Assembly (NCBI RefSeq): GCF_025149465.1
Contig: NZ_CP102275.1
Coordinates: forward strand, 682,001 to 746,000
Length of the DNA: 64,000 nucleotides
Direction: 5' to 3'
DNA from: Thomasclavelia spiroformis DSM 1552
GTDB taxonomy: Bacteria; Bacillota_I; Bacilli_A; Erysipelotrichales; Coprobacillaceae
Every line of letters begins with the position of its first letter. Positions within the stretch are counted from its first letter, which is position 1. The translations under genes were made by a program, and so were the position numbers. Under the pieces are notes generated by a model, which worked only from the letters and a program-made list of their open reading frames with translations, was not told the DNA's origin and did no database searches. Below, piece by piece: positions 1-64,000 of the stretch.

Positions 1-828
1 TCTAAATTTTATGATATTAATATTTTAGGTTCAATAATGTTAAAAGGAACAACATTAGAACCACGTTATGGAAATCCATTACCTAGAATTGCAGAAGGCC
101 CTAGTGGTTTATTAAATGCAATTGGTCTTCAAAATCCTGGGGTCGATGCAGTAATGAATGAAGAATTAGAAAAACTAAGACCTTTATATAATGATAAAGT
201 AATTGCTAATATCGGGGGTAGTGCACCAGAAGATTATGTAGAAACAGCAAAACGTTTATCTAATCATGATATGGTTGGGGCTTTAGAATTAAATATTTCT
301 TGTCCAAATGTACATAGCGGTGGAATTCAATTTGGAACTAATCCAGAAATGGCTGCAGATTTAACTCGCCGTGTTAAAGAAGTTTCTAAAGTTCCAGTTT
401 ACGTAAAATTATCACCAAATGTTACTGATATTGTAGCAATGGCAAAAGTTGTTGAAGAAGCTGGAGCTGATGGAATTACAATGATTAATACCCTAGTAGG
501 AATGCGTTTTGATTTTAAAACAGGAAAACCAATTATTGCTAATAAAACTGGAGGATACTCAGGACCAGCAATTTTCCCAGTTGCTTTAAGAATGGTTTAT
601 CAGGTAAGTCAAGCAGTCAAGATTCCTGTAATTGGAATGGGGGGAATTCAAAGTGCTCGTGATGTAATTGAAATGATGTCAGCGGGTGCCAGTGCTGTAG
701 CAATTGGATGCCAAAATTTAATTGATCCATATGCTTGTAAAAAAATAATTGAAGATTTAGAAGTATTAGTTGAACAACTAGGAATTGATGATATTAATGA
801 TTTAGTTGGACGTTCACATAAATTTTGA
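1..828 (+). CDS. pyrD: Dihydroorotate dehydrogenase, class 1B catalytic subunit (5' truncated by window edge)
   Basis: The enzyme oxidises dihydroorotate to orotate in pyrimidine synthesis, with FMN in the catalytic subunit. The frame is open from base 1 and the first internal ATG (37) lies inside the conserved block that normally follows about 35-40 residues of N-terminus, so the true start is upstream of the window. Visible signatures are [10 protein letters not shown], the active-site loop [11 protein letters not shown] with the class 1 Cys nucleophile, KLSPNVTDI, and the C-terminal FMN phosphate loop [11 protein letters not shown]. Class 1B is inferred from motif style; the usual partner pyrK would lie upstream and is not visible. 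A terminator follows directly, so it is the last gene of its operon. Confidence 0.95.
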
Positions 829-832
829 GTTA

Positions 833-875
833 AAAAGCTGTTGAAAAAATAAATAAAGCTCAACAGCTTTTTAGT
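833..875 (+). terminator. Intrinsic terminator after pyrD
   Basis: Twelve bases (833-844, containing AAGCTGTTGA) pair with 860-871, followed by a short T run. It separates pyrD from pcrA. Confidence 0.8.
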
Positions 876-923
876 ATCTTTTTGAATTTACATGAGTTAT
901 AATGATTTAATGGTGGTGATTAG

Positions 924-3068
924 ATGGATTTAGATAAATTATTAAATAAAAATCAAAAAGAAGCAGCTACTTATCTTGATAGTCATTTAAGAATAATAGC
1001 CGGTGCGGGTTCTGGTAAAACACGTGTTATTACATATCGAATAGCATATTTGATCGATGAAATTGGGGTTGATCCAAGAAAAATTTTAGCGATAACTTTT
1101 ACTAATAAAGCAGCTAATGAAATGAAAGAAAGAGTTGTTGATTTATTGGGTGTTCATGCTTTAGGTTCATTGATTTGTACGATTCATTCATTATGTGTAA
1201 GAATTTTAAGACAACATATTAATGTAATCAATTATCCTAGTAATTTTACTATTATGGATGAAGAAGATCAAAAAGCATTAATTAAAAAAATCTATAATCA
1301 ATTACAAATTGATGCAAAAACAATTAGTATAAAAAGCATGATTGCAACTATTTCTAATTATAAAATGGCAAACATTACACCAGAAAAAGCATTAGAATTT
1401 GCTGGTTCATTTCAAGGAGAAATAAAAAAAGCAAAAGTTTATAAAGAATACTTAGAATATCAAGAAAATCATTTTTTATTAGATTTTGATGATTTGTTAT
1501 TAAAAACGGTATATATTTTTGAAAACTATCCTGATGTATTAGAAAAATGGCAATATCGCTTTCAATATATTCATGTTGATGAGTTTCAAGATGTTGGTAA
1601 TATTGAATATCGTTTAGTTAAATTAATGTCAGATAAAGCAATTACATGTGTTGTTGGAGATCCTGATCAAACAATTTATTCATTTAGAGGTGCTAATGTT
1701 AACTATATTTTGGATTTTGATAAAGATTTTAAACCATGTAAAACAATTGTTTTAAATCAAAATTATCGTTCAACAGGAAATATTTTAAATATATCTAACT
1801 GTTTAATTAGAAAAAATAAAAATCGTTTAGAAAAAGAATTGTTTACTGAAGCTACTGGTGGTGGTGAAGTTATTCATTACACTGCTAAAAATGAACAAGA
1901 TGAAGCAGAGTATATCTGTAGTGAAATTGAAAAAATAATTAATGATGTTGATGGTGTAAATTATCGTAATTTTGCGATTTTATATCGTGCAAATTATTTA
2001 TCACGAACAATTGAACAATGTTTAATTTCTCATGGTATTGATTATCGTATTTTTGGAGGATTGAAATTCTTTAGTCGTAAAGAAATTAAAGATGCATTAA
2101 GTTATTTACAATTAGTTTGTAATAGTGAAGATTTAGCATTTGAACGAATAATTAATGTACCAAGTCGTGGAATTGGTAAAAAAACAATAGAAAATATTCA
2201 AGCTGTTGCTAGAAATAATAATGTTAGTTTATATGAAGCTTTAACATTATTTAGTGATCAAATAAAGTTATCTTCAAAAGCCAAAAAAGAAATTAGAATA
2301 TTAGTAGCTGCTATAGAAAAAGCTAAACAATCTAATTTACCTTTACATGAGATGTTTGAAAATCTAATGAATGATATTGGTTATATTGAAATGTTAAATA
2401 AAAATTTAGAAGAAAATCGTATTGATAACATTCATGAGTTACAGCGATCAATTTATGAATTTGAAAGTCAAAATCCTGATCTTGCTACAATTGAAAATTA
2501 CTTACAAGAAATTGCGTTATATACTGATAGTGATGACAATGATGATAGTCAATATGTAAGTTTAATGACAATTCATATGGCAAAAGGTTTAGAATTTGAT
2601 TATGTATTTGTACTTGGTTTATCAGAAGGAATTTTTCCAAGTTTTAGAGCATTAAGCGAATCTGATGAAGGTATTGAAGAAGAACGAAGATTAGCATATG
2701 TTGCTTTTACTAGAGCTAAAAAACAGCTTTATCTAACTGATAGTGAAGGGTTTAGTTTTGTTACTGATTCTCCTAAAATATCAAGTCGTTTTGTTGAAGA
2801 AATTGGTAAAGAAGGAATAAAACATATAGGCACAAGACCTCGCTTTAAAACTTCTAATTATATTAACACTAATTTAAGTAAAGATGAATTAATAGGAAAT
2901 AATCAAGTCAGTGATTGGGCATCAGGTGATTTTGTCATGCATGATACATTTGGAAAAGGTGTTGTTGTTAAGGTTAATGGTAATACACTTGATATTGCCT
3001 TTGAATTACCAGCAGGATTAAAAACATTAATGGCAGGACACAAGGCATTGAAAAAATTAACTAATTAG
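924..3068 (+). CDS. pcrA: ATP-dependent DNA helicase PcrA/UvrD (SF1A)
   Basis: A 3'-5' SF1A helicase for repair and for removing proteins from DNA. The 714 residues are close to the usual length. Walker A GAGSGKT has its Lys at residue 32, motif II VDEFQD lies near 218-223, motif III is GDPDQTIYSFRGA, motif IV NYRST, motif V IHMAKGLEFDYVF and motif VI EERRLAYVAFTRAK. Motif II reads DEFQD rather than the common DEYQD. The start at 924 follows a GGTGGTGAT ribosome site, and a TATAAT box sits at 898-903. The last ~30 codons and the terminator reappear in diverged form at 4853-4954. In other Firmicutes pcrA lies next to ligA; here about 7 kb of accessory sequence separates them. Confidence 0.97.
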   Translation: MDLDKLLNKNQKEAATYLDSHLRIIAGAGSGKTRVITYRIAYLIDEIGVDPRKILAITFTNKAANEMKERVVDLLGVHALGSLICTIHSLCVRILRQHINVINYPSNFTIMDEEDQKALIKKIYNQLQIDAKTISIKSMIATISNYKMANITPEKALEFAGSFQGEIKKAKVYKEYLEYQENHFLLDFDDLLLKTVYIFENYPDVLEKWQYRFQYIHVDEFQDVGNIEYRLVKLMSDKAITCVVGDPDQTIYSFRGANVNYILDFDKDFKPCKTIVLNQNYRSTGNILNISNCLIRKNKNRLEKELFTEATGGGEVIHYTAKNEQDEAEYICSEIEKIINDVDGVNYRNFAILYRANYLSRTIEQCLISHGIDYRIFGGLKFFSRKEIKDALSYLQLVCNSEDLAFERIINVPSRGIGKKTIENIQAVARNNNVSLYEALTLFSDQIKLSSKAKKEIRILVAAIEKAKQSNLPLHEMFENLMNDIGYIEMLNKNLEENRIDNIHELQRSIYEFESQNPDLATIENYLQEIALYTDSDDNDDSQYVSLMTIHMAKGLEFDYVFVLGLSEGIFPSFRALSESDEGIEEERRLAYVAFTRAKKQLYLTDSEGFSFVTDSPKISSRFVEEIGKEGIKHIGTRPRFKTSNYINTNLSKDELIGNNQVSDWASGDFVMHDTFGKGVVVKVNGNTLDIAFELPAGLKTLMAGHKALKKLTN

Positions 3069-3089
3069 CACTCAAAAGAGTGCTTTTTT
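3067..3089 (+). terminator. Intrinsic terminator of pcrA
   Basis: AGCACTC (3067-3073) pairs with GAGTGCT (3078-3084), followed by five T. The stem overlaps the pcrA stop codon. An almost identical copy is at 4932-4954. Confidence 0.9.
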
Positions 3090-3707
3090 AATTTGATAGA
3101 AGTTTAGAATTATCAAAAAATAAAACTATAAGGCTAAAATAATGTAGATAAAAATATAAAAAATTACTATTTTTATCAATTGTATCATTCATTATATAAT
3201 TTTATTCCTATGAATTTTTTAAGTATCTAATTTGTCATATATTCTTTATACTCGTATGATTCGTATTTAATTAAAAAAGAGTATATTAAATATAAAATAT
3301 TGAAAACATGAATCAATTATAGCTAAGAAAATAGAGATTATAAGAACTAAGCTTTTATACCATTTAGTTTTATAGAAATTGTTTTTTATTTAATAAAATC
3401 GGATTATGCTGTGAATATTTAATTGTTATTTAATATATATGATAGATATTTTTTGAAATGATTTCATTTATTATATTATTTATTGAAACTCTTATTATAA
3501 CATATAAATTTATGGAAAAAAAGTATATTATTAAACATAGGACGATTTACTATTTTTTGAGGATGAATTGTTTATGAAAATATTTGATAATAATTGATTA
3601 TTTCAGTATAATTTAATTGTCAAGGAAGTATATAAAAGTTGGGTATAAAGTTTAATAATTATTAAACTTTATGTATAGAGATAAATTATATATGGGAGAG
3701 GAGTTGA
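3090..3707. other. AT-rich intergenic stretch, no gene seen
   Basis: About 600 bases with frequent stops in all frames and no recognisable coding or RNA gene. The only strong structure is the palindrome at 3645-3672 just ahead of the next gene. Its position between two copies of the pcrA tail suggests inserted or decayed sequence. Confidence 0.5.
3645..3672. promoter_or_regulatory. Perfect 28-bp palindrome upstream of the membrane protein at 3708
   Basis: The two halves ATAAAGTTTAATAA and TTATTAAACTTTAT are exact reverse complements with no spacer. It ends 35 bases before the start codon at 3708 and about 20 before the GGGAGAGGAG ribosome site. It could be a repressor operator or an RNA hairpin in the leader; there is no T run that would make it a terminator. 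Confidence 0.5.
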
Positions 3708-4433
3708 ATGTGGATACGTATATATCTCATAATATTAGGAAAGGATACAGATATAAAAAAAGTTTTTTTATGCGTTTTAGTTGTAGCATTATCAGTTATT
3801 AATATGCAAATAGCAGTTGATGCATATAATCAAAATATAATTGCAGAGCAACTTTATGATACTGATGTTAAAAATTATCCGAATATTAATAAATATCTTG
3901 ATATTATTTTTTCAAAAAATACAGATAATATAAGTATTTTTGATAATTCAGATAACAATATTACTGATGAATTTATTTCAAATAATTTGGGTAAAAATAG
4001 GCAGGAGATTATTAATGAATTTGCATATGGAGATTATACTCTTATTGTAAAAGATGAAAATGAAATAAGAAATATATCTACTAGAGTTTCTAGTGGGGTT
4101 ACAAGAACAACTCCTCATATTTACAAAATTTTAAAATATAATGGGCGTCCAACATCAAATGAATTTGGTGGATATATACGAGCTACATGTTGGTTCAATG
4201 ATGGAATTGGGAAATATACACGTACTGGAACACCGTATATTCATAATGGTTCATTAACTTCTGGAAATGTAAATGATATAGAAATAAAATACACTAAAAC
4301 AATTTTAAATGATTCAAGAAAAGTAACATATTCTAATTTTAGTATTCGTGTTTATGATGAACAATTTGGAAATAATAGTGGCATGGGAATTTATTATGAC
4401 AAAGAAAGTATTAGTTATAAACTAGTATTTTAA
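3708..4433 (+). CDS. Unrecognised membrane-anchored or secreted protein, paralogue of the next gene
   Basis: I do not recognise a family. The 241-residue product has one N-terminal hydrophobic segment (about residues 19-37, with LCVLVVALSVI), so the rest is probably extracellular. A stretch around FDNSDNNITDEFISNN matches LDSEGNDITTEFLEEN of the downstream protein, so the two are distant tandem paralogues. The C-terminal ~130 residues (from VSSGVTRTTPHIYK) are polar and beta-rich in appearance and are absent from the second gene. The ATG at 3708 has a GGGAGAGGAG site only 4 bases away. The overlapping frame from TTG 3704 also reads plausibly for ~30 codons, so an N-terminal frameshift is possible. 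Both genes sit between the two pcrA tails. Confidence 0.6.
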   Translation: MWIRIYLIILGKDTDIKKVFLCVLVVALSVINMQIAVDAYNQNIIAEQLYDTDVKNYPNINKYLDIIFSKNTDNISIFDNSDNNITDEFISNNLGKNRQEIINEFAYGDYTLIVKDENEIRNISTRVSSGVTRTTPHIYKILKYNGRPTSNEFGGYIRATCWFNDGIGKYTRTGTPYIHNGSLTSGNVNDIEIKYTKTILNDSRKVTYSNFSIRVYDEQFGNNSGMGIYYDKESISYKLVF

Positions 4434-4462
4434 CATTTTATTTTTAGAAATAGGGGATAATT

Positions 4463-4807
4463 ATGTTTTTAAAAAAAATCAATTTAAAATCTTTTAAAAC
4501 GAAAGTTATAATTTTTTTAATTGTACTTCAAATACTATCTTTAATTTTGATAGTTAGATTATATAATTCTAGTGACATTGGAAAGTCATATCCTATGGGA
4601 AGAGAACTTTTAGAATATGCATTTATTGGCGATAGATATGATGTTAAAATATTAGATTCTGAGGGAAATGATATAACTACTGAGTTTTTAGAAGAAAATA
4701 AAAAATATTATATCGCTGATGATTGGGATAAGATTATGGATAATTTTGTTAAGGAATCAGGTAATTTAATGACAGATGATAAATATGACAAATCTATTAG
4801 TAGGTGA
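4463..4807 (+). CDS. Short membrane-anchored protein, truncated paralogue of the preceding gene
   Basis: Function unknown. The 114 residues begin with a basic stretch (KKINLKSFKTK) and one membrane helix at about 14-33, then a polar domain sharing the xDITxEF motif with the upstream protein. It ends at the point where the upstream protein starts its long C-terminal domain, so it may be truncated. An AGGGG ribosome site precedes the ATG and the gap to the upstream gene is 29 bases, so co-transcription is likely. The pcrA-tail copy begins 45 bases after its stop. Confidence 0.6.
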   Translation: MFLKKINLKSFKTKVIIFLIVLQILSLILIVRLYNSSDIGKSYPMGRELLEYAFIGDRYDVKILDSEGNDITTEFLEENKKYYIADDWDKIMDNFVKESGNLMTDDKYDKSISR

Positions 4808-4852
4808 TAAAGTAAACAATTATAATAATTACAAATGAAAATGTAACGATCT

Positions 4853-4933
4853 AAGGTTAATAGTATTGCTTTTGAATTATCTGTAAAAACATTAATGGTA
4901 GAATATAAGGCATCGAAAAAATTAACTAATTAG
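4853..4933 (+). pseudogene. Diverged copy of the last ~30 codons of pcrA
   Basis: The frame reads KVNSIAFELSVKTLM and ends KKLTN stop, against KVNGNTLDIAFELPAGLKTLM ending KKLTN stop in intact pcrA. Relative to pcrA there are gaps of 12 and 6 bases, both multiples of three, plus scattered substitutions. The terminator is conserved too. Gaps that keep the frame suggest divergence while the tail was still translated, for example as the end of a second pcrA allele, rather than a fresh duplication. Alternatively it marks the far boundary of an element that inserted at the pcrA 3' end and restored it. Confidence 0.75.
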
Positions 4934-4954
4934 CACTCAAGAGAGTGCTTTTTT
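4932..4954 (+). terminator. Second copy of the pcrA terminator
   Basis: AGCACTC (4932-4938) pairs with GAGTGCT (4943-4949), followed by T5; the loop differs from the first copy by one base. Confidence 0.85.
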
Positions 4955-5007
4955 CATTTTTTGAAAATAATGTGTACGATTTTTGTAAAAAAATTACAAA
5001 ATTTATA

Positions 5008-5042
5008 AATTGTAACCACTTACAATTATTTGTTATTATAAT
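5008..5042 (+). promoter_or_regulatory. Promoter with inverted-repeat operator candidate for the GH31 gene
   Basis: A TATAAT box lies at 5037-5042. Immediately upstream is a perfect inverted repeat, AATTGTAA (5008-5015), CCAC, TTACAATT (5020-5027), covering the expected -35 region, with a related TTACAA at 4994. No good -35 hexamer is visible, which fits a regulated promoter. The regulator is unknown. Confidence 0.5.
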
Positions 5043-5100
5043 AGTGGGTCGTTAACATACTTTATAAAGAATAATTTTAAAATAGGAAAGGAGAAAGGCA

Positions 5101-8100
5101 ATGAAAAGATTAAAGAAATGTCTAAGTTTGATACTTGCAATAGCTGTATGTATGTCGACGTTTTTTGCTTCGACTACAAGTTTAGAAGTTATGGCTGCAA
5201 GTGAAAATGAAATTGGAAATTACACTGATTTTAATAACAGTGATGATGGAAATGTTATTATCTTTAATGTAGATAATGCCCAAGTGAAAGTTGAATTATG
5301 TACAGCAAGAACGCTCAGAGTTCAATTGTCATTAAATGGTAATGATGGATATCGTCCTGAAGACCCACAATACTATATGGTACAAAAAAATGAATGGCCA
5401 TTAGTAAATAAAACAATTGAAGATAAAGGGGACTATATTCAAATTTTAACTGATCAAATTGAAATTAGAGTACAAAAAAATCCATTTAGAATCGGAATGT
5501 ATGATTTAGATGGAAATTTAATTAGTAAAGACTCTGATGATCAAGGGATGTACTGGAATGATTTAGGAGTTAGAGGAGTTAAAAAGACTGAAGGTAGTAC
5601 AAATGCTGGGGGGATTTTTGGATTTGGTTCAGGTGATCATGGTAGAAGAAGTAATTTAAATCGTTATGATCAAGATTTTTCTGAATTTTCTATGTCTCAT
5701 GGTCGAGTTATAGCTCCATTTTTCATGAGTACAGTAGGATATGGTATTTTCTTAAATACAATTGAAAAAGATACTGCATTCTATAAACATGGTGGAGGAT
5801 TCCAAACTAAAAATTATTTAGATTATTATTTTATGTATGGACCTGATTTTAAAACTATTTTAAATGAGTATGCTGAAATTACTGGTAGAATGGAATTATA
5901 TGGAAAATGGGCTCATGGTTTCATGTTATCTAAATATGGTAATGATAATGCGACTCAAGCAGAATTTTTAGAATGGATTCATCGTTTAAGAGACGAAGAT
6001 TATCCAGCTGACTGTTATGTTTTTGACTATGGATGGCGCGGTGACGTTGCTGATAATGGGGGAAATCAAACAGGTGCCGGTCAAAAATGGGGAAAACAAA
6101 TGTGGAACAATGATAAGACAAAGTTCCCAGATATCGATGCAATGTTTAAAGAAGCCGATGCACTTGGCTTTAGAGTAGGTTTACATAACAACGCAGGAAC
6201 ACCTGAAGCTTCTGGGGGAGCTGAATTATACAAACCAGAAAATGAAGCAAGATGGGTAAAATCTTACATGGATAGCGTTATTACAACTGGATATGGTGAT
6301 TGGTTCTGGCCAGATGAATTTGATGTATTAGGAAGCAATACAGCTCCAACATTCTCATCTAAAGGTGCTTATGAAGCATGGCAAGAATATACCGATCAAA
6401 GTCGTCCAATGTTTATAACTCGTGGAAGTTATGCTGGACAACATTATGCAACTGCATGGTCTGGCGATATTAATCCAACTTCACAGGAATTGACTAATCA
6501 AATTGGATTTAGTATTGATTCTGGTTTAATTGGATATTGGGCAAGTTCACATGATTTAGGTGGATTCATGAAACGCCCAAGTGATGAATTATATACACGC
6601 TGGGTATCTGAATTTGGAGCATGGAATGGAATTATGCGTACTCACGGTCATGATGGACGTGAACCATGGACTTACAGTGAAACAGCTCAAGAAACTTTAA
6701 GAGAAAATTTAAAGATTCGTTATGCATTATATCCATATACATACTCTTTAGCATGGCAAGGATATAGTCAAGGTGTACCAATCATGCGTGCAATGCTACT
6801 TGAAGATGATAGCCAATATAATCCAGATGCATGGGATTTAAATGAACAATATTATTATGGTGATTATTTCTTAGTAGCACCTGCTGCTGATACTAAAGAT
6901 ACAGTTGTTTCAGTTTGGTTACCACCTAAAACAACATGGTATAATTATTATACAGGTGAACGCTATGAAGGTGGCGAAAATGGAAAAACAATTAGAGTAG
7001 CTGCTAAATTGGATGAAATTCCAGTATTTGTCAAAGCTGGAGCAATTATTCCAATGGGACCTGAAGTTGACTACGCTGATGAAAAACCATTAGATCCACT
7101 TACATTAGATATTTATGCTAAAGGTGAAAGTAGCTTTACATTATATGAAGATGATGGTCAAACTCGTGAATATATTACCCAAAATGCTTACACTACTACA
7201 ACATATGATTGTATAGAAAATGGTAGTGAAATTGATTTTAAAATCAATGAACGAGTAAATGGAAATGCAGATGTATATACACCTGTAGATAGATCTTACA
7301 ATTTAAAATTCAATCATATTGAATCATTAGGAAATGTTACTATTAACGGTAGTGATATTAGTCGTGTTAATTCATTAGATGAGTATAATGCAACTACAGA
7401 AGCATATTGGTTAGATAGTGAAAATAACATTGTATATGTAAAAACTAAAGATACTGGTAAAGAAATCAATGTTAAATTATTAGAAGTTGTACAAAAAGAA
7501 CCTGAATTAGGTGAAGAAGATGAAAGTCTTCCACCACAAGAAATTAATGATGGTGATGTTTATGAATTAGAAGATGCAACTTTATTACCAGTAAGTGGTG
7601 ATAGTCTTACTGTTGATACTGAATGGAAAGGTTATACAGGAACAGGATTTGCTAAAGGATTTAAAGCAGAAGGGGATGCACTTGAATTTACTGTTGATGT
7701 ACAACAAGCAGGAGATTACAATCTAGTTTTAAATGTTAACAATGGAAAGAAAAATGATCCTAAATATGATAATAGTCCACGTCAAGGTACAATGTATCTA
7801 AATGGTCAAAAATTAAAGGATTTTGAATTTGAAGTAACTGAAAAATGGGGCGAAACAGTCAATGGCGTAAAACAAGGGGTATGGAAGAAATATACAATTG
7901 AAAATGTGTCAATGAGTGAAGGTGTCAATACATTTAAATTTGTTGCTGAAGGTGATAGGAATCCAGGAAATTATAATTTAGATTCACTTACATTTAATAA
8001 AATCGATCGTTCTGTTGATGCATTTAGTCAAATCGAAGCTGAAAATGCAAATAGTTATGAAGGGTTTGAAATCACTGAAGATCAAGTAGCTAGTGGTGAA

Positions 8101-9909
8101 AAAGTACTTTCTACTACTACTGATGGTGCATGGTTTGGATTTAATGAAGTTAAAGGTGAAAATAAAGGTGGAATAAAAATTCGCTTAAAGAGCAGTACTG
8201 GTGGAAAACTTACAGTATATGAAAGTGGTGTCGGTGATAAGATTTTAGCTACAATGGATATCCCAGCTAATGATGAATGGACTACTTATGAAATATCATC
8301 AAAAGATACAGACGTTACTGTAAGTCCAATTTACTTAGAATTTACTGCTTTAGAAAATAGCGATTTTAAATGTGATGTTGATTGGTTCAATTTCGTACCA
8401 AAATTACCAGAAATTAATCCAGGTGATATCTTTGAATTAGAAGATGGAGAAGGTATCACAGATTCAGCAAATAACCGTTTAAGAGTAGATACAGAATGGA
8501 AAGGATATTCTGGTAGCGGATATGTAGCAGGATGGAAAGATGTAGGAAACTACGTTGAATTTACTGTGGATATTAAAGAAGCTGGAACTTATAACTTAGT
8601 AGTAAACGCTGGATGCGGTAAAAAAGGTTCATCTATATATGATGACACTCCAAGAACTGGAGCATTATATATTAACGATGAAAAAGAAAATGATTTTGAA
8701 ATTCAAGTAACTCCTACATGGGGTGACAGTAATAAAAATGGTGATTGGAACGAAGTTACAATTGCAAATGTTGAATTAGAGGCTGGTAAAAATACGATTA
8801 AAATTCGTAGCGAAGGTGATGTAAACCCAGGAAACTTCAATCTTGATTACGTGCGCTTTGATAAAGTAACAACATATCAAATAAATGCAACAAGTAATGA
8901 TGAAACAATGGGAACTGTAACAATCACACCTGAAAAAGATAGTTATGTACAAGGTGATGAAGTAACATTAACTGCTAAACCAAATGAAAGATACGAATTT
9001 GTAAACTGGACATTAAATGGTGAAGTAGTTAGCATGGATGCAGAATATAAATTCACTGTATCATCTGATGCAAATTATGTAGCTAATTTTAAAAAAGTGG
9101 TTGTTGATAGTGATAAAACAGCATTAAAGATTGCAATTGATCTAGCAAATGCAATTACTGATGAAGATTTAGCTAATGTTGTACAAGCAGTAGTTGATGA
9201 ATTCATTGCGGCTAGAGATGAAGCTAATGCAATTTACAATGATACAAGTGCAACACAGGCAGAAGTAAACGCAGCATTTGATCGTCTTGCAAGTGCAATG
9301 CATATGTTAGACTTTAAACAAGGAGATAAAACAGCATTAAAAGCATTTATCGATAAAGTTAGTGGATTAGATTCAAGTAAATATTCAACAGATACATGGG
9401 CAACATTTGAAACAGAATTAAATGAAGCAAATGCTGTATACAACGATGAAAATGCAATGCAACCAGAAGTAAACAGTGCATATGAAGAATTAGTAAAAGC
9501 ATTCTTGAACTTAAGATTAATTCCAGATAAGAGTTTATTAGAAGAGTTGATCAATCAAGCAGAAGGATTGGACAGTGCAAACTATACAAAAGCATCATAT
9601 GCTGTAGTAGAAAATGCTTTATTAACAGCAAAAGCAGTATATGAAAATCCAAATGCAACACAAGAAGAAGTAAATAGTGCAAAAGATGTATTAGAAAAAG
9701 CAATCAATAGCTTAGAAGCAAATACAACAACATCAGTAGATAACACAGCAAGTACACCGATTGATAATACTGTAAAAACACCAGTAAATAATGGTGATAC
9801 AACTGCAAGTGTAAAAACAGGTGATCAAGCACTAGTAGAAACATTAGTAGGAATTACATTATTATCTGTTGCAGGATTTGCAATACTTAGAAAAAAAGAA
9901 AAAGATTAA
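5101..9909 (+). CDS. Secreted, wall-anchored multimodular GH31 glycosidase
   Basis: The 1602-residue exo-enzyme probably removes alpha-linked sugars from host or dietary glycans. Order of parts: signal peptide (1-33, cleavage near MAA), GH31 N-terminal beta domain, catalytic barrel (about 270-600) with probable nucleophile D405 in FWPDEFD and probable acid/base D456 in WSGDIN, C-terminal beta domains, CBM35-like module (~818-969), CBM6-like module (~971-1100), second CBM35-like module (~1108-1256), InlB-B-type repeat (~1259-1335), three FIVAR-type helical repeats (~1337-1540), then SVKTGDQ, a membrane helix and a basic KKEKD tail as a sortase-type anchor without the LPxTG proline. WPDE in place of the classic WxDMNE suggests a divergent subgroup; alpha-N-acetylgalactosaminidase-type GH31 is possible but not proven. 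It has its own promoter and terminator. Confidence 0.9.
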   Translation: MKRLKKCLSLILAIAVCMSTFFASTTSLEVMAASENEIGNYTDFNNSDDGNVIIFNVDNAQVKVELCTARTLRVQLSLNGNDGYRPEDPQYYMVQKNEWPLVNKTIEDKGDYIQILTDQIEIRVQKNPFRIGMYDLDGNLISKDSDDQGMYWNDLGVRGVKKTEGSTNAGGIFGFGSGDHGRRSNLNRYDQDFSEFSMSHGRVIAPFFMSTVGYGIFLNTIEKDTAFYKHGGGFQTKNYLDYYFMYGPDFKTILNEYAEITGRMELYGKWAHGFMLSKYGNDNATQAEFLEWIHRLRDEDYPADCYVFDYGWRGDVADNGGNQTGAGQKWGKQMWNNDKTKFPDIDAMFKEADALGFRVGLHNNAGTPEASGGAELYKPENEARWVKSYMDSVITTGYGDWFWPDEFDVLGSNTAPTFSSKGAYEAWQEYTDQSRPMFITRGSYAGQHYATAWSGDINPTSQELTNQIGFSIDSGLIGYWASSHDLGGFMKRPSDELYTRWVSEFGAWNGIMRTHGHDGREPWTYSETAQETLRENLKIRYALYPYTYSLAWQGYSQGVPIMRAMLLEDDSQYNPDAWDLNEQYYYGDYFLVAPAADTKDTVVSVWLPPKTTWYNYYTGERYEGGENGKTIRVAAKLDEIPVFVKAGAIIPMGPEVDYADEKPLDPLTLDIYAKGESSFTLYEDDGQTREYITQNAYTTTTYDCIENGSEIDFKINERVNGNADVYTPVDRSYNLKFNHIESLGNVTINGSDISRVNSLDEYNATTEAYWLDSENNIVYVKTKDTGKEINVKLLEVVQKEPELGEEDESLPPQEINDGDVYELEDATLLPVSGDSLTVDTEWKGYTGTGFAKGFKAEGDALEFTVDVQQAGDYNLVLNVNNGKKNDPKYDNSPRQGTMYLNGQKLKDFEFEVTEKWGETVNGVKQGVWKKYTIENVSMSEGVNTFKFVAEGDRNPGNYNLDSLTFNKIDRSVDAFSQIEAENANSYEGFEITEDQVASGEKVLSTTTDGAWFGFNEVKGENKGGIKIRLKSSTGGKLTVYESGVGDKILATMDIPANDEWTTYEISSKDTDVTVSPIYLEFTALENSDFKCDVDWFNFVPKLPEINPGDIFELEDGEGITDSANNRLRVDTEWKGYSGSGYVAGWKDVGNYVEFTVDIKEAGTYNLVVNAGCGKKGSSIYDDTPRTGALYINDEKENDFEIQVTPTWGDSNKNGDWNEVTIANVELEAGKNTIKIRSEGDVNPGNFNLDYVRFDKVTTYQINATSNDETMGTVTITPEKDSYVQGDEVTLTAKPNERYEFVNWTLNGEVVSMDAEYKFTVSSDANYVANFKKVVVDSDKTALKIAIDLANAITDEDLANVVQAVVDEFIAARDEANAIYNDTSATQAEVNAAFDRLASAMHMLDFKQGDKTALKAFIDKVSGLDSSKYSTDTWATFETELNEANAVYNDENAMQPEVNSAYEELVKAFLNLRLIPDKSLLEELINQAEGLDSANYTKASYAVVENALLTAKAVYENPNATQEEVNSAKDVLEKAINSLEANTTTSVDNTASTPIDNTVKTPVNNGDTTASVKTGDQALVETLVGITLLSVAGFAILRKKEKD

Positions 9910-9917
9910 TAGTATTA

Positions 9918-9954
9918 AAGGGAACTAGTTAATATAAAACTAATTCCCTTTTTT
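9918..9954 (+). terminator. Intrinsic terminator of the GH31 gene
   Basis: AAGGGAACTAGTT (9918-9930) pairs with 9938-9950 with one mismatch, and a T run follows. Confidence 0.85.
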
Positions 9955-10028
9955 GATAGATTATCGTAAACTATTTAAAGACAATATAAATTTTATTTTT
10001 AATCTAAATAAGTTAATTGATTTTATAA

Positions 10029-12125
<2,097 letters not shown>

Positions 12126-12169
12126 TAAAAATAATGTTATAATGCACTAGTACAAGGAGGAATTGTAAG

Positions 12170-13243
12170 ATGAAGAAAATGACTATTTTATTAATTTTTG
12201 CTTTGTTACTTACAGGATGTCATGATGCAAAAGAGAAAGTTGAAAATCAAACTGCAAATGATGTTTCGACTACTGATAGTTTAGATGATACTTTTTATCG
12301 AGTAGTTAATTTTAATACAAATTTAAATCGTGATAATTATTATACTTCTTTTGGACAAACTAGTGATTTTCAAACAATAGGTAGAGAGTTACAAGTTTTA
12401 TCGACAGAACATTTTTCAACAGATGATTATTATATGTCATCTGGACAATATTTAAAAAATGAAGATATGGATAAATTACTAAGACGTTCCAGTGATCCTA
12501 AAGAATATCCATATACTTTACAGGTTCAAAGAGGTGAGTCAGTAGGAGGCATTCAAAATCCAATTATGGTTTCTACTGTTCATGAACAAGATTATTATTT
12601 AAGAAAAGGCGATGAATATGTAATAAGTGGTATTTCACTTGCAATTGTACTTGATCCTCGTAATGAAGATAATTCACGTTTAACAACTTCTATGGATGAT
12701 CAAATAGTTGAAGAATATGGTCGTCAAACGATTAGTAAGCTTTATGAATATTTACAAACAAAAAAGGATTTGAAAGATGTTCCTGCTAATATTTGTGTTT
12801 ATTATGCAACAAATACTAATGAAAGTACAATTAATGGTCGATATATTTTAAAGAGTTATTGTGATGGTAGTGTTGGAAATACTGAAACTTTAAATTATCA
12901 TAATTATATGTTTTCTAGTGAAGAAGCGACTTTAGCTGATGAAGAAGTTGCTTCGCAATTTGAAATATTTAAAAGCAATATGAAAAAGGCTTCTACTGAA
13001 GCAGTTGGAGTAATTGGATATGGTCGTTATAAAGATAATACTATTCAATCAATGAATATTAATTTAAATGTCAATGTAAAAACATATGAAGAACTAATTT
13101 ATTTAGTTTCTACAGCAGCAGATGAAGTCGATAGTCAATTTACTGGCTTTGATGTAAAAGTATTAGTATATTCACAAGATAAATTAGAAGCAATTATTAT
13201 TAGAAATAAAGGCGAAGAGGCTAAAAGTAGTTTATTATATTAG
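12170..13243 (+). CDS. camS: CamS-type sex pheromone lipoprotein
   Basis: A membrane-anchored lipoprotein of the CamS/YerH family. The signal ends in the lipobox LLTGC, with the lipidated Cys at about residue 17. The 357-residue length, the EYPYTLQVQRG region and the C-terminal VYSQDKLEAIIIRNKG fit the family, and its place between ligA and gatC is conserved in Firmicutes. In enterococci and staphylococci the signal peptide yields a pheromone, but the role of the mature domain is not established. A strong AAGGAGG site precedes the ATG, and a TATAAT at 12138-12143 may be an internal promoter. Confidence 0.88.
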   Translation: MKKMTILLIFALLLTGCHDAKEKVENQTANDVSTTDSLDDTFYRVVNFNTNLNRDNYYTSFGQTSDFQTIGRELQVLSTEHFSTDDYYMSSGQYLKNEDMDKLLRRSSDPKEYPYTLQVQRGESVGGIQNPIMVSTVHEQDYYLRKGDEYVISGISLAIVLDPRNEDNSRLTTSMDDQIVEEYGRQTISKLYEYLQTKKDLKDVPANICVYYATNTNESTINGRYILKSYCDGSVGNTETLNYHNYMFSSEEATLADEEVASQFEIFKSNMKKASTEAVGVIGYGRYKDNTIQSMNINLNVNVKTYEELIYLVSTAADEVDSQFTGFDVKVLVYSQDKLEAIIIRNKGEEAKSSLLY

Positions 13244-13252
13244 GAGAAAATT

Positions 13253-13543
13253 ATGGAAAGTAAAGAAGAAATGTTAAAGAAGTTAGGGTTAAAAACTATG
13301 TTTAATATTAGTGATGAAGAAATGCCTGAACTTGTAGAAGAATATGATATTTTTATGAATCATGTATCTGTGTTGGAAAAAATCGATACAACAGGAGTTG
13401 AACCATTAGCATACCCTTATGAAATTGAAACAAGCTTTTTACGTGAAGATAATCCAGTTGATGTAATAAGTTTAGAAGATGCATTAGCTAATGCTAAAAG
13501 TGTTCAAGAAAATCAAATTAAGGTACCAAAGGTGGTGGGATAA
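13253..13543 (+). CDS. gatC: Asp/Glu-tRNA amidotransferase subunit C
   Basis: Small subunit that stabilises GatA/GatB in the transamidation of Glu-tRNAGln and Asp-tRNAAsn. The 96 residues match the family, with a C-terminal block of the FLREDNPVD type. Its stop TAA overlaps the gatA start in a TAATG arrangement, implying translational coupling. Confidence 0.93.
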   Translation: MESKEEMLKKLGLKTMFNISDEEMPELVEEYDIFMNHVSVLEKIDTTGVEPLAYPYEIETSFLREDNPVDVISLEDALANAKSVQENQIKVPKVVG

Positions 13544-14991
13544 TGGAAGTATATTCAATTGAAGAATTACATAATTTAATTATTAATAAAGAGATAGATT
13601 TAAATAAATATTATGAAGAATTATTTGAAGAAGCAACTTTACAACAAGAAAGATTAAATGCTTTTGTAACAATTACTAAAGATGAAGCTTTAAAAAATAT
13701 TAAAGAGCTAGATGTAAAAGAAGATGAGCTTTTAAAAGGGATACCTGCAGTATTTAAAGATAACTATAATACCAAAGGCATTAAAACTACTGCATCTAGT
13801 AAGATGTTAGAAGATTATGTTCCAGTATATAATGCTACTGTTGTAGAAAAATTATATAATCAAGGAATTAGTTTAGTTGGTAAAGCTAGTATGGATGAAT
13901 TAGCAATGGGTGGAACAAATAAGTCAGCTTTAACAGGACCGGTGTTTAACCCATGGGATTCAAGTAGAATTGCTGGAGGATCATCTGGAGGAAGTGCTGC
14001 TCTTGTAGGATGTGGTCTTGTGCCATTTGCCTTAGGTAGTGATACTGGCGATTCAATTCGTAAACCGGCTGGTTTTTGTGGAATTGTTGGTTTTAAACCA
14101 ACATGGGGAAGAATCTCACGCTTTGGAGTCATTCCTTATGCATCAAGCTTAGATCATGTTGGAGCTTTTACTCGTAATGTTCGTGACATGGCAATTGTTA
14201 CTGAAGCTTTAGCAGGTCGTGATGATCGTGATATGACATCAAGTAATCGTCCTGTACCACATTATTTAAAAGACTTAAATAGTGATATTAAAGGAATTAA
14301 AATTGCTGTTTTAAAAACAGTAAGTGATGAAATTAGAAATGAAGATATAAAAAATAATTTTGTTCATGTTGTTAATACATTTAAACAATTAGGAGCAATT
14401 GTAGAGGAAGTAGAAATTCCAAATCATTTAGCTAGAGCTATTTTACCTACATATACAATTATTGCAAATAGTGAGGCAACAAGTAACCATTCATGTTTAG
14501 ATGGAATTAAATATGGTGATCGTCAACCTGGTAATTCAACTGATGAAGTAATGATCAATTCTCGTACAGATGGTTTTGGAGCTCACATAAAACGTCGTTT
14601 TATTTTAGGAAATCTTGCTTTAGCAACTGAAAATCAAGAAAAAATGTTTAGAAAAGCACAACGTGTAAGACGTTTGATTGTAGCAGAATTAAATAAAATT
14701 TATCAAGATTATGATATTATTTTAACACCTAATGGAGGTAGTGTTGCTCCTAAATTAGATGATGCTAATGATGATCGTTTATCTGATGAATACATCATTT
14801 TAGAAAATCATTTAGCGTTAGGAAATTTTGCAGGAACACCAAGTTTATCATTACCTTCAGGTTTTAGTGAAGGAATGCCAATAGCAGTTAATTTAATGGG
14901 ACGTTTATTTGAAGAACAAACGGTATTTAATGTAGCATATGCTTTGGAACAAGCCTTAGGTTTTGCTAATCAATATTCAAGAAAGGGGTAG
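13543..14991 (+). CDS. gatA: Asp/Glu-tRNA amidotransferase subunit A
   Basis: Amidase subunit that releases ammonia from glutamine for tRNA transamidation. By spacing to the amidase-signature family, the triad is Lys72 (VFKDN), cis-Ser147 (GGSSGGSAA) and Ser171 (GSDTGDSIRKPA). The position before the nucleophile, usually Gly, is Asp170 here (TGDS for TGGS), with Lys for the usual Gln in IRKPA; similar variants occur in some low-GC lineages as far as I recall. Length 482 is normal. It overlaps gatC by one base and ends 5 bases before gatB. Confidence 0.96.
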   Translation: MEVYSIEELHNLIINKEIDLNKYYEELFEEATLQQERLNAFVTITKDEALKNIKELDVKEDELLKGIPAVFKDNYNTKGIKTTASSKMLEDYVPVYNATVVEKLYNQGISLVGKASMDELAMGGTNKSALTGPVFNPWDSSRIAGGSSGGSAALVGCGLVPFALGSDTGDSIRKPAGFCGIVGFKPTWGRISRFGVIPYASSLDHVGAFTRNVRDMAIVTEALAGRDDRDMTSSNRPVPHYLKDLNSDIKGIKIAVLKTVSDEIRNEDIKNNFVHVVNTFKQLGAIVEEVEIPNHLARAILPTYTIIANSEATSNHSCLDGIKYGDRQPGNSTDEVMINSRTDGFGAHIKRRFILGNLALATENQEKMFRKAQRVRRLIVAELNKIYQDYDIILTPNGGSVAPKLDDANDDRLSDEYIILENHLALGNFAGTPSLSLPSGFSEGMPIAVNLMGRLFEEQTVFNVAYALEQALGFANQYSRKG

Positions 14992-14996
14992 GGAAG

Positions 14997-16430
14997 ATGA
15001 ATTTTGAAGTAGTTATTGGATTAGAGGTTCATTGTGAGCTTAAAACAAAATCAAAAATGTTTTCAGGATCCCCTGTATCATTCGGTGAAGCTCCAAATAC
15101 AAAAGTTAATGTTGTTGATATGGGAATGACTGGAGCAATGCCAGTTTTAAATAAATCAGGTGTTGAATATGCAATTCGTGTATGTGGTGCTTTAAATATG
15201 GAAATTGATGAATTAGTATGTTTTGATCGTAAAAACTACTATTATTCTGATTTACCTAAAGGTTTTCAAATTACTCAAGATCGTAGACCAATTGGACGCA
15301 ATGGAACTATGAATATTGAAGTTGATGGACAAAAACAAATAATTGAAATTGAAAGATTGCATATGGAAGAAGATACTGCTAAGCAGTTCCATTTTGATGA
15401 TTATTCATTAATTGATTATAACCGTGCTGGGATTCCATTAATTGAAATCGTTACAAAACCAACAATTAGAAGTGGTAAAGCAGCAGCTGCATATTTAGAA
15501 AAACTTAGACAAATTTTATTATTTACTGATGTTAGTGATGCAAAAATGGAAGAAGGATCAATGCGTTGTGATGTCAATGTTTCAATCCGCCCATTTGGTA
15601 GTGATAAATTTGGTACTAGAACTGAAATTAAAAATTTAAATAGTATTTCTAATGTTCAAAAAGCAATTGAATATGAAGTTGCAAGACAAGAAAAAGTGTT
15701 AATTACTGGGGGACAAGTTCTACAAGAAACACGTCGCTTTGATGAAGATAAAAAAGAAACAGTTGTAATGCGTGCTAAAGGTGATGCGGTTGATTATAAA
15801 TATTATCCAGAACCAAATATTTTACCAATTCGTCTAGATCATCAATGGGTTCAAGATATTATTGCTAATATTCCAGAAATGCCTGAATCTAGAGTAGAGC
15901 GTTATATTAATGAATATAAGATTCCAAAAACTGATGCTTTGATTTTAGTTCAAACAAAAGAAATATCTGATTTCTTTGATAGTATTGTAACTTATACTAA
16001 GCATTATAAGATTGCATGTAACTGGTTATTAGGTGAAGTACAGGCTTATTTAAATAAAAATAATTTAATTATAAGCGATACTTTATTAACACCTGAGTAT
16101 TTAGCTAAAATGATTAATTATATTCAAGATGGTACGATTTCTAGTAAACAAGGTAAGAAGGTCTTTGAAATATTAATGGCTGAAGGTAAAGATCCTGAAG
16201 TAATTATTGAAGAGAATAATATGAAACAGATTTCTTCTCCTGAAGAACTTACTAAAATTATTAATGAGGTTTTAGATGCTAATCCACAATCTATTGAAGA
16301 TTATGGTAATGGTAAAGATCGTGCAGTAGGTTTCTTAGTTGGACAGATTATGAAGAAAACTGGAGGGCAAGCTAATCCTGGACTTACTAGTAAGTTGTTA
16401 ATTGAATTGTTAAAAGAAAGAATTTCTTAA
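14997..16430 (+). CDS. gatB: Asp/Glu-tRNA amidotransferase subunit B
   Basis: Kinase/transamidase subunit that phosphorylates misacylated Glu- or Asp-tRNA and directs ammonia transfer. The N-terminus VVIGLEVHCELKTKSKMF, the DRKNYYYSDLPKG signature, RFDEDKKET and a C-terminal YqeY-like helical tail are all present over 477 residues. A GGGGTAGGGAAG site lies just before the ATG. With asnS also present in the window, the complex may serve mainly for Gln-tRNAGln; this is inference. Confidence 0.97.
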   Translation: MNFEVVIGLEVHCELKTKSKMFSGSPVSFGEAPNTKVNVVDMGMTGAMPVLNKSGVEYAIRVCGALNMEIDELVCFDRKNYYYSDLPKGFQITQDRRPIGRNGTMNIEVDGQKQIIEIERLHMEEDTAKQFHFDDYSLIDYNRAGIPLIEIVTKPTIRSGKAAAAYLEKLRQILLFTDVSDAKMEEGSMRCDVNVSIRPFGSDKFGTRTEIKNLNSISNVQKAIEYEVARQEKVLITGGQVLQETRRFDEDKKETVVMRAKGDAVDYKYYPEPNILPIRLDHQWVQDIIANIPEMPESRVERYINEYKIPKTDALILVQTKEISDFFDSIVTYTKHYKIACNWLLGEVQAYLNKNNLIISDTLLTPEYLAKMINYIQDGTISSKQGKKVFEILMAEGKDPEVIIEENNMKQISSPEELTKIINEVLDANPQSIEDYGNGKDRAVGFLVGQIMKKTGGQANPGLTSKLLIELLKERIS

Positions 16431-16479
16431 TGTACAAATATTTTAATATTTGATACAATGGTTGAAGGAGGAACTAGAT

Positions 16480-17163
16480 ATGTCTCATAAAAGATTCGTT
16501 TTTGATGATGAAATAGAAGACTTACAACCATCTAATATTAAAGAAGATACTAGTAAATCTTTAAATAAAGAAGAAAAACCGATGAAAAAATCTAAACAAA
16601 AGAAAAAAAGTAATAAAAAGAAAAGAAAGTTTAAGAAGCGTTATCTTTTATTAATTCTGTTAGCTTTAATTATTGCATTTGTAGTTTATGTGTTTATTGC
16701 TGGTGGAAACGATGGACCTGTTTATGGAGATCGTTGTGCTTCTTTAATTGCAATTGATAAAGATAAGTTAAATAATGTAGAAGATAGTATTAAAAATAGT
16801 GATCCAAGTATTGATACAGTTGAAATTGAAGTTGATTGTCGTATTATTAAAATTACGATGAATTTTGTTGATAATACTGCTTCTGATAGTGCTAAACAAT
16901 TAGCTACTAATGCTTTACATACTTTAGATGATGCATTAGGTAATGAAAAAAGTAATGAAGAAAGTCAGTATAGTGATTTACTTGGAATGGCTAATGGTAG
17001 AGGGCAATATAATGTTGAATTTGTTTTAACTAGTAATGGTGATAGTAATTTCCCTATTTTTGGAACAAAACATCCTAGTAGTGATGAAATCAGCTTTACT
17101 GGTACAAATGTAGTTGATCAAGAAACTACTGATCAAGTTTTAAAGAAAGATTCAACCCAATAG
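16480..17163 (+). CDS. Single-pass membrane protein of unknown function
   Basis: Not recognised. The start at 16480 is preferred over a possible upstream start because AAGGAGG sits at 16465-16471. The 227 residues comprise an acidic N-terminus, a very basic Lys-rich stretch (about 36-53), one membrane helix (about 54-74, RYLLLILLALIIAFVVYVFI) and an outside domain with DRCASLIAIDKDKL and two Cys (CAS and DCR) that could pair. The gene directly follows gatB and has its own terminator, so it may be the end of the ligA-gat operon. A role in the envelope is a guess from topology. Confidence 0.7.
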   Translation: MSHKRFVFDDEIEDLQPSNIKEDTSKSLNKEEKPMKKSKQKKKSNKKKRKFKKRYLLLILLALIIAFVVYVFIAGGNDGPVYGDRCASLIAIDKDKLNNVEDSIKNSDPSIDTVEIEVDCRIIKITMNFVDNTASDSAKQLATNALHTLDDALGNEKSNEESQYSDLLGMANGRGQYNVEFVLTSNGDSNFPIFGTKHPSSDEISFTGTNVVDQETTDQVLKKDSTQ

Positions 17164-17184
17164 ACGAGCAATGCTCGTCTTTTT
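17162..17184 (+). terminator. Intrinsic terminator after the membrane protein
   Basis: AGACGAGC (17162-17169) pairs with GCTCGTCT (17173-17180) over a 3-base loop, then T4. It ends just before the ribosome site of the next gene. Confidence 0.75.
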
Positions 17185-17195
17185 AGGAGGAAAAG

Positions 17196-18545
17196 ATGAA
17201 GAAAAATGATTATTTTTATGGAGAATGTATTGATTTAACTCATGATGGACAGGGTGTTGTAAAAGTTGATAATTTTACTTATTTTGTAAAAGGGATGTTA
17301 GTTGGTGAAACTGGGAAACTTAAAGTTATTAAGGTTTTAAAGAATTATGCGATTGCAAGATTAATTGAATTGGATAATGTATCTAAATATCGTGTAGAAC
17401 CAAAATGTCCAGTTTTTAAACCATGTGGAGGATGTCAATTACAACATTTGAATCAAGAAGGTCAAATGTTATTTAAGACTAAAAGAGTTAAAGATTGTTT
17501 AGAAAGAATTGGTAATTGTTTTGTTGAAGTTAATGATTGTTTAATGATGGAAGATCCATGGTATTATCGAAATAAAGTACAAATGCCAATAGGGGTAAAA
17601 GGAAATAGATTAGTTACAGGATTTTATAAACAAAAATCAAATGAAATAATTCCATGTGATGAATGTTTTATTCAAAATAAATTATCTAATCAAATTACTA
17701 AACGTGTAAAAGAGTTAATGGAAAAATACAAAATTTATCCTTATGATAAACTATCTCATCAAGGGAATATAAAGCATATCTTAACTAAACATGGTTATCA
17801 TAGTAATGAAATTATGTTAGTTTTAATTAGTTATCTTGATAAAATAAATAATGTAGATAAGTTAGTAGCTGAAATTACTAAAGAATTTTCGATGATTAAA
17901 ACAGTGATTCAAAATATTAATCATCGAATTGATAATGTTATTTTAGGAGATAAAGAAATTATATTATTTGGTGATGGTTTTATTTATGATAATTTATTGG
18001 ATAATAGATATAAAATATCACTTAAATCATTTTATCAAGTTAATCCCATTCAAGTAGAAAAGCTTTATCAAAAAGCAATTGAATTTGCTAAGTTATCAAA
18101 TGATGATGTTGTTTTAGATGCTTATTGTGGGATTGGAACAATTGCATTATCATTAGCTAAATATGTAAAGAAAGTATATGGTGTTGAAATTGTTGATACA
18201 GCAATAAATGATGCTAGAAATAACGCTAAGTTAAATAAGATAGAAAATGTTGAGTTTAAATGTGATGATGCTGGAAAATATATGATTGAATTAGTAAATA
18301 ATAATATCCATCTTGATGTTGTTTTTGTTGATCCACCAAGAAAAGGGTGTTCTAAAGAATTTTTAGATTATTTAATTCAAGCTAAACCAAGTAAAATAAT
18401 TTATATTTCTTGTGATGTTGCAACTCAAGCTAGAGATATAAAATATTTACAAGAATTTAATTATCAAGTAGACATGTGTCAACCAGTTGATATGTTCCCA
18501 CATACTACTCATATTGAAAATATAATTAGATTAGAGTGCATGTAA
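17196..18545 (+). CDS. RNA (uracil-5-)-methyltransferase, RlmCD/RumA type
   Basis: SAM-dependent enzyme methylating uridine C5, most likely in 23S rRNA. Order: N-terminal TRAM domain, Fe-S cluster Cys in CPVFKPCGGCQLQH (about 72-82), SAM site DAYCGIGTIAL, VFVDPPRKGCSKEF, and the catalytic Cys motif YISCDVATQARD. Length 449 is typical. The gene has AGGAGG at 17185-17190 directly behind the preceding terminator and is followed by its own terminator, so it is probably monocistronic. rlmCD versus rlmD cannot be decided from this alone, so no symbol is given. Confidence 0.92.
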   Translation: MKKNDYFYGECIDLTHDGQGVVKVDNFTYFVKGMLVGETGKLKVIKVLKNYAIARLIELDNVSKYRVEPKCPVFKPCGGCQLQHLNQEGQMLFKTKRVKDCLERIGNCFVEVNDCLMMEDPWYYRNKVQMPIGVKGNRLVTGFYKQKSNEIIPCDECFIQNKLSNQITKRVKELMEKYKIYPYDKLSHQGNIKHILTKHGYHSNEIMLVLISYLDKINNVDKLVAEITKEFSMIKTVIQNINHRIDNVILGDKEIILFGDGFIYDNLLDNRYKISLKSFYQVNPIQVEKLYQKAIEFAKLSNDDVVLDAYCGIGTIALSLAKYVKKVYGVEIVDTAINDARNNAKLNKIENVEFKCDDAGKYMIELVNNNIHLDVVFVDPPRKGCSKEFLDYLIQAKPSKIIYISCDVATQARDIKYLQEFNYQVDMCQPVDMFPHTTHIENIIRLECM

Positions 18546-18596
18546 ATCAACATTTTATCGTGATTGAAGATGATGAAATGTACTCTATAAGCAACA

Positions 18597-18624
18597 AAAT
18601 CAAGGCTAAAAACCTTGATTTTTT
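18597..18624 (+). terminator. Intrinsic terminator after the RNA methyltransferase gene
   Basis: AATCAAGG (18598-18605) pairs with CCTTGATT (18613-18620), followed by T4. Confidence 0.85.
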
Positions 18625-18943
18625 GTATTTCTTTATAAAGCTTATTAATTATTAGGGTATATGTATAAACATTTTTTGAAAGATTTGAAATTTATATCTA
18701 ATATCTTTTTTGTCATATAGATATCCATTTTGTACAGTGTTGCTAATGTACCAAAAGTAAGTCGACAATCATGTGGCAGATGTTTCATGTTTAATTTTTT
18801 CATGTGAAGAATTAATAAGAAGATAAAATCCCCTTTATTTATCGTGCTTTTTATTTAGTCATATAATTTATTATGAATTTTATACGAATTTAAACAAAAT
18901 TACAGTTTTTTGATCAAACTATTTCAGCTTTAAATGCTACGAA
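18625..18943. other. Intergenic stretch at the left edge of accessory island 1, no gene seen
   Basis: About 320 bases with stops in all frames and no RNA signature. It marks the change from core genes to the accessory block. Confidence 0.45.
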
Positions 18944-21214
18944 TTAATTTTCTACTTCCTCTTTAGCATTTTCAATAGAAGAAATTATTATCTCTAACCG
19001 TCTTATTAACATATATAAAGCTGATAATGATACCTTAAACGCAAAAAACATTGATTCTCCAGAAAGATACTCTCTTCCATGAATACATTCATTTCTAATA
19101 TTAAGAGAGTTGCCATTATACATATAATGATATATAAATAATAAATCAGGTACAACTTCAAAACTCTGCGTTTCAAGATAAGCCTTTTCTAATATTAATC
19201 GTAATATAGAACTTGGATCTTTACTTTGCATAAAATGCTTTTCATCTTCCTTAAATGGAAAAATATTATAGATTTTTCCTATTTTTTTTATCATAATCTC
19301 AATTATAGGAAATAATTGTGTTAAATGAGCAAGCTGTATATTTTCTTCATAATCTATTAACGTAAAATCATCTTTTAATTTTTTTCTTACAATATCATAA
19401 AGTTCTTTTGTTTTATTAAAGAAACCAAAAGCAAATCTCGCATTTTGTGTCATTCTTCTGTGGAATTCTTTAACATATTTTTCAGTATCCAAAATATTTA
19501 AAAACCTATAGCCATAATCTTTTTTTATATTTTCAATTATTGTAGTTGTTAATCTATCAACATCATGTTTTTCAATATCAAAAGTCAATTTTTCATCTAT
19601 AGGAAAAGTTTTATCTAAAGAAACTCTTCCTATCATAGCACTTAAAGGATTACTAGATATAGATTCCATGTTTTCTATATATTGTTGTGTTTGTGTAATA
19701 ACACATATATTTGCTAAAGAAAAAATATTATCTAATACATTTTTATTAAATAATTCTATTACTTCCGTCTTCATTTCAATCTCATGACTAATACTATGTA
19801 ATTTAGAAACACAAAAATCATAATATTGTTTTTCCCATAATTCTTGAATGCGTATCATTTCATATTTTATATATTCTTTATCAATATTAGAATTACCATT
19901 AAGTCTTGTTAAAAATAACATATAATTGATGAACAAGGAAGCACATAAAATATCATCAGAAGATATAATATATTTATCAAACATTTGACTATTTTTTACT
20001 AAATATTTATTATTGATTGATTTAACATTATCCTTATCTAATAAATATTTCGAATAACTGTAAACATCAGATATTGAATCCAAATAAGTAAAACAACTTT
20101 GATAATATTCCTTTAAAATTCTTCTTTGTTTTTTAGTTAAAGATATTTTATGTCTATCTAATGTCATAATTTCGTCTATGTCTTCAATCGACGAAAGTTT
20201 AAGGAAAAAATCTTTTACTTTTGAGCTATTTAAATATTTGTCTTCAACTAAACAAGCAATAATGTTAAATGATGAGTTATTATACTTTTCTACAACAGTA
20301 GTAGAGTTATCGTAATTTTCGATAAACAATCCAATGTGTCTATCTATTGTTGTTTTAGAAGGCATAGCTCCAAACATCATATATCTAACAGATTCAATTA
20401 TAAAATCAGAAATATCATTACTAAAGTATTTCTGCATTTCTTCTAATCTTTTCTCAGTCCATTGTTTATAATCAGGAGTAGTAGAATCACCTGAAGAGAA
20501 CAATGGGATAATTTTCCTGTCTTCGAAGCTAATACTCAACATATCTAAAATATAATTTTCTTCCCAAGTAATATTGGCTGGTCTTTCAATTCTATTAAAA
20601 TCAAATGCATCAACTTGGATTATTTTATCTCGACAACTTTCAAGAAAAGTTGTATCAGCAGGATAAACTATTGAATTAACGTTATCACTAAATATTCTTT
20701 TAATCTCGTCCAGTTTTTCTATGTTTATGGTTTCAAAAAATTGTAAAATTTCTTCCTCATACAAACACAAAGAATCCATTTTTAATAATAATGACATATT
20801 TTTTTGAGTTAAAAGACTTAGATCAAATAAATATTCCGTTTCATTATCTTGATTCTCAAGTTTTGTTATCCAAACAATCAAAAAAAGAGCTTTTGCAAAA
20901 TTACTACTGATTATATCATCGATTTCATTTTTATCTCTTTTACCTAAATAGAACTCAACAATAACGAATACTTCTTGAAATATAAAATTTTTAAACTCTA
21001 TATTATTAGGAGTACATTCAACAATATTGACAAAATAAGAAAAAACCTTAGATATAATTGGTTTTTGTGTTAAAAATTCATCGAAAGAATTAATATCATT
21101 TATTTCAAATTTTTCTTGAATTAAATCAACAAAAAATTGCCATTCTTTTGAACGATTAAGATAGTTTTCATAAAATTTTACACGTTCTTCATGGCCCAAA
21201 TAATTATTAGCCAT
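18944..21214 (-). CDS. Large DUF4209-type protein with RNxxxHG (HEPN-like) motif
   Basis: A 756-residue, largely helical, soluble protein with no signal peptide or membrane segment. Near the C-terminus it carries RNECIHG (R707 to G713), the RNxxxHG signature I associate with DUF4209; this also fits the R-x4-H ribonuclease motif of HEPN domains and is followed by a long helix, as in HEPN folds. The N-terminal ~650 residues are not recognised. The start at 21214 follows AAAAGGAGTGATG. It is a lone minus-strand gene between core rRNA-modification and mobile-element debris, the setting of many phage-defence genes. A toxic RNase or defence role is inference only; the motif is seen, the activity is not shown. 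Confidence 0.65.
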   Translation of the reverse strand: MANNYLGHEERVKFYENYLNRSKEWQFFVDLIQEKFEINDINSFDEFLTQKPIISKVFSYFVNIVECTPNNIEFKNFIFQEVFVIVEFYLGKRDKNEIDDIISSNFAKALFLIVWITKLENQDNETEYLFDLSLLTQKNMSLLLKMDSLCLYEEEILQFFETINIEKLDEIKRIFSDNVNSIVYPADTTFLESCRDKIIQVDAFDFNRIERPANITWEENYILDMLSISFEDRKIIPLFSSGDSTTPDYKQWTEKRLEEMQKYFSNDISDFIIESVRYMMFGAMPSKTTIDRHIGLFIENYDNSTTVVEKYNNSSFNIIACLVEDKYLNSSKVKDFFLKLSSIEDIDEIMTLDRHKISLTKKQRRILKEYYQSCFTYLDSISDVYSYSKYLLDKDNVKSINNKYLVKNSQMFDKYIISSDDILCASLFINYMLFLTRLNGNSNIDKEYIKYEMIRIQELWEKQYYDFCVSKLHSISHEIEMKTEVIELFNKNVLDNIFSLANICVITQTQQYIENMESISSNPLSAMIGRVSLDKTFPIDEKLTFDIEKHDVDRLTTTIIENIKKDYGYRFLNILDTEKYVKEFHRRMTQNARFAFGFFNKTKELYDIVRKKLKDDFTLIDYEENIQLAHLTQLFPIIEIMIKKIGKIYNIFPFKEDEKHFMQSKDPSSILRLILEKAYLETQSFEVVPDLLFIYHYMYNGNSLNIRNECIHGREYLSGESMFFAFKVSLSALYMLIRRLEIIISSIENAKEEVEN

Positions 21215-21425
21215 ATAGCATCACTCCTTTTGCTTATTTTTAATAATTATATCAAATCCAGAAAACTCAATATAGTATTTTGATAATTACAGTGCATTTT
21301 TTGATCTATTGATTTTCGATATTATATGATTATATAATTCAATTATAAGTTATTTGATTTCTGATTTGCTCAGAATCTCTCATTTAGGAAGTATAGATTA
21401 ATAAGTCATATTTTAAAAATTAGGA

Positions 21426-21472
21426 ATGAAACAACACAGGCGGATCCTTTTTGTCTTTTTTGTTGTTTCAAA
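21426..21472 (+). other. Hairpin upstream of the broken ArdC-like gene
   Basis: GAAACAACA at 21427-21435 can pair with TGTTGTTTC near 21461-21469, enclosing GCGGATCC and a T-rich stretch. It lies just upstream of the ATG at 21490 and could be a leader or terminator from the mobile element this gene came from. Confidence 0.4.
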
Positions 21473-22170
21473 AAAGAGGAACAATTATTATGGTAAAATC
21501 AAATTATTATACAACAGTTGCTCAAAAAAGAAAATATGGATAACATCCTTAATTATTTAGAACAAGGTGTAAGAGATACTTTTAATACTGAGCTATATAA
21601 AAAATATCTTCAAGTTTGCACTGTATATCTATACAGTTTAAACAACATTATTTTAATTCTTACACAATTCCCTCAAGCATATATTATTAAGTCGTATGTA
21701 GATTGGAAGAAGTGTAATGCTAGTGTAAAGAAAAATGGAAAAGAGAACAAGGTTATTATACCTAGACTTTATCAGATAGATAAGGAAGTTATTACTAAAG
21801 ATGAAGATGATAATGAAACTTTAGAAACTATAACTATTGATCGCTGTGGATTTACAATAGGATATGTTTTTGATATTACTCAAACAACATTAGAGAAAAC
21901 TCCTACACTAGCACAGGAATTAACTGCTGATTCAAATTATATACAAGATATATTAGACAATTTAATCTTGTCTGATAAAACCATTAAATATAATGAAAAA
22001 TTAGCAAACACTCAGGTAACCGGATATTATGATCCTAAGAACAATACTATCTGTTTAAGAACTGATATGGCATCAAGCTAAAAGTTGAAAACACTAATTC
22101 ACGAATCAGCACACAGACTTCTTCACAAGAATATACATGATTGGATTGTCAACACTTTTTTGGACAATTT

Positions 22171-22965
22171 CTATGAGAACATCCTAAATTCAACTGGTGT
22201 CTTATAGCCAAGTGAACCATGTATCCTCACATTATTATACCAGTTTACATAATCAAATAATTCTAGTTCCAGTTCTTCAAAACTTTCAAACCTTTTATTA
22301 AATGCAAACTCTGTTTTTATAATTTTATATGTTGCTTCAGCAACTGCATTATCATACGGACATCCTTTAGCACTTAATGACCTGTTTATATTAAATGCCT
22401 TTAATGCATTTTCAATATCTTCATTTTTGAATTCATTTCCTCGATCACTGTGAAACAAATCTATTTTTCGTAAATCATATTTTATTGAATAGAGTGCTTT
22501 TTCTACTAACTTGGCATTTTTATTCTTACTGGCTGCATATCCTACAATCTCTCTGTTATATAGATCTAACATAAGACATATATAATTCCATTTTCCATCC
22601 ACATTAACATACGTCAGATCACTAACTACTACCTTCATTCTCTCTTTTTGATTAAAATTACGATTGAGTCTATTTTCTATATTATCATTATTACATGCTG
22701 CGTGATGTACTTTATACTGTTTAACTGTATAGCTTGATACTAAGCCATTTTCCTGCATAATACGTCTAATTCTTCTTTTACTGACAATATGGCCCAGTTT
22801 AGCCAATTCTATTTTAATCTTTCTTGAACCATAGTTGTTTCGACTGTTTTTAAATATTTCTTTTACTAAAGCAGTCAGATAATGATCATTGGATTTTTTC
22901 TTATTTAATTTATTATTACGATTATAATATAATGATGATCTAGGTATATCTAGTAATTTACACAT
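22171..22965 (-). CDS. IS3-family transposase OrfB (DDE integrase)
   Basis: Catalytic half of the transposase. The rve-type DDE core is visible: D in SDLTYV, D in HSDRGNEF and E in NAVAEATYK, with 35 residues between the second Asp and the Glu, the IS3 spacing. An HTH_21-like N-terminus precedes it (LDIPRSSLYY). The coding frame is open upstream of the first ATG (ADKYPVSAMCKLLD) as far as the orfA stop, so it is normally made as an OrfAB fusion by a -1 shift near the A-run at the end of orfA. It looks intact. Confidence 0.9.
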   Translation of the reverse strand: MCKLLDIPRSSLYYNRNNKLNKKKSNDHYLTALVKEIFKNSRNNYGSRKIKIELAKLGHIVSKRRIRRIMQENGLVSSYTVKQYKVHHAACNNDNIENRLNRNFNQKERMKVVVSDLTYVNVDGKWNYICLMLDLYNREIVGYAASKNKNAKLVEKALYSIKYDLRKIDLFHSDRGNEFKNEDIENALKAFNINRSLSAKGCPYDNAVAEATYKIIKTEFAFNKRFESFEELELELFDYVNWYNNVRIHGSLGYKTPVEFRMFS

Positions 22966-23006
22966 TGCGCTGACCGGATATTTATCTGCATTGGAAATGA
23001 TAACAT

Positions 23007-23288
23007 TTATTTTCGTCCCATGATCAGCGCTGCTTGCTTTAAAATATCATTTTCCATCTTCAGTCGCTGATTTTCCTTGCGGAGTCTGATTAGTTCTTTT
23101 TCTTCATCACTGCGGTTGTCCTCGACATGGAACGAACCAGTATTATTGTACTTTTTGATCCATGAAGATAAAGCAGATGGAGTCAGTTCATATTCACGAA
23201 CCAGCTCAGCTCTTGGTTTTCCGCTGTTGTATAATTCGACCATTTTCTGTTTAAATTCATCACTGTAAGTTCTTCTTTCTCTTGCCAT
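23007..23288 (-). CDS. IS3-family OrfA (HTH and leucine zipper)
   Basis: The 93-residue DNA-binding half: HTH (YSDEFKQKMVELYNSGKP) followed by a coiled-coil segment (ELIRLRKENQRLKMEND) used for multimerisation. It ends MGRK stop, with CGAAAATAA at the overlap where a -1 frameshift would join it to orfB. Confidence 0.88.
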   Translation of the reverse strand: MARERRTYSDEFKQKMVELYNSGKPRAELVREYELTPSALSSWIKKYNNTGSFHVEDNRSDEEKELIRLRKENQRLKMENDILKQAALIMGRK

Positions 23289-23568
23289 TTCAGATTACCT
23301 CATTTCTTGATTTTCTATTGTAACAGTTCTCTTAAAAACTGTCCAATTTAGTGTAACCTATCCAGATATTAATAGAAGAAAGGCTGAGGTAGAAGCCGAG
23401 TCTTATGCGTATGTAGTTTCGTATCAACTTGGTCTTGATACCTTAAGTTATTCATTTGGATATGTAGCATCATATTCAAATGGAAAACTACAAACATTGA
23501 ATACTAGTCTTGAGCGTATTAAAAATACTAGCCAAGCTATCCTAAGCTGGATAATCAGCGCCTTTTAA

Positions 23569-23833
23569 TTGAAAGAGCATTCTTTAGATCAAAGATCTTA
23601 ATATGTTTTTTTATGAATTACCTAAGAAATTGATTTGAGTATATCATTTTCTATTAGCCTTAGGCTTTTGGCTAATTAGATAATAAAGTAGACCACTTAC
23701 TTCTTAACTGTAGGATTTTTATAGGGATTACTGCGCCATTTTTAATACGTATTATTCTACTAATACTTATATAAAACACATTAATAAAATAATATGTATT
23801 AAAAATATTATTGCGTAAAAGAAGATGAATTTA
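23569..23833. other. Intergenic stretch with a hairpin, no gene seen
   Basis: Downstream of the broken ArdC-like gene. Around 23655-23680 ATTAGCC can pair with GGCTAAT, a terminator-like stem without a long T run. The long inverted repeat at 23738-23806 is listed separately. Confidence 0.4.
23738..23806. repeat. Long inverted repeat (19-bp arms, 31-base spacer)
   Basis: Arm 23738-23756 (ATTTTTAATACGTATTATT) and arm 23788-23806 are reverse complements with one mismatch. It lies directly before two recombinase-like gene fragments. It could be a recombinase site, an oriT-like structure or the end of a lost element; no function is shown. Confidence 0.5.
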
Positions 23834-23941
23834 ATGGCAAGAAAACAAAACATAAAATTCCTAATGAAGCAAGAACTAAATAAGATGCAAGCATTTGGAA
23901 AATCGAAATATCAGGATCAATTAATTCTTTATATTTTTTGA
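23834..23941 (+). pseudogene. 35-codon fragment resembling the N-terminus of a plasmid-type tyrosine recombinase
   Basis: Short frame MARKQNIKFLMKQELNKM then FGKSKYQDQLI, ending in TGA. The FGxSKxxD pattern near the N-terminus resembles integrase-like proteins of conjugative elements as I recall them, but the fragment is too short to be certain. It stops where the decayed RIT remnant begins. Confidence 0.35.
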
Positions 23942-24425
23942 TGTATAGTACACTAAATAACTAATGCTAACCTGTTTATAAGGAGGATAGCATTATGAAT
24001 AATTTAGCTTATTTATCTAAAGAACGCTTAGCTTTCTTGAGGAAAAATCAATATAAAGAATCAACACTAGCTAAGTACAGAAGAGGGTTAAATGTTTTAA
24101 AATGTTTTTGTGAAAATCAAGTCAGTGAGGAATATACTCTAGAATTGAGAAATGCATACGTTGCTGATATTTATATCAATGGTCATTTTAGTACGCATCG
24201 ATATCTTGATAGAGGTCGTCTAACACGATTTCTAAACTTTTAGTTGGAACATGATTATTTCGATTATCTATTAAAAAGGGGAAAAAATATGATGATGATA
24301 TAATAAGATTTCAAGGCGAATATGAGGCATATAAAAATTATATATGACAGGAATATCAAAGAATTGACCAAACATAATTATAGTTATTATGCTAATATTT
24401 TCTAGCATCAAATTTAGGAAATTTG
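23942..24425 (+). pseudogene. Decayed ritA (tyrosine recombinase) remnant, first copy
   Basis: From the ATG at 23995 the frame reads MNNLAYLSKERLAFLRKN to RLTRFLNF and stops at 24243. DNA similarity to the second copy at 47014-47420 continues through about 24420 with small indels. The ribosome site and leader (AAGGAGGATAGCATT) also match, as does part of the element edge (GTATAGTA at 23944-23951). Only the N-terminal SAM-like core-binding part of the recombinase remains; the catalytic domain, RitB and RitC are absent. So an older RIT copy once sat here. Confidence 0.8.
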
Positions 24426-24777
24426 AACATTCTTACAATATCTTACACTGTTCTCCCATAGTGGATGAATACTTACCCTTTTAATATATCTACCACAAAG
24501 GAAAAATTTATCATATCATTTAACTGTCTTTAAAAATTATTCTTTGAAATTAAGATATCATATAATTCTGTATGTTGATTAAAATTTAATCCTAGTTGTT
24601 TATCTGATTTTATCATTTGCATCATTTTTTTTGTATATGTATTATTAAATTGTATACACATAATTTTACATTCTGGATATTTTTTGATATTGCTATCCCT
24701 GTTATTGTCTATTTTGATGTAAAAAAAGCATATAAAAAATATGAAAGTGACAACTTATGAATTTAATTTTTAAATCG
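24426..24777. other. Intergenic stretch with a possible minus-strand gene remnant
   Basis: No intact gene. On the minus strand about 24530-24700 reads as an open tail, KKYPECKIMCIQFNN then LNFNQHTELYDILISK and a stop, with no clear start. It may be the C-terminus of a lost gene; family not recognised. Confidence 0.3.
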
Positions 24778-24816
24778 TCATCTGCACATTTGTATATATT
24801 GTGCAGATGATTTTTT
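24778..24816 (+). terminator. Strong intrinsic terminator
   Basis: TCATCTGCACA (24778-24788) pairs with TGTGCAGATGA (24800-24810), then T6. There is no intact plus-strand gene directly upstream, so it probably ended a lost transcript of the island. Confidence 0.8.
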
Positions 24817-24926
24817 ATAAGTACATTTTAATTTATCAAATGTCAGGATTTTTTTAGATTTAAACAAGATTTAATTATATTAATATGTTATTTATAATAA
24901 AATGATTTTTTAAAAGTAAAATAAAG

Positions 24927-24985
24927 TATAATTAAGATATATTTATTAGTTGCAACTGCTAGTTGCGCTAATTGTCTAGTTAAAT
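24927..24985 (+). promoter_or_regulatory. Promoter with repeated operator-like sites before the XRE regulator
   Basis: TATAAT at 24927-24932 is followed by direct repeats TAGTTGC at 24947-24953 and 24960-24966 (13-bp period) and a related TAGTTAA at 24977, with the small palindrome GTTGCAAC between. Repeats just downstream of the -10 suggest autorepression by the XRE protein. Confidence 0.45.
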
Positions 24986-25041
24986 TGGTAGTAAGTAACT
25001 AGAAAATGGGCTATATTTATTTTGTAAATAGATTGGAGGTA

Positions 25042-26013
25042 ATGAATGTGATATTAGCAGATAAAATTATTGAACTTAGAAAAAAGAATGGGTGGTCACA
25101 AGAACAGTTAGCTCAAAAGTTAAATGTAACTAGACAATCAATATCAAAATGGGAAGGCGAACAATCTGTTCCTGATTTACAAAAAATTATTTTATTAAGT
25201 GAGATATTTGGAGTAACTACAGATTATTTAATTAAAGATGAAATTGAAGAAGAAGAGTTTTTAAATGAAGATGTTGATTTAAAAGTAAGAAAAGTTACCT
25301 TAACGGAAGCCAAAGAATTTTTAAATATAAAGCATACAAGTGCCAAGTTAATGTCATTAGGAGTTTTTCTTTGTATTATTTCACCTGTTTGTTTATTTAT
25401 TTTATTAAGTTTGGGTGATAAGATAATAGCTGGAAATATTGCTACAGCAGTAGGATTAAGCGTTTTATTAATTTTGGTTGCGATTGCTACTGGGATATTT
25501 ATATATTGTGAAGAAAAGACTAAGAAATTTGATTATTTAGAAAATGAATTATTTGATACAGAATATGGGGTAAAGGGAGTAGTAAGTCAATTAAAAAAAG
25601 AATATCATGATACTTATGTTAAATATAATATTTTAGGGACGATTATTTGTATTTTATCGGTACTACCATTATTTTTAGGTATTGTTGTTTTAGATGATGA
25701 GTTGTTTATTTTAAAAATGGTTGCAATATTATTAATATTAGTAGGATTAGGAGTTAATTTTTTTGTAATTGCTAGTATTAATTATGAAAGCATGAATTTA
25801 CTTTTAAAAGAAAACTGTCAAAATAGTAAACTAAGTAAAAATAAAAAAATCAAAGATACTATTAGCAGCGTTTATTGGCTTTTGTCTTTAACAATATATT
25901 TGGGATATAGTTTAGTAAGTAATGATTGGGGACATAGTTGGATTATTTGGCCAATAGCTGGGGTTTTGTTTGCAATAGTAGCGGTTATTATTAATATTTT
26001 ATTTGAGGATTGA
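25042..26013 (+). CDS. XRE-family regulator with six-helix membrane domain
   Basis: A DNA-binding HTH_3 domain (about 5-60, NGWSQEQLAQKLNVTRQSIS) joined by an acidic linker to about six membrane helices in three pairs (from ~105 to the end). Such fusions are thought to regulate membrane-linked stress responses; the signal is unknown. The start is ATG 25042 or GTG 25048; GGAGG at 25035-25039 fits GTG better by spacing, while the upstream ATG at 25006 lacks a site. Its stop overlaps the start region of the next gene. Confidence 0.8.
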   Translation: MNVILADKIIELRKKNGWSQEQLAQKLNVTRQSISKWEGEQSVPDLQKIILLSEIFGVTTDYLIKDEIEEEEFLNEDVDLKVRKVTLTEAKEFLNIKHTSAKLMSLGVFLCIISPVCLFILLSLGDKIIAGNIATAVGLSVLLILVAIATGIFIYCEEKTKKFDYLENELFDTEYGVKGVVSQLKKEYHDTYVKYNILGTIICILSVLPLFLGIVVLDDELFILKMVAILLILVGLGVNFFVIASINYESMNLLLKENCQNSKLSKNKKIKDTISSVYWLLSLTIYLGYSLVSNDWGHSWIIWPIAGVLFAIVAVIINILFED

Positions 26014-26014
26014 G

Positions 26015-26722
26015 GTGATAGTTATTAAAGATTTATACTATGTTTTAATGTGTTGTAATTTAGGTAATGTAAATAAATGTAAAAATTTGATTAAATCAAG
26101 TCGAATTAGAGTTAATAATCAAATTATTAAAGATATAAGATATCAAGTTGATATTGATGATGTTATTGTTTTTGATGGTGTTGAGTTAAAATGGCCATTT
26201 GTTTATTACATGTTAAATAAACCTAAAGGATATATTTGTGCTAATCATGATAAAAAATATAAATGTGTAATTGATTTAATCGGTCGAGATGATTGTTATT
26301 GTTTAGGAAGATTAGATATTGATACAACCGGTTTATTGTTAATTACAAATGATAAAACATTATCAAAAAGATTATTATTACCTGAAAATCATATTGATAA
26401 AAAATATTATGTCACAGTTAAAAATAAATTAACTGATGATTTAATTGAAATATTTAATAACGGAATTATAATAGATCAAAAAGTAAAGTGTAAACCAAGT
26501 TATTTAGAAATAATTGATGATTATCACTGTTATCTTACTATTAATGAGGGTCGCTATCATCAGATCAAAAAAATGTTTTTATCATGTAATAACAAAGTAT
26601 TAGAATTAAAAAGAGTTATGTTTGCTTCAATAAATTTAGATAATAATCTATCATTGGCAAATTATCGAAAACTAAATAATCAAGAAATTAAACAACTTAT
26701 TACAATAAATAATACAAAATAA
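26015..26722 (+). CDS. RsuA/RluB-family pseudouridine synthase
   Basis: About 235 residues: S4 RNA-binding domain (about 1-58) followed by the catalytic domain with GRLDIDTTGLLL, whose second Asp (IDTTG) is the catalytic one, and YHQIKKM. The target uridine cannot be told from sequence; RsuA-like (16S) is most similar in layout. The start is uncertain: GTG 26015 with GAGGATTGAGG ahead is preferred to TTG 26003. It is a second, more diverged paralogue of rluB at 57305. It is translationally coupled to the upstream regulator. Confidence 0.85.
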   Translation: MIVIKDLYYVLMCCNLGNVNKCKNLIKSSRIRVNNQIIKDIRYQVDIDDVIVFDGVELKWPFVYYMLNKPKGYICANHDKKYKCVIDLIGRDDCYCLGRLDIDTTGLLLITNDKTLSKRLLLPENHIDKKYYVTVKNKLTDDLIEIFNNGIIIDQKVKCKPSYLEIIDDYHCYLTINEGRYHQIKKMFLSCNNKVLELKRVMFASINLDNNLSLANYRKLNNQEIKQLITINNTK

Positions 26723-26764
26723 TATAAAATAGGTATATAATAAAACCCATTGGGGGGATATTTA

Positions 26765-28093
26765 ATGTTATTTAGTAACCAAGATTTAAAAAAACTAATA
26801 ATTCCATTAATAATTGAACAAATACTAGTAATACTAGTTGGTTTTTCAGATACTGTAATGGTTGCAAGTGTTGGTGAAGCAGCTGTATCAGCAGTATCAT
26901 TAGTTGATGGGATTAATGTTTTATTAATCAATATTTTTTCAGCTCTTGCAACTGGAGGAGCTGTTGTTGCATCACAGTTTATTGGTCAGGGTTCAATAAA
27001 AAAAGCTCAATATTCTGCTAAGCAATTAATTTTAATTACAGCTTTACTAGCTAGTGTATTAATGATCATTATCATTATTTTTAATAGTTCTTTATTGCAA
27101 CTTATTTTTGGACATGTAGAAGCAAATGTCATGAAAAATGCTGAAATTTATTTTTTGTTTTCAGCAATTTCTTATCCTTTTATTGCTTTATATAATGCTG
27201 GGGCAGCATTATTTAGAGCGATAGGAAATTCTAAGATTTCAATGATCAATAGTGCTATTATGAATGTTATTAACATTGGATTAAATGCAGTATTTATTTT
27301 TGGTTTTAAATGGGGCGTTTTTGGAGCTGTACTGGCAACTTTAATTGCCCGAGTGGTTGCTTGTACAGTTATTTTAAAGACATTAAGTCATAAAAATAAT
27401 GAATTATATGTCAATGATTATTTACATTGGCATTTTGATTTTACTTATATCAAAAAGATTCTTACAATTGGGATTCCTTCAGGTTTAGAAAATGGAATGT
27501 TCCAATTTGGTAAGATACTAGTACAAAGTTTAATTGCTTCTTTTGGAACATATTCAATTGCAGCCAATGCTGTTTCTAATAATCTTGCACAAATGCAAAT
27601 TATTCCAGGAATGGCAATGTCGCTTGCAATGGTTACTGTAGTAGGTAGGTGTGTAGGAGCTAACGATTATAAACAGGCAAAATATTATATAAAAAAATTA
27701 ATGAAGATTACATATATTACAATGGCTGTTTTAATAACTGTATTATTGGTTTTTACGCCAATAATTTTAAAATTTTATGCTCTTTCAAAAGAAACAATTG
27801 ATTTAGCATATCAATGTATTTTTATTCATACAATTTTTGCAGCTACAATTTGGCCATTAGCATTTACTTTTCCAAATGCTTTAAGAGCTTCAAATGATGC
27901 AAAATTTACAATGATTGTTTCAGCAACTTCGATGTGGATTTTTAGATTTTGTTTTAGTTATGTTATTGGTCGATATATGGGTTATGGTTTATTAGGTGTA
28001 TGGATTGCAATGTTTATTGATTGGATAGTGCGTAGTATTTTCTTTATCTGGCGTTATCATAGTGGTAAATGGATGAATAAACAATTAGTATAA
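26765..28093 (+). CDS. MATE-family multidrug/toxin exporter
   Basis: A 442-residue inner-membrane protein with about 12 helices in two related halves, e.g. GFSDTVMVASVGEAAVSAVS in the first half and QMQIIPGMAMSLAMVTVVG in the second. Exports cationic compounds using Na+ or H+; substrate unknown. The ATG at 26765 follows a GGGGGG site 8 bases away, better than TTG 26750. TATAAT at 26733-26738 may give it its own promoter, although the run of same-strand genes suggests partial co-transcription. Confidence 0.92.
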   Translation: MLFSNQDLKKLIIPLIIEQILVILVGFSDTVMVASVGEAAVSAVSLVDGINVLLINIFSALATGGAVVASQFIGQGSIKKAQYSAKQLILITALLASVLMIIIIIFNSSLLQLIFGHVEANVMKNAEIYFLFSAISYPFIALYNAGAALFRAIGNSKISMINSAIMNVINIGLNAVFIFGFKWGVFGAVLATLIARVVACTVILKTLSHKNNELYVNDYLHWHFDFTYIKKILTIGIPSGLENGMFQFGKILVQSLIASFGTYSIAANAVSNNLAQMQIIPGMAMSLAMVTVVGRCVGANDYKQAKYYIKKLMKITYITMAVLITVLLVFTPIILKFYALSKETIDLAYQCIFIHTIFAATIWPLAFTFPNALRASNDAKFTMIVSATSMWIFRFCFSYVIGRYMGYGLLGVWIAMFIDWIVRSIFFIWRYHSGKWMNKQLV

Positions 28094-28103
28094 GGAGTAA
28101 AAA

Positions 28104-28514
28104 ATGATTAAAAAAATTGTAAAAGATAAATTATTTTTAAGTCAAAAATCATCATTAGCATCAAAAGAAGACTTATATATAGTAGAAGATCTTTTAGATA
28201 CAATTAAAGCAAATAAAGATAAATGTGTTGGAATGGCAGCTAATATGATAGGTTATAATAAGCAAATAATTGTAATTGAAAATAATGATGAATATTTAGT
28301 AATGATCAATCCTTCAATTACTAAAACTACAGGTAAATATGAAACAAATGAAGGTTGCTTATGTCATGAAACCTTAATGCCAGCGTTGCGTTATCATAAA
28401 ATAACAGTTGAATATTTAGATCTTAATTTTAAGAAAAAAACACGAACTTTCAAAGATTATTCAGCCCAAATTATCCAACATGAAATAGATCACTGTAACG
28501 GTATTTTAGTATAA
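28104..28514 (+). CDS. Peptide deformylase-like protein lacking the conserved Gln
   Basis: Belongs to the peptide deformylase fold that removes formyl from N-terminal Met. Motif 2 is EGCLC (Cys metal ligand) and motif 3 is HEIDH (126-130, two His ligands and the catalytic Glu). In motif 1, CVGMAANM at 41-48, the usual Gln of GxGLAAxQ is Met48, which should weaken the oxyanion hole. At 136 residues it is shorter than the standard ~150-185. Small divergent deformylases of this kind are common in anaerobic Firmicutes, usually next to a normal Def elsewhere. Real deformylase activity is uncertain. Confidence 0.8.
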   Translation: MIKKIVKDKLFLSQKSSLASKEDLYIVEDLLDTIKANKDKCVGMAANMIGYNKQIIVIENNDEYLVMINPSITKTTGKYETNEGCLCHETLMPALRYHKITVEYLDLNFKKKTRTFKDYSAQIIQHEIDHCNGILV

Positions 28515-28516
28515 TT

Positions 28517-28545
28517 AAAAGATTGGCTTATAACCAATCTTTTTT
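28517..28545. terminator. Bidirectional terminator between convergent genes
   Basis: AAAAGATTGG (28517-28526) pairs with CCAATCTTTT (28534-28543) with A and T flanks. It overlaps the 3' end of the minus-strand gene. Confidence 0.85.
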
Positions 28546-29436
28546 GATATTAATAAAATTCATATCTTGAGGTAAGTCAGCTTTAACAATAATCTGTTGC
28601 TTTGTAACAGGATGAATAAATTCTAATTTATATGCATGTAAAGCTAATCGATCAATTAATTTACTTTTATTACCATATAAAGGATCACTTAATAATGGAT
28701 GATTAATTGAAGCTAGATGAACACGAATTTGATGTTTTCGACCAGTTTTCAAATCACATTTACAAACAGTATAATTTTTTTGTTTATCATGTTTAATAAT
28801 TTTTATTTCTGTTATTGCTTTTAATCCTTTGTTAGTAATTCTCATTTTATTAACATGACGATCTCGAGCAATATCTCTATTAATCGTAAGATCATGATCG
28901 ATAATTCCTTTACAAATAGCAATATAGCTTCTTTTTATTAATTTATTTGCCATCATATTATCTAATATTGGCTGTAAAAGAGGACATTTACAAAATAATA
29001 CTAAACCAGTCGTATCTTTGTCTAAACGATGAATATGTCGAATTAGCAAATATTGATTAGTTTCTAAATAATAGTTTGCAACATAGTTACACAATGTATT
29101 TAGTTCTTTTTTTGTTTCTGGATAAATAGTTGTATTGATTGGCTTATTTACGATTAAGATAAAATCATTTTCATAAGCTATTGATAAAGGATATTCTTGA
29201 GGAACGTAATCAATTGATTCTTGATTAAAAGCTTTTATTTTTAAATGATCATTTTTGTTTAAAAGATGATTATCGTTTACAAATTGATTATTTAAAGTAT
29301 AATTTTTATCTTGTTTTAATAAATGAATTGTTTTTTTTGATAAATGTAAATAATTGAATATATCTCTAATTGTTTTATGATGAAAATCATTATCAATGAT
29401 CAATGTCAAATAATCCCCTTGAAGCTTATATTTCAC
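28528..29436 (-). CDS. RluA-family pseudouridine synthase
   Basis: Modifies uridine in rRNA or tRNA. The catalytic signature IHRLDKDTTGLVLF with the active Asp is present, as are GRKHQIRVHLA and HPLLSDPLYG. An S4-like N-terminal part (FNYLHLSKKTIHLL) points to the RluD/RluC side of the family. GTG at 29436 is taken as the start because AGGAGG lies 6-8 bases upstream; the ATG further up (29460) would put that ribosome site inside the coding region. Length is then 302 residues. Target site unknown. Confidence 0.9.
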   Translation of the reverse strand: MKYKLQGDYLTLIIDNDFHHKTIRDIFNYLHLSKKTIHLLKQDKNYTLNNQFVNDNHLLNKNDHLKIKAFNQESIDYVPQEYPLSIAYENDFILIVNKPINTTIYPETKKELNTLCNYVANYYLETNQYLLIRHIHRLDKDTTGLVLFCKCPLLQPILDNMMANKLIKRSYIAICKGIIDHDLTINRDIARDRHVNKMRITNKGLKAITEIKIIKHDKQKNYTVCKCDLKTGRKHQIRVHLASINHPLLSDPLYGNKSKLIDRLALHAYKLEFIHPVTKQQIIVKADLPQDMNFINIKKDWL

Positions 29437-29562
29437 ATAGATTCCTCCTTTTAAAAGCATTATAACAAATTAATGGTATAAAATGCATAAATATTAAAAA
29501 AATGTAAACAATATAAGTAATTTTAGAATTACTAATGTAAAAGATAATAGGAGGAGATCAAA

Positions 29563-30081
29563 ATGAGTGTTCATGATAACTTAGTTGAAATAAGTAAATC
29601 ATTAGAAAATCTAGAAGAGACCGGTATTTATGATGTAGAAAAATATAGTTGCTCACTAAAACATTTAACTAATCAATTAGAATATTTTTATTGTCATTTA
29701 GTAAAAGAGCAAGGTCGTGATAGTGAAAATACGTTTTATCATTTAAAACTTAGGCCTAAAATTCATCAACTCGCATATTTCAATATTGGACGAGGATTTC
29801 CTAAAGAATTAATGGATGGACATTGGTGTTATATATTAAAAGATTTAGGTTATAAAATGTTAATTATTCCGTGCACATCATTAAAAGGTAATAGTTGTAA
29901 TCCGGGTTTTGAATTAGATATTGATGTAATGATGGAAAATGTAAAAACTAAAAGTCGTTTACAGTTAAGTGAAATACGTTGTGTTGATATGCAAAGATTG
30001 GATTTACGAAAACCATTTTGCAATGTACTTAGTACACGTAAAGAAATTATTAATTATGTTGAAGAGCATTTGTTAAAATAA
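29563..30081 (+). CDS. Possible PemK/MazF-fold protein, function unknown
   Basis: The 172-residue soluble protein has a helical N-terminal ~60 residues and a C-terminal part whose layout (YFNIGRGFPKELMDGHWCYI, then MLIIPCTSLK, later LSEIRCVDMQRLD) resembles the PemK/MazF RNase barrel. No antitoxin gene is adjacent, and the basic active-site residues of MazF cannot be assigned. I therefore keep this as a fold-level guess. GGAGG precedes the ATG. It stands alone between divergent and convergent neighbours. Confidence 0.45.
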   Translation: MSVHDNLVEISKSLENLEETGIYDVEKYSCSLKHLTNQLEYFYCHLVKEQGRDSENTFYHLKLRPKIHQLAYFNIGRGFPKELMDGHWCYILKDLGYKMLIIPCTSLKGNSCNPGFELDIDVMMENVKTKSRLQLSEIRCVDMQRLDLRKPFCNVLSTRKEIINYVEEHLLK

Positions 30082-30097
30082 AAAAAGCCTAAAAAGG
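30081..30097 (-). terminator. Terminator of the DUF1275 gene
   Basis: On the minus strand AGCCT, TTTT, AGGCT is followed by T7. It abuts the end of the plus-strand gene at 30081. Confidence 0.75.
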
Positions 30098-30766
30098 CTA
30101 ATACATTAAAATCAATAAAGCTATTAAAAGTAGTAAGCAACAAAATAATAAAGAAATTTGACCAAAGAAATTAATTAATATTGTTGCAATAATTGCACCT
30201 AAAATAAAGAAGAAAATAATGATTAAATATCGAAAACAATGTTTCAATGCATCTTTATCATGTAAAAAAAGATAGGCAGATAATTTTTGACCAGCCGATT
30301 TTAAATTACCAGTGCACATAGTTGAAGCATATGGTAAACCACGAGTAGTTTTAAAAGCATTAACTTGTAATGAACAAACTAAACCAATTGTTACATTACA
30401 AATTAAATGTGGTAATTGTTTTGGTTCAAAAGCAATTATTGTAAGAATAATTATTTCAATTATCAAAATCAAATGTTGCCACTCAAGATATTGAAGATTA
30501 GTAAATTTATGTCTAATATATTCACTAATAACAATTCCAAGAAAAAATGCCATAATCGGTAATAAATAATATAGTGCCCCTATAAAATCACTTTGAGCAA
30601 TCTTTAATCCCATTAAAACAATATTACCAGTTTGTGCATTAGCAAAGACATTACCTTTTAAAATATAAGTATAGATGTCTAAAAATCCCCCAACAATCGC
30701 AAGTAAAATACCTGTTAGCAAAGATTCATGAATCGTTGCTTTAAAATAACTTTTAATTTTCATCAT
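30098..30766 (-). CDS. DUF1275 (YoaK-type) membrane protein
   Basis: A roughly 222-residue membrane protein with about six helices. The family signature GFLDIYTYILKGNVFANAQT followed by GNIVLMG lies near the N-terminus. Function of the family is unknown; it is often called a transporter-like protein. The first ATG (30775) is inside the ackA terminator stem, so I prefer the ATG pair at 30766/30763, though no good ribosome site is visible. It lies 34 bases downstream of ackA on the same strand and may get readthrough transcription. Confidence 0.85.
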   Translation of the reverse strand: MMKIKSYFKATIHESLLTGILLAIVGGFLDIYTYILKGNVFANAQTGNIVLMGLKIAQSDFIGALYYLLPIMAFFLGIVISEYIRHKFTNLQYLEWQHLILIIEIIILTIIAFEPKQLPHLICNVTIGLVCSLQVNAFKTTRGLPYASTMCTGNLKSAGQKLSAYLFLHDKDALKHCFRYLIIIFFFILGAIIATILINFFGQISLLFCCLLLLIALLILMY

Positions 30767-30771
30767 TAAAA

Positions 30772-30795
30772 ACATGTAGCATTTTTGCTACATGT
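30772..30795 (-). terminator. Intrinsic terminator of ackA
   Basis: A perfect 10-bp stem (ACATGTAGCA/TGCTACATGT, loop T4) followed on the minus strand by T5. It overlaps the start region of the DUF1275 gene. Confidence 0.85.
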
Positions 30796-30799
30796 ATTT

Positions 30800-31990
30800 T
30801 TATAAATTTAATAAGCGTTTAGTATCACGTGCGATTACTAATTCTTCATTTGTTGGGATAACAAAAACTTTAACTTTAGAATTAGGAGTACTAATCAAAC
30901 GATCACCTTTACCATTAACATTTGCATCTTCATCAAGTTCAACACCTAAAGCATCTTTTAATAAATCACAAATACCTTTTCTTGCAAAGAATGAATTTTC
31001 CCCAATTCCTGCAGTGAAGCAGATTGCATCAACACCACCTAAAGCAATGAAATAACGTCCAATATAAGCAATAACACGGCGATAGAAAATATCAATTGCT
31101 AATTGTGCTCTTTCATTTCCTTCAATGGCAGCATTTTGAACATCTCTAAAATCACTAGAAATACCTGAAATTCCTAATAATCCCGATTCTTTATTCAACA
31201 TTTTGATAACTTCTTTCATATCCATGCCAACTTCTTCAATTAAATAATCAATTACTGAAGGGTCAACATCACCACTACGAGTTCCCATCATGATACCTGC
31301 AAGTGGTGTAAATCCCATAGATGTATTTACTGACTTACCATCTTTAATTGCTGTTAAAGATCCACCAGCACCTAAATGAGCAACGATAATTTTAGAATGT
31401 TCAGGATTACCTAACATTTCAATACATCTTCTAGAAACATAGTAATGACTAGTACCATGAGCCCCATACTTACGCACTTTATAATCAGTATAATATTTAT
31501 ATGGAATTGGATAAATATAACATTTTGGTTCTAATGTTTGATGAAAAGCAGTGTCGAATACCGCAACTGCACCAGCATTAGGAATTGCTTCTTTAAATGC
31601 ATAATATCCAGTTAAATGTGCTGGATTGTGAAGTGGTGCCAATGATTTTAATTCGTCAATTTTATTTACAACATCTTCGTCAATAATAACTGATGAATCA
31701 AAATATGCGCCCCCTTGAACAACACGATGTCCAACGCCCTTGATTTCATCTAAATCTTTTACAATGCCTTTTTCAATTAAAGTATCTAATAATAGTTCTA
31801 CTGCAACCTTATGATCTTTAATAGGACTAGTTGTAACTGTTTTTTTACCATCATATTTGATCGTAAAGATAGAATCTTCTAATCCGATTCTTTCAATAAC
31901 CCCAGAGGTAATTACAGATTCGTCATCCATTTCAAATAATTGAAATTTTAATGATGAACTACCTGCATTTACAGAAATAATTTTTGCCAT
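30800..31990 (-). CDS. ackA: Acetate kinase
   Basis: Interconverts acetyl-phosphate + ADP and acetate + ATP, giving substrate-level ATP in fermentation. The N-terminus IISVNAGSSSLKFQLF, GHRVVQGG, VFDTAFHQT and GTSHYYV with HLGAGGSLTAI are all present in 396 residues. AAGGAGG precedes the ATG and a TATAAT box lies at 32019-32024 on the minus strand. No pta gene is next to it. It fits the hydrogenase-dependent fermentation suggested elsewhere in the window. Confidence 0.97.
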   Translation of the reverse strand: MAKIISVNAGSSSLKFQLFEMDDESVITSGVIERIGLEDSIFTIKYDGKKTVTTSPIKDHKVAVELLLDTLIEKGIVKDLDEIKGVGHRVVQGGAYFDSSVIIDEDVVNKIDELKSLAPLHNPAHLTGYYAFKEAIPNAGAVAVFDTAFHQTLEPKCYIYPIPYKYYTDYKVRKYGAHGTSHYYVSRRCIEMLGNPEHSKIIVAHLGAGGSLTAIKDGKSVNTSMGFTPLAGIMMGTRSGDVDPSVIDYLIEEVGMDMKEVIKMLNKESGLLGISGISSDFRDVQNAAIEGNERAQLAIDIFYRRVIAYIGRYFIALGGVDAICFTAGIGENSFFARKGICDLLKDALGVELDEDANVNGKGDRLISTPNSKVKVFVIPTNEELVIARDTKRLLNL

Positions 31991-32075
31991 TTTTATACAG
32001 CCTCCTTAATCTATGGTCATTATATCATTATTTTATAAAATATCTATAAAAAAGCATAAGCTTTATAATTTTTTC

Positions 32076-32103
32076 TTGAAATTTGACTAATAAATCATAT
32101 AAT
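32076..32103 (+). promoter_or_regulatory. Promoter of the TPP-thiT unit
   Basis: TTGAAA (32076-32081), 16-base spacer, TATAAT (32098-32103), just upstream of the riboswitch. Confidence 0.65.
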
Positions 32104-32106
32104 ATA

Positions 32107-32190
32107 AATGAGCCAGGGGCGCATTTTGCTGAGAAAGGTTATACCTTGTCCCTTATTATCTGAACTGGGTAATGCCAGCGTAGAGAGAGC
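32107..32190 (+). promoter_or_regulatory. TPP (THI-box) riboswitch
   Basis: Conserved core elements are present in order: AGGGGCGC, TTGCTGAGA, ATACC, then CTGAACTGGGTAATGCCAGC and a closing GTAGAGAGA. It binds thiamine pyrophosphate. A terminator hairpin follows and the next gene is the thiamine transporter, so thiamine excess should stop transcription. Confidence 0.95.
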
Positions 32191-32206
32191 AATTTTAAAA
32201 TTATTT

Positions 32207-32237
32207 GCTTTTTTACGCTTGTAAAAAAGCTTTTTTT
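32207..32237 (+). terminator. Riboswitch-controlled terminator
   Basis: GCTTTTTTAC (32207-32216) pairs with GTAAAAAAGC (32221-32230), then T7. It lies between the TPP aptamer and thiT. Confidence 0.85.
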
Positions 32238-32277
32238 AATTTTGTTTGGCTCTTTTTAAGAAAGGGGAAAACAAAGA

Positions 32278-32805
32278 ATGAAAAACAGGAAATTTGAAAT
32301 TACTACTAAAACAATGACTTATATGGCTATTTTTGCAGCATTACAAATTGTTTTAGAATATCTAACACAATTTACACCTACAATGCCAAATGGTGGAAAT
32401 ATTAGTTTTTCTTTAGTAGCATTAATGTTATGTAGCTATTTAATGGGAGCTAGTTATGGTTTAATCGTTTCACTTGTATGTGTAGGGTTACATTTTGTCT
32501 TAGGTTTAGCGACATTTTATGGACCGCTATCAGTTATTTTTGACTATTTGTTACCAATGGCAATTGTCGGAATAGTTGGCTTGATTCCATTGATTAAAAT
32601 TAATCAAATTGAAATTCCAATTGGAATTATTATTGTAATGATATTAAAAACAATTAGTCATTTAATTGCTGGGTGGTATGCATTTAATACTCCATTACTT
32701 GGTAACTTATCATATAATATCCCATATAATTTAGCCACTCTTGTTGTATGTTTTATCTTGTTTATGCTTTTATATCCAAGATTAAAAAATAAAATTAGAA
32801 TATAA
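32278..32805 (+). CDS. thiT: Thiamine ECF transporter substrate-binding subunit ThiT
   Basis: S-component that captures thiamine for the shared ECF energising module. The 175 residues form about six helices; TPTMPNGGNISFSLVALMLC and the C-terminal WYAFNTP region resemble ThiT binding-site segments. The TPP riboswitch directly upstream supports the assignment. ATG 32278 follows AAGAAAGGGGAAAAC. The ECF A/A'/T genes are not in this window. Confidence 0.93.
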   Translation: MKNRKFEITTKTMTYMAIFAALQIVLEYLTQFTPTMPNGGNISFSLVALMLCSYLMGASYGLIVSLVCVGLHFVLGLATFYGPLSVIFDYLLPMAIVGIVGLIPLIKINQIEIPIGIIIVMILKTISHLIAGWYAFNTPLLGNLSYNIPYNLATLVVCFILFMLLYPRLKNKIRI

Positions 32806-32814
32806 TTAAGTTAT

Positions 32815-32845
32815 GACACGTATCACGGTGATATGTGTCTTTTTT
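32815..32845 (+). terminator. Intrinsic terminator of thiT
   Basis: GACACGTATCAC (32815-32826) pairs with GTGATATGTGTC (32828-32839), allowing one G-T pair, then T6. Confidence 0.85.
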
Positions 32846-32925
32846 ATTGCTGTTATGAGATTTCACCTTTAAAAAAATATGCATTTTGTGTATAATAGAA
32901 ATGTTATAAAGAGAGGTATTGAATA

Positions 32926-33459
32926 ATGTCAAATTCCCTGGTAGGAAAAAAGGTATTAATTCATTGTTATAAACATGATGGAAGTATCCATCGATGTTGG
33001 TCCAAGGGATTTATTTTAGATGAAAATGATGATCATTTTATTGCGATAAATAATCGTACTTTAGTTACCGAAGCAGATGGACGAATGTGGCATACAAGAG
33101 AACCTGCAATATGCTACTTTCCTAAGAAAAAATGGTATAATGTTATTTGCATGATTCGTAAAACAGGAGTTTATTATTATTGTAATATTGCTTCACCAAC
33201 TTTATATGATGGCGAAGCATTAAAATATATTGATTATGATCTTGATTTAAAAGTTTTTCCTGATGGAAATTATCGTGTTTTGGACGAAGAAGAATATCGT
33301 CAACACGCAAAACAAATGAATTATTCTAAAGAATTAGATAAAATATTAAAAAAACAATTAGATATATTAATTAATTTAGCTTCAAAAAGAGCTGGTCCAT
33401 TTGATGAAGATTTTACTAAACACTGGTACCATATCTATGAAGATCTAACACAAGGATAG
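32926..33459 (+). CDS. DUF402 protein, Ntdp/YgaC-type nucleoside phosphatase
   Basis: A 177-residue soluble protein with the DUF402 pattern: WSKGFILDENDDHF, then EPAICYFPKKKWYNVICMIR and the acidic metal-site stretch YIDYDLDLKVFPDGNYRVLD. Characterised relatives in Staphylococcus and Bacillus hydrolyse nucleoside tri- and diphosphates. It heads the run with tsaE-tsaB-rimI-tsaD-rex; a TATAAT at 32891-32896 and GAGAGG ahead of the ATG are visible. Substrate is inferred from the family. Confidence 0.85.
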   Translation: MSNSLVGKKVLIHCYKHDGSIHRCWSKGFILDENDDHFIAINNRTLVTEADGRMWHTREPAICYFPKKKWYNVICMIRKTGVYYYCNIASPTLYDGEALKYIDYDLDLKVFPDGNYRVLDEEEYRQHAKQMNYSKELDKILKKQLDILINLASKRAGPFDEDFTKHWYHIYEDLTQG

Positions 33460-33467
33460 GTGAAAAA

Positions 33468-33917
33468 ATGCAAACAGTAATTAGAATCAATAATTTAGAT
33501 GAAACAATTGAATTAGGAAAGCAATTAGGTGAATTATTAAAACCAAATATGCTAATTACTTTAAGTGGGGATTTAGGTGCTGGTAAAACTACTTTTACTA
33601 AAGGGATTGGTTTAGGTTTAGAAATTAAAAAAATTATTAATAGTCCTACTTTTACAATTTTAAAACAGTATCAAGGAAGATTGAATTTATCACATTTTGA
33701 TGCTTATCGTTTGGAAGGTCAAGATGATGATTTGGGTTTTGAAGAGATTTTTGATAGTGATGATGTTTGTGTAGTTGAATGGGCAAATTATATTGAAGAT
33801 ATTTTACCAACTGAAAGATTAGAAATTGAAATAAAAAAAATTGATGAAAATGCTCGTGATTTTATATTTAGAGCAGTAGGATCTAGATATGAGCAGTTAT
33901 TGGAGGAGTTTAAATGA
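33468..33917 (+). CDS. tsaE: tRNA t6A synthesis ATPase TsaE
   Basis: P-loop ATPase partner of TsaB-TsaD in making threonylcarbamoyl-adenosine at A37 of ANN-decoding tRNAs. Walker A is GDLGAGKTTFTKG; SPTFTILKQY and HFDAYRLEG follow, as usual, and EWANYIEDILP is the conserved C-terminal element. 149 residues is normal. It overlaps tsaB by four bases. Confidence 0.95.
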   Translation: MQTVIRINNLDETIELGKQLGELLKPNMLITLSGDLGAGKTTFTKGIGLGLEIKKIINSPTFTILKQYQGRLNLSHFDAYRLEGQDDDLGFEEIFDSDDVCVVEWANYIEDILPTERLEIEIKKIDENARDFIFRAVGSRYEQLLEEFK

Positions 33918-34516
33918 AAACAGTTGTAATGGATACATCAAATGCTTATCTGGTAATAGCTTTATATGAAAATGATAAATGTCTTGAGCGATATCAAGAG
34001 TTTGGTAATAAAAAGCAATCTGAATATGCTATAACTTATTTAGATGAAATGTTAAAAAGAAATAATTTTAATATTTTAGATTTTGATGAAATGATCATAA
34101 CGATTGGCCCTGGTTCATATACTGGTCAAAGAGTTGCCTTAACGATTGCTAAAACATTAGCTGCAATTAGTAAAATAAAAATAAAAGCGGTTTCTTCTTT
34201 ACATGGATATGTAGGTAGTGACAAGGCAATTAGTGTTATCGATGCGCGTAGTAAAAAGATATTTGTTGGAGTGTATGATAATAATTGTAAGGTTATTGAT
34301 GATCAAATAATGTTGATTGAAAATTTTAATGATTTTAAAAAGCAGTATCCTGATTATCCAGTATATGGAGATAGTGAAATAGTTGGGTATGATAAAATTG
34401 AAGTTGATTTATGTAAAAATATATATGAGGCTTCAAAAAATGTTGAATATGTTGAAGATGTTGATAATTTAATTCCTCATTATTTAAAGGATGTTGAGGC
34501 TAAAAAAATATGTTAA
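33914..34516 (+). CDS. tsaB: tRNA t6A synthesis protein TsaB
   Basis: ASKHA-fold paralogue of TsaD that scaffolds the t6A complex. N-terminus VVMDTSNAYLVIALYEND and the GPGSYTGQRVALTIAK loop are typical. The 200-residue length is slightly short. It overlaps both neighbours (tsaE by 4 and rimI by 7 bases), so the products are likely made in a fixed ratio. Confidence 0.94.
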   Translation: MKTVVMDTSNAYLVIALYENDKCLERYQEFGNKKQSEYAITYLDEMLKRNNFNILDFDEMIITIGPGSYTGQRVALTIAKTLAAISKIKIKAVSSLHGYVGSDKAISVIDARSKKIFVGVYDNNCKVIDDQIMLIENFNDFKKQYPDYPVYGDSEIVGYDKIEVDLCKNIYEASKNVEYVEDVDNLIPHYLKDVEAKKIC

Positions 34517-34956
34517 TTAGAAAAATGGAATGTTTGGATATTGATAAGATCGTAGAGATTGAAAAAGAATTGTTTACTTCTCCTTGGGATAAAGATGCTT
34601 TATATTATGAAGTAGAGAGAAATGCTTTTTCGACTATTTTGATTTTAGAGAATAATGATGAAATAGTTGGATATATTGGGATGTGGTTATTAGGAGATCA
34701 AACTCAAATAACTACATTGGGAATAAGAGAAATGTATCAAGGTAGAGGATATGGAAAGCTTTTAATGGATAAATGTGAAGAAATTACTAAAATGCAAGGA
34801 TATCCAAATATTAATTTAGAAGTACGTGTTTCTAATGAAAAAGCAATTAGTTTATATAAAAAATGTGGTTTTAAAATTGTTGCTACAAGAAAGAATTATT
34901 ATCAAGATAATCATGAAGATGCATATTTAATGATAAAGAAAATGGAGGATAAGTAA
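34510..34956 (+). CDS. rimI: Ribosomal protein S18 alanine N-acetyltransferase RimI
   Basis: GNAT acetyltransferase of 148 residues; the acetyl-CoA loop is visible around QGRGYGKLLMDKC, followed by NINLEVRVSNEKAISLYKKC. It lies between tsaB and tsaD as in most Firmicutes. The S18 substrate is inferred from the family and context. Confidence 0.92.
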   Translation: MLIRKMECLDIDKIVEIEKELFTSPWDKDALYYEVERNAFSTILILENNDEIVGYIGMWLLGDQTQITTLGIREMYQGRGYGKLLMDKCEEITKMQGYPNINLEVRVSNEKAISLYKKCGFKIVATRKNYYQDNHEDAYLMIKKMEDK

Positions 34957-35991
34957 ATGTCACTGATTTTAGCAATTGAATCAAGTTGTGATGAAATGGC
35001 AATGGCTATTTTGAAAGATAAACGTGAATTTTTATCAAGTGTAGTAGCCTCCCAAATTGATATACATGCATTGTATGGTGGAGTAGTTCCAGAAATTGCT
35101 AGTAGAAAGCATGTTGAATGTGTAAGTGTAGTACTAAAAGAAACATTAAAAAAAGCTAATGTTACAATTGATCAAATTGATGCCATAGCAGTTACTAAAG
35201 GACCAGGGTTAGTTGGTTCATTGCATATTGGATTGCAAGTGGCTAAAACAATCTCTATGGCATATCAAAAACCATTAATTGGGGTTCATCATATTGCTGG
35301 TCATATTTATGCAAATAATTATAATCAAGATATGATATATCCAAGTTTATGTTTAGTTGTAAGTGGTGGACACAGTGAATTAGTTTTATTAAAAGCACCA
35401 TTTGAATTTGAAGTTATTGGAACTACATTTGATGATGCTGTTGGTGAGGCATATGATAAAGTTGGCCGAGTTTTAGGATTACCATATCCTGGTGGTCCGA
35501 TAATTGATAAAATGGCTAGTGTTGGAAAAGCAACATATGATTTACCGCTTCCTTTAGATGATGATAGCTATAATTTTAGTTTTAGTGGTTTAAAATCGGC
35601 GGTAATTAATTTAAATCATAAAGCTAATCAACGTGGTGAAACAATTAATAAAGAAAATTTAGCGACGTCTTTTCAAAATGTGGTAATTGAGGTTTTAGTT
35701 AATAAAACGATTAAAGCAGCTAAAGCTTATGGTGTTAAACAAGTAATGTTAGCAGGTGGAGTAAGTGCTAATCGAGGATTAAGAACGGCAATGGAGATGG
35801 CAGTAAGTAATTTGGATGGTGTTGAATTATTATTACCACCTATGAGTTGTTGTACTGATAATGCTATGATGATTGCTTTATGTGCAAAACAGATGTATGA
35901 TTTGAAAATGTTTAGTGATTTATCACTTGGAATTAAACCTAATTTGGATCTTGAAAGTGAATCTTATCAAGGAGTAAGAAGTGATGGATAA
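34957..35991 (+). CDS. tsaD: tRNA threonylcarbamoyladenosine transferase TsaD
   Basis: Transfers threonylcarbamoyl from TC-AMP to tRNA A37. AIESSCDEMAMAI opens the protein, HHIAGHIYAN holds the metal-binding His pair, and VSGGHSELV plus AGGVSANRGLR form nucleotide-binding loops. 344 residues is the usual length. It starts directly after the rimI stop and overlaps rex by eight bases. Confidence 0.97.
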   Translation: MSLILAIESSCDEMAMAILKDKREFLSSVVASQIDIHALYGGVVPEIASRKHVECVSVVLKETLKKANVTIDQIDAIAVTKGPGLVGSLHIGLQVAKTISMAYQKPLIGVHHIAGHIYANNYNQDMIYPSLCLVVSGGHSELVLLKAPFEFEVIGTTFDDAVGEAYDKVGRVLGLPYPGGPIIDKMASVGKATYDLPLPLDDDSYNFSFSGLKSAVINLNHKANQRGETINKENLATSFQNVVIEVLVNKTIKAAKAYGVKQVMLAGGVSANRGLRTAMEMAVSNLDGVELLLPPMSCCTDNAMMIALCAKQMYDLKMFSDLSLGIKPNLDLESESYQGVRSDG

Positions 35992-36610
35992 AAAAATTTC
36001 AAATGCAACGATGTCGCGTTATCCGGTTTATTTAAAAGCTCTTAGAAAGATGCAACATGAAGGTAAAGAAAACTGTTTATCAAGTGAATTATCAGAATTA
36101 ACAGGAGTTTTAGATACAACGATTCGTCGAGATTTTACTTATTTATCTAAAACTAATAATTTTGGTCAACGTGGTAAAGGTTATGATGTTAAACATCTGA
36201 TAGATGTATTAAGTGAAGTGTTAGGTTTAGGATTAGATGAATCGATTATTTTAATCGGAGTTGGAAATTTAGGAAGCGCGATTTTAAAATATAATCGTTG
36301 GCAATATACGGTTGGAAAAATTGTCTGTGGTTATGATCAAGATAAAAACAAAGAGGGCGAACGTTTTGGAGTTAAGTTGTATAATATTGATGATTTGGAA
36401 AAAACTTTTCCAAAAGATTGTAAGATTGCAATTTTAGCCATTTCAGAAAATGTTCAACCAACAGTAGATCGTTTAATGGATTTAGGAATTAGAGGAATTG
36501 TAGATTTTACACATACTCATTTTACGGTTAGACCTGGTGTAGAGGTACAGCAAGTAGATGTTGTAGTAGCAATCCAAGAATTAGTAATTAAGATGGATTC
36601 AAATCGATAA
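35984..36610 (+). CDS. rex: Redox-sensing transcriptional repressor Rex
   Basis: NADH-responsive repressor of fermentation genes. The winged-helix N-terminal domain (TMSRYPVYLKALRKM, then TTIRRDFTYLSK) is followed by a Rossmann domain with IGVGNLGSAIL and a C-terminal swapped helix. 208 residues. The start is ATG 35984, or the GTG just before it; AAGGAG is at 35970-35975. Likely targets in this genome include fermentation genes such as the hydrogenase and ackA, but I did not find a convincing Rex site by eye. Confidence 0.95.
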   Translation: MDKKISNATMSRYPVYLKALRKMQHEGKENCLSSELSELTGVLDTTIRRDFTYLSKTNNFGQRGKGYDVKHLIDVLSEVLGLGLDESIILIGVGNLGSAILKYNRWQYTVGKIVCGYDQDKNKEGERFGVKLYNIDDLEKTFPKDCKIAILAISENVQPTVDRLMDLGIRGIVDFTHTHFTVRPGVEVQQVDVVVAIQELVIKMDSNR

Positions 36611-36616
36611 TAATGC

Positions 36617-36646
36617 TTGAATAGTATAGATGATAAAGTATATAAT
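36617..36646 (+). promoter_or_regulatory. Promoter of asnS
   Basis: TTGAAT (36617-36622), 18-base spacer, TATAAT (36641-36646), then AGGAGG and the ATG at 36669. The leader is too short for a T-box. Confidence 0.7.
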
Positions 36647-36668
36647 ATTTAAAACTAGGAGGATTAAT

Positions 36669-38054
36669 ATGTTTGAATTTATAACGGTTAGAGAATTATA
36701 TGAAATGTTTTTAAGTAATCAAATGATGGATTTAGAAGGGTATGAATATGTTGAACTTGAGGGTTGGGTTCGTACTAATAGAAATAGTGGTAAACTAGGT
36801 TTTATTGCTTTAAATGATGGTACATATTTTAAAAATTTACAAATTGTTTATACTGAACAAGGAATTGATAATTATGCAGAAATTGATAAATTGTCAACAG
36901 GGAGTGCAATTAGAGTTGTTGGAAAATTAAAATTAACTCCTGAAGGAAAACAACCTTTTGAAGTAGAAGCAACTGAAATCGAAATTGAAGGTCGTTGTGA
37001 TGAAGATTTCCCATTACAAAAGAAACGTCATTCTTTTGAATATATGAGAGAAATTCCTCATTTAAGACCTAGAGCTAATACTTTTTATGCTATTTTTAGA
37101 TTACGTAGTGTTTTATCAATGGCGATTCATGAATTTTTCCAATCACAAGGGTTTGTGTATGTACATACACCAATCATTACAAGTAATGACGGTGAAGGTG
37201 CTGGAGAAATGTTTAGAGCTACAACTATTGATGGAACAAACTTTGAAGATGACTTTTTTGAAAAAGAAGCTTTTTTAACAGTTACTGGTCAATTACATGT
37301 TGAAGCTTTTGCTATGGCATTTAGAGATGTTTATACATTTGGGCCTGCTTTTAGAGCAGAAAATTCAAATACTTCAAGACATGCTAGTGAATTTTGGATG
37401 ATTGAGCCTGAAATTGCTTTTGCAGATCTTGAAGATGATATGGATTTGATTGAAGATATGGTTAAATATTGTATTGACTATGTTTTAGATAATGCTCCAG
37501 AAGAAATGAATTTCTTTGCATCAATGATTGATAAAGATTGTATTAATCGTATTACTAAAGTTAGAAATAGCGATTTTAAACGTATGACATACACTGAAGC
37601 AATTGAAATTTTAGAAAAGGCTGATGTTAAGTTTAAAAATAAAGTTTCATGGGGAATGGATTTAAATAGTGAACATGAACGTTATATTTGTGAACAAGTA
37701 GTTAAAGGTCCAGTATTTTTAACTGATTATCCAAAAGAAATCAAAGCATTTTATATGCGTTTAAATGATGATAATAAAACAGTTGCCGCTTGTGACTTAT
37801 TAGTTCCAGGAATCGGAGAATTAGTAGGTGGTAGTCAACGTGAAGAAAGATATGATGTCTTAGAAAAAATCATGGATGAAAAAAATATGACTAAAGACAA
37901 CTTACAATGGTATATGGATTTACGTCGATATGGTGGATGTAAGCATGCAGGATTTGGTTTAGGCTTTGATCGTTTCTTAATGTATTTAACAGGTATGCAA
38001 AATATTCGTGACGTTGAACCTTTCCCAAGAACACCAAGAAATCTGAAATTTTAA
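36669..38054 (+). CDS. asnS: Asparaginyl-tRNA synthetase
   Basis: Charges tRNAAsn. Class IIb architecture: OB-fold anticodon domain ([14 protein letters not shown]) and catalytic core with motif 2 ([21 protein letters not shown]) in its conserved order and motif 3 [23 protein letters not shown] and absence of an AspRS insertion favour Asn over Asp. The ATG at 36669 follows TAGGAGGATTAAT; the frame upstream crosses the promoter. 461 residues is normal. Confidence 0.96.
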
Positions 38055-38082
38055 AAAAGCCTATATTTTTATAGGCTTTTTC
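38053..38082 (+). terminator. Intrinsic terminator of asnS
   Basis: AAAAAGCCTATA pairs with TATAGGCTTTTT around a T4 loop; the stem begins at the asnS stop. Confidence 0.9.
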
Positions 38083-38118
38083 TTTTCTTGCGGTATAATA
38101 TAACTAGGAGGCGATGAA

Positions 38119-39582
38119 ATGAATGAATATGATTTGATCAATTGCTATTTGAATCTAATTTTCGATAATAGCTTTACTTATTTTACTCGCATTCTTGATG
38201 GATATCGTGGATTATGTCAATTTAGAAAATGGATGCGTAAACGCAACATTAATCTAAATGCCATTGAAAATATAGGTTATGATGCTTTTAATGCTATTTG
38301 CAAAGCTAAAAATAAAGATCAGATAATAGATAAAATTGATCCTAAATACTTAGATGAGTTAATGGAATATATTAATACAGAAAGAAATAAATATCAAATT
38401 GTTGTATTGTCTAGTTTTGATTACAGTGATACTATTAATGTTTATTTGACTTCATCACAAATTGTTAAAGATTTAAGTAGTGATAAAGTAAGTGTTATTA
38501 ATTGTCATAGCTTATTAAAAAAAGATGATTTATCATTTTATGGACCATATAGGCATTTTATAAATGCATTATATCAAATTGATCGTTGGCCGGGTCTTTT
38601 AATATTTAAAGGTGACAATTGGTCTTTTTTGCCTGTATACACGATAAAAGACATTCAAGATGCAATGTTTAAAATAAAACAAGATACTATCTTTTCAAGT
38701 AGATATCTAAGTCCATACGATAGTTATTTTATACAACTTAGTGATTTACATTTAGGAAATAAAAAGAAAAATAAAGGTTGTCTAGCTTTAGAAAAAAGTT
38801 TAGATGAAACGTTTAAACAATTACGATCATATTATTCATTGAAATTTTTAATTACTGGAGATTTAATGAATTCGCCTAATCGTAAAAATATGTATGAAGC
38901 ATCTAACTTTATGAAGTTATTAAAAAATAAATATAGCGGAGATGTTTCTTTTATTTTAGGTAATCATGATGTAATAGTTAATGGTTTTAATATTTTTAAA
39001 AGACAAAAAAGTAAAGTGATTGCTTTTTTGTTGAATGAAAGTATTAAAGTATTTGAAAAAGAAAAGATTATTTTAATCAAAATAGATTCCACAGTAGAAG
39101 GAAATTTAGCAAGAGGAAAAGTTGGTAAAAAGCAATTAGATAATATTGATGAAGAATTAGCAAGTATTAAAAATCTAAAAGATTACACGATGGTAGCAAT
39201 GTTACATCATCATTTATTTCCAATTACCCGAGATGAGTTTTTAAAACAAAGATGGCGTGAAAAAATGTTTGTGGGAAAAATAATGGATAGTTCTAAAGCA
39301 CTAGTAGATAGTCAAGATTTAATTGAGTGGTTTAGAAAACATCAAATTCAATATGTTTTACATGGACATAAACATTTACCATTTTTTACTAATCATGATG
39401 GTATGTATGTTATTGCTGCTGGTTCTTCTTGCGGAAGTGGCGCTAAAGAAAGTGATAGTCGTTATTTAAGTTATAATGTATTAAAATATGATCATCGTTA
39501 TAAACGTTTTAAATATTGTTTTATTATTTATGATGATATGACTTTACAAGATCGTCAAAGAATTATAGTAAATATGTTTTAG
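38119..39582 (+). CDS. Calcineurin-like metallophosphoesterase with unknown N-terminal domain
   Basis: The C-terminal part (about 205-460) has the metallophosphoesterase motifs QLSDLHLGN, TGDLMNSP, LGNHDV, LHHHLFP and LHGHKH, binding two metals. The first ~200 residues are not recognised. No signal peptide is visible, so it probably works in the cytoplasm. The start at 38119 follows AGGAGGCGATGAA. The next gene starts 9 bases on, so the two are co-transcribed. Substrate unknown. Confidence 0.85.
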   Translation: MNEYDLINCYLNLIFDNSFTYFTRILDGYRGLCQFRKWMRKRNINLNAIENIGYDAFNAICKAKNKDQIIDKIDPKYLDELMEYINTERNKYQIVVLSSFDYSDTINVYLTSSQIVKDLSSDKVSVINCHSLLKKDDLSFYGPYRHFINALYQIDRWPGLLIFKGDNWSFLPVYTIKDIQDAMFKIKQDTIFSSRYLSPYDSYFIQLSDLHLGNKKKNKGCLALEKSLDETFKQLRSYYSLKFLITGDLMNSPNRKNMYEASNFMKLLKNKYSGDVSFILGNHDVIVNGFNIFKRQKSKVIAFLLNESIKVFEKEKIILIKIDSTVEGNLARGKVGKKQLDNIDEELASIKNLKDYTMVAMLHHHLFPITRDEFLKQRWREKMFVGKIMDSSKALVDSQDLIEWFRKHQIQYVLHGHKHLPFFTNHDGMYVIAAGSSCGSGAKESDSRYLSYNVLKYDHRYKRFKYCFIIYDDMTLQDRQRIIVNMF

Positions 39583-39591
39583 GAGAAAAAG

Positions 39592-40977
39592 ATGAAGTTA
39601 GTAGATGGAATGAAAGATGAAAAATTAGGTAGTGCAATATTGTATTGTTTTACAAAAGGATATGGTTCGGTTCCGATGGATGTATATAATGTTGTTTTAC
39701 CATTATTGTATAATGATATTTTTAGAGAAGAAGTTGGAAAGTTTAAAGACTTTACAAAGTGTATTAAAGCTTGTAATGAAAAGGATAAAGATTTTACGAA
39801 TAAGGTTTTAAAGGATATTAAAAATATGGATGAAATTACTAATCGTAGTTTAGGAATTTCATTATTAAATAAAGATTTAAATTTTGAAATAAATGAAGGA
39901 GTAATGAGTGGAAACTGTAATACTTCAAAGATTTTAGATTTAAATGAAGCAATTTTACTAGGTGAAATGTTAGCTGGTAAAAGTTTAGATGAGATTGTAA
40001 ACATGATCCAAGAAGATTTTAAAATTGTGTTTTTAGATAGCGAAACTTTAGGTAAAGATGTAGATCTTAGTAAACTTAATAAATTTGGAGCAGTGACAAT
40101 TTATCAACAAACTGATAAAAAAGATATTCCTGATCGAATTAAAGATGCTGATGTTGTAATTACTAATAAACATCTATTAGGCAAAGAACAGTTAAAAAAC
40201 TGTATAAAATTAAAATTAATTTGCGTAACAGCAACAGGTGTAAATAATATTGATTTAGAATATTGTAAAGAAAATATGATTACTGTATGCAATGTTAAAA
40301 GCTATTCAACTAATGCAGTTGCTCAACACACATTTGCATTACTTCTAGATCTTTATAATAAAACCCATTATTATCATCATTATATTGCTTCAGGAAATTA
40401 CTCATCTAGCTCAATGTTTACACATTTAGGTTATACATTTAATGAATTAGCTAATAAAACTTGGGGAATTGTAGGAATGGGTGAAATTGGCCAAAAAGTA
40501 GCTAGTATTGCTAGTGCTTTTGATTGCAATGTTCAATACTATTCAACAAGTGGGAAAAATAACCATCAAGCTTATAAACAAGTAGATTTTGATACGTTGT
40601 TAAAAACTAGTGACATTATTTCAATTCATGCACCATTGAATAAACAAACTGAAAATCTTTTTAATCATGATGCGTTTATTAAAATGAAACCTTCAGCATA
40701 TCTTATTAATGTAGGAAGAGGAAAGATTGTAAATGAAAAAGATTTAGTTGAGGCTCTAAAAAATTATCAATTAGCTGGAGCCGGATTAGATGTGTTTGAA
40801 AATGAACCATTTAATGATGATAGTCCATTGTTACAAATCAATGATGCTACTAAATTAATTATGACACCACACATTGCTTGGGCACCGGTTGAAACACGTA
40901 ATCGTGTAATCGATGAAGTATGTTTAAATATTGAAGGTTTTAAAAATAATCAATTAAGAAATGTATGTACTTTATAA
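39592..40977 (+). CDS. D-2-hydroxyacid dehydrogenase fused to an unrecognised N-terminal domain
   Basis: From about residue 143 on this is a complete D-2-hydroxyacid dehydrogenase: NAD loop GIVGMGEIGQKVA, catalytic Arg in INVGRGKIV, Glu in LDVFENEPF and His in TPHIAWAP. The family usually has 310-340 residues; this protein has 461 because of a ~140-residue N-terminal part (YCFTKGYGSVPMDVYNVVL, then a Lys-rich helical stretch) that I do not recognise. Faint layout similarity to the middle component of ABC-3C systems is noted but unproven. One uninterrupted frame and a good AGGAGAAAAAG site support a real fusion. Substrate unknown. Confidence 0.85.
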   Translation: MKLVDGMKDEKLGSAILYCFTKGYGSVPMDVYNVVLPLLYNDIFREEVGKFKDFTKCIKACNEKDKDFTNKVLKDIKNMDEITNRSLGISLLNKDLNFEINEGVMSGNCNTSKILDLNEAILLGEMLAGKSLDEIVNMIQEDFKIVFLDSETLGKDVDLSKLNKFGAVTIYQQTDKKDIPDRIKDADVVITNKHLLGKEQLKNCIKLKLICVTATGVNNIDLEYCKENMITVCNVKSYSTNAVAQHTFALLLDLYNKTHYYHHYIASGNYSSSSMFTHLGYTFNELANKTWGIVGMGEIGQKVASIASAFDCNVQYYSTSGKNNHQAYKQVDFDTLLKTSDIISIHAPLNKQTENLFNHDAFIKMKPSAYLINVGRGKIVNEKDLVEALKNYQLAGAGLDVFENEPFNDDSPLLQINDATKLIMTPHIAWAPVETRNRVIDEVCLNIEGFKNNQLRNVCTL

Positions 40978-41004
40978 ACACGGATAATTTTATCCGTGTT
41001 TTTT
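40977..41004 (+). terminator. Intrinsic terminator after the dehydrogenase
   Basis: AACACGGATA (40977-40986) pairs with TATCCGTGTT (40991-41000), then T4. Confidence 0.88.
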
Positions 41005-41049
41005 ATTATTCGTATAAATGTTATAATTAGTTATATAGAGGTGATGACG

Positions 41050-41586
41050 ATGAATAAAATATTAATATTGTATAAATCAAAATATGGGGCGACAAAAAAA
41101 TATGCTTATATGTTAAAAAAAGAAATAGCTTGTGATGTTTTTGATATAAAAGATTATCAAAAGGGAATGTTTGATAAATATGAATTAGTTATATTTGCTT
41201 CAGCAATATATGCTAGTGGTATATCAGGCTTAAAAGTATTGAAAAAAAATTATGCAGAGTTAAAAAATAAAAAGGTGATTATTTTTTGTGTGGGAGCTTC
41301 ACCTTATGATAAAAAAGCATTTGATGAAATTAAAGCCTATAATTTAAAAGATGATTTAAAAGATATACCGATATTTTATGGTAGGGGAACATGGGATGAA
41401 AGTAAAATGAGTTTTAAAGATCGTAGTTTGTGTAAATTATTACAAAAAGCAATTGCTAAAAAGGATCCAGAGACTTATGAACCGTGGATGAAAGCATTAG
41501 TTTTAGCTAAAGGAAAGAAATGTGATTGGACTGATCGAAAATATATAGAACCGATTATCGATTATATAAAAAACGAAAATATATAA
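41050..41586 (+). CDS. Flavodoxin-domain protein
   Basis: A 178-residue protein whose N-terminus ILILYKSKYGATKKYAYML is a flavodoxin/HemG-type FMN phosphate loop, followed by VIFASAIYASGISG and VIIFCVGASPYD. Electron carrier or oxidoreductase role is likely; partner unknown. The ATG at 41050 has GAGGTGATGACG ahead; the longer upstream frame crosses the promoter region and is rejected. Confidence 0.82.
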   Translation: MNKILILYKSKYGATKKYAYMLKKEIACDVFDIKDYQKGMFDKYELVIFASAIYASGISGLKVLKKNYAELKNKKVIIFCVGASPYDKKAFDEIKAYNLKDDLKDIPIFYGRGTWDESKMSFKDRSLCKLLQKAIAKKDPETYEPWMKALVLAKGKKCDWTDRKYIEPIIDYIKNENI

Positions 41587-41674
41587 AATAATATGTGGTT
41601 TTGATAATTTGTTGAAATTTGTTAAACAGTAGGCTAAAATTAACCTGATAATATTTTTAAGAAGGGTTGTAAAA

Positions 41675-43048
41675 ATGAAAGAGAGAGAAAAATTTTCGTC
41701 AAGATTAGGATTTATTTTAATCTCTGCTGGTTGTGCAATTGGTTTAGGAAATGTATGGCGATTTCCATATATTGTTGGACAATATGGCGGAGCTTTATTT
41801 GTATTGATTTATTTGTTTTTCTTGGTTGCCCTAGGGGCACCAATAATGACTATGGAATTTGCAGTTGGTCGTGCAAGTCAAAAAAGTGCTGTGTTAGCTT
41901 TTAATACATTGAAGCCAGATAAAAAAATTTGGAGTGGGATTGGTAAGTTTCAAGCATTAGGTAATTATGTTTTAATGATGTTCTATACTACTGTTGGTGG
42001 TTGGATGTTATCTTATTTTATAAAGATGGCAAAAGGAGATTTTATTGGAACGACACCTCAGCAAGTAGAAAGTATTTTTAATAATTCACTACAAGATCCA
42101 ATATTACAAATATTTTGGATGGTAGTTGTTGTTTTCTTAGGATTTGGAATTTGTTCATTAGGATTAAAAAATGGTGTTGAAAAAATTACTAAAGTGATGA
42201 TGTGTTCACTTTTATTTATTATTTTGATTTTGGTTGTAAGAGCTGTAACATTACCAGGGGCTGGTGAAGGTTTAGCGTTTTACTTAATTCCAAATTTTGA
42301 AGCAATTCAAAAATATGGTTTAGTGGAAATAATTTTTGCTGCTATGGGACAGGCATTTTTTACACTTAGTTTAGGAATCGGTGCAATCGCTATTTTTGGT
42401 AGTTATATTGATAAAAGTCATCGTTTATTAGGTGAAACTATTAGTGTATGTACTCTAGATACTTTAGTAGCTTTGTTTTCTGGATTGATTATTTTTCCTG
42501 CTTGTTTTGCTTTTGGTGTAAATCCAGGAAGTGGACCAGGTTTAGTATTTATTACTTTGCCTAGTATTTTTAATGAGATGTGGTTAGGGCAAGTCTGGGG
42601 AATGTTATTTTTTGTATTTATGAGTTTTGCGGCATTATCAACAATTATTGCAGTATTTGAAAATATTATTTGTTTTGCAATGGATTTATTTAATTGGAGC
42701 AGAAAAAAAGCAGTAATTATTAATTTGATTGTAATTTTAATTTTATCACTGCCATGTGCTCTAGGATTTAATATTTTAAGTGATATTGCTCCACTTGGTG
42801 CCGGTACAACAATTCAAGATTTTGAAGACTTTTTAGTAACATATAATTTCTTACCATTAGGATCACTAGCATATTTGATTTTCTGTACGACTAGATATGG
42901 TTGGAATTTTGATAATTTTATTAAAGAAGCAGATACTGGTAAAGGACTTAAATTTCCTAAATGGACAAAAAATTATTTAAAATATATTTTACCATGTATA
43001 ATTATTATTTTATTTATACAAGGATATTATATGACATTTATAAAGTAA
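41675..43048 (+). CDS. Sodium:neurotransmitter symporter (NSS) family transporter
   Basis: A Na+-coupled amino-acid-type transporter of 457 residues and about 11-12 helices. Helix 1 has the unwound GCAIGLGNVWRFPYIVGQYG signature with the Na+ and substrate backbone sites. Later AMGQAFFTLSLGIGAIAIFG corresponds to helix 6. Bacterial members often carry hydrophobic amino acids or tryptophan; the substrate here cannot be stated. It is monocistronic, with AAGAAGGG ahead. Confidence 0.93.
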   Translation: MKEREKFSSRLGFILISAGCAIGLGNVWRFPYIVGQYGGALFVLIYLFFLVALGAPIMTMEFAVGRASQKSAVLAFNTLKPDKKIWSGIGKFQALGNYVLMMFYTTVGGWMLSYFIKMAKGDFIGTTPQQVESIFNNSLQDPILQIFWMVVVVFLGFGICSLGLKNGVEKITKVMMCSLLFIILILVVRAVTLPGAGEGLAFYLIPNFEAIQKYGLVEIIFAAMGQAFFTLSLGIGAIAIFGSYIDKSHRLLGETISVCTLDTLVALFSGLIIFPACFAFGVNPGSGPGLVFITLPSIFNEMWLGQVWGMLFFVFMSFAALSTIIAVFENIICFAMDLFNWSRKKAVIINLIVILILSLPCALGFNILSDIAPLGAGTTIQDFEDFLVTYNFLPLGSLAYLIFCTTRYGWNFDNFIKEADTGKGLKFPKWTKNYLKYILPCIIIILFIQGYYMTFIK

Positions 43049-43050
43049 AC

Positions 43051-43070
43051 TAGGGGATTAATTCCCCCTA
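43051..43070 (+). terminator. Weak hairpin after the NSS transporter
   Basis: TAGGGG pairs with CCCCTA over a short loop. There is no T run, so it may be only a transcript-end stabiliser. Confidence 0.4.
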
Positions 43071-43463
43071 TAATTGTATAAAGAAAAAATAAGTAATAAT
43101 CCAATAATTAATATTAAAAAATTTTGGAACTATTAAATCATCACTTTTCTGATGAAATTTTTAATTAATTATAGATTTTAAAATTAATAAATATGGTAGA
43201 GAAACAGTATAAAGATAAGAATTATTCAATATAATAAAAGATATGAAAATTTTGAGATTAATATTTTGAATAATTAGAGTAACATTTTATATGTATTGAA
43301 TTATATATTTGTTAGTGATTATATAAATAAAATGATTTGTATATATAATTGATACTGATTACTTAATAATTGAACTATTGTGCTCTTAAATAAATTTATA
43401 TTTAAGTTGTAGAAAATACCGGTATAAATTCTACAAATTCAAATATAGATAGGAGAAATTAAT
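43071..43463. other. AT-rich intergenic stretch at the left edge of accessory island 2
   Basis: About 390 bases without any gene. The only structure seen is the operator-like repeat at 43407-43436. Confidence 0.45.
43407..43436. promoter_or_regulatory. Compound inverted repeat before the DUF1906 gene
   Basis: TTGTAGAA (43407-43414) and TTCTACAA (43429-43436) flank an inner palindrome ATACCGGTAT (43416-43425). It ends 27 bases before the ATG, close to the ribosome site, so it could be an operator or a leader hairpin. Confidence 0.45.
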
Positions 43464-45656
43464 ATGGATACAATGGTTTTAAAAACACAACAATGGCTTA
43501 ATTTAACATATGGAGATGATAGTCGTTTTAACAGAGTAACTGAGGATGGTATCACTGGATGGGATACTATTTATGGATTAAGGCGAGCATTACAAATCGA
43601 AGAAGGTATCACTTCAACAAGTAATAGTTTTGGTCCTTCAACATATGATAAATGTCCTGATATTAATGAAGGTGATACTGGTAATTTAGTATATATTGTT
43701 CAAGGTGGCTTGTGGTGTAAAGGTTTTAATCCTGGAGGATTCGATGGAAATTATGGTTCTAGAACTTCAGCAGCAGTAAAACGCTTTAAAGAGGCTACTG
43801 GAATTGGTGGCAATGGTAATATGAATAAAGATTTTATGAGGGCTTTATTAGATATGAGTGCGTTTTCAACTGTATCTGGAGGTAAAAAAATTATTAGGAG
43901 TGTTCAACAAAAATTAAATCGTGATTATTATATGTATTATCAAATTAGTCCATGTGATGGTTTATACAATCGTGAAATGAATAAGATGCTAATTTATGCA
44001 TTACAAAAAGAGTTAGGTATTTCTAAAGAATCTGCTACAGGTACATGGGGACCAACAACAGTAGCTAGATGTAAAGAAAAAGTTTTTAATATTGGCAATT
44101 CAGATAATATTGTTAGATTAATTAGATATTCATTAGTTTGTAATGGTTATAATGTAGATATCTCATCATCAATTTATGATACTAATATCAACTATACATG
44201 TAATAAATTTGCAAAAGAAATGTTAATTTCTAAACCAATAAATACAGTCGGCTATAGTGTAATCAGATCATTAATGAGTAGTAATGGCGATACAAGTAGA
44301 CCTGCAATTGGATGTGATACTGCAACTAAACTAACTCCTACACAAATTCAAACACTTGTAGATAATGGTTATCGCTATGTTGGTCGTTATGTGAGTAACA
44401 CACCAGGAGGAACATTAGATAAAGCACTAACAAAAACAGAAGTCAATAATATTCTTAATGCCGGATTAAAATTGTTTTTAATTTTTCAAGAATCCGGTAA
44501 TAGTGTAGAAAGATTTAATTTCTCTACGGGAATTCAAAATGCTACTAGTGCAATAGCTGCTGTTAAAAATCTTGGATACAGTTCTTTTGTTCCAATTTAT
44601 TTTGCAGTTGATTTTGATGCTACTGATACTCAAATAAAAAGTAATATTTTACCATATTTTAAAGCAATTGTTGATACAATAAAAAAAGATGCGAATGATT
44701 TTCAAATTGGAGTGTATGGTACTAGAAATGTATGTGCTACTGTAAGGGATACATATCCAGAAGTTGGTCGTTTATTTATATCTGATTCTTCATATGGGTA
44801 TAGTGGCAATCTTGGATATACTATGCCTAAAACATGGTCATTTGATCAATTTGCTACAGATATTACAATTGGAAATGGCGAAGGTAAAGTAACTATAGAC
44901 AAAGTAGCTGTATCGGGGGTTGATGGATGTACTTTTTTTCCTGACGACCTTGAAAAAGAGTATATAAAAGAAAAAATTGTATATGTTACAAATGGAATGA
45001 AGTCTTCGCAAGGTATGTTAATGGTAAATAGAGCTGAAAAAGGATTGCGTGTATATTCACTTGGAAAATATTCAAGTGATAGAGGTATATATTTTACAGA
45101 CCCATTTAATCAGATAGCAGTTTTACCTAAAAACGCTATGTATGTACGTCTTACAGAATATGATAAAAGGTGTTCACTTGTTCCTATTAAATATCTTGAT
45201 CAAGATAAGTCGATTGAATATGGATTTATTATGACATCATATACTGATGGATATTCTGAACCAATACTAAGTGATGAATATAAAGAAAATTTAGATACAG
45301 CTAAACTTCAGAAAAATTTTGATACGTATTGTGTGAATGATGATGAAAATGATTTAATTTATGCATCAAGAGTATCAATTAATAATCATTCTTGTTCAAT
45401 ACATAGATTGAGATACGATGCTAAAGTATATAATTCATCATTCGTTTTACGAGATATTATTCCGGCTGGAACAAAGATTGCAATAACGGTATCAGAAACA
45501 GGAATTCATCATAACGAAACACTGCCTTTGTATCAAAGAGAATTTGATGGTCAGTGGGTTAACCCATTACCTGAAAATGAATCTGGTGGTGCATTTATTG
45601 ATTATATGTTAGAAATTGGATGTATGCCAAATGATAGACTATTTGGGAAAGAGTAA
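43464..45656 (+). CDS. Peptidoglycan-binding and DUF1906 glycoside-hydrolase-like protein
   Basis: The 730-residue protein starts with peptidoglycan-binding-like helical repeats (e.g. GLWCKGFNPGGFDGNYGSRT at about 92-111 and a second unit around 150-260), then a DUF1906/Rv2525c-type TIM-barrel domain (about 280-495: IGCDTATKLT, YRYVGRYVSN, VPIYFAVDFDATD, QIGVYGT, WSFDQFAT), then ~230 residues not recognised. The first is a cell-wall hydrolase-like fold, though activity of DUF1906 is unproven. There is no signal peptide, so release would need lysis, a holin or a non-classical route. It lies at the island edge without other phage genes. AGGAG precedes the ATG. Confidence 0.82.
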   Translation: MDTMVLKTQQWLNLTYGDDSRFNRVTEDGITGWDTIYGLRRALQIEEGITSTSNSFGPSTYDKCPDINEGDTGNLVYIVQGGLWCKGFNPGGFDGNYGSRTSAAVKRFKEATGIGGNGNMNKDFMRALLDMSAFSTVSGGKKIIRSVQQKLNRDYYMYYQISPCDGLYNREMNKMLIYALQKELGISKESATGTWGPTTVARCKEKVFNIGNSDNIVRLIRYSLVCNGYNVDISSSIYDTNINYTCNKFAKEMLISKPINTVGYSVIRSLMSSNGDTSRPAIGCDTATKLTPTQIQTLVDNGYRYVGRYVSNTPGGTLDKALTKTEVNNILNAGLKLFLIFQESGNSVERFNFSTGIQNATSAIAAVKNLGYSSFVPIYFAVDFDATDTQIKSNILPYFKAIVDTIKKDANDFQIGVYGTRNVCATVRDTYPEVGRLFISDSSYGYSGNLGYTMPKTWSFDQFATDITIGNGEGKVTIDKVAVSGVDGCTFFPDDLEKEYIKEKIVYVTNGMKSSQGMLMVNRAEKGLRVYSLGKYSSDRGIYFTDPFNQIAVLPKNAMYVRLTEYDKRCSLVPIKYLDQDKSIEYGFIMTSYTDGYSEPILSDEYKENLDTAKLQKNFDTYCVNDDENDLIYASRVSINNHSCSIHRLRYDAKVYNSSFVLRDIIPAGTKIAITVSETGIHHNETLPLYQREFDGQWVNPLPENESGGAFIDYMLEIGCMPNDRLFGKE

Positions 45657-46242
45657 AAAAATAAAATCTGAAAGCTATAATGAAAAGATTGTTAAGAAAC
45701 TAAATTACCTTGTAATATAGTGATTTCCTAATAGACGATATAAATAATTAAATGTTGATAAAAGAAGTTTTTATACTAAGAAAAGTAAAATATTCAAATG
45801 AATTTAAGTAAGTATAGTTAAAAGTTATCTTAGCAGATTCACTCTATATATCGCATTATGAAATAAGCTGGGAATAAATCAAAAAACTTATTTTAGAGTG
45901 GGTAAAAGATACAATTTATTAGTCGATAAAAATTTTTTTGATTCAATACATACTAGTAGTGTCTATGCAAAAGAATTTAAAAAATTTGCGTTGAAAATAT
46001 ATATTTCATTAAAGTTTATATACAGCAATTAGACAACCAATGGTAGTTTGATTTAAAAAATATATTTAAAGAGAAGATGGTATTAGCCAATATTTTCGAT
46101 CGTATAAATATAAGGAAGTTGTAATTATTTACTATCGATTGGACAGCGAGATTGTAGAAAAAAATTCTGAAAAACTCTTAAAGTTTCTCAGAATTTTTAC
46201 TTCTAAAGATACAAATAGTTATAGTAACTTTAATTTTGTTAC
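45657..46242. other. Intergenic stretch with decayed coding traces
   Basis: No intact gene. About 45862-46032 is open in one frame without a start (NQKTYFRVGKRYNLLVDKNF visible), which looks like a decayed gene end. The rest is AT-rich. Confidence 0.35.
46160..46198 (+). terminator. Intrinsic terminator before the IS256 remnant
   Basis: AAAAATTCTGA (46160-46170) pairs with TCAGAATTTTT (46188-46198), with an inner AAACT/AGTTT extension. Confidence 0.75.
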
Positions 46243-46525
46243 TGAGAGTGTAAAATAATCTGTGTAAGTTGAGAGCGCGCGGCTCAACTTCACAGATTTT
46301 ATTTTTATTTATGGTATAATTAGGAGGAAAGAAGGAATGGAAATGCCTAGAATAAAACGTAATCCAAAAAAAGTTGCTTTAGCACAAGCTATCCTGGAAA
46401 CTTATAATCCCAAATCTGTAGAAGATATGAATAATGCGCTTAAAGATTTATTTGGTCCTCTTTTTGAATCGATGCTTCAGGGAGAGATGAATAATCATCT
46501 TGGCTATAGTTCTAATGATAAAGGA
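46243..46525 (+). mobile_element. Truncated IS256-family element (left part)
   Basis: Begins near GAGAGTGTAAAATAA, which resembles IS256-type ends. It contains a strong hairpin (46259-46296, arms TCTGTG/AAGTTGAG and complements), a TATAAT box at 46315-46320, and the first 63 codons of a transposase. It is cut by the left end of the IS3 element at 46526; the rest of the IS256 is not found at the other side of the nest. Confidence 0.75.
46337..46525 (+). pseudogene. IS256-family transposase, N-terminal fragment
   Basis: MEMPRIKRNPKKVALAQAIL and the block DMNNALKDLFGPLFESMLQG, then MNNHLGYSSNDKG, are the classic mutator-type N-terminus. The family has about 400 residues; only 63 remain before the frame runs into IS3 end sequence (and stops at 46576). 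The catalytic DDE region is missing. Confidence 0.85.
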
Positions 46526-46550
46526 TGGTACTATGTCAAGAAAAAGTACC

Positions 46551-46578
46551 AGTTAAATAGAAATTTTTCTATTTAACT
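46551..46578. terminator. Palindromic hairpin at the left end of IS3 element A
   Basis: AGTTAAATAGAAA pairs with TTTCTATTTAACT around two T. It lies behind the orfB stop and may block readthrough. Confidence 0.5.
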
Positions 46579-46862
46579 TCGACATTTGAAAAATTCTGAT
46601 TCATAATTATTTGGACTCATATAACCGCAATGATTATGAATTCTTACTGTGTTATAAAATGTCTCAATATACTCAAATACTAATTGATATGTTTGTCTAT
46701 AATCCATTATTTTGAATCGATTTAGCCATTCTCTTTTTATCAGTGAATGAAACGATTCTATACACGCATTATCCCATGGAGTTCCCTTTTCTGAATAGCT
46801 TCTTTCCATTTTCATCGTTATTTTTTGATATTCTTCACTTGTAAACTGCACTCCACGATCTG
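46573..46862 (-). pseudogene. IS3 element A OrfB, C-terminal part (separated by RIT)
   Basis: Carries FTSEEYQKITMKMERSYSEK, then GTPWDNACIESFHSLIKREW with the catalytic Glu of the DDE triad, and the C-terminal RIHNHCGYMSPNNYE. The N-terminal two thirds lie at 51597-52174. The frame breaks at HSD, just before the RGxxY part of the second catalytic block, exactly at the RIT edge. Confidence 0.88.
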
Positions 46863-46863
46863 A

Positions 46864-46885
46864 ACTATACCGAATTCGGTATAGT
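46864..46885. repeat. 22-bp perfect palindrome at the left RIT edge
   Basis: Two head-to-head copies of ACTATACCGAA. The same motif (ACTATACCGAAG or ACTATGCCGAAG) recurs three times inside each 82-bp end, so it is probably the recombinase binding site. Confidence 0.7.
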
Positions 46886-46966
46886 AGCGACTATGCCGAA
46901 GAAAAAACTATACCGAAGTTTTGGATACGTCGGATGAAAATAGCCTAATTCTTCGGTATAGTATTC
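46885..46966. repeat. Left 82-bp terminal inverted repeat of the RIT element
   Basis: Exact reverse complement of 51515-51596 over all 82 bases. It contains ACTATGCCGAAG (46890-46901), ACTATACCGAAG (46908-46919) and CTTCGGTATAGT (46951-46962). Confidence 0.93.
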
Positions 46967-47547
46967 TAGTACCAAACAACTAGTGTTACCCTATTTATAA
47001 GGAGGATAACATTATGAATAATTTGATTTATTTATCGGAAGAACTCTTAATGTTCTTGAAAAAGAATCATTACAAACAATAGACGTTAGCTAAGTACAGG
47101 AGAGAGTTGAATGTTTTAAGGCGTTTTTGTGAAAATCATGGCAGTGAAGAATATACTCTTGAATTGGGAAATGAGTACGCTGCTGACATTTATATCAATG
47201 GCCATTTTAGTGCCCATCGATATTTTGATAGAGGTCGTTTAACACGATTTCTAAACTTTTATTTGGAACATGGTTATTTCGATTTGTCTATTAAAAAGGG
47301 TAAAAAATATGACGATGATATAATAAGATTTCAAGGCGAATATGAGGCATATAAAAATTATATATATGACCGAAATATCAAAGAAACGACCAAACATAAT
47401 TATAGTTATTACGCTTATCTTTTCTTGCAATTTTTATCTGATAATAAACTATATGAAATAGATGATTTATCTGTTGAGCTAATTTATAATTTTCTCATGA
47501 CTGGTACTATGTCAAGATTTCGGACCACATAAATGTAAGAAATTTAA

Positions 47548-48363
47548 TTAATTGATACTAATTAAATAATCATGCTCATATTCATTAGGTGATTTATAAT
47601 CACAATGTGAATGTACTCTTATTGTATTATAAAATCCTTCTATGTATTCAAATACCAGCTTATATGCATGATTATAATTTATAATCTTAAATCTGTTCAG
47701 CCATTCCCTTTTTATCAATGCATGATATGATTCTATACACGCATTATCCCACGGTGTTCCTTTTTGTGAATAGCTTCTTTTCATCTGCTTAGTTAATCTT
47801 TTGTATTTCTTCGATGTATAGTGCACTCCGCGATCTGCATGGATTACTATTGGTTTTGCGCTTTTTCTTCTTTTTTTAGCTGTTTCCAGACATTTTAATA
47901 CTTCATCTACTTCTAATGTTTTGCTTAATGTCCATGCTATTATTTTTCTTGAATAGAGATCCATTATACTGGTTAAATATACAAATCCTTCATCTGCTGT
48001 CCAGATATATGTTATATCAGTACACCATGCCTGATTTGGTGCTTTTGGATTAAAATCTCGGTTTAGAATATTTTTTAGTTTATTTGAAAAATCACAGTCT
48101 TTTGTTGTTATTGTATATGGTTTGATATAATGAGCTTTAATATTGTTTTCCCTCATTATGTTTCCTACATATTTTTCACTTATTTTTTCTCCCTCTTTTT
48201 TTAGTATTTCAGTTATTTTAGGAGCTCCATATATTTCTTTTGAATCCTTATAGATTTTCTTGATTCTTTCTGTGATTCTAGCTTTTCTGATTTTTTGTTT
48301 ACATGGTTTTCTTTTCAAATATTCATAATATCCTGATTTACTCAGTTGTAATTTTTTTAGCAT
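47548..48363 (-). CDS. IS3 element B transposase OrfB
   Basis: 271 residues from the internal ATG. DDE residues are D in CTDITYIW, D in HADRGVHY and E in NACIESYHALIKRE. HTH_21 (YGAPKITEILKKEG) lies upstream. The frame is open upstream of the ATG (YWHTGQLTKQDLYKRIK) to the slippery site in orfA, so the active form is an OrfAB fusion. It is homologous to the split orfB of element A, by eye well over half identical. Confidence 0.92.
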   Translation of the reverse strand: MLKKLQLSKSGYYEYLKRKPCKQKIRKARITERIKKIYKDSKEIYGAPKITEILKKEGEKISEKYVGNIMRENNIKAHYIKPYTITTKDCDFSNKLKNILNRDFNPKAPNQAWCTDITYIWTADEGFVYLTSIMDLYSRKIIAWTLSKTLEVDEVLKCLETAKKRRKSAKPIVIHADRGVHYTSKKYKRLTKQMKRSYSQKGTPWDNACIESYHALIKREWLNRFKIINYNHAYKLVFEYIEGFYNTIRVHSHCDYKSPNEYEHDYLISIN

Positions 48364-48431
48364 ACCGGTAACTGAAGTCTGTTTATCTTTTTTAGATTTT
48401 TCTTTTATCCTTTTATAAAGATCCTGCTTAG

Positions 48432-48728
48432 TTAATTGCCCAGTATGCCAATAGCCTTTTTTAGGACTTCTAAAGCATCCTGTGTATCTTTCAGTTCTTT
48501 TTTTAATCTGGCAATTTCTTTAGCTTCGTCACTTGAATAATTACCGCTTCCTCTTGAATTAATTACGCCGTCATTACTACTGGCATCTTTAAGCCATTTA
48601 TGAACAGTGCTATCAGCAATACCAAACTGTTTAGCTATAGCTACTTTAGATTCATCAGGATGTTCTAAAACATATTGAACAACTCCCTGTTTAAATTCAT
48701 CTGTAAATGTTGGTTTAGTCATCATCAT
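48432..48728 (-). CDS. IS3 element B OrfA with programmed frameshift site
   Basis: HTH (FTDEFKQGVVQYVLEHPDES, then IADSTVHKWL) and a coiled coil (EIARLKKELKDTQDALEVL). The start is placed at the run of three ATG (48728-48720) behind AAAAGGGG. Near its end lies CTAAAAAAG (minus strand, 48456-48465); a -1 slip on A AAA AAG reads straight into orfB. Confidence 0.88.
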   Translation of the reverse strand: MMMTKPTFTDEFKQGVVQYVLEHPDESKVAIAKQFGIADSTVHKWLKDASSNDGVINSRGSGNYSSDEAKEIARLKKELKDTQDALEVLKKAIGILGN

Positions 48729-49536
48729 ATACCCCTTTTCTATTTTTGATTTAAGCTTATGACATTGTATCATATACTAGCTAGTTCTTCCATTTAACTG
48801 GTACAGTTTTTATTCTAGCATCACATGACCTTCAAGCCAAAAAGACAAAGATATGTCATAAGTGGCGTGCGCTCATACCTTAAATTTATCAAAAGAAATG
48901 ATCTTCTACAGCAGATTAGCGGTCTTCGTTTACCAAGAACAAAAAAAATCATACTGACCCTGAGTAATGATGAGCACAATAGAATTCAAGCAGTGTTAAA
49001 TTCTGACTTGGTAACCTATAGAGATAAATCTATTTTTCTACTAGGTTATATCTTAGGTATAAGAGCCTGTGATATAGTAGCATTAAAACTATCAGATATC
49101 GACTGGCATAATGACTGTATCCATTTTATACAGTCAAAAACTGGGAATCAAGTTATCGTTCCATTATACACAGAAATTGGAAATTCTTTGTATCTATATA
49201 TAACTCAGGAACGTGAAAAAAGTGATTATGAAAACATCTTCGTAAGTCACCTCCCACCTTTCAAACCTTTAGCTGATCATTCAGCCTGTTACACAATAGT
49301 TAATAAAATTATGAATAAAGCTAATATAACCAAAGATGATAGATTTTTTGGTATCCACTTTTTAAGACATAATACCGCTTCTGCACTTGTACACAAAGGA
49401 GTCTCACTAGAAACCATTTCATCGATACTGGGGCACTCGGATCCTAATTCAACAAACATCTATATATCTACTGATTCAGAAAGATTAAAAGAATACGTTC
49501 TTTTAATGAGGGATATCGGAATTGGTGGTGAAATTG

Positions 49537-50499
49537 ATGACTAAATTTCAAAGCCGACTAGCTGACAAGATTATATTATTTCTTGAATTCAAACATTCTA
49601 TAGGTATTATATACAAAACAGGTGAATGGACTTTATGTGATTTTGACAGGTATAATCTGGAACATGGAAATTATGGTTATCTGGAAAAAGAAACAGTTGA
49701 AGGATGGATCCATCACAAAAAAGAACGCAGCAAATCTCAATATATGGGTTATATGTCATGTATTAGAGAATTAGGTAAATATATGAACAGTCAGGATAAT
49801 ATATCATATATATTAAGCGACAAATATAAGGCCGTCAGATACAAAAGCAACGTATATCTTTTTTCTAATGAAGAACTTCAAAAATTTTTTAAGCAGATTG
49901 ATATTTATTCTAAAACAGCCAATACGATTAGACTCTCTGCTGTTCTGCCTGCATTATTTAGATTTTTATATTATTTTGGCACAAGATGTAAAGAAGCACG
50001 CGTACTTGAAACCAGGAATGTTCATCTGGACCTAGGATATATAGATATCATTGCATCCAAAACACATTGTGATAGAAGAATTTTCATGAATGATGAATCT
50101 ATTGAATTTTTTAGAAGATATCATTGTATAATGAATCATATAACTCCAAACAGAAAATACTTCTTTTCAGATATAGCTGATCGCTATTATCCGACAGGTT
50201 CTATTTCGCTATACTTTAATAAAATTTGGGATCAGGCTGGTTTGAGAAAAGATGCAGAAGTCCAGCTAAGAGCATATGATTTAAGACATCACTTTGCATG
50301 TAAAAATATCCTTAAATGGTCATTAAATAATGAAGATGTCATGGCCAAGCTACCCTATCTTATGACATTTATGGGTCATTCAAATTTAGAAAGTACGTAT
50401 TATTATATTCATCTGATTCTTGATTTCTTTCCAAAATATAATGATCTTTCTTTATTAAGCAATGAACTGATTCCGGAGGTGGAAGAAGATGAAATATAA
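49537..50499 (+). CDS. RitB tyrosine recombinase
   Basis: About 320 residues. N-terminal core-binding region, then the catalytic domain: Arg in FGTRCKEARVLETR, YDLRHHFACKN, and MGHSNLESTYYYIH with the Tyr nucleophile. Start is ATG 49537 (GGTGGTGAA ahead) or 49522; either overlaps the ritA stop. The gene looks intact. It overlaps ritC by 11 bases. In RIT elements the three proteins are thought to act together, but the roles are not settled. Confidence 0.88.
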   Translation: MTKFQSRLADKIILFLEFKHSIGIIYKTGEWTLCDFDRYNLEHGNYGYLEKETVEGWIHHKKERSKSQYMGYMSCIRELGKYMNSQDNISYILSDKYKAVRYKSNVYLFSNEELQKFFKQIDIYSKTANTIRLSAVLPALFRFLYYFGTRCKEARVLETRNVHLDLGYIDIIASKTHCDRRIFMNDESIEFFRRYHCIMNHITPNRKYFFSDIADRYYPTGSISLYFNKIWDQAGLRKDAEVQLRAYDLRHHFACKNILKWSLNNEDVMAKLPYLMTFMGHSNLESTYYYIHLILDFFPKYNDLSLLSNELIPEVEEDEI

Positions 50500-51511
50500 T
50501 CGAAAAAAGGACCACTCATTTTGGAAACTGGCCAGAAGTTTCCTGCATGAATACATGCCTCTGGTAAGAAATTTATCTGATAAAACAATCGAATCATATA
50601 AAACATCGATAAAACTTTATCTTCGTTTTATCAATAAAGAAAAACACATCATCAATGATAAAATTACTTTTGAAATATTTTCAAGAGAAAATATGACAGA
50701 TTATATTATCTGGTTAAAAAATAATCAAGCTTCACCAAAAACCATCAATTTAAGAATGACGGCATTGAAATCGTTTTTGAAATATGCTTCTGAAGAAGAT
50801 TTCGAATTGACAGTATTTTACAATAACGCCAAATCCATCAGAGGTCAAAAAACAATAAAAAAACCTATAGAATATCTTAAACCGGAGGCAACTAAAGCTA
50901 TTTTGTCTGCTTATGGAAATGATACTAAAAAGCATAGACGTAATCAGGTGCTGCTTATCTTGATGTATGATTCAGGCTGCCGTGTTCAGGAACTTTCTGA
51001 TCTTAAAGTTTCTTCACTGCATTTAGATGTTTCCTGTCCATATATAACAGTCATTGGGAAAGGAAAAAAATTGAGGAATGTGCCACTTACCACAAAAACT
51101 GTATGTCATCTAAAAAAATATCTTGATGAATTTCATGATGAATCGATAGATGAGTATTTATTTTATTCGAACCTGGACAACAAACCTCACCAGTTGTCAA
51201 CTGACAGCATTGCATTGATTTTAAAACAGGCAGTTAAAATAGCGAGAGAAAAAAACGAATCAGTACCAAAAAAGGTTCATTGTCATATGATTCGTAAAAC
51301 AAAAGCAATGGATTTATATAAAAATGGTGTACCATTACCTTTTATTATGCAGCTGTTAGGACACGAAAGCATGTCAACAACAACTGGATTCTATGCATTC
51401 GCAACATTAGAAATGATGTCAGAAGCACTGAATAAGACTTTTGGTGAAACAAAAGGCGAAAAATTATGGAAAAAATCTATAAAAGTAAAAGATCCTTATA
51501 GTCTGGATTAA
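50489..51511 (+). CDS. RitC tyrosine recombinase
   Basis: 340 residues, intact. An N-terminal SAM-like domain (SDKTIESYKTSIKLYLRF) is followed by the catalytic domain: Arg in YDSGCRVQELSDLK, a Lys in IGKGKKLRNVPL, HMIRKTKAMDLY and LGHESMSTTTGFYAF with Tyr. Closest in style to XerC/D. GGAGGTGGAAG precedes the start within ritB. Codon choice in ritA-C is less AT-rich than in the neighbouring core genes, consistent with transfer. The gene ends 3 bases before the right inverted repeat. Confidence 0.9.
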   Translation: MKYNRKKDHSFWKLARSFLHEYMPLVRNLSDKTIESYKTSIKLYLRFINKEKHIINDKITFEIFSRENMTDYIIWLKNNQASPKTINLRMTALKSFLKYASEEDFELTVFYNNAKSIRGQKTIKKPIEYLKPEATKAILSAYGNDTKKHRRNQVLLILMYDSGCRVQELSDLKVSSLHLDVSCPYITVIGKGKKLRNVPLTTKTVCHLKKYLDEFHDESIDEYLFYSNLDNKPHQLSTDSIALILKQAVKIAREKNESVPKKVHCHMIRKTKAMDLYKNGVPLPFIMQLLGHESMSTTTGFYAFATLEMMSEALNKTFGETKGEKLWKKSIKVKDPYSLD

Positions 51512-51514
51512 CAG

Positions 51515-51596
51515 GAATACTATACCGAAGAATTAGGCTATTTTCATCCGACGTATCCAAAACTTCGGTATAGTTTTTTCTTCGGCATAGTCGCTA
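51515..51596. repeat. Right 82-bp terminal inverted repeat of the RIT element
   Basis: Exact reverse complement of 46885-46966. The internal edge (GAATACTATACCGAAG) is 3 bases after the ritC stop. Confidence 0.93.
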
Positions 51597-52174
51597 TGGA
51601 TCACAAGCGGTTTTTCAATATTTCTTCGTACTTTTGCAATATTTATTGCTTCTATTATCGATTCGGCTTTCATATCTTTAGTTAATACCCAGGATATGAT
51701 TTTTCTTGAATATAAATCCATTACACTTGTTAAATAAACAAAACCCTCATCATAGGTCCAGATATAGGTTATGTCTGTACACCAGAAAGCATTTGGCCTG
51801 TCTGGATTGAATTCTCTTTTAAGCAGATTTTTTAAATCTGCAGTGAAATTTTTAGAAATCGTTGTTTTTGTCCAGTGTTTTATATAGCAGGCTTTTATTC
51901 CCATCTCACGCATATAATTACTGACTGTTTTCATGCTTATCTTTATTCCTTTTTGCCGCAGGATATAGGTGATTTTTGGTGCTCCATAAATTTCTTTGTT
52001 TTCATGATAAATAGTTAGAATCATTTCTTTGATTCGTTCTTTGTGCAGTTGCCGATGGGATTTTTTACGATGCTTCCATGATTTAAAACCGCTTCTGGAA
52101 ATATTTAATATTTTGGTTACTGCTCTAATCGAAACCTTATTAGAATCGGCATCTTTATCAATATATTCGTCCAA
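51597..52174 (-). pseudogene. IS3 element A OrfB, N-terminal part
   Basis: HTH_21 domain (YGAPKITYILRQKGIKIS) and the rve core up to the second Asp (PLVIHSD), where the RIT end takes over; the frame then reads RIT sequence to a stop at 51533. The remaining domain is at 46573-46862. Removing the RIT restores HSD followed by the rest of the DDE domain. Confidence 0.88.
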
Positions 52175-52191
52175 TGCTCTATAAAGAATAC

Positions 52192-52494
52192 TTACTGGCT
52201 GTTGAGAATGTTCATAGCTTTTTTTAATATTTCAACAGCGTCTCTTAAATCCCTGTTTTCTTTTTTTAATCTTGCCAGTTCTTTAGCATCATCACTGGAA
52301 TAATTACCAGAACCTCTAAATACCTTGCTTTCATCATCGCTGTTTGATGAATATTCTTTAATCCAGCGATGAATAGAACTTAATGAGATTCCAAGATTAT
52401 TAGCTACTTCAGCCATGGTAAGTTCAGGATGATGCTTCCTATAATTAACAGCATCAATTTTAAATTGTTTATCGATTTGTTTCTTTTTAGCCAT
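52192..52494 (-). CDS. IS3 element A OrfA
   Basis: 100 residues: HTH (FKIDAVNYRKHHPELTMAEV) and coiled coil (ELARLKKENRDLRDAVEIL). A run ATTAAAAAAAGC near the end provides the -1 slippery site toward orfB. Intact, although its orfB partner is broken. Confidence 0.85.
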   Translation of the reverse strand: MAKKKQIDKQFKIDAVNYRKHHPELTMAEVANNLGISLSSIHRWIKEYSSNSDDESKVFRGSGNYSSDDAKELARLKKENRDLRDAVEILKKAMNILNSQ

Positions 52495-52626
52495 ATAACT
52501 CTACCCCTTATTTATAATTTGATTATTGATTAATATAGATTACATCTGTTATCAGTATTAATCAATACTGTTTTCATTTTATTGACATTTCTCTATTTAA
52601 CTGGACCTAAATATATACTAGCATCA

Positions 52627-53076
52627 TTTTAGGAAGATTATGTCTTTTAATTCGTACAAAGGCATCAAAAACATCTATAATTCTAGTAGTAGAAACACCG
52701 AACATTCTAGCTATAGATGCATATGTTGCGTTATATGGTTTTAATTTATTTAAAATAGATATAATAGCCACTTTAGTAAAAGACCAGTTCTCATAAGCGA
52801 TAGGATTAGTATCAAAGAAGTAAGAGTTACAATCTAGACACTTATATCTTTTAAGATGGGTAATCATTTTAACAGGCTGATCATTAATAGGAGTAGACAC
52901 TAACCTTTTTTTTGAGTACCTTTACTAATAAAATGAATACTACCGCAATGAGGACAGCATACAATAGATGGTTTGAATCTAATATTTATTTCATAATAGG
53001 TACCAATATTATCTATAGTGAAAGATTCAACAATATCATCTTTAATATCAAATAAAGTCAATAATTCATTATTCAT
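52627..53076 (-). pseudogene. ISL3-family transposase, N-terminal fragment with frameshift
   Basis: Starting at 53076 the frame reads MNNELLTLFDIKDDIVES, then CCPHCGS (first zinc pair), and stops soon after a run of eight A. One more A would join it to the next frame, STPINDQPVKMI then KRYKCLDCNSYFF (second zinc pair) and an HTH (YASIARMFGVSTTRIIDVF). It is cut at LPKM by the right end of IS3 element A. The family has ~400 residues; about 140 remain. Confidence 0.82.
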
Positions 53077-53164
53077 AATTATTTATATAACTAGAACTAG
53101 ACCATATTATTATATCAAGGGGGTATCACACCCCACGATATTTTATTATCTATTTTTTAATCAT
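53077..53164. other. Right edge of accessory island 2
   Basis: Short AT-rich stretch; GGGGGTATCACACCCC at 53119-53134 is probably the remaining end of the ISL3 element. Core genes resume at 53165. Confidence 0.4.
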
Positions 53165-53683
53165 TTATTTTATAAATATCAAAAAGGCAATTATTGCAAG
53201 TAAGCAAGCAATTGCATCCAGCCATAATCCTAATTTTAAAGCATAGCGATTATTTTGTAATTTAATACTGCCAAAATATAATGTAACAACATAAAACGTT
53301 GTATCACTACCTGTTTGAACAATTGAACCAAGAATACTATAAGGGTGATCAACACCATATTTTAAAAACACATTATTTAAAACACTTAAAGAACCATTAG
53401 ATGAAAAAGGTCTAACAAGCATCATCATAAAAATATCAATTGGAATATTTAAAACCTGAAAAACACTCTTAAAGACACTTTCTAATATATTTATAATCCC
53501 ACAACTTTGAAAACAAGTTACCCATAACATAAAAGCCATCATAGTAGGAAAAATCGTTAATAACAGCTTACTTCCCTCTTTAACCCCATTAATAAACTCT
53601 TCAAAAATATCAACATGTTTAAAAATAGCTTCAATAAATGCAACTAATAAAATAATTAAAATAATACTATTCATAATGTTCAA
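53165..53683 (-). CDS. spmB: Spore maturation protein B
   Basis: A 172-residue membrane protein of the nucleoside-recognition (Gate) family. EFINGVKEGSKLLLTIFPTM and RPFSSNGSLSVLNN are typical SpmB segments. In Bacillus SpmA/SpmB affect spore core dehydration. It overlaps spmA by 17 bases and is last in dacB-spmA-spmB. Confidence 0.92.
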   Translation of the reverse strand: MNIMNSIILIILLVAFIEAIFKHVDIFEEFINGVKEGSKLLLTIFPTMMAFMLWVTCFQSCGIINILESVFKSVFQVLNIPIDIFMMMLVRPFSSNGSLSVLNNVFLKYGVDHPYSILGSIVQTGSDTTFYVVTLYFGSIKLQNNRYALKLGLWLDAIACLLAIIAFLIFIK

Positions 53684-54239
53684 TCACCTTACTTGCAATA
53701 ACTCCAATTACTGTAATAATTAAACCAATTACAATACTATAACCAAAAAAACCTAAAATATCTTTACTACCATAACTCTGTCTTAAAGTCATCATAGTAG
53801 TAGGAATAATTGATAATCCTGTAGTATTTAAAATAACTAATAACATCATTTCTTTACATGGTATTTTTGGATTAGTTTGATATTTAGTTAATGATTTCAT
53901 TGCTTTTAACCCACTAATTGAAGCTAAAGATCCAACACCTAATAAATTTGCAATAAAATTAGTTGATAAATATAAATAAACTTGATTATCATCAACTACT
54001 TTACCATAAATAAGTTTTAAAATAGGTTTTAATAAAAAAGATAATTGTTTAATTAATCCTGAAGCTTTAATAATATTTAAAAAACCATTCCATAAACAAG
54101 CAGATAAAACAAGAATTTTAATTAAATCAAAAACTTGATTAGGGGAATCTAATATCGCTTTAAACATTTCATCTTGATGATTAGTTATAAAAGCGACTAA
54201 GATAAAGAAAACTAATCCATATTTAAAAACCTTAGCCAT
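53667..54239 (-). CDS. spmA: Spore maturation protein A
   Basis: 190 residues, several helices, Gate domain (SACLWNGFLNIIKASGLIKQ, later NFIANLLGVGSLASISGLKA). It overlaps dacB by eight bases and spmB by 17, so the three are translated together. Evidence that the host can sporulate, or descends from spore formers. Confidence 0.92.
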   Translation of the reverse strand: MAKVFKYGLVFFILVAFITNHQDEMFKAILDSPNQVFDLIKILVLSACLWNGFLNIIKASGLIKQLSFLLKPILKLIYGKVVDDNQVYLYLSTNFIANLLGVGSLASISGLKAMKSLTKYQTNPKIPCKEMMLLVILNTTGLSIIPTTMMTLRQSYGSKDILGFFGYSIVIGLIITVIGVIASKVIEHYE

Positions 54240-55248
54240 AGATTAAATCCTTTAAAACCATCTTAAAGCCAATAAAGAAATTATAAGGGACAACTTTTTG
54301 TTTTCTAATTGGTTGATTATTTAATGAAATAATAATTTCATTATTATCAAATGAAACATCTACTTTATCACTATCTTTTTTATTAACAAATAAATCTAAA
54401 TCCAAATAATACTTTTGTTGTTTAAATTCAACAATTCCCCTAGAAAAAATCTTTGTCTCTTCTAATAAATCAAAACATTCCTCATATTTTTTTTGATGAA
54501 ACTCAAAATCATTACCACAATTAAAAGTAACAATAATCAAATCAAGTCCATTTTTACGCGCCATAGTAATTAGTGTTCGACGAGCTTTTTTAGTAAAACC
54601 TGTTTTACCACCAATACAATACTTATAATTAGTCAATAATTTATTTTTATTATGCCATGTTCCATTACCATCTTCACGAACATATTCCTTTGTTTTAACA
54701 ATTTCATTAAAAATAGGATTTTGATGACAATAAGCCATTAATCTAGCCATATCATAGACAGTTGATTGATTACCATTATCTTCTTCATCTAATCCAGTAG
54801 GATTAGAAAAAGTAGTATTATGAAGTTCTAATTCTCTAGCTTTATCATTCATCATATCAACAAATTTTGGAACATCTTTAGCTACTGCTTTTGCAATCAT
54901 TAAAGCTGCATCATTACCACTTCTTAACATTAAGCCATATAGAAGATCACGTAAACTAATTTTATCACCTATATGTATATAAATCCCGCTACCCCATGCT
55001 TTGTTGATTGTATCATCAACTGTAATAATTGTATCTAAATCCATATTTTCAATTGCAAGAATGCATGTCATTATTTTAGAAATTGAAGCAACACTTTGAA
55101 TATAATCCTCATTACTTCCTTCAATTACAACTTGATTACTAGCTTCCATTACAATATAACTTTTACCTTGAAATTCAACCGGTTTAACACTATTTAATGG
55201 AGTTATGGCTAAAGAAATAATTAAACTAATAATATTTACATAGATCAT
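54232..55248 (-). CDS. D-alanyl-D-alanine carboxypeptidase, sporulation-type (DacB/DacF-like PBP5)
   Basis: Trims the terminal D-Ala of peptidoglycan stem peptides. Signal-like N-terminus (MIYVNIISLIISLAI), SxxK motif SISK with the nucleophile Ser, SGN triad and KTG in GGKTGFTKKA. About 338 residues. I start it at 55248 because GGGTGATA lies just ahead; the ATG 12 bases upstream would bury that site. As first gene before spmA-spmB it matches the Bacillus dacB-spmA-spmB operon, so a role in spore cortex is likely. Confidence 0.92.
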   Translation of the reverse strand: MIYVNIISLIISLAITPLNSVKPVEFQGKSYIVMEASNQVVIEGSNEDYIQSVASISKIMTCILAIENMDLDTIITVDDTINKAWGSGIYIHIGDKISLRDLLYGLMLRSGNDAALMIAKAVAKDVPKFVDMMNDKARELELHNTTFSNPTGLDEEDNGNQSTVYDMARLMAYCHQNPIFNEIVKTKEYVREDGNGTWHNKNKLLTNYKYCIGGKTGFTKKARRTLITMARKNGLDLIIVTFNCGNDFEFHQKKYEECFDLLEETKIFSRGIVEFKQQKYYLDLDLFVNKKDSDKVDVSFDNNEIIISLNNQPIRKQKVVPYNFFIGFKMVLKDLIYG

Positions 55249-55302
55249 TTTATCACCCATATAAATCTATGCATAAAAAAATTAAATAGAATGTAATTAT
55301 AA

Positions 55303-55327
55303 AAAAGAAGCTAATTTCTTAGCTTCT
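55303..55327 (-). terminator. Terminator of the zinc-ribbon gene
   Basis: GAAGCTAA pairs with TTAGCTTC, followed on the minus strand by T6. It overlaps the stop codon of the gene. Confidence 0.8.
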
Positions 55328-55556
55328 ATTCACCAAACATTTCAAATATATCTTTTAAAACAGAACTCTTTTTCTTTGGTTTACTTGATTTAGAATCATG
55401 GTGATTAGAATAATCTTGATGGTTAGCCCTTTCAATGATTTTATCCAATTCACCACGATCTAACCAGATTCCACGACATTCAGGACAATAATCAATTTCG
55501 ATTCCATTTTTTTGAGACATAAGTAATGTTACATCTTTACATACGGGACATTTCAT
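55326..55556 (-). CDS. Small zinc-finger (zf-TFIIB type) protein
   Basis: 76 residues. Two CxxC pairs (CPVC near the start, CPEC about 20 residues on) followed by RGIWLDRGELDKII define the zf-TFIIB-like family. The C-terminus is a basic, His- and Ser-rich linker and a short helix (SVLKDIFEMFGE). Function unknown. AGGAGG precedes the ATG. Confidence 0.85.
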   Translation of the reverse strand: MKCPVCKDVTLLMSQKNGIEIDYCPECRGIWLDRGELDKIIERANHQDYSNHHDSKSSKPKKKSSVLKDIFEMFGE

Positions 55557-55618
55557 AATATACCTCCTATCATATCTAAATAATATTCTATTATCAAAAA
55601 ATGAATTAATTATGAAAA

Positions 55619-57142
55619 CTATTTATATTTTTCAATTAATAAATCTAAATACTCTTTATACTCAGAATCATTAGCGTTCATTGTTTTTGAAGTACTTGTA
55701 TATTTTTTAACCGCATTACTAGCACGATTAATTGGTAAAAGAGTACCGGCACCAGCAACACATCCGCCAGGACAAGCCATTCCTTCTAACAAATAACCAT
55801 CATATTTTCCTTTTTTAGCAAGCTTTAACATTTTTTTACAATTTTCTAATCCTTCAGCAGATTCTACTAATACATTATAATCAGGTCTTTTAGCTTTGAT
55901 ACAGTTAACAACTGCTTTTGCAACCCCACCGCTTACAGCAAATCCACGACCATCACCACTTGCTTGAGTGAAAGAATCATTTGGATCAGCTTCTAAAGTA
56001 GAAAGATCGATTCCTTTAGCTTCAAACATGGCACCTACTTCTTCAAATGTTAAAACAAAGTCTACTTCACTACGTACAGATTTTCTTGAGGCCTCTAATT
56101 TTTTAGCAGCACATGGGCCTATAAATACAACTCTGCTATTTGGATGTTTTTCTTTGATTAGTCTAGCTGTTAATACCATTGGAGTTAATGCCATTGAAAT
56201 ATATGATTTAAATTCAGGAAATTCTTTTTTAGCCATCATTGACCATGATGGGCAACATGATGTTGCCATAAATGGTTGCTTTTCAGGAACTTTTTCTAAA
56301 AAGTCATTGGCTTCATCAATCGTACATAAATCTGCTCCGATAGCAACTTCTACAACATCTTTAAATCCTAATTCACGCATTGCTTTTTTTAATACTTCAG
56401 GAGTAACTTTAGGTCCAAATTGACCAATGAAAGCAGGCGCAACAGCTGCGATGATTTCATCACCATTTTTGATTGCTTGAATCAATTGGAAAATTTGACT
56501 TTTATCAGCAATAGCACCAAATGGACAACTAACTAAACACATTCCACAAGAAACACATTTATCGTAGTTAATATGAGCATTACCGTATTCATCTGATTCA
56601 ATTGCATTCATTCCACAAGCTTTGGCACATGGTCTTTCTTTTTTTAAGATAGCATCATATGGACAATTATTTTTACATAATCCACATTTTATACACTTAT
56701 CTTGGTCAATATAGGCTTTTCCATTTTTAAAACTAATGGCATTTTTAGGACAAATTTCAATACAAGGATGGGCTAGACATGCTTGACAACCATTACTTAC
56801 CTCATATTTATTTTCTTCACATTTGTTACAGGCAAATTTAATAATATTGATTAATGGTGGTTCATAATATTTATCAGCAATGATACTTTCTTCAATTCCT
56901 TTAGAAATTGGGGCTGGTTCATCAATTGGTCGTAAAGATAAGCCCATTGTTAAACGGAGTCTTTCTCCAACGATTGCTCTTTCTAAAAAAATACTATCGC
57001 GGTAAGTAGCAACCTCGCCAGGAATTATTTTATATGGTAAATCTTCAATTCGACTATAGTCATTACCTTCATAAGCAAGTTTTGCCACTTCAACAAATAC
57101 TTTGCGTCTAATTTTTGTCAGTGACGAATATATTCCTCTCAT
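55619..57142 (-). CDS. Monomeric [FeFe] hydrogenase
   Basis: Reduces protons with low-potential electrons, disposing of fermentation reductant as H2. 507 residues: an N-terminal segment, Cys-rich ferredoxin-like domains (CLAHPCIEICP, CIKCGLCKNNCP, CVSCGMCLVSCP) and the H-cluster domain with TSCCPSW, GPCAAKK and EGMACPGGC. GPCAAKK instead of MPCxxK and the shorter N-terminus suggest group B rather than the classic HydA1; maturases are not in the window. No membrane or subunit partner genes adjacent. Rex control is plausible but no site was found. Confidence 0.93.
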   Translation of the reverse strand: MRGIYSSLTKIRRKVFVEVAKLAYEGNDYSRIEDLPYKIIPGEVATYRDSIFLERAIVGERLRLTMGLSLRPIDEPAPISKGIEESIIADKYYEPPLINIIKFACNKCEENKYEVSNGCQACLAHPCIEICPKNAISFKNGKAYIDQDKCIKCGLCKNNCPYDAILKKERPCAKACGMNAIESDEYGNAHINYDKCVSCGMCLVSCPFGAIADKSQIFQLIQAIKNGDEIIAAVAPAFIGQFGPKVTPEVLKKAMRELGFKDVVEVAIGADLCTIDEANDFLEKVPEKQPFMATSCCPSWSMMAKKEFPEFKSYISMALTPMVLTARLIKEKHPNSRVVFIGPCAAKKLEASRKSVRSEVDFVLTFEEVGAMFEAKGIDLSTLEADPNDSFTQASGDGRGFAVSGGVAKAVVNCIKAKRPDYNVLVESAEGLENCKKMLKLAKKGKYDGYLLEGMACPGGCVAGAGTLLPINRASNAVKKYTSTSKTMNANDSEYKEYLDLLIEKYK

Positions 57143-57304
57143 AATCTTCCTCCAAGTTTATTTATACTTATATTGTACTCCAAATAGATAAAATATGATA
57201 GTATGGAGATAAATAAAAAATATTATCAATTAATAAATTTTAAACTACGATTTTATTGCTTTTAATTTAGGTTTTAGTATAATGTATTCGAAGTAGGTGA
57301 AAAT

Positions 57305-58030
57305 ATGGAAAGATTACAAAAAGTAATTGCTGCAAGTGGTTATACATCTAGAAGAAAAGCAGAAGATTTGATCGTACAAGGAAAAGTAGAAGTAAATGGG
57401 CAGGTTGTTCGTGAATTAGGAACTAAAGTAAAAAAAGGTGATATTGTTACAGTTGAAGGAAAACCAATCGTTGGTGAAAATAAAGTATATTATGTTTTTT
57501 ATAAACCAAAAGGTTGTGTTTGTACTTTAGATGATGAGTTTGATCGACCAATTGTTACAGATTATTTTACTGATGTAAAAGAAAGAATTTATCCAGTAGG
57601 TCGTTTAGACTTTGATACTACAGGATTGATTATTATGTCTAATGATGGTGAGTTTGCAAATATGATTATGCATCCACGTTCTCATTTAGAAAAGATCTAT
57701 GAAGTTAGTGTTAAAGGACTTATCAATGGTCAAACTTTAAATAAGTTAGAAAAAGGAATTTATTTAGAAGGAGTTAAAACACTCCCTTGTAAGATCAAAG
57801 TAGTTAATAAAGATATTGAACATAAGACAACAATGTTAAAAATTAAACTTGTTGAAGGGAAAAACCGACAAGTTAAAAAAATGTTTGAAAGTGTTGGACA
57901 TCCTGTTAAAAGATTACATCGTGTAAGTATTGGATGTGTAAATTTAAAGGGATTAACACCAGGTAAATATAGAATTTTAAAACCACAGGAAGTTAAAGAT
58001 TTAAAGAAATTAGTTAACGGTAAAAAGTAA
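57305..58030 (+). CDS. rluB: 23S rRNA pseudouridine synthase RluB-like
   Basis: 241 residues: S4 domain (RLQKVIAASGYTSRRKAEDL) and catalytic domain with GRLDFDTTGLII and GKNRQVKKMFESVGHPV. RluB in Firmicutes makes a pseudouridine in helix 89-90 of 23S rRNA; assignment to RluB over RsuA rests on the S4 block and GKNRQVKKM. GTAGGTG precedes the ATG. Confidence 0.92.
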   Translation: MERLQKVIAASGYTSRRKAEDLIVQGKVEVNGQVVRELGTKVKKGDIVTVEGKPIVGENKVYYVFYKPKGCVCTLDDEFDRPIVTDYFTDVKERIYPVGRLDFDTTGLIIMSNDGEFANMIMHPRSHLEKIYEVSVKGLINGQTLNKLEKGIYLEGVKTLPCKIKVVNKDIEHKTTMLKIKLVEGKNRQVKKMFESVGHPVKRLHRVSIGCVNLKGLTPGKYRILKPQEVKDLKKLVNGKK

Positions 58031-58096
58031 TTTAGTTATCTTTATTTGACAATTATTTTGCTTTTATTGGTGCATACTGTATGATGGGTGATGAAA

Positions 58097-58333
58097 ATGA
58101 GAATACAAGTAATAGAACCACAAAATATAAAAGAATGTGGAATATGTAAAGCAAAAGATGAGTGGATTAAAGATGTAAATGTTCGTGGTATTAAAGGCAT
58201 ATACTGTTTAAAGTGTGATACACTAACGATGTTTAATAAGATGCCTTCTAAATATGTTTATCAAGCATTTAAAGAAGAAACAGAGAAAATTAGAAATACA
58301 TATTTGGTAAAACAAAATGACAAAATTAAATAA
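58097..58333 (+). CDS. Small CxxC zinc-ribbon-like protein
   Basis: About 78 residues. CGICKAKDEW and YCLKCDTLT give two CxxC pairs ~26 residues apart, a probable zinc ribbon, followed by a helical tail. Family not recognised. The start is placed at ATG 58097 because GGGTGATG sits 7 bases ahead. A TTGACA at 58046-58051 could be part of its promoter. It ends just before the T-box promoter. Confidence 0.6.
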   Translation: MRIQVIEPQNIKECGICKAKDEWIKDVNVRGIKGIYCLKCDTLTMFNKMPSKYVYQAFKEETEKIRNTYLVKQNDKIK

Positions 58334-58341
58334 ATAACTTA

Positions 58342-58369
58342 TTGACTTTAATAAATAAATGAGTAAAAT
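58342..58369 (+). promoter_or_regulatory. Promoter of the T-box/thrS unit
   Basis: TTGACT (58342-58347), 16-base spacer, TAAAAT (58364-58369). Confidence 0.6.
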
Positions 58370-58374
58370 TATAA

Positions 58375-58590
58375 GAGTAAATATGATGCGATGATTTAGG
58401 ATATGTCTAGATATTACTTTGATATAGAGAAAAGACGGTTGGTGAAAGTCTTGATGAGGATATTTATACTCCACTCCCTAATATGCAACACTCGAAAGAG
58501 ATTGTCGGTAGCGCGTTATAGCTAAGAGGTTATTTTATAACAAATTAAGGTGGTACCACGATACTCTCGTCCTTTGGATGAGAGTTTTTT
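58375..58590 (+). promoter_or_regulatory. T-box leader of thrS
   Basis: The T-box core AAGGTGGTACCACG is at 58547-58560, directly followed by the terminator hairpin ACTCTCGTCC/GGATGAGAGT (58563-58585) with T5. An ACT Thr codon at 58468-58470 is a candidate specifier; this choice is inference. Uncharged tRNAThr should favour the antiterminator and switch on thrS. Confidence 0.93.
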
Positions 58591-58606
58591 ATTTAGGGAG
58601 AAGGTT

Positions 58607-58748
58607 ATGAAAAAGTTAGTATATCCTGAAGAAGAACATGTAAAAAAGAAAATATTGCTTCTAAAAAACAATTGAAAAATGTGGTAGCAAATTTGAAGAT
58701 GAATATTTTGATGAAAGAACAAAAAAACGTATTTACGTTTTTGGATAG
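58607..58748 (+). pseudogene. Small open frame between T-box and thrS, with a frame break
   Basis: An ATG with GGGAGAAGG ahead opens MKKLVYPEEEHVKKKILLLK and stops at TGA after 22 codons. Removing one base of the A6 run at about 58661-58666 would continue it as KTIEKCGSKFEDEYFDE to RIYVFG and TAG at 58746, giving ~45 residues ending 11 bases before thrS. It does not resemble a TGS domain to my eye. It could be a frameshifted small gene or a leader peptide. Confidence 0.4.
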
Positions 58749-58758
58749 GAGAAGAAAA

Positions 58759-60492
58759 ATGATTGATTTTAAAGAAGATGAAAAATTAAGTGTACTAAAT
58801 CATTCTTGTGCTCATGTTATGGCTCAAGCAATTAAACATTTATATCCTCAAGCTAAATTTTGGGTTGGACCAGTAGTTAGTGAAGGATTTTATTATGATG
58901 TTGATTTAGGAAATGCTGTGATTAAAGATGAAGATATTCCTAAAATTGAAAAAGAAATGAAAAAAATCTGTAAAGATGGTAAACGTATTGTTCGTCAAGA
59001 AATTTCTAAAGAAGAAGCTTTAGAAATGTTTAAAGATGATGAATATAAAATTGATTTAATTAATAATTTTGAAAATGGAACAAACATTAGTTGTTATAAA
59101 CAAGGGGATTTTGTTGATTTATGTCGCGGTCCTCATGTAGAGACAGTTAAAGCATGTAAAAACTTCAAGTTAACTAAACACTCTGGAGCTTATTGGAAAG
59201 GTGATAAAAACAATAAAGTTCTTCAAAGAATCTATGGAGTATGTTTTGAAACACCTGAAGCATTAGAAGAACATTTAAATTTATTAGAAGAAGCTAAACG
59301 TCGAGATCATAAAAAAATCGGTAAAGAATTAGGTTTATTTATGATGAGTGAATATGCTCCTGGAATGCCTATCTTTTTACCTAAAGGAATGATTTTAAGA
59401 AATACATTAGAACAATTCTGGTATGAAGAACATACAAAAGAAGGATATGTATTTATTAAAACTCCAATTATGATGTCTCGTGAATTATGGGAAACTAGTG
59501 GACATTGGGCTAATTATAAAGATGATATGTATACAAGTATGGTTGATGATCGTGAATTTGCAATTAAGCCAATGAACTGTCCAGGTAGTTTATTAGTTTA
59601 TAAAAATGGTTTACATTCTTATAAAGATTTACCTCTTAGAATGGGTGAATTAGGACAAGTTCATCGTCATGAGGCAAGTGGTGCTTTAAATGGATTATTT
59701 AGAGTTCGTACATTTACTCAAGATGATGCGCATATTTTTATGACACCTGATCAAATTGAAAGTGAAATTATTAAATTAATTAATTTCATTGATCGTGTTT
59801 ATAATAGTTTAAATTTAAGTTATGAAATTGAATTATCAACTCGTCCTGAAGAAAAATATATTGGTGATTTAGCTATTTGGGAAAAATCAGAAGCAGCATT
59901 AGCAGCTGCATGTAAAGCTGCTGGTAAGGATTATAAAATCAATCCTGGTGATGGAGCTTTCTATGGACCTAAATTAGATTTCCATGTTAAAGATAGTTTA
60001 GGTAGAGTATGGCAATGTGGAACTATTCAATTAGATATGAACTTACCTGAAAGATTTGATATAACATATATTGACGATAAAGGTGAAAAAGCTCGTCCAG
60101 TAATGTTACATCGTGTTATTTTTGGATCAATTGAAAGATTTATTGGTATTTTAATTGAACATTTTGCAGGAGTGTTCCCATTATGGTTAGCACCAGTTCA
60201 AGTAAAAGTTTTACCAGTAAATAATGAATATCATTTAGAATATGCTAAAGAAGTAACTAAATTATTACAAGAAGCAGGATTAAAAGTAGAAATGGATGCT
60301 CGTGAAGAAAAATTAGGATATCGTATTCGTGAAGGACAAATGGAAAAAGTTCCGTATTTATTAGTTTTAGGTAATAATGAACGAGATGAAAAAACTGTTA
60401 CATATCGTCAACATGGACAACAAAAACAAATTACAGTACCGTTTGATGAATTTGTATCAATGTTGAAAAAAGAAATTGAAAATAAAGAATAG
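58759..60492 (+). CDS. thrS: Threonyl-tRNA synthetase without TGS domain
   Basis: Charges tRNAThr and edits Ser mistakes. The start at 58759 has GGAGAAGAAAA ahead and puts the protein straight into the editing domain (HSCAHVMAQAIKHLYPQAK, later CRGPHVE). The catalytic core shows MNCPGSLLVYK, RHEASGALNGLFRVRTFTQD and MLHRVIFGS with zinc ligands Cys, His, His, then the anticodon domain. It has 577 residues, against ~640 in most bacteria, because the N-terminal TGS domain is absent. The frame extends 29 codons upstream but without a convincing start or conserved sequence. Controlled by the T-box. Confidence 0.95.
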   Translation: MIDFKEDEKLSVLNHSCAHVMAQAIKHLYPQAKFWVGPVVSEGFYYDVDLGNAVIKDEDIPKIEKEMKKICKDGKRIVRQEISKEEALEMFKDDEYKIDLINNFENGTNISCYKQGDFVDLCRGPHVETVKACKNFKLTKHSGAYWKGDKNNKVLQRIYGVCFETPEALEEHLNLLEEAKRRDHKKIGKELGLFMMSEYAPGMPIFLPKGMILRNTLEQFWYEEHTKEGYVFIKTPIMMSRELWETSGHWANYKDDMYTSMVDDREFAIKPMNCPGSLLVYKNGLHSYKDLPLRMGELGQVHRHEASGALNGLFRVRTFTQDDAHIFMTPDQIESEIIKLINFIDRVYNSLNLSYEIELSTRPEEKYIGDLAIWEKSEAALAAACKAAGKDYKINPGDGAFYGPKLDFHVKDSLGRVWQCGTIQLDMNLPERFDITYIDDKGEKARPVMLHRVIFGSIERFIGILIEHFAGVFPLWLAPVQVKVLPVNNEYHLEYAKEVTKLLQEAGLKVEMDAREEKLGYRIREGQMEKVPYLLVLGNNERDEKTVTYRQHGQQKQITVPFDEFVSMLKKEIENKE

Positions 60493-60493
60493 A

Positions 60494-60545
60494 AAAAAAG
60501 ATGTAATTTTGTAAATGATAAAATTTACTAATTACATCTTTTTAA
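60494..60545. terminator. Bidirectional terminator between thrS and the convergent TIM-barrel gene
   Basis: AAAAAGATGTAATT at about 60495-60508 pairs with AATTACATCTTTTT at 60530-60543; an inner GTAAAT/ATTTAC pair extends the stem. Confidence 0.85.
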
Positions 60546-61223
60546 TTAGTCTCTATGGCAGCTATGACGATATTTTTCCATCATTAATTTAAATATATCG
60601 CCATTAGTTGGTGGGGTATATGTAATGGCATTAGCACCAGCATCAATAACTTCTTGAATTGTTTCAACTGTTGGACCACCGGTTGCAATAATTGGAAAAT
60701 TAGGAGAAATCTTACGAAGTTCTCTTACGATTTCGGCAGTTTTTTTACCACCAGAAACATTAATGATCGATGCACCAGTGTGTAACATTCTTTCTTCAAG
60801 ATTTTCATCTAAAGATACGATTGATAAAACAACAGGAATATCAATGTAATCAACTAATTCTTGAATAAATTTTGTTTTAGTTGGTGCATTTAACACAACT
60901 GCTGTTGCGCCATGTAATTCCGCATCTAAAGCAATTTCTTTGACTCGAGGACCGGCTGTTGTACCACCACCAACTCCTGCAAATACAGGTCTTTGAGAAA
61001 CATCAATAATGGCATTTGTTATTTGCAAAGTTGGTGTAAATGGATATACGGCAATCACTGCATCAGCATTACAGTTAGAAATTACTGCAACATCAGTAGA
61101 AAATATTAATGATTTTATTTTATTACCATTGATTACAATCCCGCTAGCATTACGAATACATTCTGGAACAATAATTGTATGACTACGTAGTGCGGTATTT
61201 ATTTTAGGTGCTTGTTTTTTCAT
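60546..61223 (-). CDS. TIM-barrel protein of unknown activity
   Basis: 225 residues with a beta/alpha-barrel pattern: ADAVIAVYPFTP, VFAGVGGGTTAGPR, IINVSGGKKTAEI, PIIATGGPTVETIQEVIDAG. The late GG(P/G) phosphate-loop style resembles FMN or phosphosugar-binding barrels. Similar proteins are widespread in Firmicutes, often labelled hydrolase without proof. No signal peptide. It is monocistronic, with GGGAAT ahead of the ATG. Confidence 0.75.
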   Translation of the reverse strand: MKKQAPKINTALRSHTIIVPECIRNASGIVINGNKIKSLIFSTDVAVISNCNADAVIAVYPFTPTLQITNAIIDVSQRPVFAGVGGGTTAGPRVKEIALDAELHGATAVVLNAPTKTKFIQELVDYIDIPVVLSIVSLDENLEERMLHTGASIINVSGGKKTAEIVRELRKISPNFPIIATGGPTVETIQEVIDAGANAITYTPPTNGDIFKLMMEKYRHSCHRD

Positions 61224-61358
61224 TGTTTATTCCCTTTCTTTTAAAATATATTGAATAGTTGTTTGGTTGTCATCTTATTGCATTGATATTATAACATAGT
61301 CAAATTTAAATATACATAGTGAAAAATCCAATGAATAAAAATAATAAAAGATGGTAAT

Positions 61359-61395
61359 AATATATTAGGTATCCTAATGGGATACTTAATATATT
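61359..61395. promoter_or_regulatory. Long inverted repeat upstream of the small XRE regulator
   Basis: Arms of 16 bases (61359-61374 and 61380-61395; core TAGGTATCC/GGATACTTA) match with one mismatch around a 5-base loop. It lies ~20 bases upstream of a TATAAT box (61416-61421), where an XRE repressor could control its own promoter. Confidence 0.5.
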
Positions 61396-61443
61396 TCATT
61401 ATATCTTTAGTTAGTTATAATTAAAATTGTTGGAGGAATCGCC

Positions 61444-61797
61444 ATGGAAATTGATTATGAACTTATTGGTAAAAGAATAAGAGAAGAACGGATTTCTCAA
61501 AATTTATCTCAACAAACATTAGCTGAGATATCAAATATTTCTCCAACTAATATATCACATATTGAACGCGGTGCAACTAAACTAAGTCTACCTACTTTAG
61601 TTAGTATAGCTAATGCACTAGCTGTTTCGGCAGATTTTTTACTGTGCGATAGTTTAGTTGAAGCAGATAAGATTTATATTGACGAAATCAATGAACTATT
61701 ATTAGACTGTAACCCAAATGAATTAAAGATAATCATTGATATAATGAAATCAGTTAAAATAACGTTAAGACGCCATAATAAACTAGATAAAAAATAA
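61444..61797 (+). CDS. Small XRE-family regulator
   Basis: 117 residues: HTH_3 (about 8-65, NLSQQTLAEISNISPTNIS, HIERGATKLS) and a helical C-terminal tail with no other domain. TGGAGG precedes the ATG. It is alone between terminators; targets unknown. Autoregulation through the inverted repeat upstream is likely. Confidence 0.88.
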   Translation: MEIDYELIGKRIREERISQNLSQQTLAEISNISPTNISHIERGATKLSLPTLVSIANALAVSADFLLCDSLVEADKIYIDEINELLLDCNPNELKIIIDIMKSVKITLRRHNKLDKK

Positions 61798-61822
61798 ACA
61801 CTTGTTAAAAAGTGTTTTTTTT
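61797..61822 (+). terminator. Intrinsic terminator of the XRE gene
   Basis: AACACTT (61797-61803) pairs with AAGTGTT (61810-61816), then T6. Confidence 0.8.
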
Positions 61823-61862
61823 AATTAGATTTTATTGTACAATAACAACCGAGGTGTAGAAA

Positions 61863-62750
61863 ATGAAACAATACTTAGAGATGTGTAAATATGTTTTAGA
61901 AAACGGTGAAGATCGAAGTGACCGTACTGGTACTGGGACAAGAAGTGTTTTTGGATATCAGACACGATATGATTTAAGAGATGGTTTTCCTTTGATGACA
62001 ACTAAAAAAATGTTTATTAGACCAATTGCTGAAGAATTATTATGGTTTATTAAAGGTGATACGAATATAAAATATTTAGTTGATCGAAATGTTAAAATAT
62101 GGAATGAATGGCCATATGAAAATTATAAAAAATCAAAAGATTATCAAGGTGAAACAATCGAGGAATTTATTGAAAAAATTAAGAATTTACCAGAAGATGA
62201 TTCATTTGTATTAAAATATGGAGATTTAGGTCCGGTATATGGGGCACAATGGCGTAATTTCAATTATGAAGGTGTTGATCAATTAGCTAAGTTAGTTGAT
62301 AGTTTAAAAAACGATCCTTTTTCAAGAAGACATATTATTTGTGCTTGGAATCCGGCTCAAGTAGATAATATGACGTTACCACCATGTCATGCATTTTTAC
62401 AGTTTTATGTAAGTGCTGATAAGAAATATTTATCTTGCCAATTATATCAACGTAGTGCCGATATTTTTTTAGGCGTACCTTTTAATATTGCATCATATGC
62501 TTTAATGGTTGAAATGCTAGCACGTACTTGTGGTTATGAGGCAAAAGAATTTGTTCATACAATAGGTGATGCTCATATTTATAAAGATCATTTTGATGTT
62601 GTAAAACAACAACTTGAAAGAAAGCCGCTACCTAAGTGTAAATTAGTTTTAAATCCTGAAGTTAAATCTATTTTTGATTATAAAATTGAAGATATTAAAA
62701 TTGAAGATTATCAAAGTTATGGTAAATTGGTAGGAAAGGTGAGTGTGTAA
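61863..62750 (+). CDS. thyA: Thymidylate synthase
   Basis: Makes dTMP from dUMP with methylene-tetrahydrofolate. DRTGTGTRSVFG, the catalytic Cys in LPPCHAFLQFYV, QRSADIFLGVPFNIASYALM and GDAHIYKDHF are present. 295 residues, slightly longer than the 264 of E. coli because of an insertion near residues 80-130, as in Firmicute long forms. The stop overlaps the dfrA start, coupling it with the enzyme that regenerates its folate product. Confidence 0.97.
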   Translation: MKQYLEMCKYVLENGEDRSDRTGTGTRSVFGYQTRYDLRDGFPLMTTKKMFIRPIAEELLWFIKGDTNIKYLVDRNVKIWNEWPYENYKKSKDYQGETIEEFIEKIKNLPEDDSFVLKYGDLGPVYGAQWRNFNYEGVDQLAKLVDSLKNDPFSRRHIICAWNPAQVDNMTLPPCHAFLQFYVSADKKYLSCQLYQRSADIFLGVPFNIASYALMVEMLARTCGYEAKEFVHTIGDAHIYKDHFDVVKQQLERKPLPKCKLVLNPEVKSIFDYKIEDIKIEDYQSYGKLVGKVSV

Positions 62751-63220
62751 TGATTAGTATTATTGTAGCAACAGATGAAGATTTATTGATTGGAAAAGAG
62801 GATTCTAGTAATGGAATGCCTTGGAATGTGCCAGAAGATTTAAAGCATTTTAAAGAAACAACATTAAATAAAACTATTTTAATGGGGCTTACTACTTATA
62901 AGGCAATTGGAAGACCATTACCTAATCGTAAGACGATTGTTGTAAGCTTAGAACCATTTGAAGATAATCGAGTTGAAGTTAGAAATTCGTTAGAAGAAGT
63001 AATTTTGGAATATCAAAAAAGTGGTGAGGATTTGTTTATTTCTGGAGGAGCATCGATTTATCGTCAATGTTTACCGATTGCCGATCAGTTATTGATTTCA
63101 AGAATTCCTGGAAAACATACTGGAGAAACATATTTCCCAAGTTTTGATGAATATGGATATCAATTGGTTGAAGAAAAACCATTTGAAACATTTAAATTAC
63201 AAATTTATAAGCGAGGATAA
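62750..63220 (+). CDS. folA: Dihydrofolate reductase
   Basis: Reduces dihydrofolate left by thymidylate synthase. MISIIVATDEDLLIGKED, GMPWNVPEDLKHFKETT, ILMGLTTYKAIGRPLPNR and FISGGASIYRQCLP mark the NADPH and folate sites; 156 residues. The common Trp of the substrate loop is kept (MPWNVP). It starts inside the thyA stop codon (TAATG) and ends two bases before plsC. Confidence 0.95.
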   Translation: MISIIVATDEDLLIGKEDSSNGMPWNVPEDLKHFKETTLNKTILMGLTTYKAIGRPLPNRKTIVVSLEPFEDNRVEVRNSLEEVILEYQKSGEDLFISGGASIYRQCLPIADQLLISRIPGKHTGETYFPSFDEYGYQLVEEKPFETFKLQIYKRG

Positions 63221-63222
63221 AC

Positions 63223-63945
63223 ATGAAAAGGATTGCATTGATTGTTATTAGAGTTATTTTAAGATTGCCTTACTGGTGGGGTTATAAAGTAAATAAGTAT
63301 AAACATATAGAAAATTATCCTTTAGAAGAAAGATATGGTTTTATTCATGGTGTTGTATCTACGATTAGTAAAAAAGCCCGCGTTGAACTTAAATGTTATG
63401 GTTTAGAAAATTTACCTAAACAATCAGGTTATTTATTAGCGCCTAATCATCAAGGGTTATATGATCCACTAGCTATTTTTCAAACTCATGAAGCACCAAT
63501 TAGAGCAATTGTAAAAAAAGAATTAACATCAGTTATTTTAGTTAAAGATGTTATTAAGATGTTAGAATATGTACCATTAGATCGTAAAAATGTTCGTGAC
63601 GGTGCTAGAGTAATTAACTATGTTAGTAATGAGGTTGCTAATGGTCAAAATTTCTTTGTTTTTCCTGAGGGAACAAGGAGTAAAGATGGTAATAATATTT
63701 TAGAGTTTAAAGGTGGAACTTTTAAAATTGCTACTAAGGCTAAAGCACCAATTGTACCTGTAGCGTTAATAGATTGTTATAAAGTATTTGATAATAATAC
63801 GATTAAAAAAACAACAGCTCAAATTCATTATTTACCACCGTTATATTATAATGATTATAAAGATATGCATACAAATGAAATAGCTAAAATAGTTCATGAT
63901 AAAATTGAAACATATATCCAAGAATGGACAAAAAATAACGCTTAA
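63223..63945 (+). CDS. plsC: 1-acyl-sn-glycerol-3-phosphate acyltransferase
   Basis: Makes phosphatidic acid in membrane-lipid synthesis. The acyltransferase motifs NHQGLYDPL (HxxxxD catalytic pair), VPLDRKNVRDG, FPEGTRSKDG and IVPVAL are in order over 240 residues, with a short hydrophobic N-terminus for membrane attachment. It is last in thyA-folA-plsC; the link is positional rather than metabolic. Confidence 0.94.
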   Translation: MKRIALIVIRVILRLPYWWGYKVNKYKHIENYPLEERYGFIHGVVSTISKKARVELKCYGLENLPKQSGYLLAPNHQGLYDPLAIFQTHEAPIRAIVKKELTSVILVKDVIKMLEYVPLDRKNVRDGARVINYVSNEVANGQNFFVFPEGTRSKDGNNILEFKGGTFKIATKAKAPIVPVALIDCYKVFDNNTIKKTTAQIHYLPPLYYNDYKDMHTNEIAKIVHDKIETYIQEWTKNNA

Positions 63946-63950
63946 AGTTA

Positions 63951-63978
63951 AAAATAACCACTTTGTGTGGTTATTTTT
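63951..63978 (+). terminator. Intrinsic terminator of thyA-folA-plsC
   Basis: AAAATAACCAC (63951-63961) pairs with GTGGTTATTTT (63967-63977). Confidence 0.88.
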
Positions 63979-64000
63979 AATTATTTATTGAATGTTTTAA

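Follow-up and report, generated by a model that had tools for sequence, protein, structure and literature searches.

A lone gene in the genome of Thomasclavelia spiroformis DSM 1552, which encodes a large protein with the residues RNECIHG near its C-terminus, raises the question of whether it is a defence gene, as an initial annotation of the surrounding DNA had proposed. The gene is situated in a stretch of 64,000 nucleotides (contig NZ_CP102275.1, positions 682,001 to 746,000), referred to in the following as the window. On the evidence presented below, it is probably a defence gene, and one of a kind that has not been described.

The gene and its chromosomal site

The reading frame comprises 756 codons from an ATG start and is free of internal stops (list of open reading frames and sequence), and aaaaGGAGTgatgctat, which reads as a good ribosome-binding site, stands upstream of this ATG on the same strand. 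Its extent (18944-21214), its product of 756 residues and the placing of RNECIHG, with R707 and H712, are exactly as initially annotated. It had also been called isolated and reversed relative to its neighbours, and indeed its strand is opposite to that of rlmD and of the ArdC-like ORF, both of which are on the plus strand (Table 1). No defence partner adjoins the gene, and the 2.53-Mb genome contains no second member of the family. Its GC content amounts to 23-25%, compared with 24-33% nearby, such that composition does not set it apart.

Concerning the site, the rlmD gene of the left flank forms the end of a ligA-gatCAB-rlmD block. Matches of the rlmD type are present in all 43 genomes of the family, and the DNA following rlmD differs from species to species among the six sister species where it is readable. 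Because the 42 other genomes of the family all lack the window gene by direct search and the DNA after rlmD differs, the gene is regarded as accessory and as situated at a variable spot. Seen across the genus, the entire interval after rlmD (18546-25005) is variable, each sister species read possessing other genes there (L032-L037).

On its other side, the window gene is divergent from an ArdC-like antirestriction gene. The antirestriction debris reported at this place was recovered: PF08401 identifies an ArdC-like pseudogene with an early stop, which is broken by an insertion sequence of the IS3/IS150 type containing transposase ORFs at 22171-22965 and 23007-23288. As a whole, the pseudogene covers 21518-23570, interrupted by the early stop and then split by the insertion sequence, and the sequence beyond the latter, from about 23360 onwards, resembles its continuation. 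For the recombinase debris postulated at 23995-24243 (82 aa), no integrase match was found in Pfam, and this part of the annotation was not confirmed. A search for att-like direct repeats around the window gene yielded AT-rich chance repeats only. The word island, if applied to this site, thus refers to the ArdC and IS remnants and to the comparison with the sister species.

Table 1. Features of the window gene and its flanks (positions are those of the window)
Feature	Position	Strand	Basis
756-residue solenoid-HEPN protein, predicted defence ribonuclease	18944..21214	(-)	intact ORF, 14 full-length relatives, AlphaFold2 mean pLDDT 87.3
RNECIHG, predicted R-N-x3-H catalytic motif (R707, H712)	residues 707-713 = 19076..19096	(-)	sequence
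Predicted alpha-solenoid with small beta insert (228-246), putative sensor/regulatory part	residues 1-540 = 19595..21214	(-)	model
Predicted HEPN bundle, DUF4209-like	residues 602-756 = 18947..19411	(-)	domain model, structural matches, hhalign
rlmD-type methyltransferase gene, left flank	17196..18545	(+)	DNA beyond differs between sister species
N-terminal fragment of ArdC-like antirestriction gene, mobile-element remnant	21518..22081	(+)	PF08401, E 3e-6; stop at 22081
IS3/IS150-type insertion sequence within the ArdC remnant, ends approximate	22148..23358	(-)	transposase ORFs and end sequences read by eye

Predicted fold and relation to DUF4209

AlphaFold2, supplied with an alignment of 15 rows, modelled the full-length protein with a mean pLDDT of 87.3. 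Residues 1-540 form a long helical array, interrupted by the one small beta insert, and its nearest folds, which are weak matches, are repeats of the HEAT/ARM/TPR type, e.g., in importins, the PP2A A-subunit, and Ski3. Residues 545-756, modelled alone, are helical as well (pLDDT 87, pTM 0.84). A glutaredoxin reading, suggested by chance-type PDB sequence matches, was dropped because the predicted model is helical; a further PDB sequence search gave no match.

Neither the full model nor the C-terminal domain found a significant Foldseek match in the PDB or among viral models. When Foldseek's top 1000 chains were realigned with the C-terminal domain (VIA-align), seven of the nine best chains were HEPN domains, with EiCsm6 at the top (Z 6.4, 3.8 Å, 120 residues) and further matches among HEPN-MNT toxin structures (Z 5.2-5.6), Csm6' (5.2), and sacsin (5.1); unrelated bundles reach Z 5.8, and since these values lie below the level safe for helical bundles, the fold taken by itself is suggestive. 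The expectation of the initial annotation, an HEPN-like bundle around R707-H712, is nevertheless borne out insofar as a helical bundle is predicted there and its best structural matches are HEPN domains. At the level of residues, R707 N708 E709 C710 I711 H712 conforms to R-x4-6-H with a polar residue after R. The ends of the alignments place R707 near residue 374 of EiCsm6, the catalytic residues of which are R372/N373/H377 (PMC7101355), and near residue 102 of the HEPN toxin, for which one entry is an R102A mutant; as read from these range ends only, the catalytic motif is apparently in register with the HEPN matches. The RN-x3-H form is also that of the HEPN-MNT toxin SO_3166, whose toxicity is lost on changing R or H (PMC4621449). 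The HEPN motif is present in the C-terminal domain, and an HEPN fold is probable.

The designation of the protein as DUF4209-type holds in part. It is favoured by profile-profile comparison, as hhalign of the family against three DUF4209 proteins gave P 1.6e-5 and a probability of 79%, collinear and with the motif in register, and RN...HG is invariant in the three proteins compared. The Pfam model (PF13910), on the other hand, matches residues 663-713 of the window protein with 13.1 bits and the C-terminal 151 residues alone with 15.0 bits, in both cases below the cut-off of 22.3 bits; matches at E<=0.1 are found in three of the 15 members, the best E being 0.057. By sequence, the window protein is DUF4209-like, yet it is not filed as a member, the Pfam cut-off having been failed. 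The same Pfam search matched nothing in this genome or in any of the 14 control genomes. A classification of 2013 placed DUF4209, under the name C6orf70, among the catalytic HEPN families, with TPR fusions in some members and with members occurring in R-M related operons (PMC3710099), so that its HEPN identity and its link to restriction operons are not new. What the window family shares with DUF4209/C6orf70 (ERMARD) is the C-terminal helical domain with (I/L)RNxxxHG in a collinear profile alignment, whereas the DUF4209 proteins encountered (L041, L042) are about 550 residues long as against about 756, and the window family possesses its own conserved N-terminal solenoid of 540 residues.

PADLOC, NCBIfam, PHROGs, and PDB sequences gave nothing useful for the window protein, and for all 15 members 0 families of PADLOC-DB 2.0.0 matched at E<=0.1; in the copies of Pfam, NCBIfam, PHROGs, and PADLOC searched, it is either missing or scores too low to pass. 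No description of this family was found in the open-access literature searched.

Relatives and their neighbourhoods

Direct protein searches found no homologue in the 42 other genomes of the family or in about 390 genomes of the class and phylum, nor in plasmids, phages, viral contigs, or, by peptide patterns, genome contigs. Relatives were retrieved by an exact DNA pattern for RNECIHG preceded by a hydrophobic residue, which was applied to 84,980 genomes and followed by tblastn. Among the 31 loci obtained, 15 are true relatives (E from 4e-25, a fragment at a contig edge, to 2e-169), and the remaining loci carry the seven residues by chance. Pattern matches in the viral_contigs set turned out not to be relatives (tblastn), as did 73 alignment-based candidates; two further homologues used as queries had no match in plasmids or phages.

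The hosts are Streptococcus zalophi, S. peroris, S. australis, three Anaerococcus, Abiotrophia, several Lachnospiraceae and other Clostridia, Pseudoflavonifractor, and a MAG labelled as a cyanobacterium. Fourteen of the 15 relatives are readable over their full length, and their identity to the window protein is 28-37%; judged by sequence comparison, these full-length relatives, together with a dN/dS of about 0.21 between close Anaerococcus copies, mark the window ORF as more than a chance frame, and the latter value indicates purifying selection. RNECIHG is present in all relatives, but since they were retrieved through this exact motif, its constancy among the aligned sequences is in part a circular result. 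Profile searches independent of the motif, extending over 546 genomes, recovered only known members and none without the motif: 3 of 147 Streptococcus genomes, 2 of 299 in the family of An181, and 2 of 100 in the family of Anaerococcus. The window's own family and phylum sample yielded 1 of 43 and 1 of 392 genomes, respectively. The family is sporadic, occurring in 0.7-2% of the species searched. Since the S. zalophi copy is far closer to Anaerococcus (65% identity) than to S. peroris (34%), horizontal transfer between genera is indicated.

Concerning the neighbourhoods, two streptococcal copies are associated with type I restriction genes. In S. peroris, hsdR, the HEPN gene, hsdS, the gene of a HAD protein (PDC-S34), a KAP NTPase gene, and hsdM follow each other on one strand, the HEPN gene being separated from its neighbours by 51 and 12 bp; in S. 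australis, where the HEPN gene is split by the contig end, it is followed by hsdS, AriAB (PARIS), and hsdM. Both are type I R-M operons with cargo among hsdR, hsdS, and hsdM (L112 1434-13328, L107 1791-7143). In a Lachnospiraceae genome (L109 2748-10302), the HEPN gene follows 6 bp behind the genes of DdmD (E 1.6e-64 to PDB 9ix4) and DdmE (E 2.7e-17 to 9iw3), which constitute DdmDE, a DNA-targeting anti-plasmid system, and in a second one (L115 781-4885) it is preceded by a DdmE of 89% identity. A published description of a third component in DdmDE operons was not found in the open-access literature. In UBA2855, the HEPN gene stands beside GajA and GajB of Gabija (3e-247 and 9e-164) on the opposite strand, and in UBA1422 it lies in a conjugative element (relaxase, coupling protein) carrying AbiEi and AbiEii.

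Other copies are linked to integrative elements. In A. jeddahensis, Abiotrophia, and S. zalophi, the HEPN gene immediately follows guaA, where IMEs are known to integrate (PMC12479173), and in the first of these an integrase and a VapE-type gene follow. The A. lactolyticus copy is flanked by two integrase genes, that of An44 lies between a tRNA cluster and an integrase, and that of An181 between two integrase-bearing elements. Near the copies of A. vaginalis, RGIG6514, and a short Acetatifactor contig, no clear defence or integrase gene was seen. A control set of 131 proteins, drawn from 12 regions elsewhere in these genomes, was compared with PADLOC; its matches at E<=1e-40 were of only three kinds (a cysteine desulfurase, an ATPase scored as mad3, and a SNF2 helicase), all of which resemble housekeeping relatives and not defence systems. 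The contrast with the homologue neighbourhoods is clear, albeit for a small sample and with homologue neighbours picked by eye. The neighbourhood survey suggested along with the initial annotation finds homologues that are no core genes: they occur in few genomes, have spread horizontally, and are associated with mobile elements and defence loci.

Proposed role and alternatives

We consider it fairly likely that the window gene encodes a horizontally transferred HEPN ribonuclease effector, directed against viruses or mobile elements and restrained by a solenoid sensor. The solenoid (residues 1-540) would sense a signal of the invader or a partner protein and hold the C-terminal domain inactive; residues 602-756 would constitute a DUF4209-like, metal-independent HEPN endoribonuclease which, once released, cuts RNA, probably in the form of a dimer whose interface brings together R707 and H712 from both subunits. 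This cutting would stop translation, and the infected cell would stall or die (abortive infection). The gene, its family, the predicted fold, the horizontal spread, and the defence and mobile-element context are observed here, whereas RNase activity, dimerisation, sensing, and the abortive outcome are inferred. The protein may act alone on mobile elements, as in the window, or attached to type I restriction or DdmDE, and within those operons it could be a second line once the DNA-targeting stage fails, as PrrC is for EcoprrI (PMC3710099). More tentatively, and with less than even confidence, the family may be an undescribed defence family and a portable module, in which a sensor of about 540 residues with alpha-solenoid fold is joined to a DUF4209-like HEPN RNase and employed either alone on mobile elements or as the RNA-cutting second stage of DNA-targeting systems, namely between hsdR and hsdS of type I restriction operons, a niche like that of PrrC, and in third place in DdmDE plasmid defence. 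The initial proposal, still a prediction, is supported in part and considerably strengthened by these comparisons. Of the initial phrase 'undescribed single-gene defence system', the first part agrees with the fact that no library searched recognises the family and with the defence and mobile context; 'single-gene' fits the window copy and several relatives but fails for the copies in type I R-M and DdmDE operons.

These operons could also be taken to indicate a guard. PrrC acts as such for EcoprrI (PMC3710099), and a protein of this kind would be silenced by its R-M or DdmDE partner and unleashed when an invader disables the latter, the window copy being either an orphan or the guard of a distant restriction system. 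The two streptococcal type I R-M operons, with the HEPN gene between hsdR and hsdS in S. peroris, are the kind of setting in which PrrC occurs (PMC3710099), and the third place in the DdmDE operons would suit a guard as well; nonetheless, for about half of the copies, the window's included, the surrounding 10 kb or so contain neither R-M nor DdmDE genes, and the window protein is without the ABC ATPase domain of PrrC, and we regard this role as unlikely. An addiction or maintenance toxin of mobile elements, of the toxin-antitoxin type and unconnected with defence, appears quite improbable: many copies do reside on integrative elements, and HEPN toxins of toxin-antitoxin pairs are known (PMC4621449), but the relatives are not accompanied by a small partner gene that recurs from copy to copy, a regulatory part of 540 residues would be unusual for such a toxin, and some relatives are embedded in R-M and DdmDE operons.

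The predicted catalysis itself might be doubted, in that the C-terminal bundle could be non-catalytic (RNA-binding or structural) and the protein a scaffold. The missing significant Foldseek match, the moderate Z-scores, and the existence of HEPN proteins without RNase activity (PMC3710099) are compatible with this, whereas none of the residues R, N, and H has been lost and the motif-independent profile searches yielded no member without the motif, and we hold a scaffold to be very improbable. Least credible of all is a role as accessory RNase in producing or trimming the guides of an Argonaute-type protein. HEPN companions of the Alteromonas pAgo are reported to process guides (PMC12904381), and DdmE, in two of whose operons the HEPN gene is third, is an Argonaute relative; no Argonaute gene is visible near 13 of the 15 relatives or near the window copy, however, and guide processing fits the DdmDE copies only and therefore cannot explain the others.

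For the favoured reading, a restrained HEPN effector, several known systems offer comparison. With the PrrC/RloC anticodon nucleases, the window family shares the (here predicted) HEPN RNase, a large N-terminal regulatory part, and, in S. peroris, the position between hsdR and hsdS; it differs by a solenoid in the model, by the location of most copies outside R-M operons, and by the lack of any ABC ATPase or P-loop family in Pfam. Membership in PrrC was ruled out, as the window protein without an ATPase is no PrrC/RloC. The Csm6/Csx1 CRISPR ribonucleases provide the best structural matches of the C-terminal domain and share the R-N-x3-H motif, whereas the window protein has no CARF domain in the model, and no CRISPR genes were noticed nearby. 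Tha, which is carried by prophages (PMC11087260), and DS-11 (PMC13092281) resemble it as single proteins with an HEPN effector (predicted in our case); the CBS domain of DS-11 is absent from the window protein, and all 15 members are unmatched in PADLOC.

Across Streptococcus, Anaerococcus, Abiotrophia, and gut Clostridia, relatives recur at defence or mobile loci. The protein, if active, would represent an HEPN effector whose regulatory region is of a new kind, and it would, in the manner of PrrC, tie RNA-cutting abortive infection to DdmDE and to type I restriction. It would further provide a bacterial relative for the RNase chemistry predicted for the DUF4209/C6orf70 family, human ERMARD included. 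True DUF4209 proteins of about 550 residues exist in other genomes of the class, where they adjoin an ORF for an HTH regulator (L040/L041 115-1791, L042 34-1785); matches to DUF4209 are rare, occurring in 8 of the 392 genomes of the phylum sample.
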